A stretch of DNA of 64,000 nucleotides, taken from Heterostelium album PN500. Lineage: Eukaryota > Evosea > Eumycetozoa > Acytosteliales > Acytosteliaceae. Shown here in pieces: positions 1 to 64,000 of this stretch. The first letter of the stretch is position 1, and every line of letters begins with the position of its first letter. The notes below the pieces were generated by a model, which was not told the DNA's origin, ran no database searches, and saw only the letters and a program-made list of their open reading frames with translations. Made by a program: the position numbers and the translations under genes. The stretch covers positions 372,001 through 436,000 of the forward strand of contig NW_008805097.1 of assembly GCF_000004825.1 (NCBI RefSeq), written 5' to 3'.

Positions 1-80
1 ATATTGTTTTGACGATTCAATAAAGAAAATTGGCATTAAAATCTAGATTTTCATAATTTTGACTCTGGCAAGACATCAAA

Positions 81-153
81 GGGCTTGTAGCTCAGATGGT
101 AGAGCGCTCGCTTAGCATGCGAGAGGTAAAGGGATCGATACCCTTCTAGTCCA
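81..153 (+). tRNA. tRNA-Ala (anticodon AGC)
   Basis: The 73 bases fold as a cloverleaf. The acceptor stem opens GGGCTTG and closes CTAGTCC with one T-T mismatch. The D arm is GCTC/GAGC, the anticodon stem CTCGC/GCGAG holds loop TTAGCAT, and the T stem is AAGGG/CCCTT with loop ATCGATA. The anticodon at 114-116 is AGC. The G3-T70 wobble pair, the main alanine identity element, is present. There is no intron and no encoded CCA beyond the discriminator A. A and B box promoters lie inside the gene as usual for Pol III. In dictyostelids tRNA genes are known landing sites for retroelements, but none is seen in the flanks here. Confidence 0.95.
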
Positions 154-394
154 TATAATCATTTTTAAAACCCTCAAAAAGACGAAATTTCGATGAAAAC
201 TCGAGGAAATTGAAAAAAATTAAAAACAAAACTAATTTTTTGTTTTGTTTTTAATTTTTAAACAAAAAAAAAAAAATTTTTGTTTGCAAAAAAAAAAAAA
301 AAAAAAGCAAAAAAACTAACTTTATATTTAAAAATACAAATACAAATAGAAAGTTTATTGAATAATGTTTGAATAATGTATGTTTTGGAGATAG

Positions 395-1870
395 TTATTT
401 TTTAAATTGCTTTAAGATTTTTGTTGAAACTCGATAGTTTTTTTCTTTTGAGTATTCAATCAATTCATCGATATCCATTGATTTGGTATAGAACAGTTCT
501 GATTGATGCTCCAAGAGGAATTGAAGAAGACCACTGTCACTGTTTCTACTGATAGCACCTTTGAATATATTTAAAACATGGCTATATGTACCGGTTAATC
601 GTTCGAATAGTTTGTTTTCAAAGAGATACCTGATTATTCTGATATGTATTTCTGGTTTAATGTTGAACCTATCGAAAATGAGTTGTCGAAGTGTATCAGG
701 TGAGCGCTCTGTTCTATTCAAGTGTAACCATTCTACGATTTCGAGTTGATTGTTGGTTGCAGCATTGTGAAGAGCTTCAGAGGTGCAACCTTCAGTTCGA
801 TTTTCATGGAACCATTTCACCATCTCCAAACTATGACGTGCAGCATGCGTCATCGCAGCAGATGTACATCCTTCAGTGCGATTGTAATGCAAAAACTTGA
901 CAAGGTCGAAATGATTATAATATGCAGCCTTGTCCATTGCCTCTGTGGTACAACCTTCACTTCTATTCTCATGCAAAAATTGTACCACTTGTAAATGACC
1001 ATTAGCGGCTGCCTTGTTCATGGCACGAACAGAACAATCGCTTATTTCATGAAAATGTAGAAACTTAATACATTCATAGTGACCATTCTCTGCAACAGGG
1101 TCGATGAGTAAACTTTTCACTGTGTTTCTAGAGTCACTGTAAATATTCGGATACATCCATTTAGCACAATGTAAATTACCATATATAAGAGTATTAAGAA
1201 ATATATAATACAAAATGGTTTTATCTTGCTCGAAATTGCCTTTGCTCACCAGCAATTTGATTATTTCGATATCACCATATCTAGCAGCCAAACAAGATGC
1301 ATCTCTCATAATGATTCGTAGTTTAGGCAATTCGGTAACGTGCTCCTCAACCTTTCTGAGAAGAAGATGAATCATCTCAATGTTGCGGCTCTCTGGTGAT
1401 ATAAAAAAAAGATTTTTATAGCGTTGTCTACATTCCTCCTGGGAATGTGTATTTAATAAACGAATATCAAGTTGTTTGAACATTTCAACTCGACCTTTCT
1501 TTACTGCGGCCTCCATGAATCTATCAAATTGATAGGTATTGAATTTCTTGTTATTCACGAAAATGTTATAGATTTCACGGTTGTTTACTATGATTGCTAC
1601 TTCCATCGCACGTGAAAAGAGATTTGTCTCTTCTTCATCATTGTCACTTTTCAATACGTTCCATTTCCATCTCCAATGCCTGCTTCTATAGTCATGAAAC
1701 ATCTGAATGTAGTTATTACCAACCATCACAGATGGTGTTTTAATCAAATCTATCCATTTATATCTATCTTTTTGTTTTAAAATATTAACATGAATGAAAC
1801 TAATATGATTAAATATTATTTTTCTTAAAATGATATTATTAAAAACTTTTATAAATAAAGCTTTATTCAT
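395..1870 (-). CDS. dictyostelid family protein with degenerate ankyrin repeats
   Basis: A single-exon protein of 491 residues if translation starts at the ATG at 1870; an in-frame ATG at 1909 adds 13 residues and is less likely because the family motif FNNIILRKIIFNHI begins right after the inner Met. The N-terminal third has the family signature of an FxxHI...IH helix followed by a W..LI..PSVMV segment. The middle and C-terminal parts carry tandem units of about 30 residues of the form AA..GHLQVVQFLHENRSEGCT, ending in the GCT motif that marks this large dictyostelid family. The repeats are divergent ankyrin repeats and imply protein binding; no enzymatic motif is seen. The specific role is unknown. 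The reading frame is intact. A related gene tail lies at 3869-3967. Confidence 0.8.
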   Translation of the reverse strand: MNKALFIKVFNNIILRKIIFNHISFIHVNILKQKDRYKWIDLIKTPSVMVGNNYIQMFHDYRSRHWRWKWNVLKSDNDEEETNLFSRAMEVAIIVNNREIYNIFVNNKKFNTYQFDRFMEAAVKKGRVEMFKQLDIRLLNTHSQEECRQRYKNLFFISPESRNIEMIHLLLRKVEEHVTELPKLRIIMRDASCLAARYGDIEIIKLLVSKGNFEQDKTILYYIFLNTLIYGNLHCAKWMYPNIYSDSRNTVKSLLIDPVAENGHYECIKFLHFHEISDCSVRAMNKAAANGHLQVVQFLHENRSEGCTTEAMDKAAYYNHFDLVKFLHYNRTEGCTSAAMTHAARHSLEMVKWFHENRTEGCTSEALHNAATNNQLEIVEWLHLNRTERSPDTLRQLIFDRFNIKPEIHIRIIRYLFENKLFERLTGTYSHVLNIFKGAISRNSDSGLLQFLLEHQSELFYTKSMDIDELIEYSKEKNYRVSTKILKQFKK

Positions 1871-2547
1871 ATTTGTAAATTTGTTTTTATTATTATAAAT
1901 AAAAATCAAATCTAAACAAATATTAATTTAATACTAAAATTTTTATTTTACGTTTGATAAAACTTAATCAGATTTTTCTCAGAAAAAAACACAAAGTGGT
2001 GTCAATGTAAAAGTAAGGTTTCAATTAGTAAAATGGTCCCATTTTAATTGATAAAATATGATTTTAAGTATTAATACAGTACTGTACATTATTATTAAAA
2101 AATCTTTTATGGAGAATATAAAATCAGTGGATTTATTAGATCTTTTTGAAATAATTATTTCTGTGTTTTACCGATGTTTCTATTTATCAAAAATAAATTT
2201 ACCACCTTTTTTTTGATTGAGAAGCAGCTTTCAAGAACAATTTATTTTAAATATTCAAACGTGTTGAGACATATCTAATTTATATCTTTTATTTTTCGTT
2301 CTGCCTGTTTTATTCTTAATATCATATTGAATCATATGTAAAGGTTTAGAATCACAAATAATAATGATTTCCAACGATGCATGATGTGTGTGTGTGGTAG
2401 TAAAGTTTTTTTTATATTAGATAAAGTGTATGAATATAATACACTTTTACATTAGACACGGTAATATTCTAGATAAATATTTATTATGCAGCTTATTTAG
2501 ACAATCACCAATAAACGATAATGAATGGATTAGGTTTAAAAATAGTT
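1871..2547. other. AT-rich spacer between ankyrin gene and actin gene
   Basis: The first part is the promoter side of the ankyrin gene and the right end is the 3' side of actin. An open frame of 35 codons starting at ATG 2110 on the plus strand is too short and unlike a known protein to call. A GTGTGTGTGTGG run near 2386-2398 resembles a G-box. Nothing else stands out. Confidence 0.4.
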
Positions 2548-3740
2548 CTATATACTACACTTTTTGTTGACAATGGATGAACCACATTCTTCGTATTCTT
2601 CCTTGGTGATCCATAATTGTTTGAAAGTTGAGAGGGAAGCCATGATTGAACCACCAATCCAGGCAGAGTATTTACGTTCTGGTGGAGCGATGATCTTGAT
2701 TGTGCTTTTAGGAGCAAGATAGGCCAATTCCTTTTGCAAACGCTCTGCAATACCTGGGAACATAGTGCTACCACCAGAGAGTACGATGTTTCTGTAAAAG
2801 TCATTATGGATATCTTCGTCACAGCTCAAGATCGAGTTGTTAGTGGCTATGTGGATACCATCAGATTCCATACCCAAGAACGATGGTTGGAAGAGTGCCT
2901 CTGGGCAACGGAAACTTTCGTTACCAATGGTAATGACTTGACCGTCTGGCAATTCATATGATTTCTCGAGGGTTGACGATGAGGCAGCAGTGCGCATTTC
3001 TTTATCAAAGTCAAAAGCAATGTAACCGATTTTCTCCTTGATGTCACGAACGATTTCAAATCTGTCGTTAGTGGTGAATGAGTAACCACAATAAGTCAAA
3101 CTCTTCATCAGGTAGTCAGTGATATCACTACCTGCAAGATCGAGACTGGAGACAGCTTTTTGGATTGCAAAGCCTTCGCAGACTGGAACGGTATGAGTTA
3201 CACCATCACCACAGTCCAAAGCGATACCGCTGGTACGACCAGATGCATAGAGAGATAGTACCGCTTGAATTGAGACGTATATAGCTGGGATTTTGAAGGT
3301 CTCAAACATGATTTGAATCATCTTCTCACGGTTCACCTTTGGATTGAGTGGTACCTCAGTCAAATGAACTGGGTGTTCCTCTGGCACAACACGGAGTTCA
3401 TTTTTGAAAATGTGTTCCCAAATCTTCAACATATCATCCCAGTTGGTGACAATACCATGTTTCGTTGGGCATGAGACTGTCAAAATACTTCTCTTTGATT
3501 GAGCATCACTTCCAACGTAGAATTCCTTATCTTGTAAACCAAGTGACTCATCAATGTGTCTTGGACCACCAACGATTGTTGGAAATATAGAGCGTGGGGT
3601 ATCATCTCCTGCGAAACCAGCCTTACACATACCAGAACCCTATTTATTTTAATCATTCTTTAAGATATAATATTTTATAAAAGTAAATAGAATTTAAAAG
3701 AAAGACATACAATATCAATTACCAAAGAAACCTTTTCCAT
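2548..3740 (-). CDS. divergent actin
   Basis: Two exons, 3711-3740 (10 codons, [10 protein letters not shown]) and 2548-3639, joined across a 71-base GT-AG intron, give 373 residues, close to the 375-376 of conventional actin. The join rebuilds the phosphate loop [15 protein letters not shown]. Nucleotide-binding parts are present, including DGVTHTVP, the HG motif near residue 73 (PTKHGIV), [12 protein letters not shown] and [12 protein letters not shown]. It departs from conventional actin where that protein almost never changes: N12 is Ile, R39 of the IVGRPRH motif is Gly, the DNase-I loop reads [13 protein letters not shown], and the tail ends [10 protein letters not shown] instead of PSIVHRKCF. 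It is probably one of the divergent dictyostelid actin paralogues, possibly with altered polymerisation. It could be called an actin-related protein, but the length and overall match favour actin. Confidence 0.9.
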
Positions 3741-3868
3741 TGTTTAAATTATAATTATAAAATATAGAATAATTATTGAATGAACGAAATTTGAATAATG
3801 TGAGAAACAAACTTGAACCAGATCCAAGCCAGATTGTTTTTTTTTTTTTAATATAATAATTCAACATT

Positions 3869-3967
3869 TTATTTAAATTGATTTAAGATATTAGTTAGTT
3901 GAAACCTGATAGTTGTTTGCTTTGAGAATTCAATCAATTGATCGATATCTATTGTCTTACTTGTATT
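3869..3967 (-). pseudogene. fossil C-terminal tail of a GCT-ankyrin family gene
   Basis: Read on the minus strand this stretch encodes TIDIDQLIEFSK followed by a tail ending NILNQFK and a stop. It matches the end of the intact ankyrin gene (SMDIDELIEYSK ... KILKQFKK stop at 395-500) along its whole length, and the DNA aligns over about 100 bases. No start codon, ankyrin repeats or upstream exon is attached; the neighbouring sequence at 3989 is the last exon of STRIP1. It is therefore a 5'-truncated remnant of a family copy, left in the 250-base gap between actin and STRIP1. Confidence 0.75.
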
Positions 3968-3988
3968 ATATTTTTTTTATTTTAATTA

Positions 3989-4377
3989 TTAGTCATCTTT
4001 AAATGGATCTCTTAATGAGAAGGATGGTTGTTGTAAATTCCATTTCTCAGAGAGGAGCATATCTTCAAGTTTGTCTGTCACTGAGATTACAGATGATTGG
4101 TCAGAGTAGATCTCTGCCAAGCCAGCGGCATGCTCCTTCTCGTCGGTGTTGAGTTCGATACTATTATACAAAAAGTCAATTTCATTCATACCGAGTTGAT
4201 TATCAACAGAGTATTTCAAAGTTCCACCATTCCTAAAGTCATACCATTGTTCATAGTTCTTTTGATGATATTCTTCTATTCTATCTGATATTGAAACCTC
4301 CATTTCCTAAACGAAATTATAAATAAAAATAATTAGTAAAAATAAATATATTAATAAATTAATTAATAAACTTTAAA

Positions 4378-4414
<37 letters not shown>

Positions 4415-7100
4415 CATACAGTCGATTGTTGTAGTGTTAATTCACTTTGACTCGATAACCAAATATCATTGATATGTATTGGTACTTCTAAGAATATATC
4501 GGTGATAACTTTCATATTATCTGTTTGCAAAGAATACATTAATAAAAGTGTGATTTTAATTAAATTGATTATAAACTAACATACTTTGTCTCCATTTCCT
4601 TGCTAGATAAGGTATTAAATTCTTAATTATCTTTAAACTATACATTTTAATTGATTTCTGTTCTATTACACTATACTTTTTAAGTATATTCTATAATAAT
4701 CAATTGATAATTAATAATTGGTATTAAATAAAAAGCATTAAAGTTGAATTCTACTTACAACTGCTTTAGTAGGAGTAATCACAGTGAATCTTGATGGGTT
4801 GTACTTTGATATCTTTTGGATTATTCTCAATACACATATTGTACTAAATATATTTCTCCAACATTCTAAAATCATTATAAAAGTAACAATCAGTTAATAT
4901 TAATAACAATCCAATTTTAAACATTATTTAACCTTACCATTGTTATTATTATTATTATTATTGCTGATATTATTATTTTGAGTGTCTTGTATAATTGGAT
5001 AGAACTCTTCTGATAATACATTGTTTTGTGACATGATATATTTATCTATTGATTCATGTGAGAGATGTTTATATAATAATACTAATCCATTCGATTCATA
5101 TATGATCTGTGTTATATATTCAAATTGTAATATTTCTATTGTGTGGATAGTTAACAATTGATTAATATTGATTAACAATAGTAGTTCAAACAATTATTAA
5201 ATACATACGATTATATTTTGCATGTTTCAAAATCAATAATAATATTGCCAGTAATGATTTAGAAATGATTTCTTTGTGTCTTAGGAAATCAACTGCAGAT
5301 TGCATTGTCTCTACTAAACTTGCTGAATGTCCAGGTGAAGATGAATCTACATATAAAGATTGTAAATTAATAAACATTTAATGACTAGTCATTAAATAAT
5401 ATATATATATATATATAGTATACATACCAATGATAATTTCAGACATCAAGTTGATTGGACCTGTATAACTCTTTACACCTGGTACTGCAGCCAACAATAT
5501 CTTTAGGAATACAATGATAATCTTTGACATACCATTGATATTCGAAGAATAGAATCTTTCAAACATTGACATAGTCTCTTTACTGTTAGAGTTATATTTT
5601 AATAATCTTGGTAAAAATTCTTGTTGCTCCTGTTGTTGTTGTTGTTGTTCATTATTATTATTATTATTATTACTATTATTATCTGGTATTATAACACCTA
5701 TCTCTTTGTAGAGTGGTGGTGGTGGATATAGATTCTTTTCCAATACTCTCAATGATTCACCGAGAGCATTAGGTAGTTTGAACATATCATACTTCTTGTT
5801 GGTGTTGTTGACCATTGGATTGGGTGAAGTAGAAGATGCTCCATTCGTATGTACAAGATGCGAAGTAACTCTATAGGTCTGTGCATTCCTCAGATGATAA
5901 TGAAATCTACTGGTACCTTTAATAAAACTATATACATCATAAGGTGATGTCTTTGGTGTTTCTAAAATAATAATAATAATAATAATAAGTAAATTATTTG
6001 TAATTATAATATTGATTATTGAATTGTTGTTGTTGTTGTTGTTGTATAATTATATATATATATATTACCTTTACTATAATTTATAGATTGTAATCTTTTA
6101 TCTTTCATTTCGATGAGTTGATTGAATCCACCGAATAGAACAATCATTGATTTCCATAGAACTAGCAATATCTTTTTGATTGGGTATCTATTTCCTTCGA
6201 TCTCATTGAATTGTGATGTAAGTTCGAGCATTGTTGCAATGATTTCATTGTCATCTTCAAAATGTTGCATCTCTTCTCTGAATGTAGGGTCATCTTGATT
6301 CGCAACCAAAATATGATAGATAATATTTAGTAGCACTGACATAAGATGATCAGCTCTCTTTGTATTGATCTTTGGTGGTGTCTTATTTCCTCTAACATGA
6401 TGATGCTGCTGTTGTTGTTGTTGCTGCTGTTGCTGATGTTCATCACTAACATGGCGACTACTATTTGATAAACTATTTTAAAATAAGGTTAATAAAGATA
6501 TTATTATTTGATTGATTGATTGACTTACTTTGATGAAAATAATAATGATTTTAATAATATTGAAATGGCGTTGATCGATCTCAGTAACTTTGAGTTGGCG
6601 ATGGATAGTGATGAGACAGTTTGATTGTGTTGTTTTTGTTGATCTGGTTGATGAGCAATCGTTGAAGTACAACCTTGTGCAATGTACAGTAGTATATGTG
6701 CTTTAGATAGGTATCTCTGATAGTGTTCACTACTGCTACTCGGTGAACACTCCAAGTACTGTAAGGTATGATCAATATAATCCAATCTATCTTGTTCATT
6801 CAAATCTATCCATTGTTTATTATCACCTCTATCTATATAGTTTAAAATAATAATTAATCATTAGATTATAATAATCATTATTAATAATAATAATAAAACT
6901 TTACATTTCTCTAAATCATTTATAAACAATGTTGATAAATCTAACTTTCTTAGTAGAGATAACTCTGCGTAGGAATACAATTCATTGATCTCTTGCTGAA
7001 AGTTGTCATTGTCAGAGAATATAAATGATAGAGTATTCGATTCATTGTTGTCTCCACCATCGTTACTCTGAGTAACCACATCCATATTAAGACTAAACAT
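3989..7100 (-). CDS. fam40: STRIP1/FAM40-like protein (STRIPAK complex scaffold, Far11 family)
   Basis: Ten exons in consistent phase: 6905-7100, 6529-6832, 6069-6472, 5428-5961, 5209-5346, 4938-5135, 4759-4865, 4585-4690, 4420-4520 and 3989-4306. They give 801 residues, near the 837 of human STRIP1. All introns are GT-AG and 50-110 bases, except for poly-repeat-rich ones. The N1221 half includes FNEIEGNRYPIKKILLVLW. The C-terminal half shows the family block CWRNIFSTICVLRIIQK, then KMYSLKIIKNLIPYLARKWR and NMKVITDIF, matching the STRIP order. In other eukaryotes STRIP proteins hold striatin, PP2A and germinal-centre kinases together and act in cell shape, polarity and cytokinesis. Poly-Q, poly-H and poly-N runs sit in exons 3, 4 and 6, between conserved blocks. 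Translation could also start at the Met encoded five codons downstream. Confidence 0.88.
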
Positions 7101-7444
7101 CACCTATTTTTGTCTTTTTTTTTTTGTTATCTCAAATAAATAAAATAAGTAAATGAATATATATATATGGTGGTAATCTGATAACAATGAACTTTTTTTT
7201 TTTTTTTTAAAAAGGAAATGGTTGGTTTTTCAATGAAAATTAAGAAATTAAAAGTTAATTGATTTTTATATTTATTAATTTAATATACAATATTGTTTTA
7301 TTTATTTATTTATATATTGTGTACATATATGTAAATTCCTTTTTAATTCTTTTTTTTTTTTTATATTGTTTGGGTATGATGGGAAGTGATTGATTGATTG
7401 ATTAATAAAATGGTTGAGATTGTGATGATGATGTTAGGATAAAA
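7101..7444. other. AT-rich spacer
   Basis: This is the promoter side of the STRIP1 gene and the 3' side of the lysine-rich gene. It contains T and A runs and an ATGATGATG-like stretch. No gene is seen. Confidence 0.4.
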
Positions 7445-8543
7445 TTAATAGTTGGTTGAAAAGATAGAGTTGGACAATGGTGATGACTTGGCGGCCAAGT
7501 TCTTACAGGTAACGGCAAGACCAAGGTTACGAGTGATACATTTACCAAGTCCAAGTTGTTGACAGTTGATCAATTTACTGAGATACTGTGAGAAACATGC
7601 TTCACTTTGGAGCTTCAACATCGATACCTCCTTGAGACGTTTGCATTCGGTGTCTTCTGCTGCACACTTGACCAATTGCATACATGGAGCAAACATTGAA
7701 ATCGATTTTTCATTGTTTTCCAACATAGCTAAATTTAAAATGAAATGAAGAGCAAAGAACAAATGTTAATATCTATCCTTCTTGATAATCATAAAATTAA
7801 TTGTTATTACATTACATACTTTGTGTTTGTTTAATAACTTTTTCAGTTATTCCAAGTTCTCTCTTTGCATCCTTCTTCTCTTGTTTGACCTTCTTCTTCT
7901 CTTCCTTGCTCTTCTTCTTGTCTTCTTTGCTCTTGGACTTCAACTCCTCCTTGCTCTTCTTCTTCTCTTCCTTGCTCTTCTTCTTTTCCTCCTTGGAAAG
8001 ATTCTTATCCTTCTTTTCTTTCTTGTCACCCTTTTCTTTTTTATCTTTCTTATCTTTCTTATCTTTCTTATCTTTCTTTTCGTCTTTATCCTTGCTCTTA
8101 TCCTTCTTATCTTTCTTGTCTTTCTTATCCTTCTTGTCACCACCCTTCTCTTCCTTATCCTTACCTTTCTCTTCCTTGTCCTTGTTCTTTTTATCCTTCT
8201 TTGACTTCTTTTTGTCTTCCTTATCCTTGTTCTTCTTTTCTTTCTTCTCTTGCTTCTCTTTCTCTTGATCAAGACCGAACCATGCCAATTCCTTCTTGAC
8301 TTGCTTTGATGACAACTCAGTTGGCTCGAACGATCTTACCGATGAGAACTGAATGAACATCTTGGCAAACAAAGAGCATTGTCCCAAGATACCATCTTTG
8401 TATTGACCCGATGTCTGACCAATGTATTTTTGGAACAATGAGCTATCGATCGATGGTGTTTTTGGTGTGGAATCTCCGGCAGTGTTGCTAGCAGCAGTAG
8501 TGGTGGCAGCAGCAGTATTTTGTTGTTTTTGATCAGTAGACAT
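7445..8543 (-). CDS. lysine-rich protein with a conserved-looking cysteine C-terminal domain, function unknown
   Basis: Two exons, 7820-8543 and 7445-7728, joined in phase 1 across a 91-base GTATGT-AG intron, give 335 residues. Residues 1-90 hold a Thr/Ala-rich start and a folded-looking block (SSLFQKYIGQTSGQYKDGIL ... AWFGLDQ). Residues of about 92-225 are almost pure Lys, Glu and Asp in KKDKKDK and KEEKKKSK units, likely a long charged helix. The C-terminal 95 residues, mostly in exon 2, carry seven cysteines (FAPCMQLVKCAAEDTECKR, then single Cys in SEACFSQ, LINCQQ, GKCITR and VTCKNL). That spacing suggests disulfides or metal binding, but I recognise no family. There is no signal peptide or membrane span. 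The strongly biased codons explain the long antisense open frames here. Confidence 0.75.
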
Positions 8544-9649
8544 AATATTAATAATAATAATATTTAATAATTATATTTTAATTAATTATAACAAATAAAT
8601 AATTATATGTAAATATTTAAGTGGATAAGATACTATGACTATGATGATTGAAAAATGAAAACAAAGGATCAATACTTGAGAATGTTTGGTGGTTTAGACC
8701 ATTGTTTTTAATTTATTTTATTATTTACAATTGTGTGCTGCTGAAATTCACACAATTTAATTTATTTTTATTTTTATTTGAACAGCACCACCAAAAATTG
8801 ATTTTTTCTTTTTTTTTTTTTTTTTTTAAATATTAATAATTTTTGCCAACTTATTTTTGAATTGCTTGATCAATCACTGGCATTGAAAAAAAAATGATTG
8901 TTCTATCAGTTCAGTCTGGTTGAATTGGCAATAATTATTTTTTTATTTTTAATCACCAACTATTTTCTTAAAATCAAAAAAAAAAAAGATAAATAATCTT
9001 TATTTATTGAGTCAAACAATCAAGACCTTTGGATAACTAATCAATAATAATGATGAAGTTGGTAAACTAATCTTGATGTGCTTAATTTTAATTTATTTTT
9101 ATTTTTAATTTTTTTTTGTAGTGCAAAAAATAAAATAAAATCTAGATTTATTTTAGATTAGACTTTTTAATTTTATTTTTTTATTTTATAATTTTTTGGG
9201 GATGAACATGTTCATGATGATCCCAATAAACAAAAAATAAAATCTATATTATTTTTATTCCTTTCCATATTTATTATTAGTTTAAAATCCAAACAAAACT
9301 GACTATTACAACTTGGACAAAGAAAAAGAAAAAGAAGAGGAGTAAGAATATTCAAAAAAAAAAACTAAAACAAAAACAAAAAACAAAAGTAAAGAATTTA
9401 GTTATGAAAATCTAGATATCAAAAATCATATATTTATATTTAAGAAAGTAGTAGCTGAAAAAAAAACGAACGATTGGTTAGTTTGACATTATTTATTATT
9501 TGTATGTATTGGTTTTATTTTTCAACCGACTCCCAGATTTAAAAGATTTTTTTTAAATTAATTAATTAATTTTTATTTCAATTTTAAAATTAAGAATAAA
9601 ATTTATATTTTTAATAAAAACAAAAAAAAACAAAAAAAAAAGACAAGCA
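8544..9649. promoter_or_regulatory. divergent 1.1 kb intergenic region
   Basis: It lies between two genes transcribed outwards (the lysine-rich protein to the left, the DHHC gene to the right), so it should hold both promoters. It is extremely AT-rich with long T and A tracts. The stretch directly before ATG 9650 is A-rich, the usual dictyostelid 5' leader. No RNA gene or other feature is recognised. Confidence 0.5.
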
Positions 9650-12231
9650 ATGAAGAAATCTGTACTTTCTAACAGTAGAGAATTGGAGAATCAATCATTA
9701 CTATCTAAATCAACTGTTGATGATCATATTATTAATGATGATGATATAGATGATGATGATGATCTTCACCAAAACAACAACAACAACAATAGTAATAATA
9801 TAAAAAGTAAAAGTAGTAATAATAATAATAGTGATAGAAAAAGAGAAATGAATGGTAATAATAATCAACAAAGTCAAGGTCATGGTCATTCACATGTAAA
9901 TGGTATTTGTAATGGTCATTCACATTCACCCACTACCGAAAAAAATCAAACTCATCGTAGTCGTCAAAATGAAAATTATAGAGACGATGATGAAGATGAT
10001 TTTGATGACGACGACGATTTCGGTGATTTCGATAAAAAAATGGTTGGTGGTAATACAAATGGAAATGGCAATGGTAATGCTGTTGCTGATGGCCAAACAA
10101 CTAAATCATTTTTAGTGAGTGAATTGATACATTTTGCAGCGTTGGGTGATCTTGACCAGGTGGTCAGTGTGTTCGACAGGATTCGTACAAAGTATCCATC
10201 GATCTCCAGTCGTACCTTTATCAACGAGGTCGACGACGACGGAAACACCGCACTGCACTGGGCATGCTACCGCAAGCATTTCAATGTGGTAAAGTACCTC
10301 ATTTCAAAGGGTGCCGATGCAGACATACCGAACATCGACCAGAATCAGACACCATTGCACTGGGCGTGTCTGTCGGGCGATCCACACCTAGTCTACTACC
10401 TGGTGGGTCACGGTGCCGACTTTGACAAGCGTGACAAACGTGGATTGAACTCACTACTCCTATCGTCGTCGAACCATCCCGACGTACATATCGTGCGATA
10501 TCTTATACACAAAGGAATGTCTGTTTCCAGTAAAGACGATGAAAATCATACTGCACTTCATTGGGCTGCTTTTTCAGTGAGTATTAGTAGTAGTTATATT
10601 TCAATTAGTTATATTAAAGTGTACTAATTATTAAAAACAAACAAACAAACAAACAAAAGGGTAATGTTAAATTAATTAGATACTTTATTAGAAAAGGAGC
10701 GGAATTGGATTGTGTTGATAATCTGGGTAGAACACCATTCCATTGGGCAGCATATAAAGGATATATAGAGGCAACCAAGGTGTTGTTTGAAGAGGGATCG
10801 AGCATGACTATCAGGGACAATGATAACAGGACACCCTACGAGCTGGCACTCACCAGATCTACAGAACCAGTATTGAAATTCTTAAAACACCAAATAGCAA
10901 CTCAAAGCAAACATTCAGCTAAAAGATCGGTAACTATTATTATTATTATTATTATGATAAGCAAACCTCTTTCAATTTAATATTAATATACTTACTTCTT
11001 TTCTTCTTCTTCTTCTTCCTCTTCTAGAAATATTCAAGTAGTAATAAGTTTTGGTTTATGATGGCGCTAATTGGAAATCTGATATTCTTTACTACACTGT
11101 TTACTTTTAAAATATATATTTCATTGCCTATCCTTATTGTAGTGGCCAACTTTGCTAGAATGATATTCCAACATTTCTGGGAAGATGACTTACCAAATGT
11201 ATTACCGGTCACTTGGTGGATCATTGGTTGTGTTATATGTTATTGGACCTATTTCTTTTTGATTCTTTGGAGTATGTTGTTTACTATCTTATTATCTATT
11301 CATTCTAACAATACTAATAATAACAACAACAATAATATTACTCTGTATAGATACACCATACTACACTATATCACATATTTTTATCAATCTATTTAGTGCA
11401 GTGTTTTTCTATTGTCTATGTAAACTACCATTCACAGATCCAGGTGTTATTAAATCATCGCCAAAGAACGATGAAAGAGCATTCTTGGATTGTCTAGAGC
11501 TAAATGAAAAGATTCCTGAAATCTGTGTAACTTGTTTTGTAAGTCTAAAAGAATGAACTTAATTAGCAATCACATTAATATATAGATATAAATGACTAAT
11601 GATCATCGTTTTGTTATTATTTATTTATTTATTTATTTAGACAAATAGACCTATTAGATCTAAACATTGTAAAGTTTGTAAAACATGTGTTGCAAGATTC
11701 GATCATCATTGTATTTGGATTAATAACTGTGTAGGTGCCAAGAATCACAGATTGTTTATTCTACTGCTATTGAGCTACAATATCATTGCTGTACCAATAT
11801 ATTATGTAACATTCAAAAGTATGTATTTGTGTTTATTAAACAAACATTTATGTTTACTACAAGTACTAATAGATAATCTATCTCTCTTTTTTTTATTATT
11901 ATATAATAAAGTGTTTGCTACCGATCCAAATGCACCAGCATTCACCTCTGGAAATTATATCAATTCAATGTTGTACTATTACGATACCAATAGAATGATA
12001 TCTATTTTCATTATCTATGGTCTGTGTGCAGCCGCTTGGATTTGGAAGCTACTCTCTGCACAACTTCTGGGAATTTCACTCAACTACACCATCAACGAGG
12101 TTGTAAACATGACCAAATATACATACCTTCGTAAGGATGGCAAGTGGAACGTATTCAACAGAGGTGTATTCAATAATATCTATGAATTCCTCTACGAATA
12201 TAAGAAGTGGTATATAACCTATACAAACTAA
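9650..12231 (+). CDS. ankyrin-repeat DHHC palmitoyltransferase (AKR1/HIP14 type)
   Basis: Six exons (9650-10576, 10660-10929, 11028-11271, 11402-11538, 11641-11818, 11912-12231) give 691 residues. The first 150 residues are low complexity (acidic, poly-N and a His/Gly/Ser stretch). Residues of about 155-395 hold ankyrin repeats such as [20 protein letters not shown]. Hydrophobic spans follow. The Cys-rich domain [19 protein letters not shown] then runs into [16 protein letters not shown], the catalytic DHHC motif intact, followed by two more spans. A YTINE motif takes the place of the TTxE motif after the last span. The enzyme moves palmitate to cysteines of membrane proteins, typically at the Golgi; ankyrin repeats recruit substrates in HIP14 and Akr1. 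The start of exon 4 is the least certain junction; the acceptor chosen (TGCAG) restores frame. Confidence 0.92.
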
Positions 12232-12515
12232 TAAACTAATAAGAATAGAGAGAAAGAATCTATCTCTACTTTGTTTTATTATTAAACAAGAATATGATAT
12301 GTTTGTTATTAATTATATAATAATTGTCAATAAATAATAATAATAATAATGTTTTATTTGTTTGTTTTTAGATGAAACTTCATCTCTTAAGTACCAATTT
12401 GAAGATGTTTAATTAAATTGTATGTGAAGAAGTAATAAATATTTAATATTCACTGTTGTTGTTGTTGTTATTATTTTTATTATATTAATAATAACTTATT
12501 ATAATATGTGTGTGA

Positions 12516-13154
12516 TTATTGATAGGTTTCAGAAGGTGAATGGGGAGTTTGTGTTGGAGGTGCTTCTTCGTCTTGTGTTGGTCTTCGGTTTGGTCGTGGC
12601 ATAAATAAACCACCTGGCTTATCACCTTTGAAATCCATTTCTCTTGCTTGCTGAACAGTAGTACAACATCCACAACAACAAATACAAATACAATCACCTA
12701 TTGAATTTCCTCTAATATCATATCGATTTCTAATTCTATTTCTAAGTCCGCATGCTGCACATGGTAAGCAACAGAATGAAAACAGACATTCTAAAAAAAA
12801 GACAAAAACAAAGATTAAGTTTAATAATAGTTTATCGGAGAATTCTGTTAAGAAAACCAAACATACCTCCAAAACCAAATCTACCTTTAATGGTTGCTCT
12901 TTGTCTAGCTATCTGACAAGGACATAATGGGCAAGAAATACAAGATATCTTTTTATATATTTTAATGATAGTAGATTAATACCAAGTTAATAAGTATTTT
13001 ATTTTTCATTTTAATTTAGAAGTTAGCTTTGTGTTGGGTTGAAGGAAATAGCCTTAAAATTTTTGATGATTGATGAGATGAGGGATCAAAAAAGTGGACC
13101 ACTTACCAAAGGTGCTGAACAACAGTCGAATAAACTAAAATCCCAATTATTCAT
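12516..13154 (-). CDS. PLAC8 (Cys-rich) family protein
   Basis: Three exons, 13107-13154, 12867-12948 and 12516-12790, give 134 residues starting MNNWDFSLFDCCSAPL. The first PLAC8 block reads SCISCPLCPCQIARQRA and the second DCICICCCGCCTTVQQAREM, matching the family pattern of Cys clusters ending in a Q..RE motif. Between them is a Cys-rich hydrophobic stretch CLFSFCCLPCAACGLRNR. The tail is proline-rich (about residues 100-134). Family members sit at membranes and are linked to cell-size control, cadmium resistance and calcium influx in plants and animals. The function in this organism is not known. It runs convergently towards the DHHC gene with 284 bases between the stops. Confidence 0.88.
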
Positions 13155-14251
13155 AGTGACATTAGATATGCTCTATCTTTATATATTTAAAGTTTATTTC
13201 ATCAAGTACTAACTGTTTTTTTTGTATTCTATTCAACTTGTACTAACTACACTTAATATATAAAGAAAGAAAAGAAAAAAAAAATGAATGAAAGAAAACA
13301 ATTATTTATGTATAAATAAAAAATTAAATAAATGAATATGAAACTTTATAGATATAGATAGATGAATCGAATATAACAACTAGTAGTTAATGATATTGCA
13401 AATTAAAATGTGAACAGAAAACAGAATAATGAAAAATAATATAATGAAGGGGTGAACAATTGTTTCAATAAGGAAAAAATTCAAAAAAATAGAAAAATGA
13501 CTAGAAAGAATGATATAGATATGTGAATTACATCAATGTTTGTCGTATACCAAATAAAAAAATATATATTTTTTTAAAGCTTTATTATTTTAATCAAATT
13601 TTTTTACTAAATTTAAATATTTCTTTATAGATGTACAATTAAAGCTTTAATTATATTATATTTGCAATAAAATAAAGAAGTTTAATTATGTAGATCTGAA
13701 TTAATTGTTTTTCAGACGATATAAAATTACAAACAAAATGAATAAAATCCAAACGTCATATTTTTGTTTTTAACACAGTTGCAAACATTGTAAACGCTCA
13801 ATTATTGAGGACAGTGGAAAAAACACCCCATTTAATTGGATAATAATGTTTTTTTTTAATTTTTGCACAAAATTCCGCCATACAAATTTTTTTTTTTGAT
13901 TTGTTTTTTTTTATTGAAAAATAAAAAGAAAATTATTGACATTAATTATCTATTATTTTTTTATTTTATTTTTTTTTGTTAGTAATAATAATTTATCATT
14001 AATATCATTATTTTTATAAATATCACAATCATTTTTACAAATATATATTAGAAATAATCAAATTTTCTAATTTTAATACAATCTTTATTTATTTTATATT
14101 TTTTTAGTTTGTTTTTTTTTTTTTAATTTTTTATTATTATCAGTTTGTTTAAGTTTAGTTTAGTTTAGTAAAGTTACATCATATATAGTAGATTTAAGAT
14201 TTAGATTTTAGTTTAGTTTTAGTTGAAAAACAAAAAGTAATATAGAAAAAG
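13155..14251. promoter_or_regulatory. divergent 1.1 kb intergenic region
   Basis: It separates the PLAC8 gene (minus) from the syntaxin gene (plus) and should hold both promoters. Long T and A tracts dominate. A TTTAGTTTAG-type repeat run before 14220 probably lies in the syntaxin leader. No RNA gene is recognised. Confidence 0.45.
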
Positions 14252-15603
14252 ATGTATAATAGTAATAATAATAGTGGATATGGTAATGGTGGTGGATATG
14301 GTGGCGGTGGTTATGGTAATAGTAATAATAATGGATTCGGTGGAGGTAACAATAATGCCGGTGGATATGGAAGAAATAATAATAATGGATTCGGTGGTGG
14401 CAACAATAATGCTGGTGGATATGGTAACAATAATAATAATGGTTTTGGAAACAATACAGGTGGATATGGTAATAACAATGGTGGTGGATATGGAAGTAAT
14501 AATAACAATGGATTCGGTGGTGGTAGCAACAACAATAATAATAACTACCAACAACAAAACTATTCGATCGATATGCCAGCCGACAACTTTGGTGGAAACG
14601 ACGGTGATGTTACCAACACCCCAGAGTACCAAGCAACCACCAGAAACATCCAACAAATCACAGTGGCTGTCACCACACTCACTAAACTAGTACAACAACT
14701 AGGCACTTCCAAAGATAGTTTAGAGATTAGAGAGAAAATGTATGTTTCTTTTAAAAATGATAATAATGATAATGATAATGTACATAGATACTAACTATGT
14801 TTTATTTTTTAGTCGTTCATGTGTAGAGTCAACAACTCATTTAATTTCAGCGGAATCATCAAAAGTTAAAACTCTTACATCACTTGCTAACAAAGCACGT
14901 GATCCAAAGACTGTATGTTTTAAGAAATATATAAATATATTGATATGTAGATTTACTAATATTAGTATTGTTTTGTTTTTGTTTTTTTTTTTGATAGAAA
15001 TTATTATATCAAAAGTTGGCAAAAGAATATAATAATTGTTTACAACAATTTAAGGATATTGCTCAGGTTGCAACAAAGAAGGAGAGATCCACTCCACTTC
15101 CACAATCATCACAACAACAGCAACAACAACAACAACATCAAACATCATCGAACTCATCACAATACAGAAACAATAACAATGGCAATGGATACTATAACAA
15201 TCAACAACAGTACTACGACGAAGACAAGGAAGACGAATCACAGAGTCTGATGGAAGCATCGAGAAGACAGCAGCTCGCTCAAATCGAATCGGAGCGTGAG
15301 TATCAAAACTCGATCATTCAGGAGCGTGAGGAGGGCATCCGTCAAATCGAACAATCGATCGTCGAAATCAATGAAATCTTTATGGATCTCTCCAATATGG
15401 TGTCGGAGCAGGGTGTCATGCTCAACACCATCGAATACAGTCTCGAATCGACCGTCATGAACACCCAGGAGGGTGTCGAGCAGATCAAAAAGGCAAGCGA
15501 ACACCAGAGATCCGCCAGAACTAAAATGTGTTGGTTAGCTCTCATCCTATTTATCGTTGCTGGTGTATTGGCTGTTATTTTATACTTCTCTCTAAGAAAA
15601 TAA
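14252..15603 (+). CDS. syntaxin (Qa-SNARE, syntaxin 7/Pep12 type)
   Basis: Three exons (14252-14739, 14813-14912, 14998-15603) give 397 residues. Residues 1-95 are a Gly/Asn/Tyr/Phe-rich repeat of GGYGNNNNNGFGGG units, unusual for a SNARE. The Habc region follows (TRNIQQITVAVTTLTKLVQQ ... KTLTSLANKARDPKT ... LAKEYNNCLQQFK). After a poly-Q linker comes the SNARE helix of about 60 residues with the central layer glutamine in MVSEQGVMLNTIEYSLE. The end is a single membrane anchor, CWLALILFIVAGVLAVILYF, with a short basic SLRK tail. Qa-SNAREs drive membrane fusion; the sequence is closest to endosomal syntaxin 7-like proteins. No neighbour points to a specific route. Confidence 0.9.
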
Positions 15604-16026
15604 TAATAACCAAATTCAACCTTTACTTTTTTACATTTAAACAAACAAATCCAATTTTTTTTTACCATTTATACATAATAAGAATAATAAGAATAATCTC
15701 AATTTAAAAATAGTTGGTTTTTTTATTTTTTTAAGAAATATTAAAAAAAAAAAGTAATATTATTTATATTGACTTCCGATTTAGTTATAATTCCATCACC
15801 ATCTTTTTAAATTTTTGAACAAAAATAAAATAGTTTCTTGTTTTTTGTTATTTTTTTTGATAAAAAGAACATAAAGATCTTTTTATTTATAACTTAAGAT
15901 TTCTTAATTAACGTATGAAACTTTATTTTGAATTAATTAAAACAATTCAATTAAAAACATCTATTTTTAAAAATTATTGTGAAAAATCAAAAAAATTACC
16001 TTTTAATTAAACATTTTTGTTTTTAT
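15604..16026. other. AT-rich spacer
   Basis: This is the 3' side of the syntaxin gene and the promoter side of msrB. It holds T and A tracts only; nothing else is seen. Confidence 0.4.
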
Positions 16027-16572
16027 ATGTTACGTTTTAGTCGTATTATTTTTAATAGTAAAGTTGTAAATAATTTGAAAATGAATCTATCAGAGGACGA
16101 ATGGAAGGTGAAGCTCTCACCAGAGCAATTTCATGTGTTGCGTCAAAAGGGAACAGAGAGAGCTGGTACCGGTCAGTATAATAAGCACTCTGAGGAGGGT
16201 GTATATAATTGCGCTGGTTGCGAGACTCCACTCTACACATCGAAGAGCAAGTTCAACTCTGGCTGTGGATGGCCGGCTTTCTTCGAAGCGATACCCGGTG
16301 CTTTGACCATCTTTGAAGATCGTTCACACGGTATGGTTAGAACAGAGATCTGTTGTAAGAACTGCGGTGGTCATTTAGGTCATGTATTTAAGGTAAGTTA
16401 ATCACGTGATGAGAGAGAAATAAAGGTTGATCAACCTTACATTATCATGTTTAAACCCCATTCTAAACATTGATTATAATAAAAAAAATAATAGGGCGAA
16501 GGATATAGCACACCAACTGATGAAAGACATTGCGTAAACTCAATAAGTTTAAAGTTTAATCCAAAAAAATAA
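16027..16572 (+). CDS. msrB: peptide methionine-R-sulfoxide reductase B
   Basis: Two exons, 16027-16392 and 16495-16572, give 147 residues from the first ATG or 129 from the ATG at 16081. The enzyme reduces methionine-R-sulfoxide in proteins back to methionine. It has both zinc CxxC pairs (NCAGC and CKNC), the GCGWPAFF and GHLGHVF blocks, and the catalytic cysteine in RHCVNSISLKF. The extra 18 residues from the upstream start, MLRFSRIIFNSKVVNNLK, are basic, hydroxylated and free of acid, as in a mitochondrial targeting peptide, so I took that start. The inner ATG has the better AAAATG context and would give a cytosolic form. The protein ends at NPKK, and a CAA-repeat trailer follows the stop. 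Confidence 0.92.
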
Positions 16573-16659
16573 GAAGTTGAACAACCAAGACAACAAAAAC
16601 AACAGCAACAAAAACAACAACAACAACAACAACAACAATGCGATGTAATAGTTATAGTT

Positions 16660-16677
16660 GCATCAACAAATTGATGC
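16660..16677. other. short perfect hairpin in the msrB 3' flank
   Basis: GCATCAA (16660-16666), loop CAAA, TTGATGC (16671-16677). It sits about 90 bases past the msrB stop, after a CAA repeat, and is probably in the 3' UTR. Role unknown. Confidence 0.5.
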
Positions 16678-16824
16678 GTTATTAAATATCAGACAGGTCT
16701 CACCGGTCACCCTACCCAGAGAATAAAAAATGATCTCTTTATGTTTTTTTACACAATCTCTTTAAAGAGTATAACCATTCCCTATATCCTACTCACTTTG
16801 TTATTCCCTCCAGTGTTGCTAAAT

Positions 16825-17097
16825 TTAAATTTTGGTGGTGTTTGGAGTGTCGACAGTCTGAAGAGTTATTTGATCAAAAGTAGACTTTGGGTGAGTTGAG
16901 TTGCAATGTAGCTTCATAAATAACTAGGTATTTTGTTCCAGAAATATGAGACATTTGAAAGTTTCCTTTTGATTGTTAATGAAATTAAGAAGTTGCTGAT
17001 CAAACCAACTTTCCTCTATTGACTTGAGTGTACTACTGTTTGTAAAAAAACGTCTTATTGTCCCGATCTTTAATTTTAAAGAGTCAACAAAAAATCC
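16825..17097 (-). pseudogene. decayed or orphan coding exon, family not recognised
   Basis: On the minus strand a strong acceptor (T-rich tract ending ATCAG at 17097) opens a 57-codon frame of protein-like composition, including DSLKLKIGTIRRFFTNSS and SWFDQQLLNFINNQKETF. One in-frame stop at 16924-16926 interrupts it. The same frame then stays open for about 32 codons (including HPKSTFDQITLQTVDTPN) to a stop at 16825-16827. Base composition is clearly less AT-rich than the flanks. No upstream exon or start codon is found up to the next gene at 17294. Most likely a broken remnant of a host gene; a hidden multi-exon gene is less likely. Confidence 0.4.
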
Positions 17098-17293
17098 TGA
17101 TAAAAAAAAAAATGAAATTTAATAATATTTGCTATTTTTTTTTTTGTGAGGGATTAGGATTGGGTTGTGTGTGGTTAGGATAGGAATCACTGAAACAGTT
17201 TTTACATCAGTGTAGTTAGTTTATTTTATTTCTTTTTTTGCATTATTAGTTTTATTAATGAAAATATAATTTTACAATAGAATATTATTAGCA

Positions 17294-18246
17294 ATGAGTA
17301 CAAAATACAATAAAATAGATAATAATAATAATAATGTACAACCGGATGAAGATAAAAGTGCTAATAAAGTTCGGTTTTCAGATGATTTAACACAGTATCA
17401 TCATTATAGTACACCAGACTATGGTAGTTTCCCAAGTATAGCGAGCAATGACGAAGAAGAAAAGAAAAAATCAATTAAACAAAAGTTAGAGGAAGAGTTT
17501 GATTCTTTTGTAAAACAAAAACTTTATCATACTCTCTATATTACAACTTCTATTTTAACAGTATTCTTTTTAGTAGTCATAATAATATTACTATCATTAG
17601 CATCTACTCAATCTGTAAATATCATATGAAAAACAAAATATAATTACAACAAAAAAAAAAAGAAAAAGTAAAGTCATTATCAACTAACTTTATTTGTTAT
17701 TTAATCTAGACTTTGAAATCATTGAATTATAAAGAGGAATCATGTATGGTTTATGCAACAACTAGAGTTTGGAAAAACAATGTTACAGATTGCAATGATT
17801 TGAATGATGGTTTGATATCGGTGGAGTTTGACGATCAATTCTATACGGGTGTACCAGATTATGCTGTGACTGATGATCCAAAGTCACCGTTTGAAAAGAT
17901 GTGCTACCAGGGTATCTATAATATCACTATCAAGAGCAAGCATGTCAACAGTTCGATCGAAGGTCCTTGGAGTCGCTCGAGTACCTGGATCGTTCGGTAC
18001 CTCCAGGCAATTCCGATTCGTGAGCAGGTCTCATGCTTTGTCGATAAGACGAACATTGAGAATGTACTCTGGACAAATCCACCGACATCACCCTACGCAA
18101 TATTCATGTTTTCAATGGTGTGTGTACTTGCACTGGCATCGGTGATCACCACCGTGGTGGCATATCAAATGTTAAAGAAACAGAGAATCATCAACGAAGG
18201 TACTCCTCTACTAACGTCTAGGCACAGAGAATTCAGTTTTAGATAA
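17294..18246 (+). CDS. two-span membrane protein, function unknown
   Basis: Two exons, 17294-17614 and 17710-18246, join in phase 0 to give 285 residues. The N-terminal 80 residues are hydrophilic and cytosolic-looking, with poly-N and an EEEKKKSIKQKLEEEF helix. A first span follows (TTSILTVFFLVVIIILLSLA). The next 130 residues form a loop with NVT, NIT and NSS glycosylation sites and four cysteines (ESCMVY, TDCNDL, KMCYQG, VSCFVD), suggesting an extracellular or lumenal disulfide-bonded domain. A second span (IFMFSMVCVLALASVITTVV) and a short tail ending TPLLTSRHREFSFR complete it; TPLL resembles a dileucine-type sorting signal. The topology recalls potassium-channel beta subunits, but I see no sequence match good enough to name it. 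Confidence 0.8.
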
Positions 18247-18537
18247 CATAATCCATCACCACCATCCACCATCACCAACACAGATAGATCTAGTATCAAT
18301 CAAAATACACCCAAAATCTTGTAATATTTCAGTATACACCAATCATACACCATATTTATTAGTTATCTTATTATATTATTATTAATTAATAGTTTTAACT
18401 ATTTAGAAATATACATTTATAATTTATTATTTGTATATATAATGTTTAACCCAAAATAAAAGGTTATATCCTCAAACAAGCATATCGATATTAGGTAAAT
18501 ATTGGTATTGTTTTGAAAAAGCGAGGATGATAACGAC

Positions 18538-20800
18538 TTATGTTGTAGTTTGACTATTAAGATCGGACTTTCTTCTCATGTCTGCTTTGTATTCTTCAAA
18601 GGTCATTGGTTCGTACATTCCTCCGATGGCTATTGAAGAATAATGTGACGATCGTAAAAAAAAAGAGAAATTCACAAAATAAATATTTATAATTTGTTAG
18701 TTATTAGTTACTTTAAACATCACAACTATATAATATTTTCATACCATCTACATATTCCTTATACTCATTCTCACAGAATTGAGTACTCGGTATTTTGTTT
18801 TCGTCTTGTGTTGATTGCTGAGAACTTTCAAATTCAACATTTCCATCATCTTGTGGTTTGGCCGTTGATTTCTTTGGAAATTTGTTGAGTAACGATGTTT
18901 CTCCTACGTCGTATTCATTCTGAACATATACCATCTCCTTGATGTAAAACTCTTCTTTTGATGTTGTTGTCGCTGCTGCCGTTGTTTCTTTAATCGACTC
19001 ATTATTGTCTTGTATTGGTTCTACTGGTTGTTGTTGTTGTTTATCACTTTGCTTATCTTCATTTACTGTTTCGTCTTCTCTCTCTTTAGATTCTTCTTTT
19101 TCACACTCTGTTGTTGCTTTTGTTGTTTCTGCTGTTGTTGTTGTTATTTCTGGTTGTTGTTGTTGTTTCTGTTCCTCTTCTCTTGATAATTCCGGTTGTA
19201 CTTGTTCTGCTGTTATTGGTTGAGATTCATTTGATTGTTGAAGAGGTCTATTCTTTTCTATTGTTTTTTCACTCTCTTTCTCGATATCATTATTTTCACT
19301 CTGTGATTGTTCTTCTATACTCTGTTGAATATTATCTAGACTACTTTCAAACTCATCATAATCCACACTATTATTTACACTTAATCTATTTTGATTACCA
19401 TTTACTTGATTATTATTATTATTATTACTACTATTATTTACTGATTTATTATTAATGATATTCTTTATCTTTGGTGAAATATAACTCATATCTGATTGTA
19501 AACTTTCATCCAATTCACCATAATCAACATCATCATTATCATCATTGTTATTACTATTGATATCTTTGATTGTTATTGGTGTTACTTCTATTCCTTCCAT
19601 TCCATTAGGATGCTCTTCTTCTTCTTGTTCTTCTTGTTCTTGTTTCTCCTTTGCTTTCAATCCTTTTTGTTGTTGTCGTGTAATTTCCTCCATATCCTTT
19701 GGATCGTATGTCTGTCTGAGTTCCCTCATCCACTCCTCACCCTCCTTTTTACTCTTTTCAATCTCCAGTTGTTTTCTCTTGATTTTCTCCTGTTTGGTCT
19801 CACGCGGTGCAATCTGATATTTCTTCTTCTTTGAAGACATAAAGTTGAGTGTAAGGATTGAATCGACATCGAGCTTATCGAATTTAGTCTCTGGAAGATC
19901 ACCTATGATCTCGTCATCAGAGTCGGACTCGGAATCTGAATGATTTCCACTCTTCTTACTCTTCTTTTTCGAAGAGGACGGTGTTGATTGCGATTTCTTT
20001 GGTGTTGTCTTTTTCTTGGGTGTTGACGATCTAGTTGATTGTGATTTTGGTGTTGACGATGAAGCCGATCGTTTCTGTGAGGATCGTGGTGTCGATTGAG
20101 TAGATGATTTCTTTGATTTCGATGGTGTGGACGATGATGGTGATCTTGTAACTCTCTTCTTTCTCTGTGACGTTGGTTCATAATCTTCATCATCATCATC
20201 CGCTGGATTATAATCTTCTTCTGATTCACTGCTACTTTCAGGATTGTAATCGTCGTCGTCATCATCACTCTTTTCTAACAATTCATTGTCACTCTCACCA
20301 CCACCACTACTACTGCTGTCTATATCTATCTTTTTCTTTATAATAGCTCTACCTCTTGTACTGACAACAGATTGACTTGATTTAGATTGTGTTGCTCTAG
20401 TTGTAGCAGCTGGTTTCTTTACTTTTGCAGCTGGTTTTGCTATACTTTTACTTTTAGCTGTTGTTGTTGTTGTTTTTTTCTTTTTAGCTAATAATTCCTC
20501 TTCCTCTTCTTCACTAACCTCTTCCTCCTCTTCTTCTTCTTCTTCATGATTATCCTCTTTTTCATTGAGTGACGATCTTCTGGATGGTCTTGGCTTTGTC
20601 AAACTATCAGCTTCCGCTTGTAGACGTGCAACAGCAGATTTCCTTCTTTGAGAGCCTGAAGTCTGTGTCTGAGTGTCTATCACTTCCACTGTCACTGTCA
20701 CTGTCTCCACCTTGTTGTTTAAACTCGATCTTCTTCTAGGTTGAAGTATACTATTTGCATCTTCTTGTAACTTTTCAACTTCAGATTTTCTCTTTGCCAT
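18538..20800 (-). CDS. charged, low-complexity protein, probably nuclear, function unknown
   Basis: Two exons, 18745-20800 and 18538-18629, give 715 residues. The N-terminus carries a duplicated unit of about 30 residues, KSEVEKLQEDANSILQPRRR and KSAVARLQAEADSLTKPRPS, each ending RRSSLN. Acidic patches (DDDDDYNPESSSESEEDYNP) and long Ser/Thr/Lys-rich stretches with STPKKK-like basic motifs follow. A conserved-looking block near residue 315 reads DLPETKFDKLDVDSIL, followed by a charged helix to about residue 395. The rest is Q, N and E rich. The C-terminal 40 residues, split by the intron, look folded (ENEYKEYVDAIGG ... MTFEEYKADMRRK). The nuclear signals and acidic patches suggest a chromatin or nucleolar role, but that is inference. 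Confidence 0.75.
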
Positions 20801-21126
20801 TTAATTAAAATGAATATAAATTATATATAGTTCTATATGAAAAAGAGTAATGAAATATCAAAATAATAATGATGATCTGTGATGAATGTCAATTAATTAA
20901 TTAAAAAATCAATTTTTAGAAGATTTCTTTTTACTATTTTTTTTTTTTTTTTGAACATTAATAGCTTTGAATTCACAAGTATTAACAAACATTTCAACGA
21001 AATATTATTATTCTTGAAATATAATATATAATTATCTTTTTTTTTTTTTTTTTTTTTTAGATTTATAAGATTTAATATTAAATAGAACAAATTATATATA
21101 TATATATATATTAGAAAACAACAAAA
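20801..21126. promoter_or_regulatory. short bidirectional promoter region
   Basis: These 326 bases separate the starts of two divergent genes (the charged protein on the left, IGBP1 on the right). The region holds long T tracts, including one of about 21 bases near 21039-21058, and an AT repeat at about 21095-21110 just before the IGBP1 start. No other gene fits. Confidence 0.55.
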
Positions 21127-22465
21127 ATGAGTGAAATAACAACATCTACTACAAATGAAAGTAGTAGTAATAATAGTAATAATAATAATAGTAGTAGTAG
21201 TGGTGGTGGTGATATGACACTCTTTCAATTATTTACATACGGACAAAAGATATATAACGATTTACAGAGTTCTGATGCACCTTCAACTAGTGATGCCGAC
21301 TATCAGAGTAGTGTACGTTCTGCTATACTCTACCTAATGAAATCATCTCTCTCAATAGATAAACAATCGTTGTTCTCAAAGAATGAAGAATTAGATGATA
21401 TTAGAACTGATTTATTAAAGTATATATAATATTATAATAGATTCTTAAACTAATTAATAATAATAATAGCAATCGATACTAACAAACGTTTAATCTTAGA
21501 TATTTATTAGTACCATATTATTTATCAGAGTTATTTTTATTATTAGTTGATACAAGTCGTTTAAAGAATTTAAAGAATGCAAAGGTAAGCTCTTATAAGA
21601 ACTTTAATATTAAAGTCAATAAACATTCTAACATATTTTTATATAAATAAATATCTCATAAAATAGAATAAAGCAATACAATTCTTACAAAGAATAGAAA
21701 CATTGGGTATCATTAGTCAAGATGATCAACAAATCGTTACAAGATTAACAGATAACACAAAACAATCAAACTCACAAGCAAATAGAAGAAATGAGTTGGT
21801 CAGTCGTGGTAAACGTGAAAAAGAAATTAAACAAAAGTTAGCTGTAAGTTTGGTTTGATCATCATTGAATTATAGAAACGAAATGATATTAACAAATGTT
21901 ATTGTTTGTTTTTTTATTTAAGTATGTAATTAAAAAACGATTAGATTTAATTAAACAACATGGTAATAAAGATAGTTTAGATGAAGAGGTGTTGGATTGT
22001 GGAGATGAAGAGGTGGAAAGAGAATTTGCTATGCTCTTGTTGAATGAAGCGATCATTAAATCGGTGGCCAATCTCGAGATGTTGGATACAGAGATGACAA
22101 TGTTGGAGGAAATCGATAAGATGAAGGCTGCGAACAACGGTGTCGTACCGAAACCACCACCACCCAAGCCATCGGGTATCGGTAACTTTAAGATTCTACC
22201 GGATGGCAGACAAATCATGTTGGACAAGGTATTCAGACCCAGTCATATACTGCCAACGATCTCTCCAGAGGAAGCTGCCGCTTGGGAAATGCACAACGGT
22301 GGTATGGTCAAAGGCAAGGGTGGCAAAGAAAGTGAAAAGAAAGGAAGCGATGATGAGGCCGAAGACGATGGAAAAGAAGAAAATCACGATAAACTAAGAG
22401 AAAAGAGAGATTGGGATGATTGGAAAGATGATAATCCAAGAGGTTGGGGTAATATTAAAGGTTAA
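21127..22465 (+). CDS. igbp1: TAP42/alpha-4 family PP2A regulator (IGBP1)
   Basis: Four exons (21127-21419, 21500-21584, 21667-21843, 21923-22465) give 365 residues. TAP42/alpha-4 proteins bind and stabilise PP2A-type catalytic subunits and link them to TOR signalling. The helical N-terminal domain shows the family block YLLVPYYLSELFLLL and then ANRRNELVSRGKREKEIKQK. After exon 3 the frame continues YVIKKRLDLIK and EREFAMLLLNEAIIKSVANL. The family C-terminal motif is FKILPDGRQIMLDKVFRPSH, followed by LPTISPEEAAAWEM. The tail is acidic and ends DWDDWKDDNPRGWGNIKG, the usual alpha-4 ending. The N-terminus has an Asn/Ser/Gly run typical of this genome. Confidence 0.93.
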
Positions 22466-23078
22466 ATAAAGAAATTTAAGAATATAAAAGAAAAAGAAAT
22501 CCAGTATTATTATATTTTCAACATGCATGAAAATGTACATATCAATTACTTTTATTGTTTTCTTGAGTTTTTTATTTATTTATCGTCAATCAGGTAAATA
22601 TTATGAATAATGATTCATCTCAATACTCAAATAAGAAAATAATAATAATAAGTTTTTTTATAAATATAATAAAGTCCAATCAATTTATTAATTGGTCAAA
22701 AAGATTTTATATAACAAAGAAGTCATTGTTTAGGGAGTTGGGGAAGGAAGAATGATTCTGAATAAATAGTTGTTTTTTTTTTTACACTGCCATTTTTAAC
22801 ATACAAGTTGTTGGAGGTTATTTTTTTGGTTTTTAAATAAATAATTTTGAAGGTTGATAGGTTTTTTAATAAATAGTATAAATTATTATTATTTTATATA
22901 TATAAATATTCTTTTTTTTTTTTTTTTTTGTTGTTTTTTTTTTTCTTATTTTTTTTTTTTTTGATTCTTTTTATAAATTATTGAAATGTTTGGTTGGTTG
23001 GTTGGTTGATGTTGTATTGAATTTATTGATTTGAAGAACTCTGTTCAACATGATTCGAATTCCAAAAATAAATTTAAT
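22466..23078. other. convergent 3' spacer
   Basis: It lies between the stops of IGBP1 and the N/Q-rich regulator. It holds T tracts up to about 19 bases near 22913-22929 and a TTGG repeat at 22989-23008. No gene is seen. Confidence 0.4.
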
Positions 23079-25574
23079 CTATGAATGTTTGTCATTCGCA
23101 AAAGATGGATGTGGGGGAGGAGGTGGCTGTAGTTGGTAGAGTGGCAAGTTATCGTGCCACGATTGGTCAATTTGGCCAGAGAGGTGTGTTTGAAAAGTTT
23201 GCCATTGTGGGTTGTGACTAAAGTCTATTGCTGTTGGAGGTATTGGGATCTCTGGCAATGGTGGATGATTTTCTTGATGGATGCCGCTGGTGTGGTTGTT
23301 ATTGTTGTTGTTGTTGTTGTGGTGGGCTGGTGGTGATGCAGTTCGTAGTTGTCCTCTACTGCTGCTGTTGTTGTTAGAGTGTCCAGCTATAGTGTTGAGT
23401 GAGTTTGTGCTATTGGATCTTGGGGGTGTCTTGGTTTTCTTGGCACGTTCGGATGAGCTGATTGGCGACGACCCGGTGGAGTTGTTCAGTGAGTGTTGTT
23501 GAGTTGGACTGAGCGATCCAACCTCACCAGAGATCGTCGGTGAAGAATAGGGACCTCTTCTTGTACTGTTTTGTCTGTTCAATGCATTGGCATTGTGTTT
23601 ACCATTGTTATGAGCGAAAAAGTCAACTGATCTTCCTTCGTAGTTGTTTCCATCTTTGGACTGTGCTGCCATCACTATGCAGAGACGCTTGGAGAGTTTG
23701 GCCAACTTTAATTCCAACTCGATTGCGGACAGTGGGATTTGTGCCATCGATGGATATCGGTAGACACGCACCGATTCCACCGAGAGACCTTGTGGATCGG
23801 GCTGAGGAAGTTGGCTACTGTGGTTGATTGGCAAGACAGGTGCTGGATTCTGTGAGGGTGGAGTTACCGAGATTGATACAGAGAACGGTGATACTGTGGA
23901 CGATGGATTGTTGATAATCAATGGTGAAATATTACTCTGTGATGGTGATTGAGTCGGTGATTGAGTTGGAGATGACAATGAGAAGGACGATGGCGATGGT
24001 GATGCAGTAGTCGAACTGTTGAGACCGTTGAGATTGTGGAAAGAGTTGCTTGAGGTGGTGGTTGGTGATGGTGATGATGCTGAAGAAGTAGTTGATTGTC
24101 CCATGTTGGATGACGGTGAAGGTTGGATTTGATTTGAGTTGTTGTTATTGTTATTGTTATTGTTGTTGTGGGTGGTTGTTGTGGTGGTGGACGTGGGTGA
24201 ACCAGGTGTGGTGGAACCGATGGATGGTGAGGAGGTGGCGGAGGAACTGGATGACGATCCTCTTCGACTGCCGTTGGCATTTTGGAGATCGAGAAGTGCA
24301 ACTTGAAGTCCGACTTTGGTGAGCTCTTGCTCGCTATGTACAATCATTTTTAGACGTTTTCCTTTGCCTTCGGTGACACGAATTTGATCTCCACTGTTGA
24401 TGACCATCCATGTGCCTTTGGAACCACGCGGTTTGTGATAGAGATCGATTTTGATTTGACCCTCGAAGCTATGTTGGAATGACGATGGAATTCCCACCAG
24501 TGAAGATGGCGAGATAGATCCATAGACTGGAAGGTGTGCCAGACGGTCACCAGGTAGAAGTTCGTGTGGTGTGTTTCCATCGGAACTGGGGTGGGCGAAT
24601 AGACCTAACTCTGGACCAGTTGGTTGTGTTGGTGGCAAATAATACATGGGTGCAGAGTGTGTTGGAATACCATATTGACCGAATCTGTTGGGTGACCATT
24701 GCGGTGAACTTGTCAATCGAGGGTTCAATTGAGTGGTTCCATCGAGTGGTGGAAATGAATTCATTCCCATTTGGAATCCTGGGGTTCTTGGATTAAAATA
24801 TACTCCAGCCATATTTGGTTGATGTTGAGGCTGATTTGGTTGTTGTAAAGAGGAAGAAGGGTGATCTTGAAGGTGTGAATGTTGTTGTTGTTGTTGTTGT
24901 GTTGATATTTGCTGTTGTTGTTGTTGTTGCTGTTGATTATTGTGGTGTCGGTGTAATTCTTCACTTGACAAACTTTCAGAATTTGTTAGTCTTGAATAAT
25001 ATGGGTCGTTTGATGGTTGTTGTTGTGGTTGTTGTGGGGTATTTATTTGTTGTTGTTGTTGTTGGTTTTGGTGATGGTGGTTTTGGTGATGGATTTGTTG
25101 ATAGACTTCTTGATATTTGTTGTTCATAAATTGATCATGGAGTGAGTTTGTAGACGAAGGAATTAAATAATGTTGAGTTTGTTGTTGTTGTTGTTGTTGT
25201 TGATTAATATGATGAGGTGATTGTGGTTGTTGGAATGTGTGTGTTGGTTCTGACTTTACAAGAATTGTTGGTAGTTGTGTTGAAATAGTTGGTTGTTCCT
25301 TATAGTTTTGATGTTGGTGTTGATGATGTGGAAGTTGTTGTTGTTGTTGTTGTTGTGGTAGATGTTGTGAGTTCGATACTCCCCTAGAAGGACTTGAAAA
25401 ATTAAATATCACATTAGTGTTAGTGTTACTATTTGAAGGTTGTTGTTGATGTTGTTGTTGTTGAGGATGATGATGAATTTGAATCTGTTGATGTGTTTGT
25501 TGTGGAGGGGGAGATAATGTGTTATTTTGAACACTGTGAAGTTGGTGATTATATGGAAAATTTCTTATATTCAT
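23079..25574 (-). CDS. large N/Q-rich nuclear regulator, possibly CudA-like
   Basis: A single open frame of 831 residues with no intron. Residues 1-250 are nearly all Gln, His and Asn. A conserved-looking core starts with FNPRTPGFQMGMNSFPPLDG near 257. It has a first folded block (GQIKIDLYHKPRGSKGTWMV, then INSGDQIRVTEGKGKRLKMI) around residues 370-430 and, after a long Ser/Thr/Asn linker, a second block (SAIELELKLAKLSKRLCIVM, then DGNNYEGRSVDFFAHNNGKH) around 620-665. The strand-rich blocks, ending in an FFAHNNGK-type strand, resemble split immunoglobulin-fold DNA-binding domains. CudA, a dictyostelid transcription factor distantly tied to STATs, is my best guess, from size, composition and the giant upstream region, but I cannot confirm it by alignment. 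It is almost certainly a regulator rather than an enzyme. Confidence 0.65.
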   Translation of the reverse strand: MNIRNFPYNHQLHSVQNNTLSPPPQQTHQQIQIHHHPQQQQHQQQPSNSNTNTNVIFNFSSPSRGVSNSQHLPQQQQQQQLPHHQHQHQNYKEQPTISTQLPTILVKSEPTHTFQQPQSPHHINQQQQQQQQTQHYLIPSSTNSLHDQFMNNKYQEVYQQIHHQNHHHQNQQQQQQINTPQQPQQQPSNDPYYSRLTNSESLSSEELHRHHNNQQQQQQQQQISTQQQQQQHSHLQDHPSSSLQQPNQPQHQPNMAGVYFNPRTPGFQMGMNSFPPLDGTTQLNPRLTSSPQWSPNRFGQYGIPTHSAPMYYLPPTQPTGPELGLFAHPSSDGNTPHELLPGDRLAHLPVYGSISPSSLVGIPSSFQHSFEGQIKIDLYHKPRGSKGTWMVINSGDQIRVTEGKGKRLKMIVHSEQELTKVGLQVALLDLQNANGSRRGSSSSSSATSSPSIGSTTPGSPTSTTTTTTHNNNNNNNNNNSNQIQPSPSSNMGQSTTSSASSPSPTTTSSNSFHNLNGLNSSTTASPSPSSFSLSSPTQSPTQSPSQSNISPLIINNPSSTVSPFSVSISVTPPSQNPAPVLPINHSSQLPQPDPQGLSVESVRVYRYPSMAQIPLSAIELELKLAKLSKRLCIVMAAQSKDGNNYEGRSVDFFAHNNGKHNANALNRQNSTRRGPYSSPTISGEVGSLSPTQQHSLNNSTGSSPISSSERAKKTKTPPRSNSTNSLNTIAGHSNNNSSSRGQLRTASPPAHHNNNNNNNNHTSGIHQENHPPLPEIPIPPTAIDFSHNPQWQTFQTHLSGQIDQSWHDNLPLYQLQPPPPPHPSFANDKHS

Positions 25575-25597
25575 TTTTGATTTTTGTTGTGAAGATT

Positions 25598-25629
<32 letters not shown>

Positions 25630-27255
25630 AAACAGTTGTGCAAAAGTTCCAGAAATGATTATATTGTTTTTGTTAATGAGGAAGATTGGAAAATCGAATA
25701 AAATTTCAATTTTTTTAACTTTGTGAGTTGTGTTTAATTAAGTAGGTTGGAAATATAGTAGTAGTTTTTATTTATTAGGATTTTGTTGATGGGTGCGTTT
25801 GGAAAATAAATAGTGTTGATGGTTGGAAAGAGGAGCTCAAAATAAATAAAATAATTTTACACAAAATAAATAATTGTGGATGGCTGGACGGAAGGACGAC
25901 CAAACACAAATTAATATTAAAAGTACAGTAATGATAGAAGCAAGATGGGTGAGCTCTATCACATAAATAGCATTGGGAGAAAGACCGATTGATTTGTGGG
26001 ATGAAGGTATTGTGTGGTTTTTTTTTATGTTTTGCTTTTAAAATAAATAAATAAATTAAATAAATAAATAAATAATGGATTGATTTGGAAATAAATAAAT
26101 AAATACTGGAGGGTGGATTTCTTTGGATTTTTAAGAAAGAGAGGGAGGAGTGTTTAAATTTGACAATATTAATTTGGTACAGTATCTGATAAGGATGGTT
26201 TAAACATTTTTTCTAATTCTTAAAGGGAAGAAAAGTAGTTTGATGATGATTTGTTTTTATTGGTTGGTTGCTAATTCAGATTGGAACACAATGGATTATT
26301 AATAAATTATTGGTGTTGTTGAATGGTTTCCAGATGAATGATGATGTTTAATAGATCAAGAGATTGGTTGGTTGTTTGTTTGATTATGTTGGATTAAATT
26401 TGGAATAGGTATTTTTGAAAAAAAAATGTGAAAATCCAGTGTGATATAAAAAAATAAATATTGGAAAACCGAGTGGTGGAGTCTGCTTGGTTGGAACAAA
26501 TACAAATCAAATTAACAATCCAAACAAACCAATCAACAAATTTGAAATATATATTTAAATGAAATAAATATTTAAGATTTAAATAATTAATTTAATTATA
26601 AAAAAAATATAATTATTATATTTATATAATTAATAATAATATTATTATTAATATTAGTAATAATATAAAAATATAAATTTGTTGAAAATAATAAATAATA
26701 GTAGTTGTCTCTTTGTGGTTGATTTGAATAAAAAGATTTGTTTGTTTTGTTTTGTTTGTTGTTTGGTTGCTAATTGAGATAGATAAATAACTGGAATATA
26801 AATGTGTACACTAATCAAATTAATAAACCAATATTGGTTTCTTGTCTCAAATTTAACACTCCTCTTATCTGTCTCTTTTTGATGATATATTATAAAAATA
26901 AACAAAATAATAAAAAAAAAAAGCAAACACAGCAAAACAAGTGAGCTAAAAGCAAGGTATAAAATAAAATATAAACAAAAAATCCTATCCTCTCCTTTTA
27001 TCACAATCCTGTCCACTAAATTCTTAGTCCACACCACTCCTCCTCCCGTTGATGATAATCCTTGGTGTTGGCTGTCTAGCGGGAGTGTTCTCTTTGCTTG
27101 AAATGATTGTATTACTATTAAAAAACAACATTTATATATAGACAAACACAATACAAATATAATTTATATATATTTGTTTTTTAAATTAATTATGGATGTA
27201 CCTACAACACAGACCATTCACACCAACTAAAGTGTATAATATAAAAGCACAATAT

Positions 27256-27274
27256 ACACACACACACACACACA
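27256..27274. repeat. (AC)n microsatellite
   Basis: Nineteen bases of alternating A and C inside the gene-free region, about 760 bases from the longer GT tract. Confidence 0.85.
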
Positions 27275-28034
27275 TATCTAGTTGGAAACGTATAACTACA
27301 GACAGACACTTTTACCTCTTATACCATCAACACTGCTGCCAACACTATTACTCTCATTTCACTTGTGTGACAATGTGATGTATCACTCGACAAAAACAAC
27401 TAATTAAACAAAGACTACAGAATAAACATGCTTTTACTCTATCATTTCATTTGAATAACTAGTAACACAATTAATAAATTAACGTTCACTCCTGGTAGTC
27501 AGTACTCCTGCCAAAACAATGTAATTGATATATATGTTTTCCCACCATAGTGAAATTGAGATGAGTGGTTGATGATATCACTGTGGGGGTTGAGCGAGTG
27601 GGATTATCATATAATTTAAAATATGGAGAGTGAGTGTGTGTGTTTATTTGTTGATAGTGTTGGTAATTGAAGAGGTTTGTTTTTCTTTTTTCTTTTTTTT
27701 TATATTCATTTTCTTTTTTGGAAAACAGACTCCAAATCACTTTTATATCACAATATGTATGTATTCTTGATTTTGTTTTGGAGTTAAGTCGACATTGGAT
27801 AAGTAAAAGTGTGCAAGTATTTAAGGAAGATGGTGAGTTGAATAATTTGATTTGTATGTGTAATAAATAAGAAATGAATCATATATTCTGTTAGCTTGGC
27901 CAGAGTGAATAATAGCATACAATAAATCAATCATTCACTCACCTATCATTCAATACTACTTTTAATGATTGTATGGAAATAAAGATGATATATTATAAGA
28001 GTGAAAGGTTGATGATGGTGATCATTTTGCTTCA

Positions 28035-28036
<2 letters not shown>

Positions 28037-28112
<76 letters not shown>
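28037..28112. repeat. (GT)38 microsatellite
   Basis: Seventy-six bases of uninterrupted GT, followed within 20 bases by a further GTTGTGTGTATGTGTGTG stretch. Long GT tracts can form Z-DNA and also match the degenerate G-box bound by dictyostelid G-box factor. Confidence 0.95.
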
Positions 28113-28114
<2 letters not shown>

Positions 28115-28321
28115 ATTAATGTTGTGTGTATGTGTGTGATGATAGAAACTGAAATAGTAACTTTTTATTCACTAACCACATGATGATGAAATTAATTATT
28201 TTTTTTTTCTGTTATTATAAATATATAAAATAACAATATACATTTGCAAGGTGACCTAAATTTTCAGTTGTATTAAATTTCGAAATCACACAGTGAATTT
28301 GGGTGAAGATTAATGTAGTTT

Positions 28322-28371
28322 CACTCACCAAAAGGTGAATTACACACTCTTGTGTGTTTGTTGGGTGAGTG
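28322..28371. other. nested dyad-symmetric hairpin
   Basis: Outer arms CACTCACC (28322-28329) and GGTGAGTG (28364-28371) are perfect complements. Inner arms ACACAC (28342-28347) and GTGTGT (28352-28357) enclose a TCTT loop. A further GGTGA lies in the left spacer. The arms also match G-box-like motifs on both strands. Confidence 0.6.
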
Positions 28372-31300
28372 ATATTAGATATATAAAACAGCTTATGAAA
28401 GCCTTCTTTTTGTTTTTATCTATTCGACCATTCTTTAGAACTAGTGACATACTATTGTGATATCTTTTGTATACCTTTAACTTGATTTTGCTATAATCAT
28501 TATGATTTATTATATTATGGTGTTTGGTGCATGTGGTTATGAAGAGTGGTAGTAAAATCATATAGAATCACAATTCAACACACATCATATCAATATAGTA
28601 GATGTATTGTTAAAAATTACGATAGTGATTTTATACAAGTGGATAATAGTGTTTGCCATTGGGATTTCAAATATAATGATGATAAAAATAACAGTGGACA
28701 GTGTGGGTGGTAGTGGTGTCTCTGGAAGATACTGAATGTATAAAACAAATATATTATTATAAAAAAGACAACAAAAACCATGTTGTTCGTCATCCATCTA
28801 TAATTAAGAGTGGTGTGGAATAACAACAATAAAAGTTGGGAATGTTTAAACAGTGGTGAATTCAACAATTATGATTGTTGAATACCATCATCAATAACAG
28901 AAATAATTCAATTGATGCTGAAGTGTCTGGTGAATTGATGTTATAAAATCCAATGATGATGTAGTATATAGGACTACCAAAAATAGATATTTGGAAAAAT
29001 CTGAACCTATATATATAAATTACAGAAGAAGAAGAAGAAGAGTGATATTCAGTTGAAATATCTCTTTCCAAAAATGTATTTCAATTCCATGAATTCCACA
29101 ACCAATATTTAAATAACACGGACTTTAATATGGGTGGAAAGATTGCTTCACTAGTAAGAACTCACTATAGGGATCATAGGAGATCATTGTTCTAGTGTTG
29201 AAGAGAAGCAATGTAATGATGTGTAATTTTTAACTACCAAATTACATGAAATATTATATAATTTGTACATTGTGAAAATATAAATAAATAAAATCAAACC
29301 ACACAATAAATGATATTTGCTATTGGTCAATGCTGTAACTGCTACTACTACTATTAAATCCAATCTACTAAATCTGCTTTTTACTAATTGTTCCAAACGC
29401 AATGTTTAAATTCTACGAAAATGAAATTGGGGGTTGTGTGTTTTAAATTGAGAGTTGACTATAGTTACCTTATTGTTTGTTTTGTTTTGCTTGCTACTAT
29501 TGCTTCTTTATAAATAATGGTTTTTGGATAAATAATATATGGCTGTTGTTGTTGTTATTATAATAATATGATTGGTGGCTGGAAGGATTAAGCTTGATTT
29601 AATATATATATTATAGAAAGATGGAGATCAATAAATAATAATAGGTAGGTTTTAACTTTGCTTGGGAAATTGAAATAATTTCACTATTTTAGAATGAACC
29701 TATCAATGTGATAATTCACACTACATTGGAAATTGTTTATAAAATGTAGAAAAAGAGAGAAACGATAGGGGTTAGTTTGATTTCAAAAAAAAATAATTTA
29801 TAAATCTTAATATTAAATTAAATTTAAAATAATGATTGTTTTTGATGAACAGAAATATCAATTTTAAATTTCAATTGAAATAAACAACAAAAACAACAAC
29901 TGATTGATTGTGTGATCTTCAAGCAACCATCTTTTGAATAAAATAGATATTTTTTTGACAAAACAAAAATAAAAACAAAATGAAAAAAAATGAAAGGTGC
30001 GGACTTTTTTTTTTTCAATTAAAAAATTTATAAAAAGAAAATCGTGTGTCTGGTGATTAGATTGTTGTGGTGTTAAATTTGAGGATGGTATTTAATTATG
30101 ATTGGTTGTTGAAAAGATTAACAAATGTTTTTTTGAAAAAAAAAAAACTTTTTTTATGATTATTTACTCTGTAGTAACTTGTGTCAATTAATTAGTAGTA
30201 TAATATTTTAAATGAAATGATAACTTTTGGATTTTGAAAAGGTTATTTAAAACATTGGCTTTGTAGTTTAAGTTTGGAGGTATGAGTTCTTACTTAACCT
30301 ATAATTCTTAAATTTTTTTTTAAAATAGTAAAATTGCAATTTTACACCACTCTTATACTACTACTCCTCCTTCTTTAATTGTACAATTATTTTATTGTGG
30401 TGTGAATAATGGTAACACATTCAAAAATCTTTCCAAATTATGTGTTTTTAAATAGAATTTTTATAAATTTGTGGTAATTGTGATTATTATATTGTGGTGG
30501 GGCATAAACACACTGCAGAATGGTTTCATGTCATTATGATGACCATAATAAAAAGAGATGAAGTATACAACAACAACAAACATTTTATAATGGTGAAGAA
30601 TGAGACCAAAACCCTTTTTTTTTAAAAAAAAAACAAAAAAAGAATAGATATCAAATTTGTTTGTTGTAGTGTTTATCATTTTTGTGTTACAATCTATTGA
30701 TATATATGCATAATAATAATAGTGTTGTGGTTTCTTCGTTTAAAAGACAAAAGGAACGATACCATTTCCATTGAAGTGTATAGACATTATTGGAGAATAA
30801 ATATGGAAAGTGATTTATCATCATGCAATCCTCAAATAAAAATATTTTCCTATTGCAAGTCAAATAACTATCCCTCCCATGATGTACATCTTGGGTGATC
30901 AAAATAACTGAAAAAAACAACATTCCATTGGAGATATCTGATACAGTGAAAATAGTGTACAAAAGATCACAACAATAGATATTCTTTTGGTAATGACAAA
31001 AAGAATTTCGATTCAATTAAATTTTAAAAGGTGAATATGAAAACAATGTAAGCTTTAAATATTATTGTTGTTTTATCATGATATTTTAAATTTATGATGA
31101 AAACGATTGCACAAGATATCTTATAATTAATAATAGCACCATATTGATTATATTATAATTCAGAATATATAAATTGAGTCGAATATATATAAATATAAAT
31201 ATATTCTCGGATAGGAAATGGTAATGTTTTTTTAAAAGTGGATAAAAATATAATCTATTTTAAATCTCAAAGATATTATCAAACTATTATTTATTGTGAC

Positions 31301-32445
31301 TGTTTGGTTTGTGATCTTAGGTCAGGATTAAAACAACTAATGTAAGACTATAATATAATTTGCCAGTCAAGATTGATAAAGGTGGGTGTTGTAGTTAGTT
31401 GGTCAGTTGGTGAAAATAAAATTATTGGTGGCAGATTGGTTTAGATGAAGGCGATCATATTAGATATATTTATTATAAGGACCACATCTATTCTAAAAAC
31501 AATAACCAATTTGGATTGGTATGGAGAAGTCGGTTGGAAATTTTTTTTATTATAGTTGGAAGTCCAGGACTGTGAAGGTGAATTAATTAGATATGTCCAA
31601 CAAATGAAACACAATATCAGGTTACAAAATAGTTCACCAGATGAATTTTATCATTTTTTTGGAGAATGATCAGGGGTGTGGATGGAATAACAAATGTGTA
31701 ACTGCAATGAAATGGATAACTCATATAAATAATTTGATACATTACCTAAAGTTGATACTAGTATCCAGAGTTACTTTTGAGCTAGTTGACTATAAGAAAC
31801 TCTGGTGTGACAAAATAATTTATATATATGATTATTATATATTTAAAGAATGATTAAATTTAATCTACTATTACAGGAATGAGTGAAGTAGGAAATAAAT
31901 GTAGATATGTACAGTTTTGTTGAAATAAATAAATAAATAAATAATAAAAAAATATCTTATCTACACTTTTCAAAAATGGAGTTTTTCTGATTTAAATTAA
32001 AAATGATGTTTTTTTTAGAACTTTTTTTTTTTAATTAAAAATGATTGTTGATGTGGGTGTCACAACAAGAAAGAGGAAGAAGTTTGGTTTATAAAAAGAT
32101 ATAAATAAATAAATAATATATATAATGAGTCTCTCTTTCTTTTTTTCTTTTTTTTTTTTTTTTCTTTTTTATTTATTATTACTATTATTTCTACTTTTAC
32201 TCTTCTTTAACTAACTAACTACTTTGAAATCTGTTTTTAAAATAGTCTTACAATTAAATATAACTACGATATACTCTCTTCTCTACACTTGTATAATAAT
32301 AAATAATAAATAATATAAAATAAAACACTTATTGATAACTTTAATCAATTGTTTGATTGATGGACATACACTTCTATTCTAATACACACAACCACTTCAA
32401 TTCCGTATGTTTTTAATTAATTGGAGAAAAAGTAGGAGTCATTAA

Positions 32446-32459
32446 GGGGACAGGTCCCC
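32446..32459. other. GC-rich palindrome followed by an A tract
   Basis: GGGGAC, AG, GTCCCC: six-base perfect arms with a two-base centre, in an otherwise AT-rich spacer, followed about 16 bases later by an A tract of about 20. It could be a protein-binding site or an RNA 3'-end hairpin. Undetermined. Confidence 0.5.
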
Positions 32460-33106
32460 ATGATTGTCAACAAGAAAAAAAAAAAAAAAAAAAAACATTA
32501 ATTAAATCATTAAGAAAACAGTTTGTGAAATATCTTTTTGCACTCATTCATAACACACAATATGATTGGCAATAATATCATGCAGTGAGGTATGTGTGTT
32601 TTTGATTTTTATCATTTTGGTTTTTATTGTTAAAAACTATTTTGTTGTTTTTTTTTTTGTTTTGGGATGTGGGTGGGAAGGCTTTTGATTTTTATTGAAA
32701 AAACACAACAATAATAAGAAATGAAAAAAAATATGCAAAACAAAAAAATAAAAATAAAAAAAAAAACTCTTCTCAGTTTCGAAAAGAGTGATTGTTATGG
32801 TCTGATAATCCAAACCTCAAAAAAAACCCTGATTGCATTCGGAATTGAAAAATATGATACCAAACAGTGTGGATTGGGGTTAGCCAAACCTCATTCTTTC
32901 ATTGTGAATCGGAACTTTTTTAGGTTGTTGTTTTTTTTATCATCCACCTCTTTGAAAAATTAATTAAATGTGTGTTCGATCATCACACTTATCTTTGAAA
33001 AACCTTTTCAAATCAAACACATGCCTTTTTGGTCAAAAACCAATTATCCCAATCAATATCGTACAAAACCACTTCTAAATCACAAATTGATTAATAACAG
33101 TGTGGT

Positions 33107-33123
33107 GGTGTAGGTCTTACACC
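33107..33123. other. hairpin within a G-box-like cluster
   Basis: GGTGTA (33107-33112), loop GGTCT, TACACC (33118-33123), inside TGTGGTGGTG ... CACCCACCCACC. Located about 260 bases beyond the acyl-CoA oxidase stop. Confidence 0.5.
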
Positions 33124-33384
33124 CACCCACCTCATCACCGTGTGATTGATCAAAGATAATAAGATATTTAGTTATTTAAAAACCGTTACACATTGATCAA
33201 AAAAGTGTAATAAATTAGATATTAAAAAATAAATATAAAAATTTTCCTTTTTGATCATTTTCAAAAAAAAAAAGCCCACAAATGGTACACATTTGTTCGA
33301 AGATGTTTTTTTTTTTTTTAATTAAATAGCTATTATTATTTATTTATATTATAAAACATTTTTGAGTTATTATCACTTCAAAAG

Positions 33385-35601
33385 TTAATAATTTCTCTCA
33401 AGTCCATATCTAAACTCTTGAATATAGTCTGGTTTAGCAATTGGTGCATGAACGAATTGCTCTGGGATATCGAATGAGTTGACAATATCCAATGCAACTG
33501 GTAACATATCTCCACAAAGTTTGTTTACACTCTCTTGAATCTTTAATCCTGTTTCGTGTGTGAGACCATCATTACATAAGAAGAAACTATAATAAATATT
33601 AAGATTAAGTGATTTGTTAGTTTAAAATTATTTTGATTACTAATTGTTATTATTATTATTATTATTGTTATTAATTTTGAAATCTTACCCTAAATCATTT
33701 TCAACTCTTGATGAGAAGTATAAGTTTCTGCAAAGTTCCAATACTGGTTGAAGATTGGCTGATGCCTTCTTGATTGCAGCTTGGAAGTATTCCAAAGTGA
33801 TTCTCTCGATGTATGCCTTACCAAGAGCTGTAATAACATCCAAGTTGTCGTTCCAAGAGTGTTCCAATCCAACACCTACATCCAAAGCACTCATAATCTT
33901 TGATGAAAGAGTTTGAACCAAATGACTTTCTCTCCATTTGAAACATTGAATTTGGAAGTCTGAATTTTGAATCTAGAGAGACAAACAGTGTCAGTAAGCT
34001 TGAATTGAATAACTAAGATGAAATAAAAACTTACCTTTACACCATGATTTGGAAGTGTAACAGTGTATCTTCCCTTTTGTAACTCTACCAAGAGATTCTT
34101 GGCAACTTGTTGAAGGAGTACATGGTTATCACCTTCGTAGGTCATATCGATTTCGAGATCGGATTTCAATGTTGCGATTTGATTGAATGCACTGAAACCT
34201 TGACCACCACAGCACTCTCTGACCTGTTGGAGAGTGTGAGTCTTGTGCCAACTGACGACAGCCTTGAGACCGGATGCCCAGATATGTACATCCTTGACGT
34301 TCTGTGGTGTCTTGTTTGGCTCACAGTAGATTTGCTTCAGCTGGAGAACTGGGAAGTTCAATGCGACGGTCGCTGCAATCAATGGGAAGAGACGACGTTG
34401 ATGAGTGAGATACTGGATGATTGGAATCTCGTTACCCTTCGATCCGAATTGACGACGTGCATACGCATAACGAATGGCGATGATCAATGAGAGCTTGGCA
34501 GCGTTCAATGCAGACGATGCGATCAAGACTCTTCCACCGACCAACGGTGCAACCATCGATCCGAATCTCTTGTTCTTGCTTGGAATCGATGTTACGTACG
34601 ATCCGTCTGGCATGACATCACCAAACTTATTGAGGAGGTTATCACGTGGGATTCGCTTGTTGTCGAACCAGAGACGTCCGTTGTCGACACCTTGCAAACC
34701 GAGCTTGTAACCGTTGTCCATGATTCTGACGTTGGTTGCGGTCGATCCGTCGGCGTTTCTGATGGGTACGACGAATACATGTACACCGTAGTGAACACCA
34801 CCGATATAGAGTTGTGCGAAAACGGCACATGCCTGACCGTGGAGGGCAGCATTTCCTATCCAGAACTTCTGTGCAGAGTCCGATGGTGTGTTGATGATGA
34901 ATTCCTGTGTGTCCTTGTCGTAGGTGGCGGTGGTTTCGACACCCTGCACATTCGAACCGTGACCCAACTCTGTCATACCGAAACAACCAGGTAACTTCCA
35001 GGTATCGATATCCTTAATATACTTCAAATGATGCTTCTCTGTACCAAGATTGAGAACTGCGTTACCAAACAATGAAAAGTGTACACCAAGCTTTACTGAT
35101 AACGATGGATCCGAAAGATTTAACAATTCCATTGATAATAAATATTTCATTGGATCTCTATTATAAGATTATAATAATAATTATTATATTTGAATGTTAG
35201 AAATCAATTAGGTAGATAGATAGACTGATCATAATGAATGAATGATCACATGTGATTGTAATAACTTACCTATTGAATTCAGCTAATGAAATTAAACCAG
35301 AGTTGATAACTTTGATTGATCTTTGAAGAGTTACCTCTCTCCATTGCTCACAGTTCATGTTGTATTTTGGAGCAAAGATTGGATCTTTGAGGAAGTTTTG
35401 AAGATTTTGCTTCACTTGTTTGTATGATGGGTTGGATTCCAAGTAATCACGGAGTTCGTCTTTGTTCCACTTTGGGATTTGTGCACGTGGTTTCTCAGCT
35501 GTGATTGCTGGTGCTGCATCGACTGATGCATTGGTATTTGAGATCTCCAATGGCAACAGATGTGCAATGATTGATTTAATTCTATCATAATTTTGTTCCA
35601 T
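33385..35601 (-). CDS. acox: peroxisomal acyl-CoA oxidase
   Basis: Four exons (35270-35601, 34035-35157, 33689-33972, 33385-33586) give 646 residues, normal for the family. It oxidises acyl-CoA to trans-2-enoyl-CoA with release of hydrogen peroxide, the first step of peroxisomal beta-oxidation. The flavin-binding block CFGMTELGHGSNVQGVETTA and the WIGNAALHGQ motif are present. So are YGVHVFVVPIRN, the YAYARRQFG loop, the CCGGQGFSAFN block, and DMTYEGDNHVLLQQVAKNLL, which contains the catalytic glutamate. The C-terminal oxidase domain follows in exons 3 and 4. The protein ends ERNY, so it has no C-terminal peroxisome signal; instead RIKSIIAHL at residues 7-15 fits the PTS2 pattern (R/K)(L/V/I)x5(H/Q)(L/A). 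Confidence 0.95.
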
Positions 35602-36721
35602 TTTTTTGTTTTTGATATTTCGTTCTATCTACTTTACAATATCTAATCTAATACTAATACTAATACTAATATAACAACAAATTTTCTATCTATTAAACTA
35701 AACCTAAACTAACTATCTAAACCTATCTAAATAAATAAATAAAATTAATTTTAAATTCTTTGAATAATAATAATAATATAAAAATAATAGTTTTTCTATT
35801 ATGACAAAATAAAATATAAACTATAGTTAAGTACTACTTTGTTGAATTTGAAAATAATAATAACAACAACACTTGTGTTATATATTTTTGTTTATTTTCC
35901 CTCCATTAATTAACTTTGCAAAATAAGCACACAATCGAAACTTTTGAATAATTATCATCTAGGTGGTTCGTACAAAAATTATGTGATATTGATGTTGTGA
36001 AGTGTTCTCAACAATTTTGAAAAATGTGGATGTGGGCAACAAGTGTGCATTGGATTTAATATATACACAACAATGATAAACAATTATATTAATCGCTTAT
36101 CTATATACTTACTTTAAGAAAATGATAATTAAAAGAGTTATTTGTTTAGATTCAAAAGTATAATAATATTTATTTTCGAAATTTATTGAACTGTGATGTT
36201 GTTGTTGTTTTTTTTTTTTTTTGAAAAGCGATTATCAAAAGAATTACAACATTTTTTTCCTTTTTTTGATCTTAAAAAAACATAAAAAAATAAAAAAATA
36301 ATCGAAAATGCAAAAAAACTGGAAAATTGTAGAGGAAGAAATATCTTAATGTCATCATTAATTCCCTTTTTATAAAGGTTGAAAATTTGTAATGAGCGAA
36401 ATTTCAAATATTTTCTTAAAAAAGAAATTCAATTGCGAATGTTTTGTTTTGTGGATTGGGCAATCTATGGTTGATGTCAGAATAATTATAATAGCGTCGT
36501 TGTACAATTTATCAATTTAAATTGCTTAAACAAAAGATTCAAGAAATTAAGAAATTCAAAATAATTACTCATTCTTTGTTCATCAAAAGATACTTTTAGA
36601 CCCTCAGATTTTGTTAAAACTATCTAGAAGTTTAGAATTTTTAATGGTTTTGGATTAAAAAAAAAGAGAAAAAAGTATAAAATAAATATATTTATATGTG
36701 TTTTATTAAATAAAATAAATA
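35602..36721. promoter_or_regulatory. acox promoter side and myotubularin 3' side
   Basis: The right-hand neighbour (myotubularin) ends here, so the left part of this 1.1 kb should hold the acox promoter. An ACTAATACTAATACTAAT repeat lies near 35650-35670. A weak minus-strand frame around 36490-36630 is discussed among the rejected items. No RNA gene is recognised. Confidence 0.45.
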
Positions 36722-38815
36722 TTATAGGAATCCATGGAAATTACGCCAATAAAGGTAATATTGATTCCATAATTGTAAATTCATTGTGTCGACTGAGAGT
36801 ATTTCGGGGTTTGATTGATAGCTAGAGTTACGCCACTGTGATGTATGTGCATTTAAGTAGCTCCAGAGACTTTGTGTCTTTTTAGAGAGTTCGTTGGTGA
36901 CACGCTCCGCTTCACTGTCGTAGAGGAACGTTCCAAATCGGCAGCTGTAAAGATGATGAATGATCTCCATGAGATACTGTTGATTGAATTCGAAACGCTG
37001 TGGATTCTGTATCAATATCTGATAGACACAATCGATAAACTGAAGGAACACCGGTGAGTGTTCGATGGCGGTGTGCTTCTCCACTCTGGACCCCTGGCCA
37101 ATACGCGACTCGAATTTGTGGCCGAACGAAAGCCACTCTTTCTCTATCAGCTTTTGGAAGCCGACGATCGTGCGATAGGCAGGGTCGAGTAGGAGTTCGG
37201 CGAGTGCGCACAACTGACTGGTACGATCCCAGCCGTCGGAGCAATGAATGATTACAGAGGATTTGAGATAGCGGATGACATCGACAATCTCGGTGACACC
37301 ACAGAGAATCGAGCGAATATGTTCGAGCCATATGTTGGTTGCCTTTTCCAGTTTGAGCTGATAGCGATCGTATTCCTTCTCGTACATCGAGGTTTTGAAT
37401 AGTTTCTTTTGGGCTTCACGCATCTTGTGGATGTTTTCAATGTTTAGGAATTTCAAGACGCAGTTGCTGTACGTTGATTTGGTACCTTCGTAACCCATAC
37501 CCATGACTTGGTTGGCAACTGCATTGATCTGTGGTCTGGCATCCATAATATATACACGTTCGGAATCCAAGTTTGCAAGACGAATGTTTTCAATTAGTTT
37601 CTCATCCTCGAGACATCGTTTACCAGTGACACCGATCACAGGTTGAGAAGATCGAACGATAACAGCATATTCCTTTGGATGTTTCCAAACCAACACGGGC
37701 AATCTACCTTTACTTCTAAACGATGTAATATTGATCAACTCCAAATCTGTTATTCTCTTTGGCACGACCATCGTTGATGGATAGGTTGGTGAATAGTAAT
37801 AATCATTATTGAAATTTGTAACTCTCCACGATTCATTTGGTATACCCATTCTCTGATATTCTTCTGAAGGATTATATATATTCCATCCTTTACTTTGATC
37901 TACAAATAATAATAATAATTATAGAAAGGAAAATATAATTGTTAACAATCAATCAAATAAAATTATTAAATGATTATATGCTTACCTAAATTTGATATAT
38001 TATTTGAAGCAAAACAAAATAGTTTTGAATATTCTGAACTGAAAATTAATGGTTCAAATATTTCATAGAGTCTAGAGTTTGCTTTTTGTTGTGATGATCC
38101 AGGTCTATTTTAGAAAATAATTAGTATTCAAATAATATATATGATTGATTTGTTCAATTTAAAGTTTGACTTTTTTTTTTTTGTAAACTTACAAATGCAT
38201 AAATCTAATTCTATGGAAATCTTTACATTTGATTTCAAATGCATAGTATTTCAATTTGTCGGGAGTGAATCCTGTGCACTTGACAATGTCTTCGATCATT
38301 CCTAGAGGAACTGATATTCCTTCGGTCTCGCACTTCTTGCTCATCTTGCTGCCATAGTATGGTGCAAAATATAATCTAAAGTTGGTGAGAGTGATACGTC
38401 CAATGGTACCACTGTTGCCATGCACATGAATGATACTCTCACTGTAGAAAACAATATTCTCGGATGGCAATAGAATGATTTCATTGCTCTTTGATTTGAG
38501 TTTGTCAATCAAATGCTTTGGAATATTGCTTGACGATGGTGTATTTGGAATCTTTGAAACACCCAATGCAATCGGTGAAAATGATGGATGAATAGATGAT
38601 GTACTTGGTGTTGCCATTACAAATGTTGAAGTAGAGTTATTACTATTACTATTACTATTACTATTATTATTACTAATATTTAAATCTAAATTATTATTGT
38701 TGTTATTATTTTTTTGTTGAATAGTTGATTCTTGATTATATACAGATTTATAAGATAGAGTTGCTTCTAATAAATTGATTGTATCTTTAGTTGGTTTATA
38801 TCCTTTTCCTTTATC
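36722..38815 (-). CDS. GRAM-myotubularin phosphoinositide 3-phosphatase (possibly the C-terminal half of a PX-PH-myotubularin gene)
   Basis: Exons 38193-38815, 37986-38104 and 36722-37899. The catalytic signature is HCSDGWDRTSQL, with the active cysteine and arginine of the Cx5R motif, so the enzyme should be active on PI3P and PI(3,5)P2. A GRAM/PH-G domain precedes it (ENIVFYSESIIHVHGNSG ... RITLTNFRLYFAPYYG), and family blocks such as SSQPVIGVTGKRCLEDE and EKEWLSFGHKFESRIGQG follow. From the first ATG of the block (38617) it gives 573 residues, but the frame is open and coding-like for 66 codons further upstream (KGYKPTKDTINLLEATLSYK, then Asn/Ser runs). That stretch is bounded by a CCACAG acceptor at 38816. 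So the true start lies in an upstream exon, perhaps in the PX-PH gene at 40362-42555. Confidence 0.9.
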
Positions 38816-40361
38816 CTGTGGTTGGTGATGATTTCGATGATTTAAATATAAATTTAAATTAGTAAGTAAAGTAATAATAAATATAATAATAGTTATTAAG
38901 TTTTAAGTTGTGAAATTAAAATATTAATAATTATTGGTGAAGTGGTATTAATAATGTTGGAAATGTTTGTTGTTGGAGATTTAGGTTGCAAAATAGTTTA
39001 GTTAGGTTAATGAATTTAAATATGTAATCGATTAATGTTTTGTTGTTAATGAACTCTTTTCATTTAAATAAAATAAAAAAAGAGAAAGAGCTGCTGTTAC
39101 TTGTTGGCCATTAACACCAAGTACACCACCAAATTAAGCATATGTTTTTTAAAACAAACACATTGTATAACTAAAAAAAAAAAGGACAACAACAACAACA
39201 GCTGAAAATCAACACCATTTTACTTTTAATAAATTGATGATGAACAACAACCTACCACCTACACATAAATAAGTAAACACAACAAACACATACCATATAC
39301 AAACACACACACACAGTTTGATAATATATATATTCCAATGTTAAAGATTAAAAAAATATAAATATATAACTTTTTTAAAACAAAAAAAAAAATTATAACC
39401 AACTACAGTCAAACAACACATTCTCTCTAACCCATCCATCATCACCTACAATCACATTCATAGACATCATGAAAGGATCATTATCATCTCTATTTTTTGA
39501 ACTGAATCATAATCGATTCAATTAATTTAACACACACACTACTGATATAATTAATTCAGCAAATCTATTACAAAAAATAAAAATTAACAATAACAGTAAC
39601 AATAACAATTAAAATACAAAAACAAACCAACATGTAATGATAATGTAGTAACACAATGAACAGGTGTTTGTGTGGTTGTGAAGATGATTGGTGTGGTATT
39701 TTTATGTTTTTTTTTTATGTTGTGTTTGTGGTTTATGGAGAGTTTTGTTTAACACAGAAATAGAAATGGTATGTATGTGGTCATATACCTGATTGGTCAT
39801 ATATAATTAATTTCTATTTTATACCATCAGATTTACTATTTTTTTTTATACTTAAATATGGATGTCACTACTTTAAATACTAATAAAAAAATAAAATACA
39901 GTATTCTATCTTTACTTCTGAGTAATATTATTTTGATCAATGATTGTATGTTATTTCCAATTTCAGTATCACTGTGATATTGTTATTGTCTATGTTGTGT
40001 TTAAATTTAGTTTGTTTTTTTTCAATCATGATGATTACAATCGTAATAGATTGATTATTTGTTCAATCCAATGTACACTTTCGATTTTAAAACAAACATA
40101 CAAATAAACTAATAATATAGTTGCTGTTTTTGTTATTATTTTTAGATATTCTGATGATGATGAATGATGTTTTGATATATATATACACGAATTTAAATCG
40201 AGTTGTTGAATCAACGATATGCTATTAACGATGATGGTTATGACCATATCTACTTTACGACTAACTATGATCAATAGATTTTTACTATGACCTATTTGAT
40301 ATCAAATAGAAATAAAATAATAATATTGTTGGTGATGATAATGAGTATCGTTATAACTTAC
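38816..40361. other. 1.5 kb spacer: either a long intron or an intergenic region
   Basis: On the minus strand it starts with a GTAAGT donor directly after the PH exon and ends with a CCACAG acceptor before the myotubularin exons, both in phase 0. It is AT-rich with stretches such as GTGTGTGTGTTTG like the promoter-type spacers elsewhere. No exon with a usable start codon that would join in frame to the myotubularin exons was found. A nearer acceptor after the palindrome TTTGATATCAAA would end the PX-PH protein after six more residues (VIVKIY). Confidence 0.4.
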
Positions 40362-42555
40362 ATTGTCAATTGACCATTCTTGATTCTGAATAAACACACG
40401 ATATGATGACTCATCCTGTAGTTCTGTCATAATGTTATTGTTATTACTGTCACCATCTTGTTGTTGATTGTTTTTAACAGGTACTGGATTAGTTTTAAGT
40501 TGACGTTGTTGTGAATTCGATAAACTACTGTCGAGTTTCATTGATTTAGATAGTACACTTCTACTAAGTGACAATGGTATGGGTGGTGGCGCTGGGATAT
40601 TTACAGTCGTTATTGTTGTTGCTGTTGTTGTTGTTGTGGAGGTTGAGTTTGGAATAGGTGTGATTGCTTGATGCTGTTGTTGTTGTTGTTGTTGCATGAA
40701 TAATATTGATGCTGTCAGATTGTTTTGTGCAGTGTTGATCTCTTTGTTGATTGTCTCTAACCACTGTACCAATTTCTGCTCAGACTCTGAGCATAAAAAG
40801 TATTTCTCTTCGTCTTGATCCTCCTCTCTTGACCCGGTGCAACTTAGTGCAAGAGAGTTGGACGATACAGAAGATTTGAATTGCTTGTGTCTGATAGCTC
40901 CACTGTCAGCCTCCTGTATCTTTACCTCAACGCATAGCTTATCGAGAGTATGCGTTATCTTTGCTGTGGCATGTCTTAGATTGATGACACCCTTTGCTTC
41001 TGCATATTGATTCCTAGTTTTCCAAAAGAAAAGGTTGGCATTGACCACCACACAATATACTTTTTTCCACTTTCTTTTCTTTCTCGACAAACTACTCCTC
41101 TGTATCAGTAAATATAAATATCCTTCTTTTGATGGATTAGTTATTGACTTAAGCGATGGCTAAATGAATAAATAATTAAAAAATTAGTTTGTAATATTAA
41201 TGTGGAACTCTAATCATTGTCAACATACTGAAAAGTTTGGATCTAAAAACACTTTGAGATTTCTTGACTGTTTCGCTAAATTAGATTCACATATTGCATT
41301 GAAAAACAGTTGCAATTGATTGCATCTTTGTTTAATAAATTGAGGATTCATATTTCCAATGATCTTTTTCGATGGAAAGTCAAATGCTGTTAATGATGGT
41401 ACTTCATTTTGAATCTAAATTGTTATATTTAAAATAAAAATTAATTTTCAAAGGTAATTACAGTTACTTTAATAAAAATTAATATTTACTTTTAATGAGA
41501 ATGCTCTAACATGTTTATATCTACGAACTTTTTAATAATAATAAAAGAAAATTAGAAACTAATTTTGTTTTGTTCCCAAAGTTTAAAAGAATTATACTTA
41601 CCGATTGTCCAAACAATATCATTACTTTTTACATTAATAACATAAACCTAATATAATATATAAATATTTTTTAAAATTAGATAAAATAATATAAAAATAA
41701 AAGAATCAATATAATAATTACAGTATATGACTTTTTCGAAGTTTCAACAGTCTCTGTTGATGAAATAACAAGTGAGAATTGAGATGATTTGTCGACTGGA
41801 ACCATTACTGAGCTTGAGTAGTGTGAGGGATTAACAAACTTTTTGGAACTTGCCAAACCACCTCTAGATGCTGTTCCAGTGAATAGTCTGCTCGAACCCC
41901 TATTTAGTGATGTCTTATTTCCATCGGCTTCACTGTCATTCCCGCCGCTAAGTTGCAATGATGAATTGGATGGAGTAATCTTTCCACGAGTCCAACCACC
42001 ACTTGGTGGAGCCGCTACACTAGAAGAGGAACGCACTTCTCTTCTCGATTTAAAGTCACTCTCGCCCAAATTGGAATCATCACTAGTGGTATGTGCGCTT
42101 GTTACATTGTAAGGATTATTGAGTTTGGATGGTGATGCAGAATACTCTACACTACTGCTTCTTGGTTTTGTTGTAATATTTATATTAATGTTGTTGCTAT
42201 TGTTATTGATATTGTTGTTGGTTTTTTCAGAGAGTGGAATAGCAGTGGTAGTGTTGGTAACAGTATTGGTTGGTATAGAAGCAGTTGAAATCTTAAAGAA
42301 ACCAGTCTCTGTAAATCCATCGTTTCGTTCTTCATCCTCCTCTTCGTCATCACCACTTGATGAAGTTTCAGAGAATGAACTGTCATCTTCTTCCTCCTCG
42401 AGGTGTTCTTTGTTATCGATGACCAGTGATACTATTCTATTGGCTCTCTTGGAGAATGTTTCTTCAGATGGCGCTACCGCATTCAACTCCTCATTTTTAT
42501 CATTATTTTCATTCTTAATATTATTATTATTATTTGTATCACTGTTATTAAACAT
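40362..42555 (-). CDS. PX-PH domain phosphoinositide-binding protein (possibly the N-terminal half of a PX-PH-myotubularin gene)
   Basis: Five exons (41722-42555, 41602-41647, 41490-41527, 41229-41414, 40362-41159) give 634 residues up to the last donor. The first 250 residues are Asn/Ser/Glu-rich and disordered. A PX domain is split over four exons: QFSLVISSTE, VYVINVKSNDIVWTI, VRRYKHVRAFSLK with the phosphoinositide-contact arginines, then the helices FPSKKIIGNMNPQFIKQRCN and LQLFFNAICESNLAKQSRNL ending KVFLDPNF. A PH domain follows in the fifth exon (KEGYLYLLIQRSSLSRKKRK, WKKVYCVVVNANLFFWKTR ... EKYFLCSESEQKLVQWLETI). A Q-, T- and P-rich linker comes after that. It likely targets endosomal membranes through PI3P. 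The fifth exon ends in phase 0 at a GTAAGT donor, so at least one further exon exists. Confidence 0.85.
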
Positions 42556-43378
42556 TATATAAATAACTTATAACTTTTTATCACTAAGCTACTAACTATC
42601 TATACAAATAAAAAAATATTAAAAAAAAAAAAATGTAAAAGACAAACTAAAATAAATAAAATCAAGAGTGCAATGATATGTTATTGTTAAATTGATCGAT
42701 TCGATACAGATGAATAATCATAATTATCGATCTAAAAATCTTTTTTGAAGTAATTTTATTAAAATTAAACAAAAATTGGGCTTTAAAAACCCAAAAGAAA
42801 GGTTTGCAAAACTAAATATCTTTTAAAAATTGGCAATTTTTGCATTATTTTAAAAAATTTTGAACCAAACCCACAGCCAAGTTCCTATTTGTTTTGTCAT
42901 CAAAGGCAATAAGCAAATATAATCTTGTTTTGGTTTTATCTGTTGTTTTTTTTTTTTTTTCAACTTTTAAATTTAAAATTAAAACAATTATGATTTTACC
43001 CTTTTTTTTTATAATAAATAATTAATATTTTTTTAATAAATTTATTATAAAGAAATCCCTCTCCACCAATTGTATTTTTTTTTATCTTAAAATAAAATAA
43101 AGAAAAAAGACATTAAAGAACTTATTCATAGTAATAAAATTGTGATTACACCCTGTTAATAATTGTTTAATAACATGTTATATATAAATAACTTAGGTTT
43201 CTTATTTTTTAAAAAATTTTGAAAATTTGAAAAATTTAAATAGCATTGAAAAAAATTAATCAATAAAGATTCATTTATTTATATTGTTGTTTATCGAATT
43301 TATATTGTTACTAATATTAGCTATTAATAAGATTAATTTAAAGTTTTATAAAGATATATAATAATAGTAATAATAATA
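42556..43378. promoter_or_regulatory. divergent intergenic region
   Basis: It lies between the PX-PH gene start (minus) and SYF2 (plus) and should hold both promoters. A run of complementary short A and T tracts fills most of it. The paired GATCGATTCGAT and TTATCGATC motifs at 42690-42730 are the only less AT-rich part. No gene is seen. Confidence 0.5.
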
Positions 43379-44485
43379 ATGAGCAACAACACTGAGCATG
43401 ATTATGAAACAATAGAATCGTTGAAAGAGGAGATTGAAATTATAGATAGACACAAAGATGAATATAGAGAACCAAAGAGTTTCAATGCTGTAGCGTTCGA
43501 CTATACAGAAGAGAATGAAAGAGCAACATTTTCTCTTGGTCGACAACCTAAGCTATCAAAGATTAACGATGCCAACACAAAAGAATTGACTCCACAACAA
43601 CAAAAACTAATAGATTTAAAAAAGAAATTAGTAAGTACAGCGTATTTACATACATACTTACAATATGTGTTCTATATCTATATCTACTTTGTTACTAATC
43701 GTTTTTTTTTAAAAAAAAAAAAAAAAAAAAGAAATGAAGCAAAAAAGAATATATACAAATCGGTTGTAGATGAACATAGTAGAATACACAACGGACCTAT
43801 GAATGAATCCGAAGAGAAAAAGAAATTGTTTGAAGAGAAGAAGCGACAGGAAGAAGAGGAAATTAAAAAGGAAGGGGGTGATCCAGAGAGAGAGAAGCTA
43901 AAGAATGCTTTAGCCTCGGATTTAGAGAATAAAGCAAAGAAGAAAGGAAATAAAAAGTTTGAAGGTGTACATAATAAACGTAAGTATATTATTAATTGTT
44001 ATTAATGATAATATATGGAAAGTTAACATTATTTGTATTTTTATATTGCTTAGAATCCGATTCACATATTTATAATTCATATAAGAAGAGAGTCAAAGAG
44101 ATGGAGTCATTTAGGAATTCCGAACATTATAAGGAGTTTGTAGATAAAGATCAGATCAACAATGAAACAGAGTATGGAAAACATGGATTTGTACCAGAAG
44201 CAAATGTTAATGCAATGAAACAAGAATTATTGAAACAGTAAGTGTTAATTAATTAAACCGAGATACAATACAACGATCATTCTTATTAATAAACAAACTA
44301 TTAATTAAATATAATATAGTCAAATGGAAAGAAGAAATAACTTTAAGAAGAGAGGAACCAATCCTGATGAGGATGTCAGTTGGATCAACGAACAAAATAG
44401 AGTGTTTAACAAAAAGGTTTCAAGAGCCTACGACAAATACACATTGGAGATTCGTCAGAATTTGGAGCGTGGTACATCTCTTTAA
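43379..44485 (+). CDS. syf2: SYF2 pre-mRNA splicing factor
   Basis: Four exons: 43379-43630, about 43730-43979, 44054-44237 and 44320-44485. SYF2 is an NTC-associated protein of the activated spliceosome. The conserved block RNEAKKNIYKSVVDEHSR opens exon 2. The middle helix GGDPEREKLKNALASDLENK follows. The C-terminal signature is DVSWINEQNRVFNKKVSRAY, then LEIRQNLERGTSL and the stop, as in all SYF2 proteins. The N-terminal 84 residues are variable. The exon 1-2 junction is odd: exon 1 ends in phase 0 at a clear GTAAGT donor. The only AG in the right place (43730-43731, after a run of about 20 A) gives an immediate stop, while the conserved RNEA block requires the frame to resume at 43730. 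Confidence 0.88.
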
Positions 44486-44689
44486 TTTATATAAAATAAA
44501 TCTATCTTTATTGACGTTAAAGAATTTACCATTTTGTAAATTCAAATCCAAAAAAGAATAGTTATTATTTCCAAGAAATCTTGATGTCATTTCGCATCTT
44601 TCTAGTAAAAAAAAAAAATTAGATTTGCAAATGCATTTTGTAATTTACTTTTATTATTATTTAGTTTATTTTATATTTAGCTAATTGAC

Positions 44690-47117
44690 ATGTCAAAGAG
44701 AGTATTTGATAGCGATCTGATATTTGACTTGGATAATAGTCAAGAGGAGATCGAAAAGACTGAAGACGAACAGACTGAAGATGAAAGTGAATCGGTAAAT
44801 GCAAAACGTTTGAAATATTTCGCTAATTTCGATAGTAAGAGTCAGTCTAATAGTAGTAGTAGTAGTAGTAGTAGTAATAGCAACAGTAGCAATAGTAATA
44901 ATAGTAACAGTAATAATAGTAATAATAGTAACAACAGCAGTCATAGTAAAGTTTATAAAAGTGTCAGTGCTCCGAATGTAACAGTATCACCTACGAAACC
45001 AAGCAATATAGTTAGATCTTCATCAACCAATTTATATGTTAAGAAATCAGATTCTGTTGTTGTAATCGATCTCGATGATGATGATACCGAACCTGAATCC
45101 GAACCTAAATTTAATATAAAACAACAAAATAATAATAATTATAATAACAACAGTAGCAGCAGTAGTAATATAAATAGTAATAGCAATAGTAGTAAACACA
45201 TTACTTTAAATAGTTCTTTTGAATTTGATTTCGATGATGACACTGATAAAGAAACAGATTCACATCCAAATCAATATCAATCAAGAAACACAATCAACAC
45301 CAATAACGATAGTAAAAATAAATCAAAACAATCAAGCAATAATCTTGGCGTAACAGAAGATGAAGAAGATCAAATCTTACAAGAAGTATTAAAAAGATCG
45401 TTAGTAGAGACAAAAATGAATAATAAAGGTGGTAGTAATAGTGACAGTCCCAAACAACAAAATGGATATAGGAATAATAATAATACTACTACAACTACAA
45501 CTACATCATCATCATCATCATCCAACTCACCTAAAAGTAATACCTCTATTAGTGGAAGTTCATCTGTCAATAATAGTGGTGAAATATTTTATCTTAATCA
45601 ACTACCAACGAATCATTCGAGTAACTTTATCAATATATTCAACATCTTTGGTAAACCTGGAATGAAATCAGCGCTGGTCAGTGGATTTGCTTTAGATTGG
45701 AAATGGATAAGATCACAAATTAAGATTTGTCAAAACAATGAAGTACCAATAACTTTTATTAAAGATTATAATTTAAAAGATGAAAAGGTAAATTATTATG
45801 ATTTCGATAAGTATTATAATTCTAATTCATATATTAATATATATTTAAAAATAGCCTGGAAGATTTCAATCACCAGAGCATGAAGATATCTTATTTATAA
45901 ATCCACCAATGAATAATGGTGGTTTTGGATGTCAACATTCTAAATTAATGTTGGTAAGTGGTATTTACTAAGACCAAAAGTTTTAATATGACTAAACTAA
46001 CTAATTGTTCATCACTTTTTTTCAAGTTGGTTTACGATGATTCGATTAGAGTTGTGATTCCATCTGCCAATCCAACGAGATTTGATTACGATGATATCGG
46101 ACAAACTATTTGGTTTCAAGATTTCCCAAAGGTGAACAGCCAACCTCCTCCATCTCAATTTCAAGATACACTTAAGCTGTTTATCAAAAGCTGTGCACTT
46201 CCCAACACCTTTCTAGACAAATATGATTTCTCTATCGCCAAAGTACATCTTATCGTTTCGATACCTGGATATCATAGAGGTGCCAGTATGAATCAATGTG
46301 GACATATGCAACTTCGCTCGATTCTAAAGAAATACTATACCGATAAAGAAAACGATTTAAAACACTCTGACTTTCCAATAATCATAAAGAAAAGAGAAGT
46401 TCACTCTCAAGTAAGTAAAATACATTGACATACCATAGATATAATCAAACTTATCCATTCCATTCATTCTACAAACTATTTAATTATTAAAGACATCATC
46501 ACTCGGATTGGTTAATGATAAATGGAGTCCACAATTTTTAGAGAGTACACAAACCCTGACAAAATCAAAATTGGTAGATCCTACTGGTTTATTGCATATA
46601 CTGTTTCCAAGTTATTCATTTATTATGGGCAAATCATCTAGATTGAAGTGTAGTTCTATTCTATTCTTGACGTCTGCAAACTATGAGAATCAAACATTCC
46701 CTAAAAAATCAATGTCGCACATCAAGCCAATACATCTTCACAGAGAGAATCTAATCTTACATAGCAAGATCATCACAGGAACAACGAAATTCGAACACAA
46801 TGATAAGCTTAGATTCGATTGGGTTTATGTTGGAAGTCATAATCTCTCACCTGTATGTAAACGATTATTAAACAAACACTTACTAAAAGTTATTAATATT
46901 AATTATTATAATAATATAATGATAGGCTGCATGGGGTAGATTACAAAAAGATAATTCACAACTCTATATTTCAAATTTCGAAATAGGAGTATTGCTTTTA
47001 AATGAAAAACCATATGATGATCTGACTCCACCGAAATGGCATCAGAATATTCCATTTGAAATACCTGCAGCACCCTATAAAGACTCTGACCGACCATTTA
47101 TGCAAGATAAACTATAA
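44690..47117 (+). CDS. tdp1: tyrosyl-DNA phosphodiesterase 1
   Basis: Five exons (44690-45787, 45855-45953, 46027-46410, 46493-46852, 46926-47117), all in phase 0, give 710 residues. The enzyme removes stalled topoisomerase I peptides and other adducts from DNA 3' ends. The two HKD-like catalytic motifs are H394/K396 in GCQHSKLMLL and H617/K619 in LHSKIITG, with the partner asparagine in GSHNLSPAAWG. The N-terminal 300 residues are disordered (Ser, Asn and Asp/Glu rich). They hold a SUMO-interacting-type motif, VVVIDLDDDD (residues 123-132), and a UIM-like helix, EEDQILQEVLKRSLVE (about 225-240). The gene runs convergently to the mitochondrial carrier, with 97 bases between the stops. Confidence 0.95.
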
Positions 47118-47214
47118 TAAATACAAGTCACGGTTGTAGATCATTGTCGAATCTATGATTTTTATTTATATACATTAATGATTATCTGAATATACATATT
47201 GGTTCAACAACATT

Positions 47215-48672
47215 CTAATTTAATTTGTTTGATTGTTTAGTAGTATCAGAGAGGTTCTTTTGTTCGTTGCCCAACATTCCTTTGCATAGTTCGTACACTG
47301 CAAACGAGATGGCAACAGTTGGAACAACCTTAAAGTAGGCAGGCACAATTCCCATGTATAGCGATGAAACACCCTCTGATTTGACAATGGATCTCAAAGC
47401 GTGAAGTCCATTTTTATAGATGGTGGCATTGGTTTCACCACCGATTCCTTGTATCATCATTCTTCTTCTCAGAACATCGAGAGGATAGCAAACGGTCATC
47501 GTAATACAACCGCTGGCTGCACCACAGCCAAGATCGATGAGCATATCACGACCCTTTACATTGGGTGCATTTGATATTGTTGATGGTGATGATAATAAAG
47601 ATGATTGGCCAAAAGAGATTTGTTGTTGTTCTTGTTCTTGTTGCTCCAATAATTGTTGTTGTTGTTGTTGTTGAATTAATTTATGTACAATTGATTTAAA
47701 TCCTTCATATGAAGCAAAACTAAGTGATACCCAAGGAGCAACACTCTAAAAATAATGAAATATTTTTAGATATTTCAATTTGTTTATTATGTTAATATCT
47801 TTGTGGTTGTTGTTTTGTTTTAATTTAATTAAAAGAGATCAGCAAGATAGATCGAAAAAGAAATGAAGAAAATATCTATCACCTACCATAATAGCAGTAC
47901 CTAAACCTTTATATAAACCTCTGACACCTTCTTCAGCGTGGATCTTTGAGAAACCATGATAGATTCCTTTGTAACGCACTGCACCGAAATCAGATGATGT
48001 GGTACAGCCTTGAAGTGAGAGTCTCGTACGAATTACATCGAGTGGATATGTAGCAAATGTTGAAGTAAGACCAGCCATAGCACCGGCGGTCATAGATTGG
48101 ACACCGGACAACTTCTTGGTAGTGTCGAATCCAGTGAATTGATTCTTACAATACTCGTAGGTAAAGAATCGAATAGCAGAGTTTGGCGATACCTTGACAA
48201 TGTTGGCACCGTTGCCTCTGAATAACGACCAAATACCCTCTTTGTAGATCATCTCACGCAGACCTCGAATACAACCAGTATATTTCGGACCATCTTTGGC
48301 TAGTCCTTGAACTTGTTGGATGATGGTCAATCTTTCAAAGCCAGCGGTTGCAGTTCTACTGATCGCACCGGCTACACTCCCAGATACAAGAACATTGAGA
48401 CTGTTGTTTTGCATGGAACTAATATTTCTCTGATCATTATTTAGCGAGCAAGTAGATAAACTTTGAAGTTGATTCAGATCACTGTTAGTGTCTTTGTAGT
48501 CGTGTTTGTTAAGATGTTGGTTATAGACGGTGAATGTTGGTGGCGGATTTGGTGATGCTGAGGAAGAGTCGAGTCGGTTTGACGATGAGAAGGGAGACGC
48601 GAGGTTTGGATAGTTTTGGTTACTGGTCTGTTCAAATAGTTTATATCCACTACTTGTTGTAACTTGATTCAT
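47215..48672 (-). CDS. mitochondrial solute carrier (SLC25 family, CoA/adenine-nucleotide type)
   Basis: Two exons, 47887-48672 and 47215-47745, give 438 residues; ordinary SLC25 proteins have about 300. Residues 1-90 are a Ser/Asn/Gln-rich extension. Three carrier repeats follow. The second and third have good signatures (YPLDVIRTRLSLQG and YPLDVLRRRMMIQG), but the first reads AGFERLTIIQQVQG, having lost the signature proline and the +3 lysine. A linker of about 45 residues rich in Q separates repeats 2 and 3 within exon 2. The first-repeat context ERLTIIQQVQ is nearest to the SLC25A16/SLC25A42 (CoA and adenine nucleotide) group. The substrate is not certain. Confidence 0.85.
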
Positions 48673-50227
48673 TAACTTAAGTATTAAAATTGGATAGAAT
48701 TCTTTTAATATTTATTGTTTATAATTAAACTAATAAGATTATGAATATAATAATTAATATTAAATGATATCATTTGGGAATAGATTATTTAGTCTTATAT
48801 ATCCAGCCAACAAATAAATGAAAAAAAATATATATATATTTTAAACAAAGAAATAATTATTTACAAATAGATAAGATTTGATTAACTTTAAAAGGAATTG
48901 ATAAAATCAAAGAATGGGGAATACTTTTCAATATATTGGATTTCTAGATCCAAAAAAAAAAAAACTAGTTGGAATATCAACAAAAAAAAATTATATATTC
49001 AAACCAGTTAGTTTGGATATTTGTTTGTTTTTAATTTAAAAAAAAAAATTTTGTAGTAAAAACCACTATTTAAATAAACTGATGGTATTTAATATAAAGA
49101 TTGTGAAGAATTCAATAAAAATAGTAAAAAGTATGATTATTATTATAATATCAAAAGAAGTTGATGAAATTAATTTGATGATTTTTGAAAAGGGTTAAAA
49201 AAAACAGTTTTCAATTCCAATTTTGGGAAGGATATTAAAGTTATAATAATTAAATGTTTTTTTCTATTTTGAAATAAATAAAAAAAAAATCACAATTTAG
49301 AACTTTATTAATGGGTGTGAGTGCAGTTGGCAAAAACAAAAAAGAAATTTGTTGGTCTAGAAAAAAAACAATGATAGTATTTGTTTTTAATTCTATTCTT
49401 TATGTTTAAAAAATATTTATTTATTATTTTCGAAAATCATCAATGTTGAAGTGTATTGATGATGGTGGTTGGATAACTCATAAAAAATGACAAATTTTTT
49501 TATTTGTTGGTTGGATATCTCTTATCTTCATCTCTTGGAATATTTAATACATACCTTCTAATTGTAAACAGAATCTATTGAAACTAGGGGGTAGAATTGA
49601 AAAAATTTTGGTTGGGATGTATGATGTTGTGAGTTTATATTAATAAATTTACAATTGTGGTTATTTAAGAGTGGAATGCGAAATTGTTGTTCTAATGAAT
49701 TTCAATTATCATATTGATAATTTGTTTTTATCTCTATAGAATTTATTATTTTAGAAATTTGTTATTATAAATAAAATAGAAAAAAACAGATAAAAATAAA
49801 TAATAAAATCCTTAAAGATTTATATAAATATAATTCAAAAATTAAACAAAATTATCATAGATTTGTTTAAAAAGATTTAAATAGTTTTGGTTAAAATAGT
49901 GAATCTGAGGGTTTGTGTATAAGTGTTGTTGGTTTATCTGGGTGAAAATATAATGTGAAGTGGTGAGTGTGTGTTTGTGTGAGTGAGTGTATGTGTCTGA
50001 TTATCTTTTTGGTTGGGGTCGAATATCTTGGAGCAATAACTTCATTGTTTAGCTCAAATAAATTGAACCAATTTAAATTGTTAGTGAAGTGACACCCTTC
50101 TTTTATTTTGGATAATTAAATTATTATATATAATTTTTATTTTTATTTAATATTATAAATTTAGAATGAAATAATTCCTATAAAGACATAGAATTTAATT
50201 TAATTCTCATTACCAAATAATCCAAAC

Positions 50228-50241
50228 TAGGCAATTGCCTA
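50228..50241. other. 14-base perfect palindrome
   Basis: TAGGCAATTGCCTA is a perfect palindrome near the middle of the 3.5 kb divergent spacer, the kind of site a dimeric DNA-binding protein would use. Confidence 0.5.
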
Positions 50242-50963
50242 AAAGAACATTCTGCCACTTTTGCACATCATTTCAAAAAATTTCAATTTTATTTGCAAGT
50301 AAACATTAGACACCCTTTAAAAGGTGACCATTTTAAAAAAAAAAAACAAAAAATGCATTAAAATTTGCAATTAAAAAATTATTTTATTTACCACTTGGAG
50401 ACTGTTCATGTGTTGGTTTGTTTAGTACTGGTATGTATGACCAGATACACCCATTTCAAGTGATGGTGATACACTGATTTTAAATTAACCTTTCAAAATA
50501 AAAAAACAATAGAAAAATAAAAGATCATCATCATTGTTAATACTATATAACTAAAGTTTTTCTTTTAAAGTCCCGAAATGGTTCGGTTTTGATATCGAAT
50601 TTTATTGTTGTTCAATAACAATTCCATCAATTTAAACAAAATAAAACATTTCAATGTATAATTACCATTGCATACTAATATCGAGTGAACTTCTTTACAA
50701 ACAAAAATGTTTTGAAAAAGAAAACTCCACACCAACCAGTATACTAATTTAGAAGTACACTCTGACTTGTTTCAGTAATGCCCACTTTTTTTTTTTCTTC
50801 TAGAATACTAATAATATTGCCTCACAAGGAAATTATGTGATGCTCGACATTTGATAAGCAACCTAACCAATGTAGAAGTAGAACCACAATAAAGAAGTAT
50901 ACGACGTTTTGCCCTCTTACTTTCTTCTTTTTTTATAAACATCAATCTCATCTACATATAAAC

Positions 50964-51131
50964 ATGCCCATCGAAGCTTACCTAAGGTGAGTACTCAATC
51001 TAATCATCTATTTAATACTAAATCAACACTATAAAAAACCTAATATGCAATTTAGGTATTTTAAAAAAAGAAAAAATAAATTCAAATTTGGTAAACATTT
51101 TTTTTCTTTGAAGATTTATAAATTAATTTAA
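50964..51131 (+). CDS. possible tiny two-exon gene, or upstream ORF of the pseudokinase gene
   Basis: ATG at 50964 opens MPIEAYLR. The eighth codon spans a good donor (AAG|GTGAGT at 50987) and a TTTAG acceptor at 51055, making a 69-base intron like others here. The frame continues YFKKRKNKFKFGKHFFSLK to a stop at 51131, giving 32 residues. A TATAAA sequence after a T-rich tract lies 30-40 bases upstream, as in dictyostelid promoters. Composition downstream of the intron is ordinary AT-rich spacer, so chance is possible. It could also be a leader exon of the gene at 52144. Confidence 0.22.
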
Positions 51132-52143
51132 TATTTAGACAAAAATAAATCTAGAACAGATAATGAAATTTCTTTTTATTTTTTAAAAATTAAAAAAAAG
51201 TCAAAAAAATTGATCAGTTTTTTTTTTGAAAAATGAGATCTATTAAATTATTATAAATTTGATTACGTTTTTGGGTTGGTATTGCAGAGTTTGATGGGCA
51301 TCAAATGGTTTTAAATTTTTTTAAATTTTGGTGGTGACTAAAGGCTGCAAACAATTTGCTAAGATCTTTTTACAAATTTTGCTTAATTATTTTTTCATTT
51401 CTTCTCTCGATTTATTTTTTTTTTTTTCTATTCTATGTTTCCCTTTGTTTTTTAAAATACTGTTTCACCAAAGTTTTATGTTATTTTTGTGATTTTTCCC
51501 CCTCACTCTTAAACCAATAATATCTTAAAAACTAAAAAGAATCAGTTTAAATCAAATATCTAAAAATCGATTTTTACGTTTGTACCAAAACTAATAGTTT
51601 GTTCACCTTCAAAAAAATAAAATAAAATATCACAAAATAAAATATCAAACCAGCTCATCTTTGGTTATTCATTAATCAAATAAACTATTTGTACTAAATT
51701 ATATTATTTATCTTTAAATAACTACTATCAAAGTTATTAGTTCATTAATCACAAGATCGATAAAAATCTCAACAGTAGTTACATAAAAAAGATTTTTTTT
51801 ATTTTTACAACTTTCAACACTCCACTCGAAAATCTTTCATATCAAATTATTAGTGTTTACCTTCCCCAACACCCACAATCGAAATATATTTTACAGTATT
51901 CAGTAAGTTGTATTAAAAACAAATCAAAAAACAATCAAATCATCAGTAAGTCTGTCTATTTATTCATATCATACTGGCACAAAAAAAATTATTATTATTT
52001 TATTGTATTATTATTATTATTTTTATATACACCAATCATTTACATATATTAGCTACACTCCTAGGAATATTAATTAAAATTATTGTTATATTATCTCAAA
52101 GGTTGTATTATAGTTTAAAAAAAAACAAAACAAAGACAAAACA

Positions 52144-55100
52144 ATGTCACAAATATGGAGTAATTCAGTGGCAGGTAGTATGACAAACATCAATAGCGCA
52201 AAGCATGTTCATAAACTACCGGCATCACCAAACACCCAAAAGGAAAGAGCTATAACCAAAATACCAATCACAGGTGCCGATAAAATCACAGAGGTTTCAA
52301 CAAAAGACGCCAGAAATCTTTTTGCCAAATTATCATTCCCAATATTTTTAGATCTTAGCGATAGTTGTTATAATATAGAATCGGATGAATTTTTAAAAAG
52401 TTGTCCAAATGTTTTAAAAGAGTAAATATATATATTTTAGAATCTACATATGTAACTTTAATATTGATATTCTCTCATTAAAACAATTTTATAGATTAAA
52501 TCTAACATCAAATTCTTTGATAGAGGTTTCATCGATTGGACATCAAAGTAAATTGAAAAGATTAATTTTAGATAAGAATAATATAGTAGATGTGTCATTA
52601 AAGGGTTTGAATTCGTTGATTTACTTTTCGGTTGCAAACAATAGATTGGCATCAGTCCCAGATTTATCAGACCAAAAAGATTTAATAAATATAGATTTTT
52701 CAAATAATAGATTGCAAGGTAATTAAAATACAAACTACTGTTGTTGTAAACGATTACTAATTGTTTTTTTTTTTAAGATGGATTTGAAGAATTGGCTAAA
52801 TTAAAATCATTAGAAGTATTGGATTTAGCAAATAACAATATTGATTATACAACAATCGATCAATTTTCAACTAAGTTTTTAGAGCATTTGAGAAAGATAA
52901 AGACTTTAGAGTATTTGGCGTTGGATGGTAATCCAATTGAGAAATCGATTCCAGAGTTCAGATTGTTTATGGTCAATGCAATCCCAAAGTTGAAATACTT
53001 TAATTGGGTAGCCATTCCAAAGGAAGAGAAATTACGTGCATCCAAGTTGGAAGCCGAAGGTTTCTGGAAGAAAGATCAACCACTTGTTAGAGAGCAACCA
53101 CCTGCACCACTGGTGCAGCAAGCATCACAACCAAATATCTCGTCGGGAGCGATTCCACCGATTCCAATGATTTCAAAACCAACAGCAACATTTATTCAGA
53201 GAAGACCAAATACACTCGGTGGTGCTGGTGGTACTGGTTTCTTGATTGGATCGCATCTGGCACGTTCCACCGATCGCCAATCGTCAGCTAGTTCCGACAC
53301 CTCAAGAAAGATCGACGAAGATCTAGATGTCCAACTTCCATCGATGGAATACTACTTGAATCAATTGATACAAGAGTTACCACCAGCCGAGAATTTAGAT
53401 TTCAGTCTTATGTTGGACAGAAAGATCTACCTTGATGCGTTGTACAATGCGATTGTCGATGGATCGTTGAATGCCGATTTAATTCCTGAGGACAATGCTA
53501 TCTTGGAGTCAAGTAAAGCATCAGCTGTTATCGTTCCTCTTGATGATGTAATCGAAGAGGAGGAAGAGCTATTACAACCAGTTCCAGAGACTGTTGTGTC
53601 TGTTGCCACACCAGTTTTAATTGAAGATGAAACTTTGGATTCTCCAGAGATCATTCAAACAGCTGTTTCAACATCAACATCGACATCGACATCACCATCA
53701 CCAACACCGATACCACAACCAATTAGTACTGCACCCATCATTAGAATGTCAGAAGAAGATATCATGGCAAGCACAAGTGATCAAATCAAGGTTATTTCAC
53801 CTGTTTTATCAAGTGATTCACGTTCTCTGAATCACTCTGGATCGGTCTCACCAAATACTACTACACCACTATCGTCATCACCTTCATTCAGACCAATTAA
53901 TTTTGGAGCGAAACGTCCAGCTTCTCCACTTACCAAGCCTGCTGGATCAGTCAGTCGTTCGAGTTCACCATTGACCAACCGTGCAACTGCCACACCATCA
54001 CCACCACCTCCAACTGGTTTCGTAGCCAAGAAACTAGAACAATTGTCAAAGGGTATCCAAGGAGTATCTTCCACCCCAACTTCCAATCACTCATCGAAAC
54101 CACATACCCCACAACCAGGTACACCAAAGTCAGATGGTGAACTCGATATCAATAAGTTTACAATGGAGATTGAAAAGGCACTTCAAGATATTCACGATGT
54201 TTCCAATGAGATGACCCAACAGAATCAAAAGCAACAGGAACAACAAACAACTGCTGCAACCCCATCTCATCCACAGACCATCCTTCCATCGTTGTCAGAG
54301 GAGAATTTGGTAGAGGTTTCTAATCATATTCCAACAACCAACATTATTCCAGTACAAATGGCCGAGTCTGAGGATGAAGCAGAGGTATCTCAAATCACTT
54401 CAATGCCAGTGATCAAACCATCCGATGACATAAACACTGCAGCCAAGAAGTTGAATGAGATGATTGACGAGTACAATAAGTCAGAGGATGAACAACAAAA
54501 GATAATAGAGAACACCAGAGAATTGACACTGCTAGATTTGGTACAGAAGTTTGAGCAGTTACGTTCTTCAATTGGTGATGCCCCTCCAAAGTCATCTACC
54601 AGTCAACCATCTCAAATTCCATGGCAAGCATTAAAGTCGGATATTCAAATAGGTTCCAAATTGGGATCTGGTAGCTTTGGTGAATCATTTGTGGGTGTCG
54701 CTTGGAACGATCCAGTTGTTTTGAAGAAACTCTACACAATGCCAACCAACATCAATCAATTCAAAGATCGTGTATCAAAGATGTTGGATCTCAATCATGA
54801 GAATGTAGTTCCAATCAAAGGTTGTTATATCGATAAGAATGACTGTTACTTGATCTCACCATTCGTTGATTCTTGCACATTGGAAACCCTTTTGTCAACA
54901 CCAAGATTCAATTTTAGCCAAGAGTTTATCTGTAATGTATTGCTAGGCATTGCCAAGGCAATGTGTTTCCTTCATCAGCATGGATTCAAACATGGTACTC
55001 TCAGTCCATCGAATATCCTCATCGACCAATCCGGTGTAATTCACATCCGTGACTATGGAATGTTTAACGACCAAAAGATTGAACCATCGAAGGTAACACC

Positions 55101-57745
55101 TTACACAGCACCGGAATTGGTAGTGCAAGAATCGGAGGAAACTCACGATGAAACCATCGATCAATATTCATTCGGTATTATAGTTTGGCAGATATTCCAA
55201 CGTGGAAAACAACCATTCAATGGATCGAGTGATATCGTATCAATGTTGAAACAAGGATACCGTCCAGAACTAACACTCGACGTACCATCGGTATTCGACC
55301 GTTTGATTCGTGCTTGTTGGCATCAAGATATCACTGCACGTCCAAACTTTTTAACGATTACCAAGATTCTCGGACAACCAATTCCACGTTTATTCAGTTT
55401 GCACTCCAAGGTATCGACACCGACCACACAAATTATCACACCAAATACAACACCGACTGGATCACCCAATGTCAAACCAATGAGTATTCCAAACAAGAAT
55501 ATATCAAATCTAACACCTCTTTCCTCACCAAAACTTGGACCATTGTCTTCATCACCAAAGACTACACCATTGTCATCGTCACCATTGTCTGGTTCGCCAA
55601 GACTGAATGTACCAAACAAGCCGGCCCCAGTTGTACCACCAATTCGCACAAACTCAATAACACCACCAACAGCATCACAACCACCAACACCATCGTTATC
55701 ATCAACCAAACACCAATTCTCAGAGACAGGTGAACTCAAGAAGAAGATGAATCTAGTATTAGATAAGATCATTTCTATGCTCCCAGAAGAATCACTCACT
55801 CCAAAGGCATTGAAGGCACTTGAGAATCTTGCTTCCAATCAAGCAAACATCCAACATCTCGTAAGAGCCAGTATTATGCCACATCTTATCAAGACGTTTG
55901 CATTTAACAACGAGGATATCAACGAACTCTCATTAAATGTATTATGCCAGCTCTGTGTATATGAAGATCTTTCAAATCAATTCGTTCAACTCTCTGGTTT
56001 AGTTCATATTGTTAGATTAATGAATTCTACTAATCTTGGAATAGCAATGTCTGCAACAAAATTATTAACTGCACTTGCTGATGGTATGTAAAACAAAATT
56101 TTTTTTTTACAAAATATCATAAATTATTAATTAAATATTAAATATAGAACAAAATTTGAAAGAGATAAGAGAAGTTGGAGGTCTAAAAGTATTGTTTGTT
56201 CTTTTACAATCAAAGAATGAATTCATGCAAATGCAAGCTGTATGGGCAGCATCAAGAGTACTATTAGACAAGATCAATCAATATAGCTTCATTGAATGGG
56301 GTGGTATTCAAATGTTATTGGAAATGATGAATTCAAATAATCAAGGTTTAGCTATGAGAGCATTACTTGCCATTTGTTGTTTAATTACAAATGGTTTGTT
56401 ATTATAAAGAGTTTTTAAAAAGAAAGGTATGGTTTGGTTTAAATTAACTTTACTTTTTTTTTTTATTATTTTTTTAGAAATATGTCAAGATTTATTATTA
56501 GAAGCAGGTGTTCTTGGATTGTTAATGAATTGTTTAGTTTCACCATCAACATTACTTAGAATTCATACATTAAAGATCATTACAAATATTGGTAATCAAC
56601 CAGAGTTTAGAAAGTTGATTGTCGCCGAGAATGGTATCTCACAGATTGCATCTCAGTTGGGTACTTCATCCGAGGAAGAAAATCTTTTGGTATTGAAATG
56701 TCTTAATGTACTGTTGGCAGGTGACGTAGATGCCATCGAACAATTCAACCTCTCCCCATGCAACGCAGTCGATCAACTATTGTCTTTGTTCATTAGAAAT
56801 CAATCTACTGAAATATTGAAATATGCACTTACATTACTAAATCATATTATTGAACATGGTATGAAACAACAATAATTATTAGGATCTAATTAATTCCTTT
56901 TATTAATTTATTAATTTATAATTATAGAACCATCTAGATTAAAAGCAAGAAAAGTAATTCCATTCTTGGTACAACAGGTATCGATTTCAGAGACTGATAT
57001 CACCATCTTGATTGGATGTATTCAATCTTTGATTTTATTCTCACAACATGCTTCCTCCATTCCGATTATTCAAAAGACTAATATTATAGAGATCATCACA
57101 TCTCTTTTAAGAGTCAACAATATTAGTACAAAGGTTAAGATATTACAGTTGGTATCGGCAATCTCTAAGACTGGAGGTACATATTTAAGTATCATTTGTA
57201 ATAGTGATATTATTCCAATTCTCAATGATTTGCTATCCAGCGAACTTAACCAAATGGTTAAAGAACAAGTAATCTCTGCCATTTCATGGTTAACTGCATC
57301 AAGTAAGATTTATAAAAAACAAATTAGATTTAGAATATGTATAATATTAATATAATTTTTTTTATTATTAGATGAATGTAGAGATAAATTTAATCAAAAG
57401 AATGTTCTTTCAACACTAATTAATAGCATTTCAAAGAGTATGAATGCAGAGCTAGTTGAAAGAGTTTTATGGTCAATTTCATTCTTTTGTATGGACACTG
57501 TAAATCAACCGACCATCAGAGAGAGTCATCGTGTGATTGATTTCATTATTAATTGTCTTGGAAGATCAGAGGAAGTGTTGAGAACACTTGCCATCAAGAC
57601 AATACTTGTTCTCTCACAAAACGAAGTAAATAGACCAGCTTTGGTACAAGCTGGAATCATTCCATTTTTACTATCCCTTGGTTCCTCCAATAACAAACCT
57701 CTCCAATTGGCATCGAAAAAGATTCTTTCACTATTAAACAATTAA
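52144..57745 (+). CDS. LRR - TKL pseudokinase - armadillo repeat protein
   Basis: Seven exons (52144-52421, 52495-52718, 52778-56083, 56148-56393, 56478-56858, 56928-57302, 57372-57745) give 1727 residues. N-terminal leucine-rich repeats run from about residue 92 to 240 (KLKRLILDKNNIVDVSLKGL, LEVLDLANNNIDY). A Ser/Thr/Pro-rich linker spans about 250-780. The tyrosine-kinase-like domain is at about 782-1037: the glycine loop GSGSFGESF and a VLKK lysine are present. But the HRD motif is HGT (residue 906 on, KHGTLSPSN) and DFG is DYG, so the catalytic Asp is missing and phosphotransfer is unlikely. Armadillo-type repeats fill the last 600 residues (LLQSKNEFMQMQAVWAAS, NQPTIRESHRVIDFIINCLG). It is likely a signalling scaffold. 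Exon 4 uses an unusual GTTTGT donor. Confidence 0.9.
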
Positions 57746-57801
57746 AGAGCAAAAACAAATAAAATGAATAGTGTATTTTTATTAATTATATTTATGTTTG
57801 T

Positions 57802-58614
57802 TTATTTATCTTGGCTTGTTGATGCAATTACAAATTCTCTAATAGTTAAACTTTGAGGAAGTTGATACATGTACATGATAGATTGTGCTATATCAATTGG
57901 TAGTAATACTTTGTCTCCTAGACTTTCACGCCAATTTGTTAAATTGTTTACAGCCTCCATATCCTGGGAACTATCTAAAAGATTGGTTTCTGAAATACCA
58001 GGAGCTAGTAACATTACTCTAACATTACTTTTAGCAACTTCTTGTCTAACTTGTTCTGTCACCATATCTATAAATGTTTTTGATGCTGAATAGATTGAGT
58101 GTTGTGGAGCTCCGGATCTTCCACAAATAGATGAAACATTAATAATGGTTCCATGTTTTCTTTCAGTCATATTTTTTAAGACTGCATTTGTACAATTCAT
58201 AGTACCAGTTATATTGGTATTTATCATTGTTTGCCATTCTTCAATTGGTTGAGAATAAATATTTCCTAACATTATAACCTTTTTTTTATTTTAAATAGAT
58301 TAAAATGATTGATCAAAAAATTATTATTTTTTTAAAATACAAACTCCTGCATTATTTACTAATAAATCGGCTTTTCCATAGATAGATTCAGCTTGGGAAA
58401 TTGCATTCTGGACATCAGTAAAATTGGAAATGTCTACATTTTTAACAATACTGTTTGAGAATGAAATATTATTCTTTAAATAAATAGTTTCAATATTTCT
58501 TGAAATTAATAACATTGGATAACCTTTTGAATTAAATAACTTTGCAGTTTCCAATCCAAAACCAGTAGAAGCACCGGTAATAATAACTAAAGGTTTAGAA
58601 ATATTTTCTTGCAT
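57802..58614 (-). CDS. short-chain dehydrogenase/reductase
   Basis: Two exons, 58345-58614 and 57802-58278, join in phase 0 to give 248 residues, the classic SDR length. The NAD(P)-binding motif is TGASTGFG (residues 14-21). The NNAG motif lies just before the junction, which reads NNAG|VIMLGN. The catalytic serine is in INVSSICGRSG and the YxxxK pair in YSASK. It resembles YdfG-type cytosolic SDRs acting on small hydroxy acids or carbonyls; the substrate is unknown. The intron donor is GTTTGT rather than the usual GTAAGT. The stop lies 57 bases from the stop of the pseudokinase gene. Confidence 0.92.
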
Positions 58615-58809
58615 TGTGAAAAAAAGATATTATAAGAGAATTTAGTTTTTAAGTTTCTGATTTATTAGTATTCACAAAGAAAGATATTTTATAAGGGTGT
58701 TTATAAATGTCGTTCAATCTAAATTTATTTTTATATATTTTTTCTATTTATAAATCACAAGTGTGGTTATATAAATTTATTAATACAAATAATTACATTT
58801 ATAATTTAT

Positions 58810-60232
58810 TTATATGTGTGTTGATTTTAATAGATATTGAATTTTGCCAACTATTTCAGCAGCTAGATGTTGAGATTTTGCTTCGTATATATATGTTTTA
58901 CCATCAGCATACTCCAGAGTAAATTGTTTGGGTTTGTCCAACAATGAAACTTTGGAAACATCTTTTATTAGTCTTGTTGGCTAGATAAAATCAAAAAAAA
59001 AAAAAACAAAGTATTAATAAATATGATTAAAAGTTAATATATATATATATAAAATTTATAACGTACTCTTTTTGTTTCTTGTTCTTTTTTAAGATTTGGT
59101 AACATGTTTGTGATACGTTCCTTATCGACACCTAGTATTCTCTCTTGTTTGGAGCCATATTTCTTATATTTAACCACTTCATATGTTTTATACTGCCAAG
59201 CGAGAGCATCATACCAAAATATTTCATCATCGACTGAAGAGGTGTCATCTCCCATCAGAATGGCACCATCACCTGACATTGACCTTCTTAAAGTCGATAC
59301 AAGAATGATATCGAGTGTGCCAAGTTGTTCAAGAGTCACTCTTAGGTCGACGATCGAACCATTCTCCAGTTGGAATTGATGTTCTGCAAAATTTAATTTT
59401 CTCTTCTTACAGGTGTTGATCAGCAAATCCTTCAGCTTCATGTCTGGTTGATATGCAACTTTGGTGATACTGGAATCGGGTAGAGTAATCTTAACAACAG
59501 AGATTGAGTCGGAAGTACCAACACTGACTCTTCGGATATGTCCTTTGTGATCGTTGGGTGAGAGCGTTGTTGTCTTGGCTGGATGTACTCCCCACGATGC
59601 ACGTCTCTCTGCTTCGTATTTCTGATTGAGGCAGAGCACAAAGATCTCCTCTTTGAACTTGTAGATCATCTGATTTGGATCGAGTGTTGGATAATCCTCG
59701 TCAATTCTACCGTCGTCGTCTGCAATTCTCAGGAAATACGCCTTTGGGTCTGGATACAACAGTGAAGCACTACCAAGACTGGAGCTACTACTGTTACTGC
59801 CGCCGCTGCTGCTCAGTGAGTTTGTCGATTGTTGCTGTGAGAAATAGGTCTTCAATGTAGCTGCTATCGTTTGAATGACTGTTGCTTTATCTATAACTCT
59901 GACCTTTAACATACCAATGCTTACACCGGTATGTACTGATAATAACATACCCATACCTGGTGGTGGAATCTAATAAATAAATAAATAATAATAATAAAAA
60001 TAAAAGAAATAAAAAATGTGTTAATTGAGATTTATACTTTAATAGTAAAGTCAATGCAACTTACAACTTCGCCATATTCTGAAAATAGATCTTTCTCAGT
60101 ATCATTTGGTCGTACTAACTTTGTTAATAATGAATCTGATGAGTTTTGATTGGTTTGCGATTTAGTTAATGATTCTTTAACAAATAAGAATACTGGTTCA
60201 TTTGCTTGTGGTTGTTGTTGTACTTGATTATT

Positions 60233-60298
<66 letters not shown>

Positions 60299-60886
60299 GT
60301 TGTTATTGTTATTACTATTTGTTGTATTTTTATTATTATTATTAGTATTGTTATTATTATTATTATTATTTAGATTTTTAATATCTTTTGGTTTACTTGA
60401 TTGTGAAGCAGAGAAAGTAACTATTTTACATTGTGGTTTATTAGCATCTTGTGGTGGCTGTGAGTTTGCAGTTGATGCATTGGACGAGCTAGAGTTGGTT
60501 GTTGATTTTACAGCATTTGATGATACATCTGAAGTTGTTGTATTGGTTGATGTTGTCGAGTTTGTTTGTGTGTTGTTATTATTATTATTTGTGGTATTGT
60601 TTGTTGTATTATTATTATTATTTGTTTGTTGAGGTGAAAGTGTTATTGATACAGGTGAATGTGTTCCACTGGTGTTGGTAGGAGTCTTATTTACAACGTA
60701 GATCAAACTACTATAATCTTTCTCTAAACTCTTACTGTATGGAATACTCTGATCGTTGGTTGCGTCGTCATTGGAAAAATTGTACAATTGCTCTGCAATG
60801 CTGTCTCTCTTTAAAGATTCATAGAATATCTGTGTTTTATATCTGATTTGGTGTAATACATCATCGATTTCACAAAATACTGCCAT
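58810..60886 (-). CDS. ripA: SIN1/RIP3, TORC2 subunit
   Basis: Three exons (60065-60886, 59067-59969, 58810-58980) give 631 residues. SIN1 is a core TORC2 subunit; in Dictyostelium RIP3 binds Ras and supports Akt/PKB activation and chemotaxis. The CRIM domain begins in exon 2 (FLRIADDDGRIDEDYPTLDP, then FKEEIFVLCLN). A Ras-binding ubiquitin-like domain follows (VKITLPDSSITKVAYQPDMK ... TLEQLGTLDIILV). The C-terminal PH domain reads WYDALAWQYKTYEVVKYKKY and finishes in exon 3 (KQFTLEYADGKTYIYEAK). Exon 1 is an N-terminal helical region followed by long Asn and Thr runs, one with about 26 consecutive Asn (about 60236-60297). Confidence 0.93.
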
Positions 60887-61333
60887 TTATTTAATCTACT
60901 CAAAATTATACTATTATTATTATCATATACACTATATATTTATTTATTTATTACTATCTAGATTATTTACAACTGATTGTTATTGTTATTATTATTTATG
61001 ATTTATTCTATTTCTTTATATCTATATATATATCTCTATTCTACAAATGTTTATAATTGGTGAGGGAAGATCGATTGCAAAAAAAAAGAAAAACAAAAAA
61101 AAACAGATGAAAATGTTAATTATTTATTATGAGCTAGTAATAAATAAATGTGTTTTGGTTTTATTTGTTTTAAAATGATTTATATTTTTTTTATTTATTT
61201 TTTTTGTCAAAAGGATCAAAAAAAAACAGATTTTTTTTAAAAAAGAAATTGACAGCGATTCTTAAGATGGGTTTTTGGCTTTTATAAATCAAATGGTTGA
61301 TGGTTGGTGGACAATCAATAGCGCAACTCCAAA
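60887..61333. promoter_or_regulatory. divergent intergenic region
   Basis: It lies between the SIN1 start (minus) and the epimerase start (plus). It is AT-rich with a TATATATATATC repeat near 61020 and T/A tracts. Both promoters should lie here. Nothing else is recognised. Confidence 0.5.
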
Positions 61334-62864
61334 ATGTCGACAACTAAACAATTACAGTTTATGTCAAAAGTGATAAACTTGAAATTAGATAAATATCCAC
61401 TTAATCTTAGAAATCCTTTTGGGTAATGATGATCAAATATATATTTTTACCTATCATGATCTAACATTCTCAAATTCTATAATTCTAGAACTGCTCATTC
61501 AGTTACCACCGTTAGAAATAATGTTTTGATTACTTTGGAAATAGATGGTGTTCTAGGATACGGAGAATGTGGTGTACCACCAAAGAAACCACTCTGTTAC
61601 TTTGCTGATTTCGATGATATTCAATCTTATTTTAATTCATATGTTGCATCTTTAGATAAAACCGTTGATAACTATTCTACAAAATATAACCCATTTAATA
61701 AACTTTCAAGCAATTTGTTTTCCAAACTTAGACCATCTCTAGATCAAAGTAAGTTGAAAAGAAAGAACAAACAATCAAATATTAAAAAAAATTCTTATTT
61801 ATCATCCAATAATAGGTAATAATAATTCAGTTTTTTATTATCTATTGGAAAAGCTTGATAATTGTGAGTCGAATAAATTCGACTATTCATATGCCTCAAG
61901 ATGTTGTTTGGAAATGGCTATATTAGATTGTTGGGGAAAACATCTAAACCAACCTGTAAATATATACATATTTAAAATTTTACTTTAACATATCATAAGA
62001 AACTAACTTTTGATTATACTATAGATTTATGAAATGGCATCGCTTGAATGTAAAGAATTGAAACCATTTTATTATACAGTTTCACTGTGTCCCACCAAAG
62101 AACAGGTTATCGATAGTTTGGAATTCGGATTGAAATATACATCATTCATCAAAATAAAGTTGGATTCAGATATAAAGAGAGGTCTAGAAATGATCGAAAT
62201 GGTAATGGAACACACCAAACAAATCGGAAAGACTCTCTCAAAGATTTCCATTGATGCCAATTCCTCTTGGTCCCCAGAAATTGCAATTGAATTTCTTCCA
62301 CATCTTTCCACATTATCCCAGTTAATATCTATGGTTGAGCAACCGTTTCCTGTTGAAACCATTAAAACTCTTCCAGAAACAGAGCAATTGAAATGGAAAT
62401 CAATTAAAGATCAATATCATAAAGAAGGATTACTTATTTTTGCAGATGAATCTGTTTGTACTGTAAAAGATATTGATCAATTAACTGTAAGTATAAATAA
62501 ATATAACAAAAAAATAAATAATTTACTAATTTACACAATAAACGAATCAAAAATAAAGAATTATTGTCATGGTGTTAATATTAAATTAGAAAAAACAGGA
62601 GGAATAAGAGAAGCTCTACTAGCAATTGAAAAAGCTAAAGAAAATGGATTACTGGTTTGGATCGGTTCAATGGTTGGATCCTCTTTGAATTGCAATGCAG
62701 CTGCACACATTTTAGCGTCAGTCTCTGATTATGGTGGTGATTTGGATGGTGGTTTGCTTATTACTGATGAATCCCAGTTATTTAATGGTGGTTTCTCAAT
62801 TGTAAACAATGGAGATGTCAAAATATCAAGTGAAAGTGGCATTGGTGTTAAATTAAAGAAATAA
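61334..62864 (+). CDS. enolase-superfamily enzyme, dipeptide-epimerase-like
   Basis: Four exons (61334-61422, 61489-61748, 61816-61955, 62025-62864) give 442 residues. The muconate-lactonising/dipeptide-epimerase fold is shown by the KxK acid-base pair (K206 and K208 in FIKIKL), metal ligands D240 (SIDANSSW), E268 (VEQPF) and D304 (FADES), and the second catalytic lysine K350 (NIKLEKTGG). The C-terminal DGGLLI motif is typical of L-Ala-D/L-Glu epimerases. The enzyme should epimerise a dipeptide or a related acid at the alpha carbon. A capping domain forms the N-terminal part (TAHSVTTVRNNVLITLEIDG). Such enzymes are mainly bacterial; in a eukaryote this may reflect old transfer, and three introns show it is long resident. 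Confidence 0.88.
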
Positions 62865-63224
62865 AGATATTATTTTTAAATCTCGGTTATTTTCGCCTCG
62901 ATATAAATGAACATGTTTATTATTGTGTAGATCATCACAATGCTACAAATCTAATAGAGTTCTGAAGACAACAAGATTATTTATAAATTGAAAATTCAAC
63001 CAGGCATGAAAAAAATGTTTTTTAAAATAAAAAAGTTTGACATGTGTCAAACCAACAGGACATCACAAAACTGTTCATCTGCAATTACACAAAAAAATGT
63101 GATTCAATTTCATTTGGATATTTAGTTATCAAAATAAAAATATATTATTTAAAACTATAAATAGAAAAATATTTCAATAATAAATTCATAAACAAATATT
63201 ATATTTAAAAACAAAATTTTAACA
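62865..63224. other. AT-rich spacer
   Basis: It holds the 3' side of the epimerase gene and the promoter of the EF-hand gene, with the TATATTTAAAAACA leader stretch before ATG 63225. Nothing else is seen. Confidence 0.45.
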
Positions 63225-63813
63225 ATGGGTTCCTCTCTCTCTACTTTAAACAATGAACAATTAAAATCAATTTCATTGACTACAGAAAATACTCCAAAAA
63301 TCATTCAAGAATTCAGAAATGCTGACACCAACAAGACTGGATTGACTTTAGACCAATTTAAGACCTTCTTCCGTGCCTCAATTCAAGAATGTGATGATGC
63401 AACTTTACAAAGTATTTTTGATTCATTTGATAGTGACAAAGTAAGTAAAAAGTTTATATATTATAGATATTTTAAATATTAATATATATTATTCTTAGAA
63501 TAATCTTTTTTCATTTAAAGAGTTTTCAAGTTGTATTTTCTTGTTGACCAAAACCGATACCAATAGAAAATTGGAATTCTTGTTTGAGACATTCGACGAT
63601 GATAATAGTGGTTATTTAAGCACCGAGGAGTTAAAGAATGTGATTGAAGTAATGAATACTACCATTAGAATCATTGGTGGTCAAGACATTAATGACCGTA
63701 TAGATTCCCTTATCGCTTCCATGGAAAGATCTGGTCCAGAGAATGGAATCTCAAAGACTGAGTGGGTATCGAAAGCAAGTGCAGACCAAGCATTGCTTTC
63801 TGCTTTTAATTAA
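63225..63813 (+). CDS. EF-hand calcium-binding protein with N-myristoylation signal
   Basis: Two exons, 63225-63440 and 63499-63813, give 176 residues. The start MGSSLSTL fits the N-myristoylation pattern (G2, S6). Four EF-hand positions are seen. Loops 34-45 (DTNKTGLTLDQF) and 105-116 (DDDNSGYLSTEE) look usable. The loop at 69-80 (DSDKNNLFSFKE), split by the intron, looks usable too. The last, near SMERSGPENGISKTEW, is degenerate. Size and layout recall the dictyostelid calcium-binding proteins and neuronal-calcium-sensor-like switches. It is probably a membrane-recruited calcium sensor; the target is unknown. Confidence 0.9.
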
Positions 63814-63933
63814 AAGATGAAAGTTAAATTGTTAATTCCAATGCTAACTATCAATTATAAATAAATAAAAAAAATTGAACTTTGCTATGTAAAGAGATAA
63901 AAAAAATAAAACTTTTATATATATTTATTTTAA

Positions 63934-64000
63934 TTATTTAATTGCAGTTGGTCGAACGATTCTTCCAAATTGATAAGCCAAAAAACTGTAGATCTTGTTG
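63934..64000 (-). CDS. 3' end of a minus-strand gene cut by the window edge
   Basis: The last 21 codons read in the minus direction as NKIYSFLAYQFGRI and VRPTAIK, then TAA at 63934-63936. The composition is protein-like and a terminal AIK suggests a normal end, with a T-rich trailer following. The gene continues beyond the window, so family and full length cannot be judged. Confidence 0.5.
   Translation of the reverse strand, partial: NKIYSFLAYQFGRIVRPTAIK

Follow-up and report, generated by a model that had tools for sequence, protein, structure and literature searches.

A possible PX-PH-GRAM-myotubularin gene with a long internal intron in Heterostelium album

Introduction

Active myotubularins carry the catalytic signature HCSDGWDR, and most animal members of the family also have a C-terminal coiled coil (PMC2927912). 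In the available text of their survey of 80 myotubularins, Kerk and Moorhead (2010) list PX, PH, FYVE, C1, C2 and others as accessory domains (PMC2927912), and the available text of a 2010 survey of FYVE and PX domains places Myotub-related among the domains that occur with both (PMC2837644). A point of reference in the dictyostelids is Mtm6 of Dictyostelium discoideum, described in the accessible part of the published account as binding PIP3 and PI(3,4)P2, residing at the leading edge and dephosphorylating PI(3,5)P2 and PI3P, with a membrane recruitment that depends on PI3-kinases (PMC8855053).

We analysed a locus at which exons for a PX and a PH domain are followed by exons for a PH-GRAM region and a myotubularin phosphatase. 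Our preferred reading, held tentatively and with a little less than even confidence, is a single gene encoding one 1,273-residue protein in which PX, PH and a linker precede PH-GRAM and an active-signature myotubularin core, the coding regions for PH and GRAM being separated by an intron of 1,546 bases. A preliminary description of this DNA had described such an architecture, if real, as not known from other myotubularins, a claim weakened by the listing of PX and PH as accessory domains (PMC2927912) and of Myotub-related with FYVE and PX (PMC2837644) in the portions of the two surveys cited above.

Results

The locus lies on the minus strand of the 64-kb window, the whole stretch of DNA that was analysed, where an eight-exon model spans 42555-36722, about 5.8 kb. 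Five exons (42555-40362) make up the PX-PH part and three (38815-36722) the PH-GRAM region and phosphatase. The gap between them, 40361-38816, opens with GTAAGT, closes with CACAG and is in phase 0 on both sides. Both the donor at 40361, where the PX-PH exons end, and the acceptor at 38816, which precedes the myotubularin exons, had been pointed out in the preliminary description and are present; when the junction is spliced, the eight exons join into an open frame of 1,273 codons with no stop. The features are as follows.

Exon 1, 41722..42555, minus strand: ATG at 42555, open frame, GTAATT donor; acidic, Ser- and Asn-rich low-complexity N terminus and start of PX
Exon 2, 41602..41647, minus strand: PX
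Exon 3, 41490..41527, minus strand: PX with RRY motif; acceptor AAAAAG
Exon 4, 41229..41414, minus strand: PX with FIKQR motif
Exon 5, 40362..41159, minus strand: PH domain (Pfam PH 1.6e-10) and linker; phase-0 end at GTAAGT
Gap, 38816..40361, minus strand: either a single long intron or, in the two-gene case, the 3' end of the first gene plus the promoter of the second
Alternative 70-base intron, 40292..40361, minus strand: PX-PH protein would stop after VIVKIY
Rival start exon, 39293..39397, minus strand: TATAAT-T11 at 39397; ATG at 39296 abutting a GTATGT donor whose phase matches exon 6
Branch-point-like TACTAA[CT], 38858..38864, minus strand: the only one in the gap; branch A 44 bases from the gap end
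Exon 6, 38193..38815, minus strand: linker, Asn-rich run and the bulk of PH-GRAM; no ATG before 38617
Exon 7, 37986..38104, minus strand: end of PH-GRAM
Exon 8, 36722..37899, minus strand: myotubularin phosphatase, HCSDGWDR, stop
AATAAA, 36702..36707, minus strand: about 16 bases past the phosphatase stop; the next upstream on the same strand is at 42760

The acceptor AAAAAG of exon 3 was chosen because it preserves both the frame and the RRY motif. Pfam profiles are matched almost end to end by the PX (PF00787, 1.1e-14, profile positions 5-83 of 84), the PH (PF00169, 1.6e-10, positions 2-104 of 105) and the Myotub-related domain (PF06602, 4.9e-135, positions 1-351 of 352). The GRAM profile gives an E-value of only 0.2, below its cut-off; PH-GRAM and phosphatase together align with the structure of human MTMR2 from its N-terminal PH-GRAM region onward (E about 1e-133). 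HCSDGWDR is intact in exon 8. With the catalytic domain, the active signature and an N-terminal PH-GRAM region all found, the locus is predicted to encode a member of the myotubularin family. The predicted protein ends six residues past the MTMR2-aligned core, and so has no room for a C-terminal coiled coil. In the PX domain the motifs RRY, PSKK and FIKQR are preserved in the alignment with SGK3; the residues of RRY and FIKQR are, we presume, contacts to the 3-phosphoinositide lipid.

The genome has 12 clear myotubularin loci and one further, weak one, and PX domains at nine places other than this one, none of them directly upstream of a myotubularin. The nearest other pair, on C28, is separated by 8.5 kb that contain frames on the opposite strand. 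No paralogue with the same domain order was found in the genome by an exon-wise search, which can miss split PX domains; upstream DNA was examined for nine of the 11 other clear myotubularins. There were no relatives of the locus in the viral contigs scanned, nor any in the prokaryote contigs scanned with the phosphatase exon.

The reading of the locus turns on the gap. The six remaining introns of the model are 69-88 bases long, in agreement with the earlier remark that introns here stay under about 150 bases. Elsewhere in the genome, 45 introns estimated from split Ras-family matches, hand-picked among the matches listed (40 and five more, one of which probably spans two introns), measure 59-382 bases, and the gap as an intron would be four times the longest of these. 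Its donor at 40361 is the top-scoring one within the gap. The acceptor at 38816, scored with a small matrix built from the six other introns, reaches -6.7 and ranks 43rd of 47 AGs, the acceptors of those six introns scoring 5.2 to 12.0; in its favour, no other phase-0 AG occurs from 38905 to 38560, the single TACTAA[CT] of the gap lies 44 bases upstream, and G content shifts close by. The preliminary description had also warned that a nearer acceptor would cut the PX-PH protein short, and there is one at 40292, which with the same donor gives a typical 70-base intron (acceptor score 5.4).

These observations on intron length, on the acceptable nearer acceptor and on the weak one at 38816 favour two tandem genes, a PX-PH adaptor gene ending near 40300 and a separate myotubularin gene starting in the gap, an explanation that we regard as doubtful yet quite credible. 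The PX-PH gene would end either at a stop at 40302, reached by reading through the donor, or, after splicing to 40291, with a tail of six codons. The myotubularin gene could, to give one example, use the TATAAT-T11 motif at 39397 as its promoter, start at ATG 39296 and splice from 39293 to 38815. The spacing is compatible with this layout in that the 1.5-kb gap is close in size to the one neighbouring spacing examined, the 1.1 kb that separate 36722 from the adjacent frame at 35628. The final 20 codons of the read-through frame score noncoding, which counts against the two-gene reading.

The preliminary description had reported that no start exon joins in frame within the gap. That was mistaken, since the gap has six GTA donors of the right phase downstream of an open ATG. 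The best candidate, with the promoter-like motif at 39397 upstream, has its ATG at 39296 and, immediately after it, GTATGT at 39293, the second-best donor of the gap. Against this evidence for a second gene, six such donors are not above the 7.3 expected by chance, and the candidate at 39293, the one nearest exon 6, would itself require a 478-base intron. Motifs of the TATAAT-T11 type number 15 on both strands of the window, seven of them having no ATG frame of at least 60 codons that starts within 600 bases downstream.

The main argument against a gene end in the gap comes from AATAAA signals. On the sense strand the gap has none, versus 3.4-3.6 expected by shuffling (P about 0.02); its antisense strand has nine. 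Downstream of the PX-PH end there is no AATAAA for more than 3.5 kb, in contrast to the recognised ends of actin- and Ras-family genes, all 34 of which have one within about 400 bases. Among the actin ends, the 20 of 50 matches that reach or nearly reach the profile end, the signal falls within 381 bases of the stop in every case and within 120 in 18, four of the 20 being less certain because 6-16 further codons precede the stop. The Ras-family ends with a C-terminal cysteine motif have it within 376 bases in 14 of 14 and within 120 in only three; six of the 20 Ras ends were left out, their frames not ending in the cysteine motif, and two of these six lack AATAAA in the stretch examined. A set of 51 long frames was set aside as a control, since internal exons are numerous among them.

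This argument for one gene is weaker than it looks. At the shuffled rate of the gap, 400 bases would contain AATAAA by chance in about 60% of cases, and 12 of 286 overlapping AT-rich windows of gap length have none on a given strand. No AATAAA-free tract on either strand of the window is longer than the sense one between 42760 and 36707; other long ones, on either strand, coincide with coding DNA richer in GC, and the exon portion of this tract is therefore not independent evidence. Four catalytic frames of myotubularin paralogues have a candidate end (the frame in the C11:920000 region, cut by a frame break or intron, was left out). AATAAA follows two of them at 37 and 110 bases, and the other two have none for 1,045 and 1,466 bases past the catalytic-frame stop, which may not be the gene end. 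These two paralogues fit two tandem genes as well and weaken the case for one gene.

A gap free of sense AATAAA that nevertheless holds a promoter-like motif with an in-phase ATG and donor could also belong to one locus with two promoters, yielding a long PX-PH-GRAM-myotubularin form and a short form that lacks the lipid-targeting modules. The chance frequency of start-exon candidates and the abundance of such motifs in the window, nearly half of them with no nearby frame, make this unlikely.

In exon 6, 66 codons (38815-38618) precede the first ATG at 38617. The preliminary description had called this stretch open and coding-like. The openness holds: none of 2000 shuffles keeps the frame open, and 68 of 2000 do so when only the segment ahead of the Asn-rich run is considered. 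The codon structure holds too, with GC at 24 of 72 bases at codon positions 1 and 2 and 1 of 36 at position 3 (p = 1.4e-4) in the pre-ATG stretch; on the first 110 bases, however, a genome-trained coding model is neutral (-0.024 per base, a score equalled or exceeded by 185 of 433 open noncoding frames). Being coding-like for 66 codons without an ATG, exon 6 needs an upstream start, and on the sense strand no ATG occurs from 39063 to 38617. A myotubularin gene starting at ATG 38617, unspliced upstream and with the 66 codons as 5' leader, is very improbable: the leader-like lack of ATGs and the neutral coding score would suit it, but the codon-position structure and the improbably open frame do not, and base composition shifts near 38816-38835 rather than at 38617 (best point for G content 38817 over 39100-38480, and 38835 over 39055-38618). 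The block 39055-38817 is poor in AG and in G, which is compatible with an intron end and a 5' leader alike.

Other contents of the gap were considered. An RNA gene was ruled out, with no tRNA found and no Rfam match at the gathering score or even at E-values as high as 1, as was a mobile element or repeat, matches elsewhere in the genome being short and of low complexity. A nested protein gene on the antisense strand was likewise rejected: no stop-to-stop frame exceeds 56 codons, and most coding scores fall below zero, the highest for any 90-base window being +0.039. The sense strand has an open frame of 88 codons at 40301-40035 (ATG at 40247, in-phase donor GTACAT at 40076). Two of its windows have weakly positive coding scores, +0.032 and +0.057, which exceed those of exons 4 and 7 (0.015 and 0.018), both short but genuine, and GC3 is low over part of the frame (uncorrected p 0.0013). 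GC3 is also low in another open stretch, 39130-39071 (p 1e-4 as the best of several thousand windows), for which no usable acceptor was seen.

Discussion

The single gene proposed in the preliminary description has in its favour the gap without sense AATAAA and the need of exon 6 for an upstream start; the length of the intron, its weak acceptor, the nearer acceptor and the start-exon candidates stand against it. On balance, the sequence signals favour one joined gene over two only slightly.

The joined protein would have a low-complexity linker, and its gene the 1,546-base intron, between PH and PH-GRAM. Judging from the sequence, the PX domain, a predicted binder of 3-phosphorylated inositol lipid, may act with the PH domain to keep the enzyme at the membranes of endosomes or macropinosomes or at the leading edge. 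The phosphatase could then strip the 3-phosphate from PI3P or PI(3,5)P2, erasing the mark that recruited it. Such a phosphatase, able to read the very lipid that it destroys, would provide compact negative feedback at these sites, and this idea of self-recruitment can be tested well in dictyostelids. With the PI3-kinase-dependent recruitment and activity of Mtm6 already reported in the accessible account (PMC8855053), the idea is testable rather than revolutionary. Less likely still than the two-promoter reading above is that three lipid-reading modules (PX, PH and PH-GRAM) precede an active core and that a promoter inside the long intron yields a second phosphatase that is not targeted, so that the cell could alternate between a 3-phosphoinositide eraser that recruits itself and a cytosolic one. 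More generally, the locus illustrates that gene models in AT-rich amoebae need RNA evidence for the choice between one gene and two. For P. pallidum, RNA-seq data and gene models built on transcripts have been published (PMC5282741), which would apply here if this is the organism concerned.

How does the locus compare with known systems? A literature search that included PMC2927912, PMC2837644, PMC8855053, PMC6563779, PMC8261248, PMC5282741, PMC12667876 and PMC10309190 found no dictyostelid PX-PH-myotubularin gene in the available running text, and the corresponding part of the Kerk and Moorhead survey lists PX and PH separately, without stating the carrier species or co-occurrence in one protein (PMC2927912). 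Myotubularins of the MTMR2/MTMR1 type (PDB 1zsq, 1lw3, 5c16) share PH-GRAM, phosphatase and HCSDGWDR with the locus, which differs in the possible extra PX and PH at the N terminus. The closest PX sequences with solved structures, those of SGK3 (CISK) and KIF16B, share its basic PX motifs, but are joined to a kinase and a kinesin motor, respectively, and neither to a phosphatase. Mtm1-9 of D. discoideum, and Mtm6 in particular, are dictyostelid myotubularins like the predicted product of the locus, a shared membership that does not imply orthology (PMC8855053, available text). The amoebozoan IMLRK proteins (inactive myotubularin/LRR/ROCO/kinase) are, like the product proposed here, amoebozoan myotubularins with added domains; they are catalytically inactive according to the available text of the survey, whereas this locus retains the active signature (PMC2927912).

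Gene model and domain content

The rebuilt gene model, from a genome of 32.9 Mb in 39 contigs, has eight minus-strand exons.

Exons of the rebuilt gene model, with a tRNA gene of the window
42555-41722, minus strand, exon 1
41647-41602, minus strand, exon 2
41527-41490, minus strand, exon 3
41414-41229, minus strand, exon 4
41159-40362, minus strand, exon 5, followed by the 1,546-base gap
38815-38193, minus strand, exon 6
38104-37986, minus strand, exon 7
37899-36722, minus strand, exon 8
81-153, plus strand, tRNA-Ala (AGC)

Joined, the exons give 1,273 stop-free residues with Pfam matches to PX (residues 287-365, 1.1e-14), PH (378-509, 1.6e-10) and Myotub-related (870-1214, 4.9e-135); GRAM falls under the Pfam cut-off (E 0.2), and the PH-GRAM region is covered by an alignment to human MTMR2 (~1e-133). 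Aligned with SGK3, the PX domain retains RRY and FIKQR, which we take to be lipid-contacting residues. If the halves are joined, the PX and PH domains would most likely keep the phosphatase on membranes carrying 3-phosphoinositides, which it would then dephosphorylate.

The HCSDGWDR signature, given for active myotubularins in the accessible part of one survey (PMC2927912), is unbroken here, and judged by its residues the myotubularin half is a typical representative of the active type; HC[ST]DGWDR is shared by 8 of the genome's 12 clear myotubularins. The retrieved part of four of the 12 places (C10:301424, C11:42867, C8:106355 and C37:22361, by contig) holds no H[CS]xDG signature. Those on C10 and C11 both have very long open frames carrying Ras-type matches, and are probably inactive myotubularin/ROCO (IMLRK) proteins as described for Dictyostelium. 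A PX domain on contig C9 (stretch L040, 4712-4969, minus strand) is 44% identical to that of this locus, at a place without a myotubularin match.

One gene or two

The signals at the gap pull in both directions. We tentatively favor a single PX-PH-GRAM-myotubularin gene, as the preliminary description proposed, at slightly less than an even chance; a PX-PH gene followed in tandem by a separate myotubularin gene is a substantial possibility. Intron length argues for two genes, since 1,546 bases is far beyond the estimated range elsewhere in the genome (59-382 bases with a median of 96; six exceed 200 bases and none exceeds 400; n=45, from split Ras-family matches among those listed). The donor at 40361 can instead be joined to 40291, removing an intron of typical length (70 bases) and ending the PX-PH protein six codons on, which bears out the earlier concern about a nearer acceptor.

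Polyadenylation hexamers weigh against two genes. A PX-PH end near 40300 would leave more than 3.5 kb without a sense AATAAA, the next being at 36707, ~16 bases past the phosphatase stop. In this genome, all of 20 actin-family stops, a selection from 50 matches listed, have one within 381 bases (18 within 120), as do 14/14 Ras-family stops with a cysteine motif within 376 bases (3 within 120); six of 20 Ras-family ends were left out, and two of those six have no AATAAA. On the other side, ~60% of 400-base stretches would contain the hexamer by chance at the rate of the shuffled gap. Neither strand of the window has a longer AATAAA-free tract than 42760-36707, and the other long ones coincide with GC-richer coding DNA on both strands; thus only the gap itself counts as evidence. 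There, sense AATAAA is absent versus 3.4-3.6 expected (P ~0.02), and antisense copies number 9 versus ~4.5, but of 286 overlapping AT-rich windows as long as the gap, 12 lack the hexamer on a given strand. Among four myotubularin paralogue catalytic frames with candidate ends, AATAAA follows at 37 and 110 bases in two and is missing for 1,045 and 1,466 bases in the others, and we therefore lowered our confidence in one gene from even to just below.

The splice sites, scored with a matrix built from only six introns, are also mixed. The GTAAGT donor at 40361 is as strong as first described (8.6, the best of the gap; 5.6-12.6 in the six other introns). The phase-0 acceptor at 38816 scores -6.7 versus 5.2-12.0 and ranks 43 among 47 AGs. 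It is the sole phase-0 AG within 38905-38560, and TACTAA[CT] occurs just once in the gap, 44 bases before it; CTAAT stands 17-30 bases from the intron end in 4 of the 6 other introns. G content shifts nearby, the best single point being 38817 (over 39100-38480) or 38835 (over 39055-38618). The block 38817-39055 (minus strand, 4 G in 239 bases) is almost without AG; a scan of 302 kb of strand gave seven such G-poor blocks, this one included.

The phosphatase half apparently requires a start farther upstream. Its frame is indeed open for 66 codons from 38815 to the first ATG at 38617 (0/2000 dinucleotide shuffles; 68/2000 for the portion ahead of an Asn-rich run). That this stretch is coding-like holds for the open frame and codon-position GC (24/72 at positions 1+2, 1/36 at position 3; p 1.4e-4), but a coding model trained on this genome's GC-richer frames is neutral (-0.024 per base; 185/433 open noncoding frames as high). 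The claim that the gap lacks a start exon fails, as an open ATG precedes six GTA donors that are in phase. The best candidate is ATG 39296, immediately ahead of GTATGT at 39293; a TATAAT-T11 motif stands ~100 bases upstream of it, at 39397, and is of a type found 15 times across both strands of the window. This offers a workable start for a separate phosphatase gene, but such candidates occur at chance frequency (7.3 expected in shuffles) and this one requires a 478-base intron; that one locus uses two promoters is improbable.

Two further features lie on the minus strand of the gap. An 88-codon open frame at 40035-40301 (70 codons from ATG 40247), with weakly positive coding windows, is possibly a small gene, an alternative exon or chance. 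The segment 39040-39200 folds better than shuffles (z -2.78; 1/200 as good), matches nothing in Rfam and contains a GC3-poor open stretch (39130-39071).

Comparison with known myotubularins

The architecture had been thought unfamiliar among myotubularins. In the literature searched we found no description of a dictyostelid PX-PH-GRAM-myotubularin, though public gene models of this species or of D. discoideum may already contain one; PX itself was tabulated as a myotubularin companion in 2010, the species not being named in the accessible text (PMC2927912). Another 2010 survey, in the portion available, places Myotub-related among domains occurring with both FYVE and PX, again without naming species (PMC2837644). 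On these pairings, a joined protein would belong to an already known kind, the PX-accompanied myotubularins. D. discoideum Mtm6, whose domain make-up lies outside this comparison, is a lipid-recruited active myotubularin: PIP3 binds it at the leading edge, its substrates are PI(3,5)P2 and PI3P (PMC8855053), and it shows that lipid-recruited myotubularins operate in this group.
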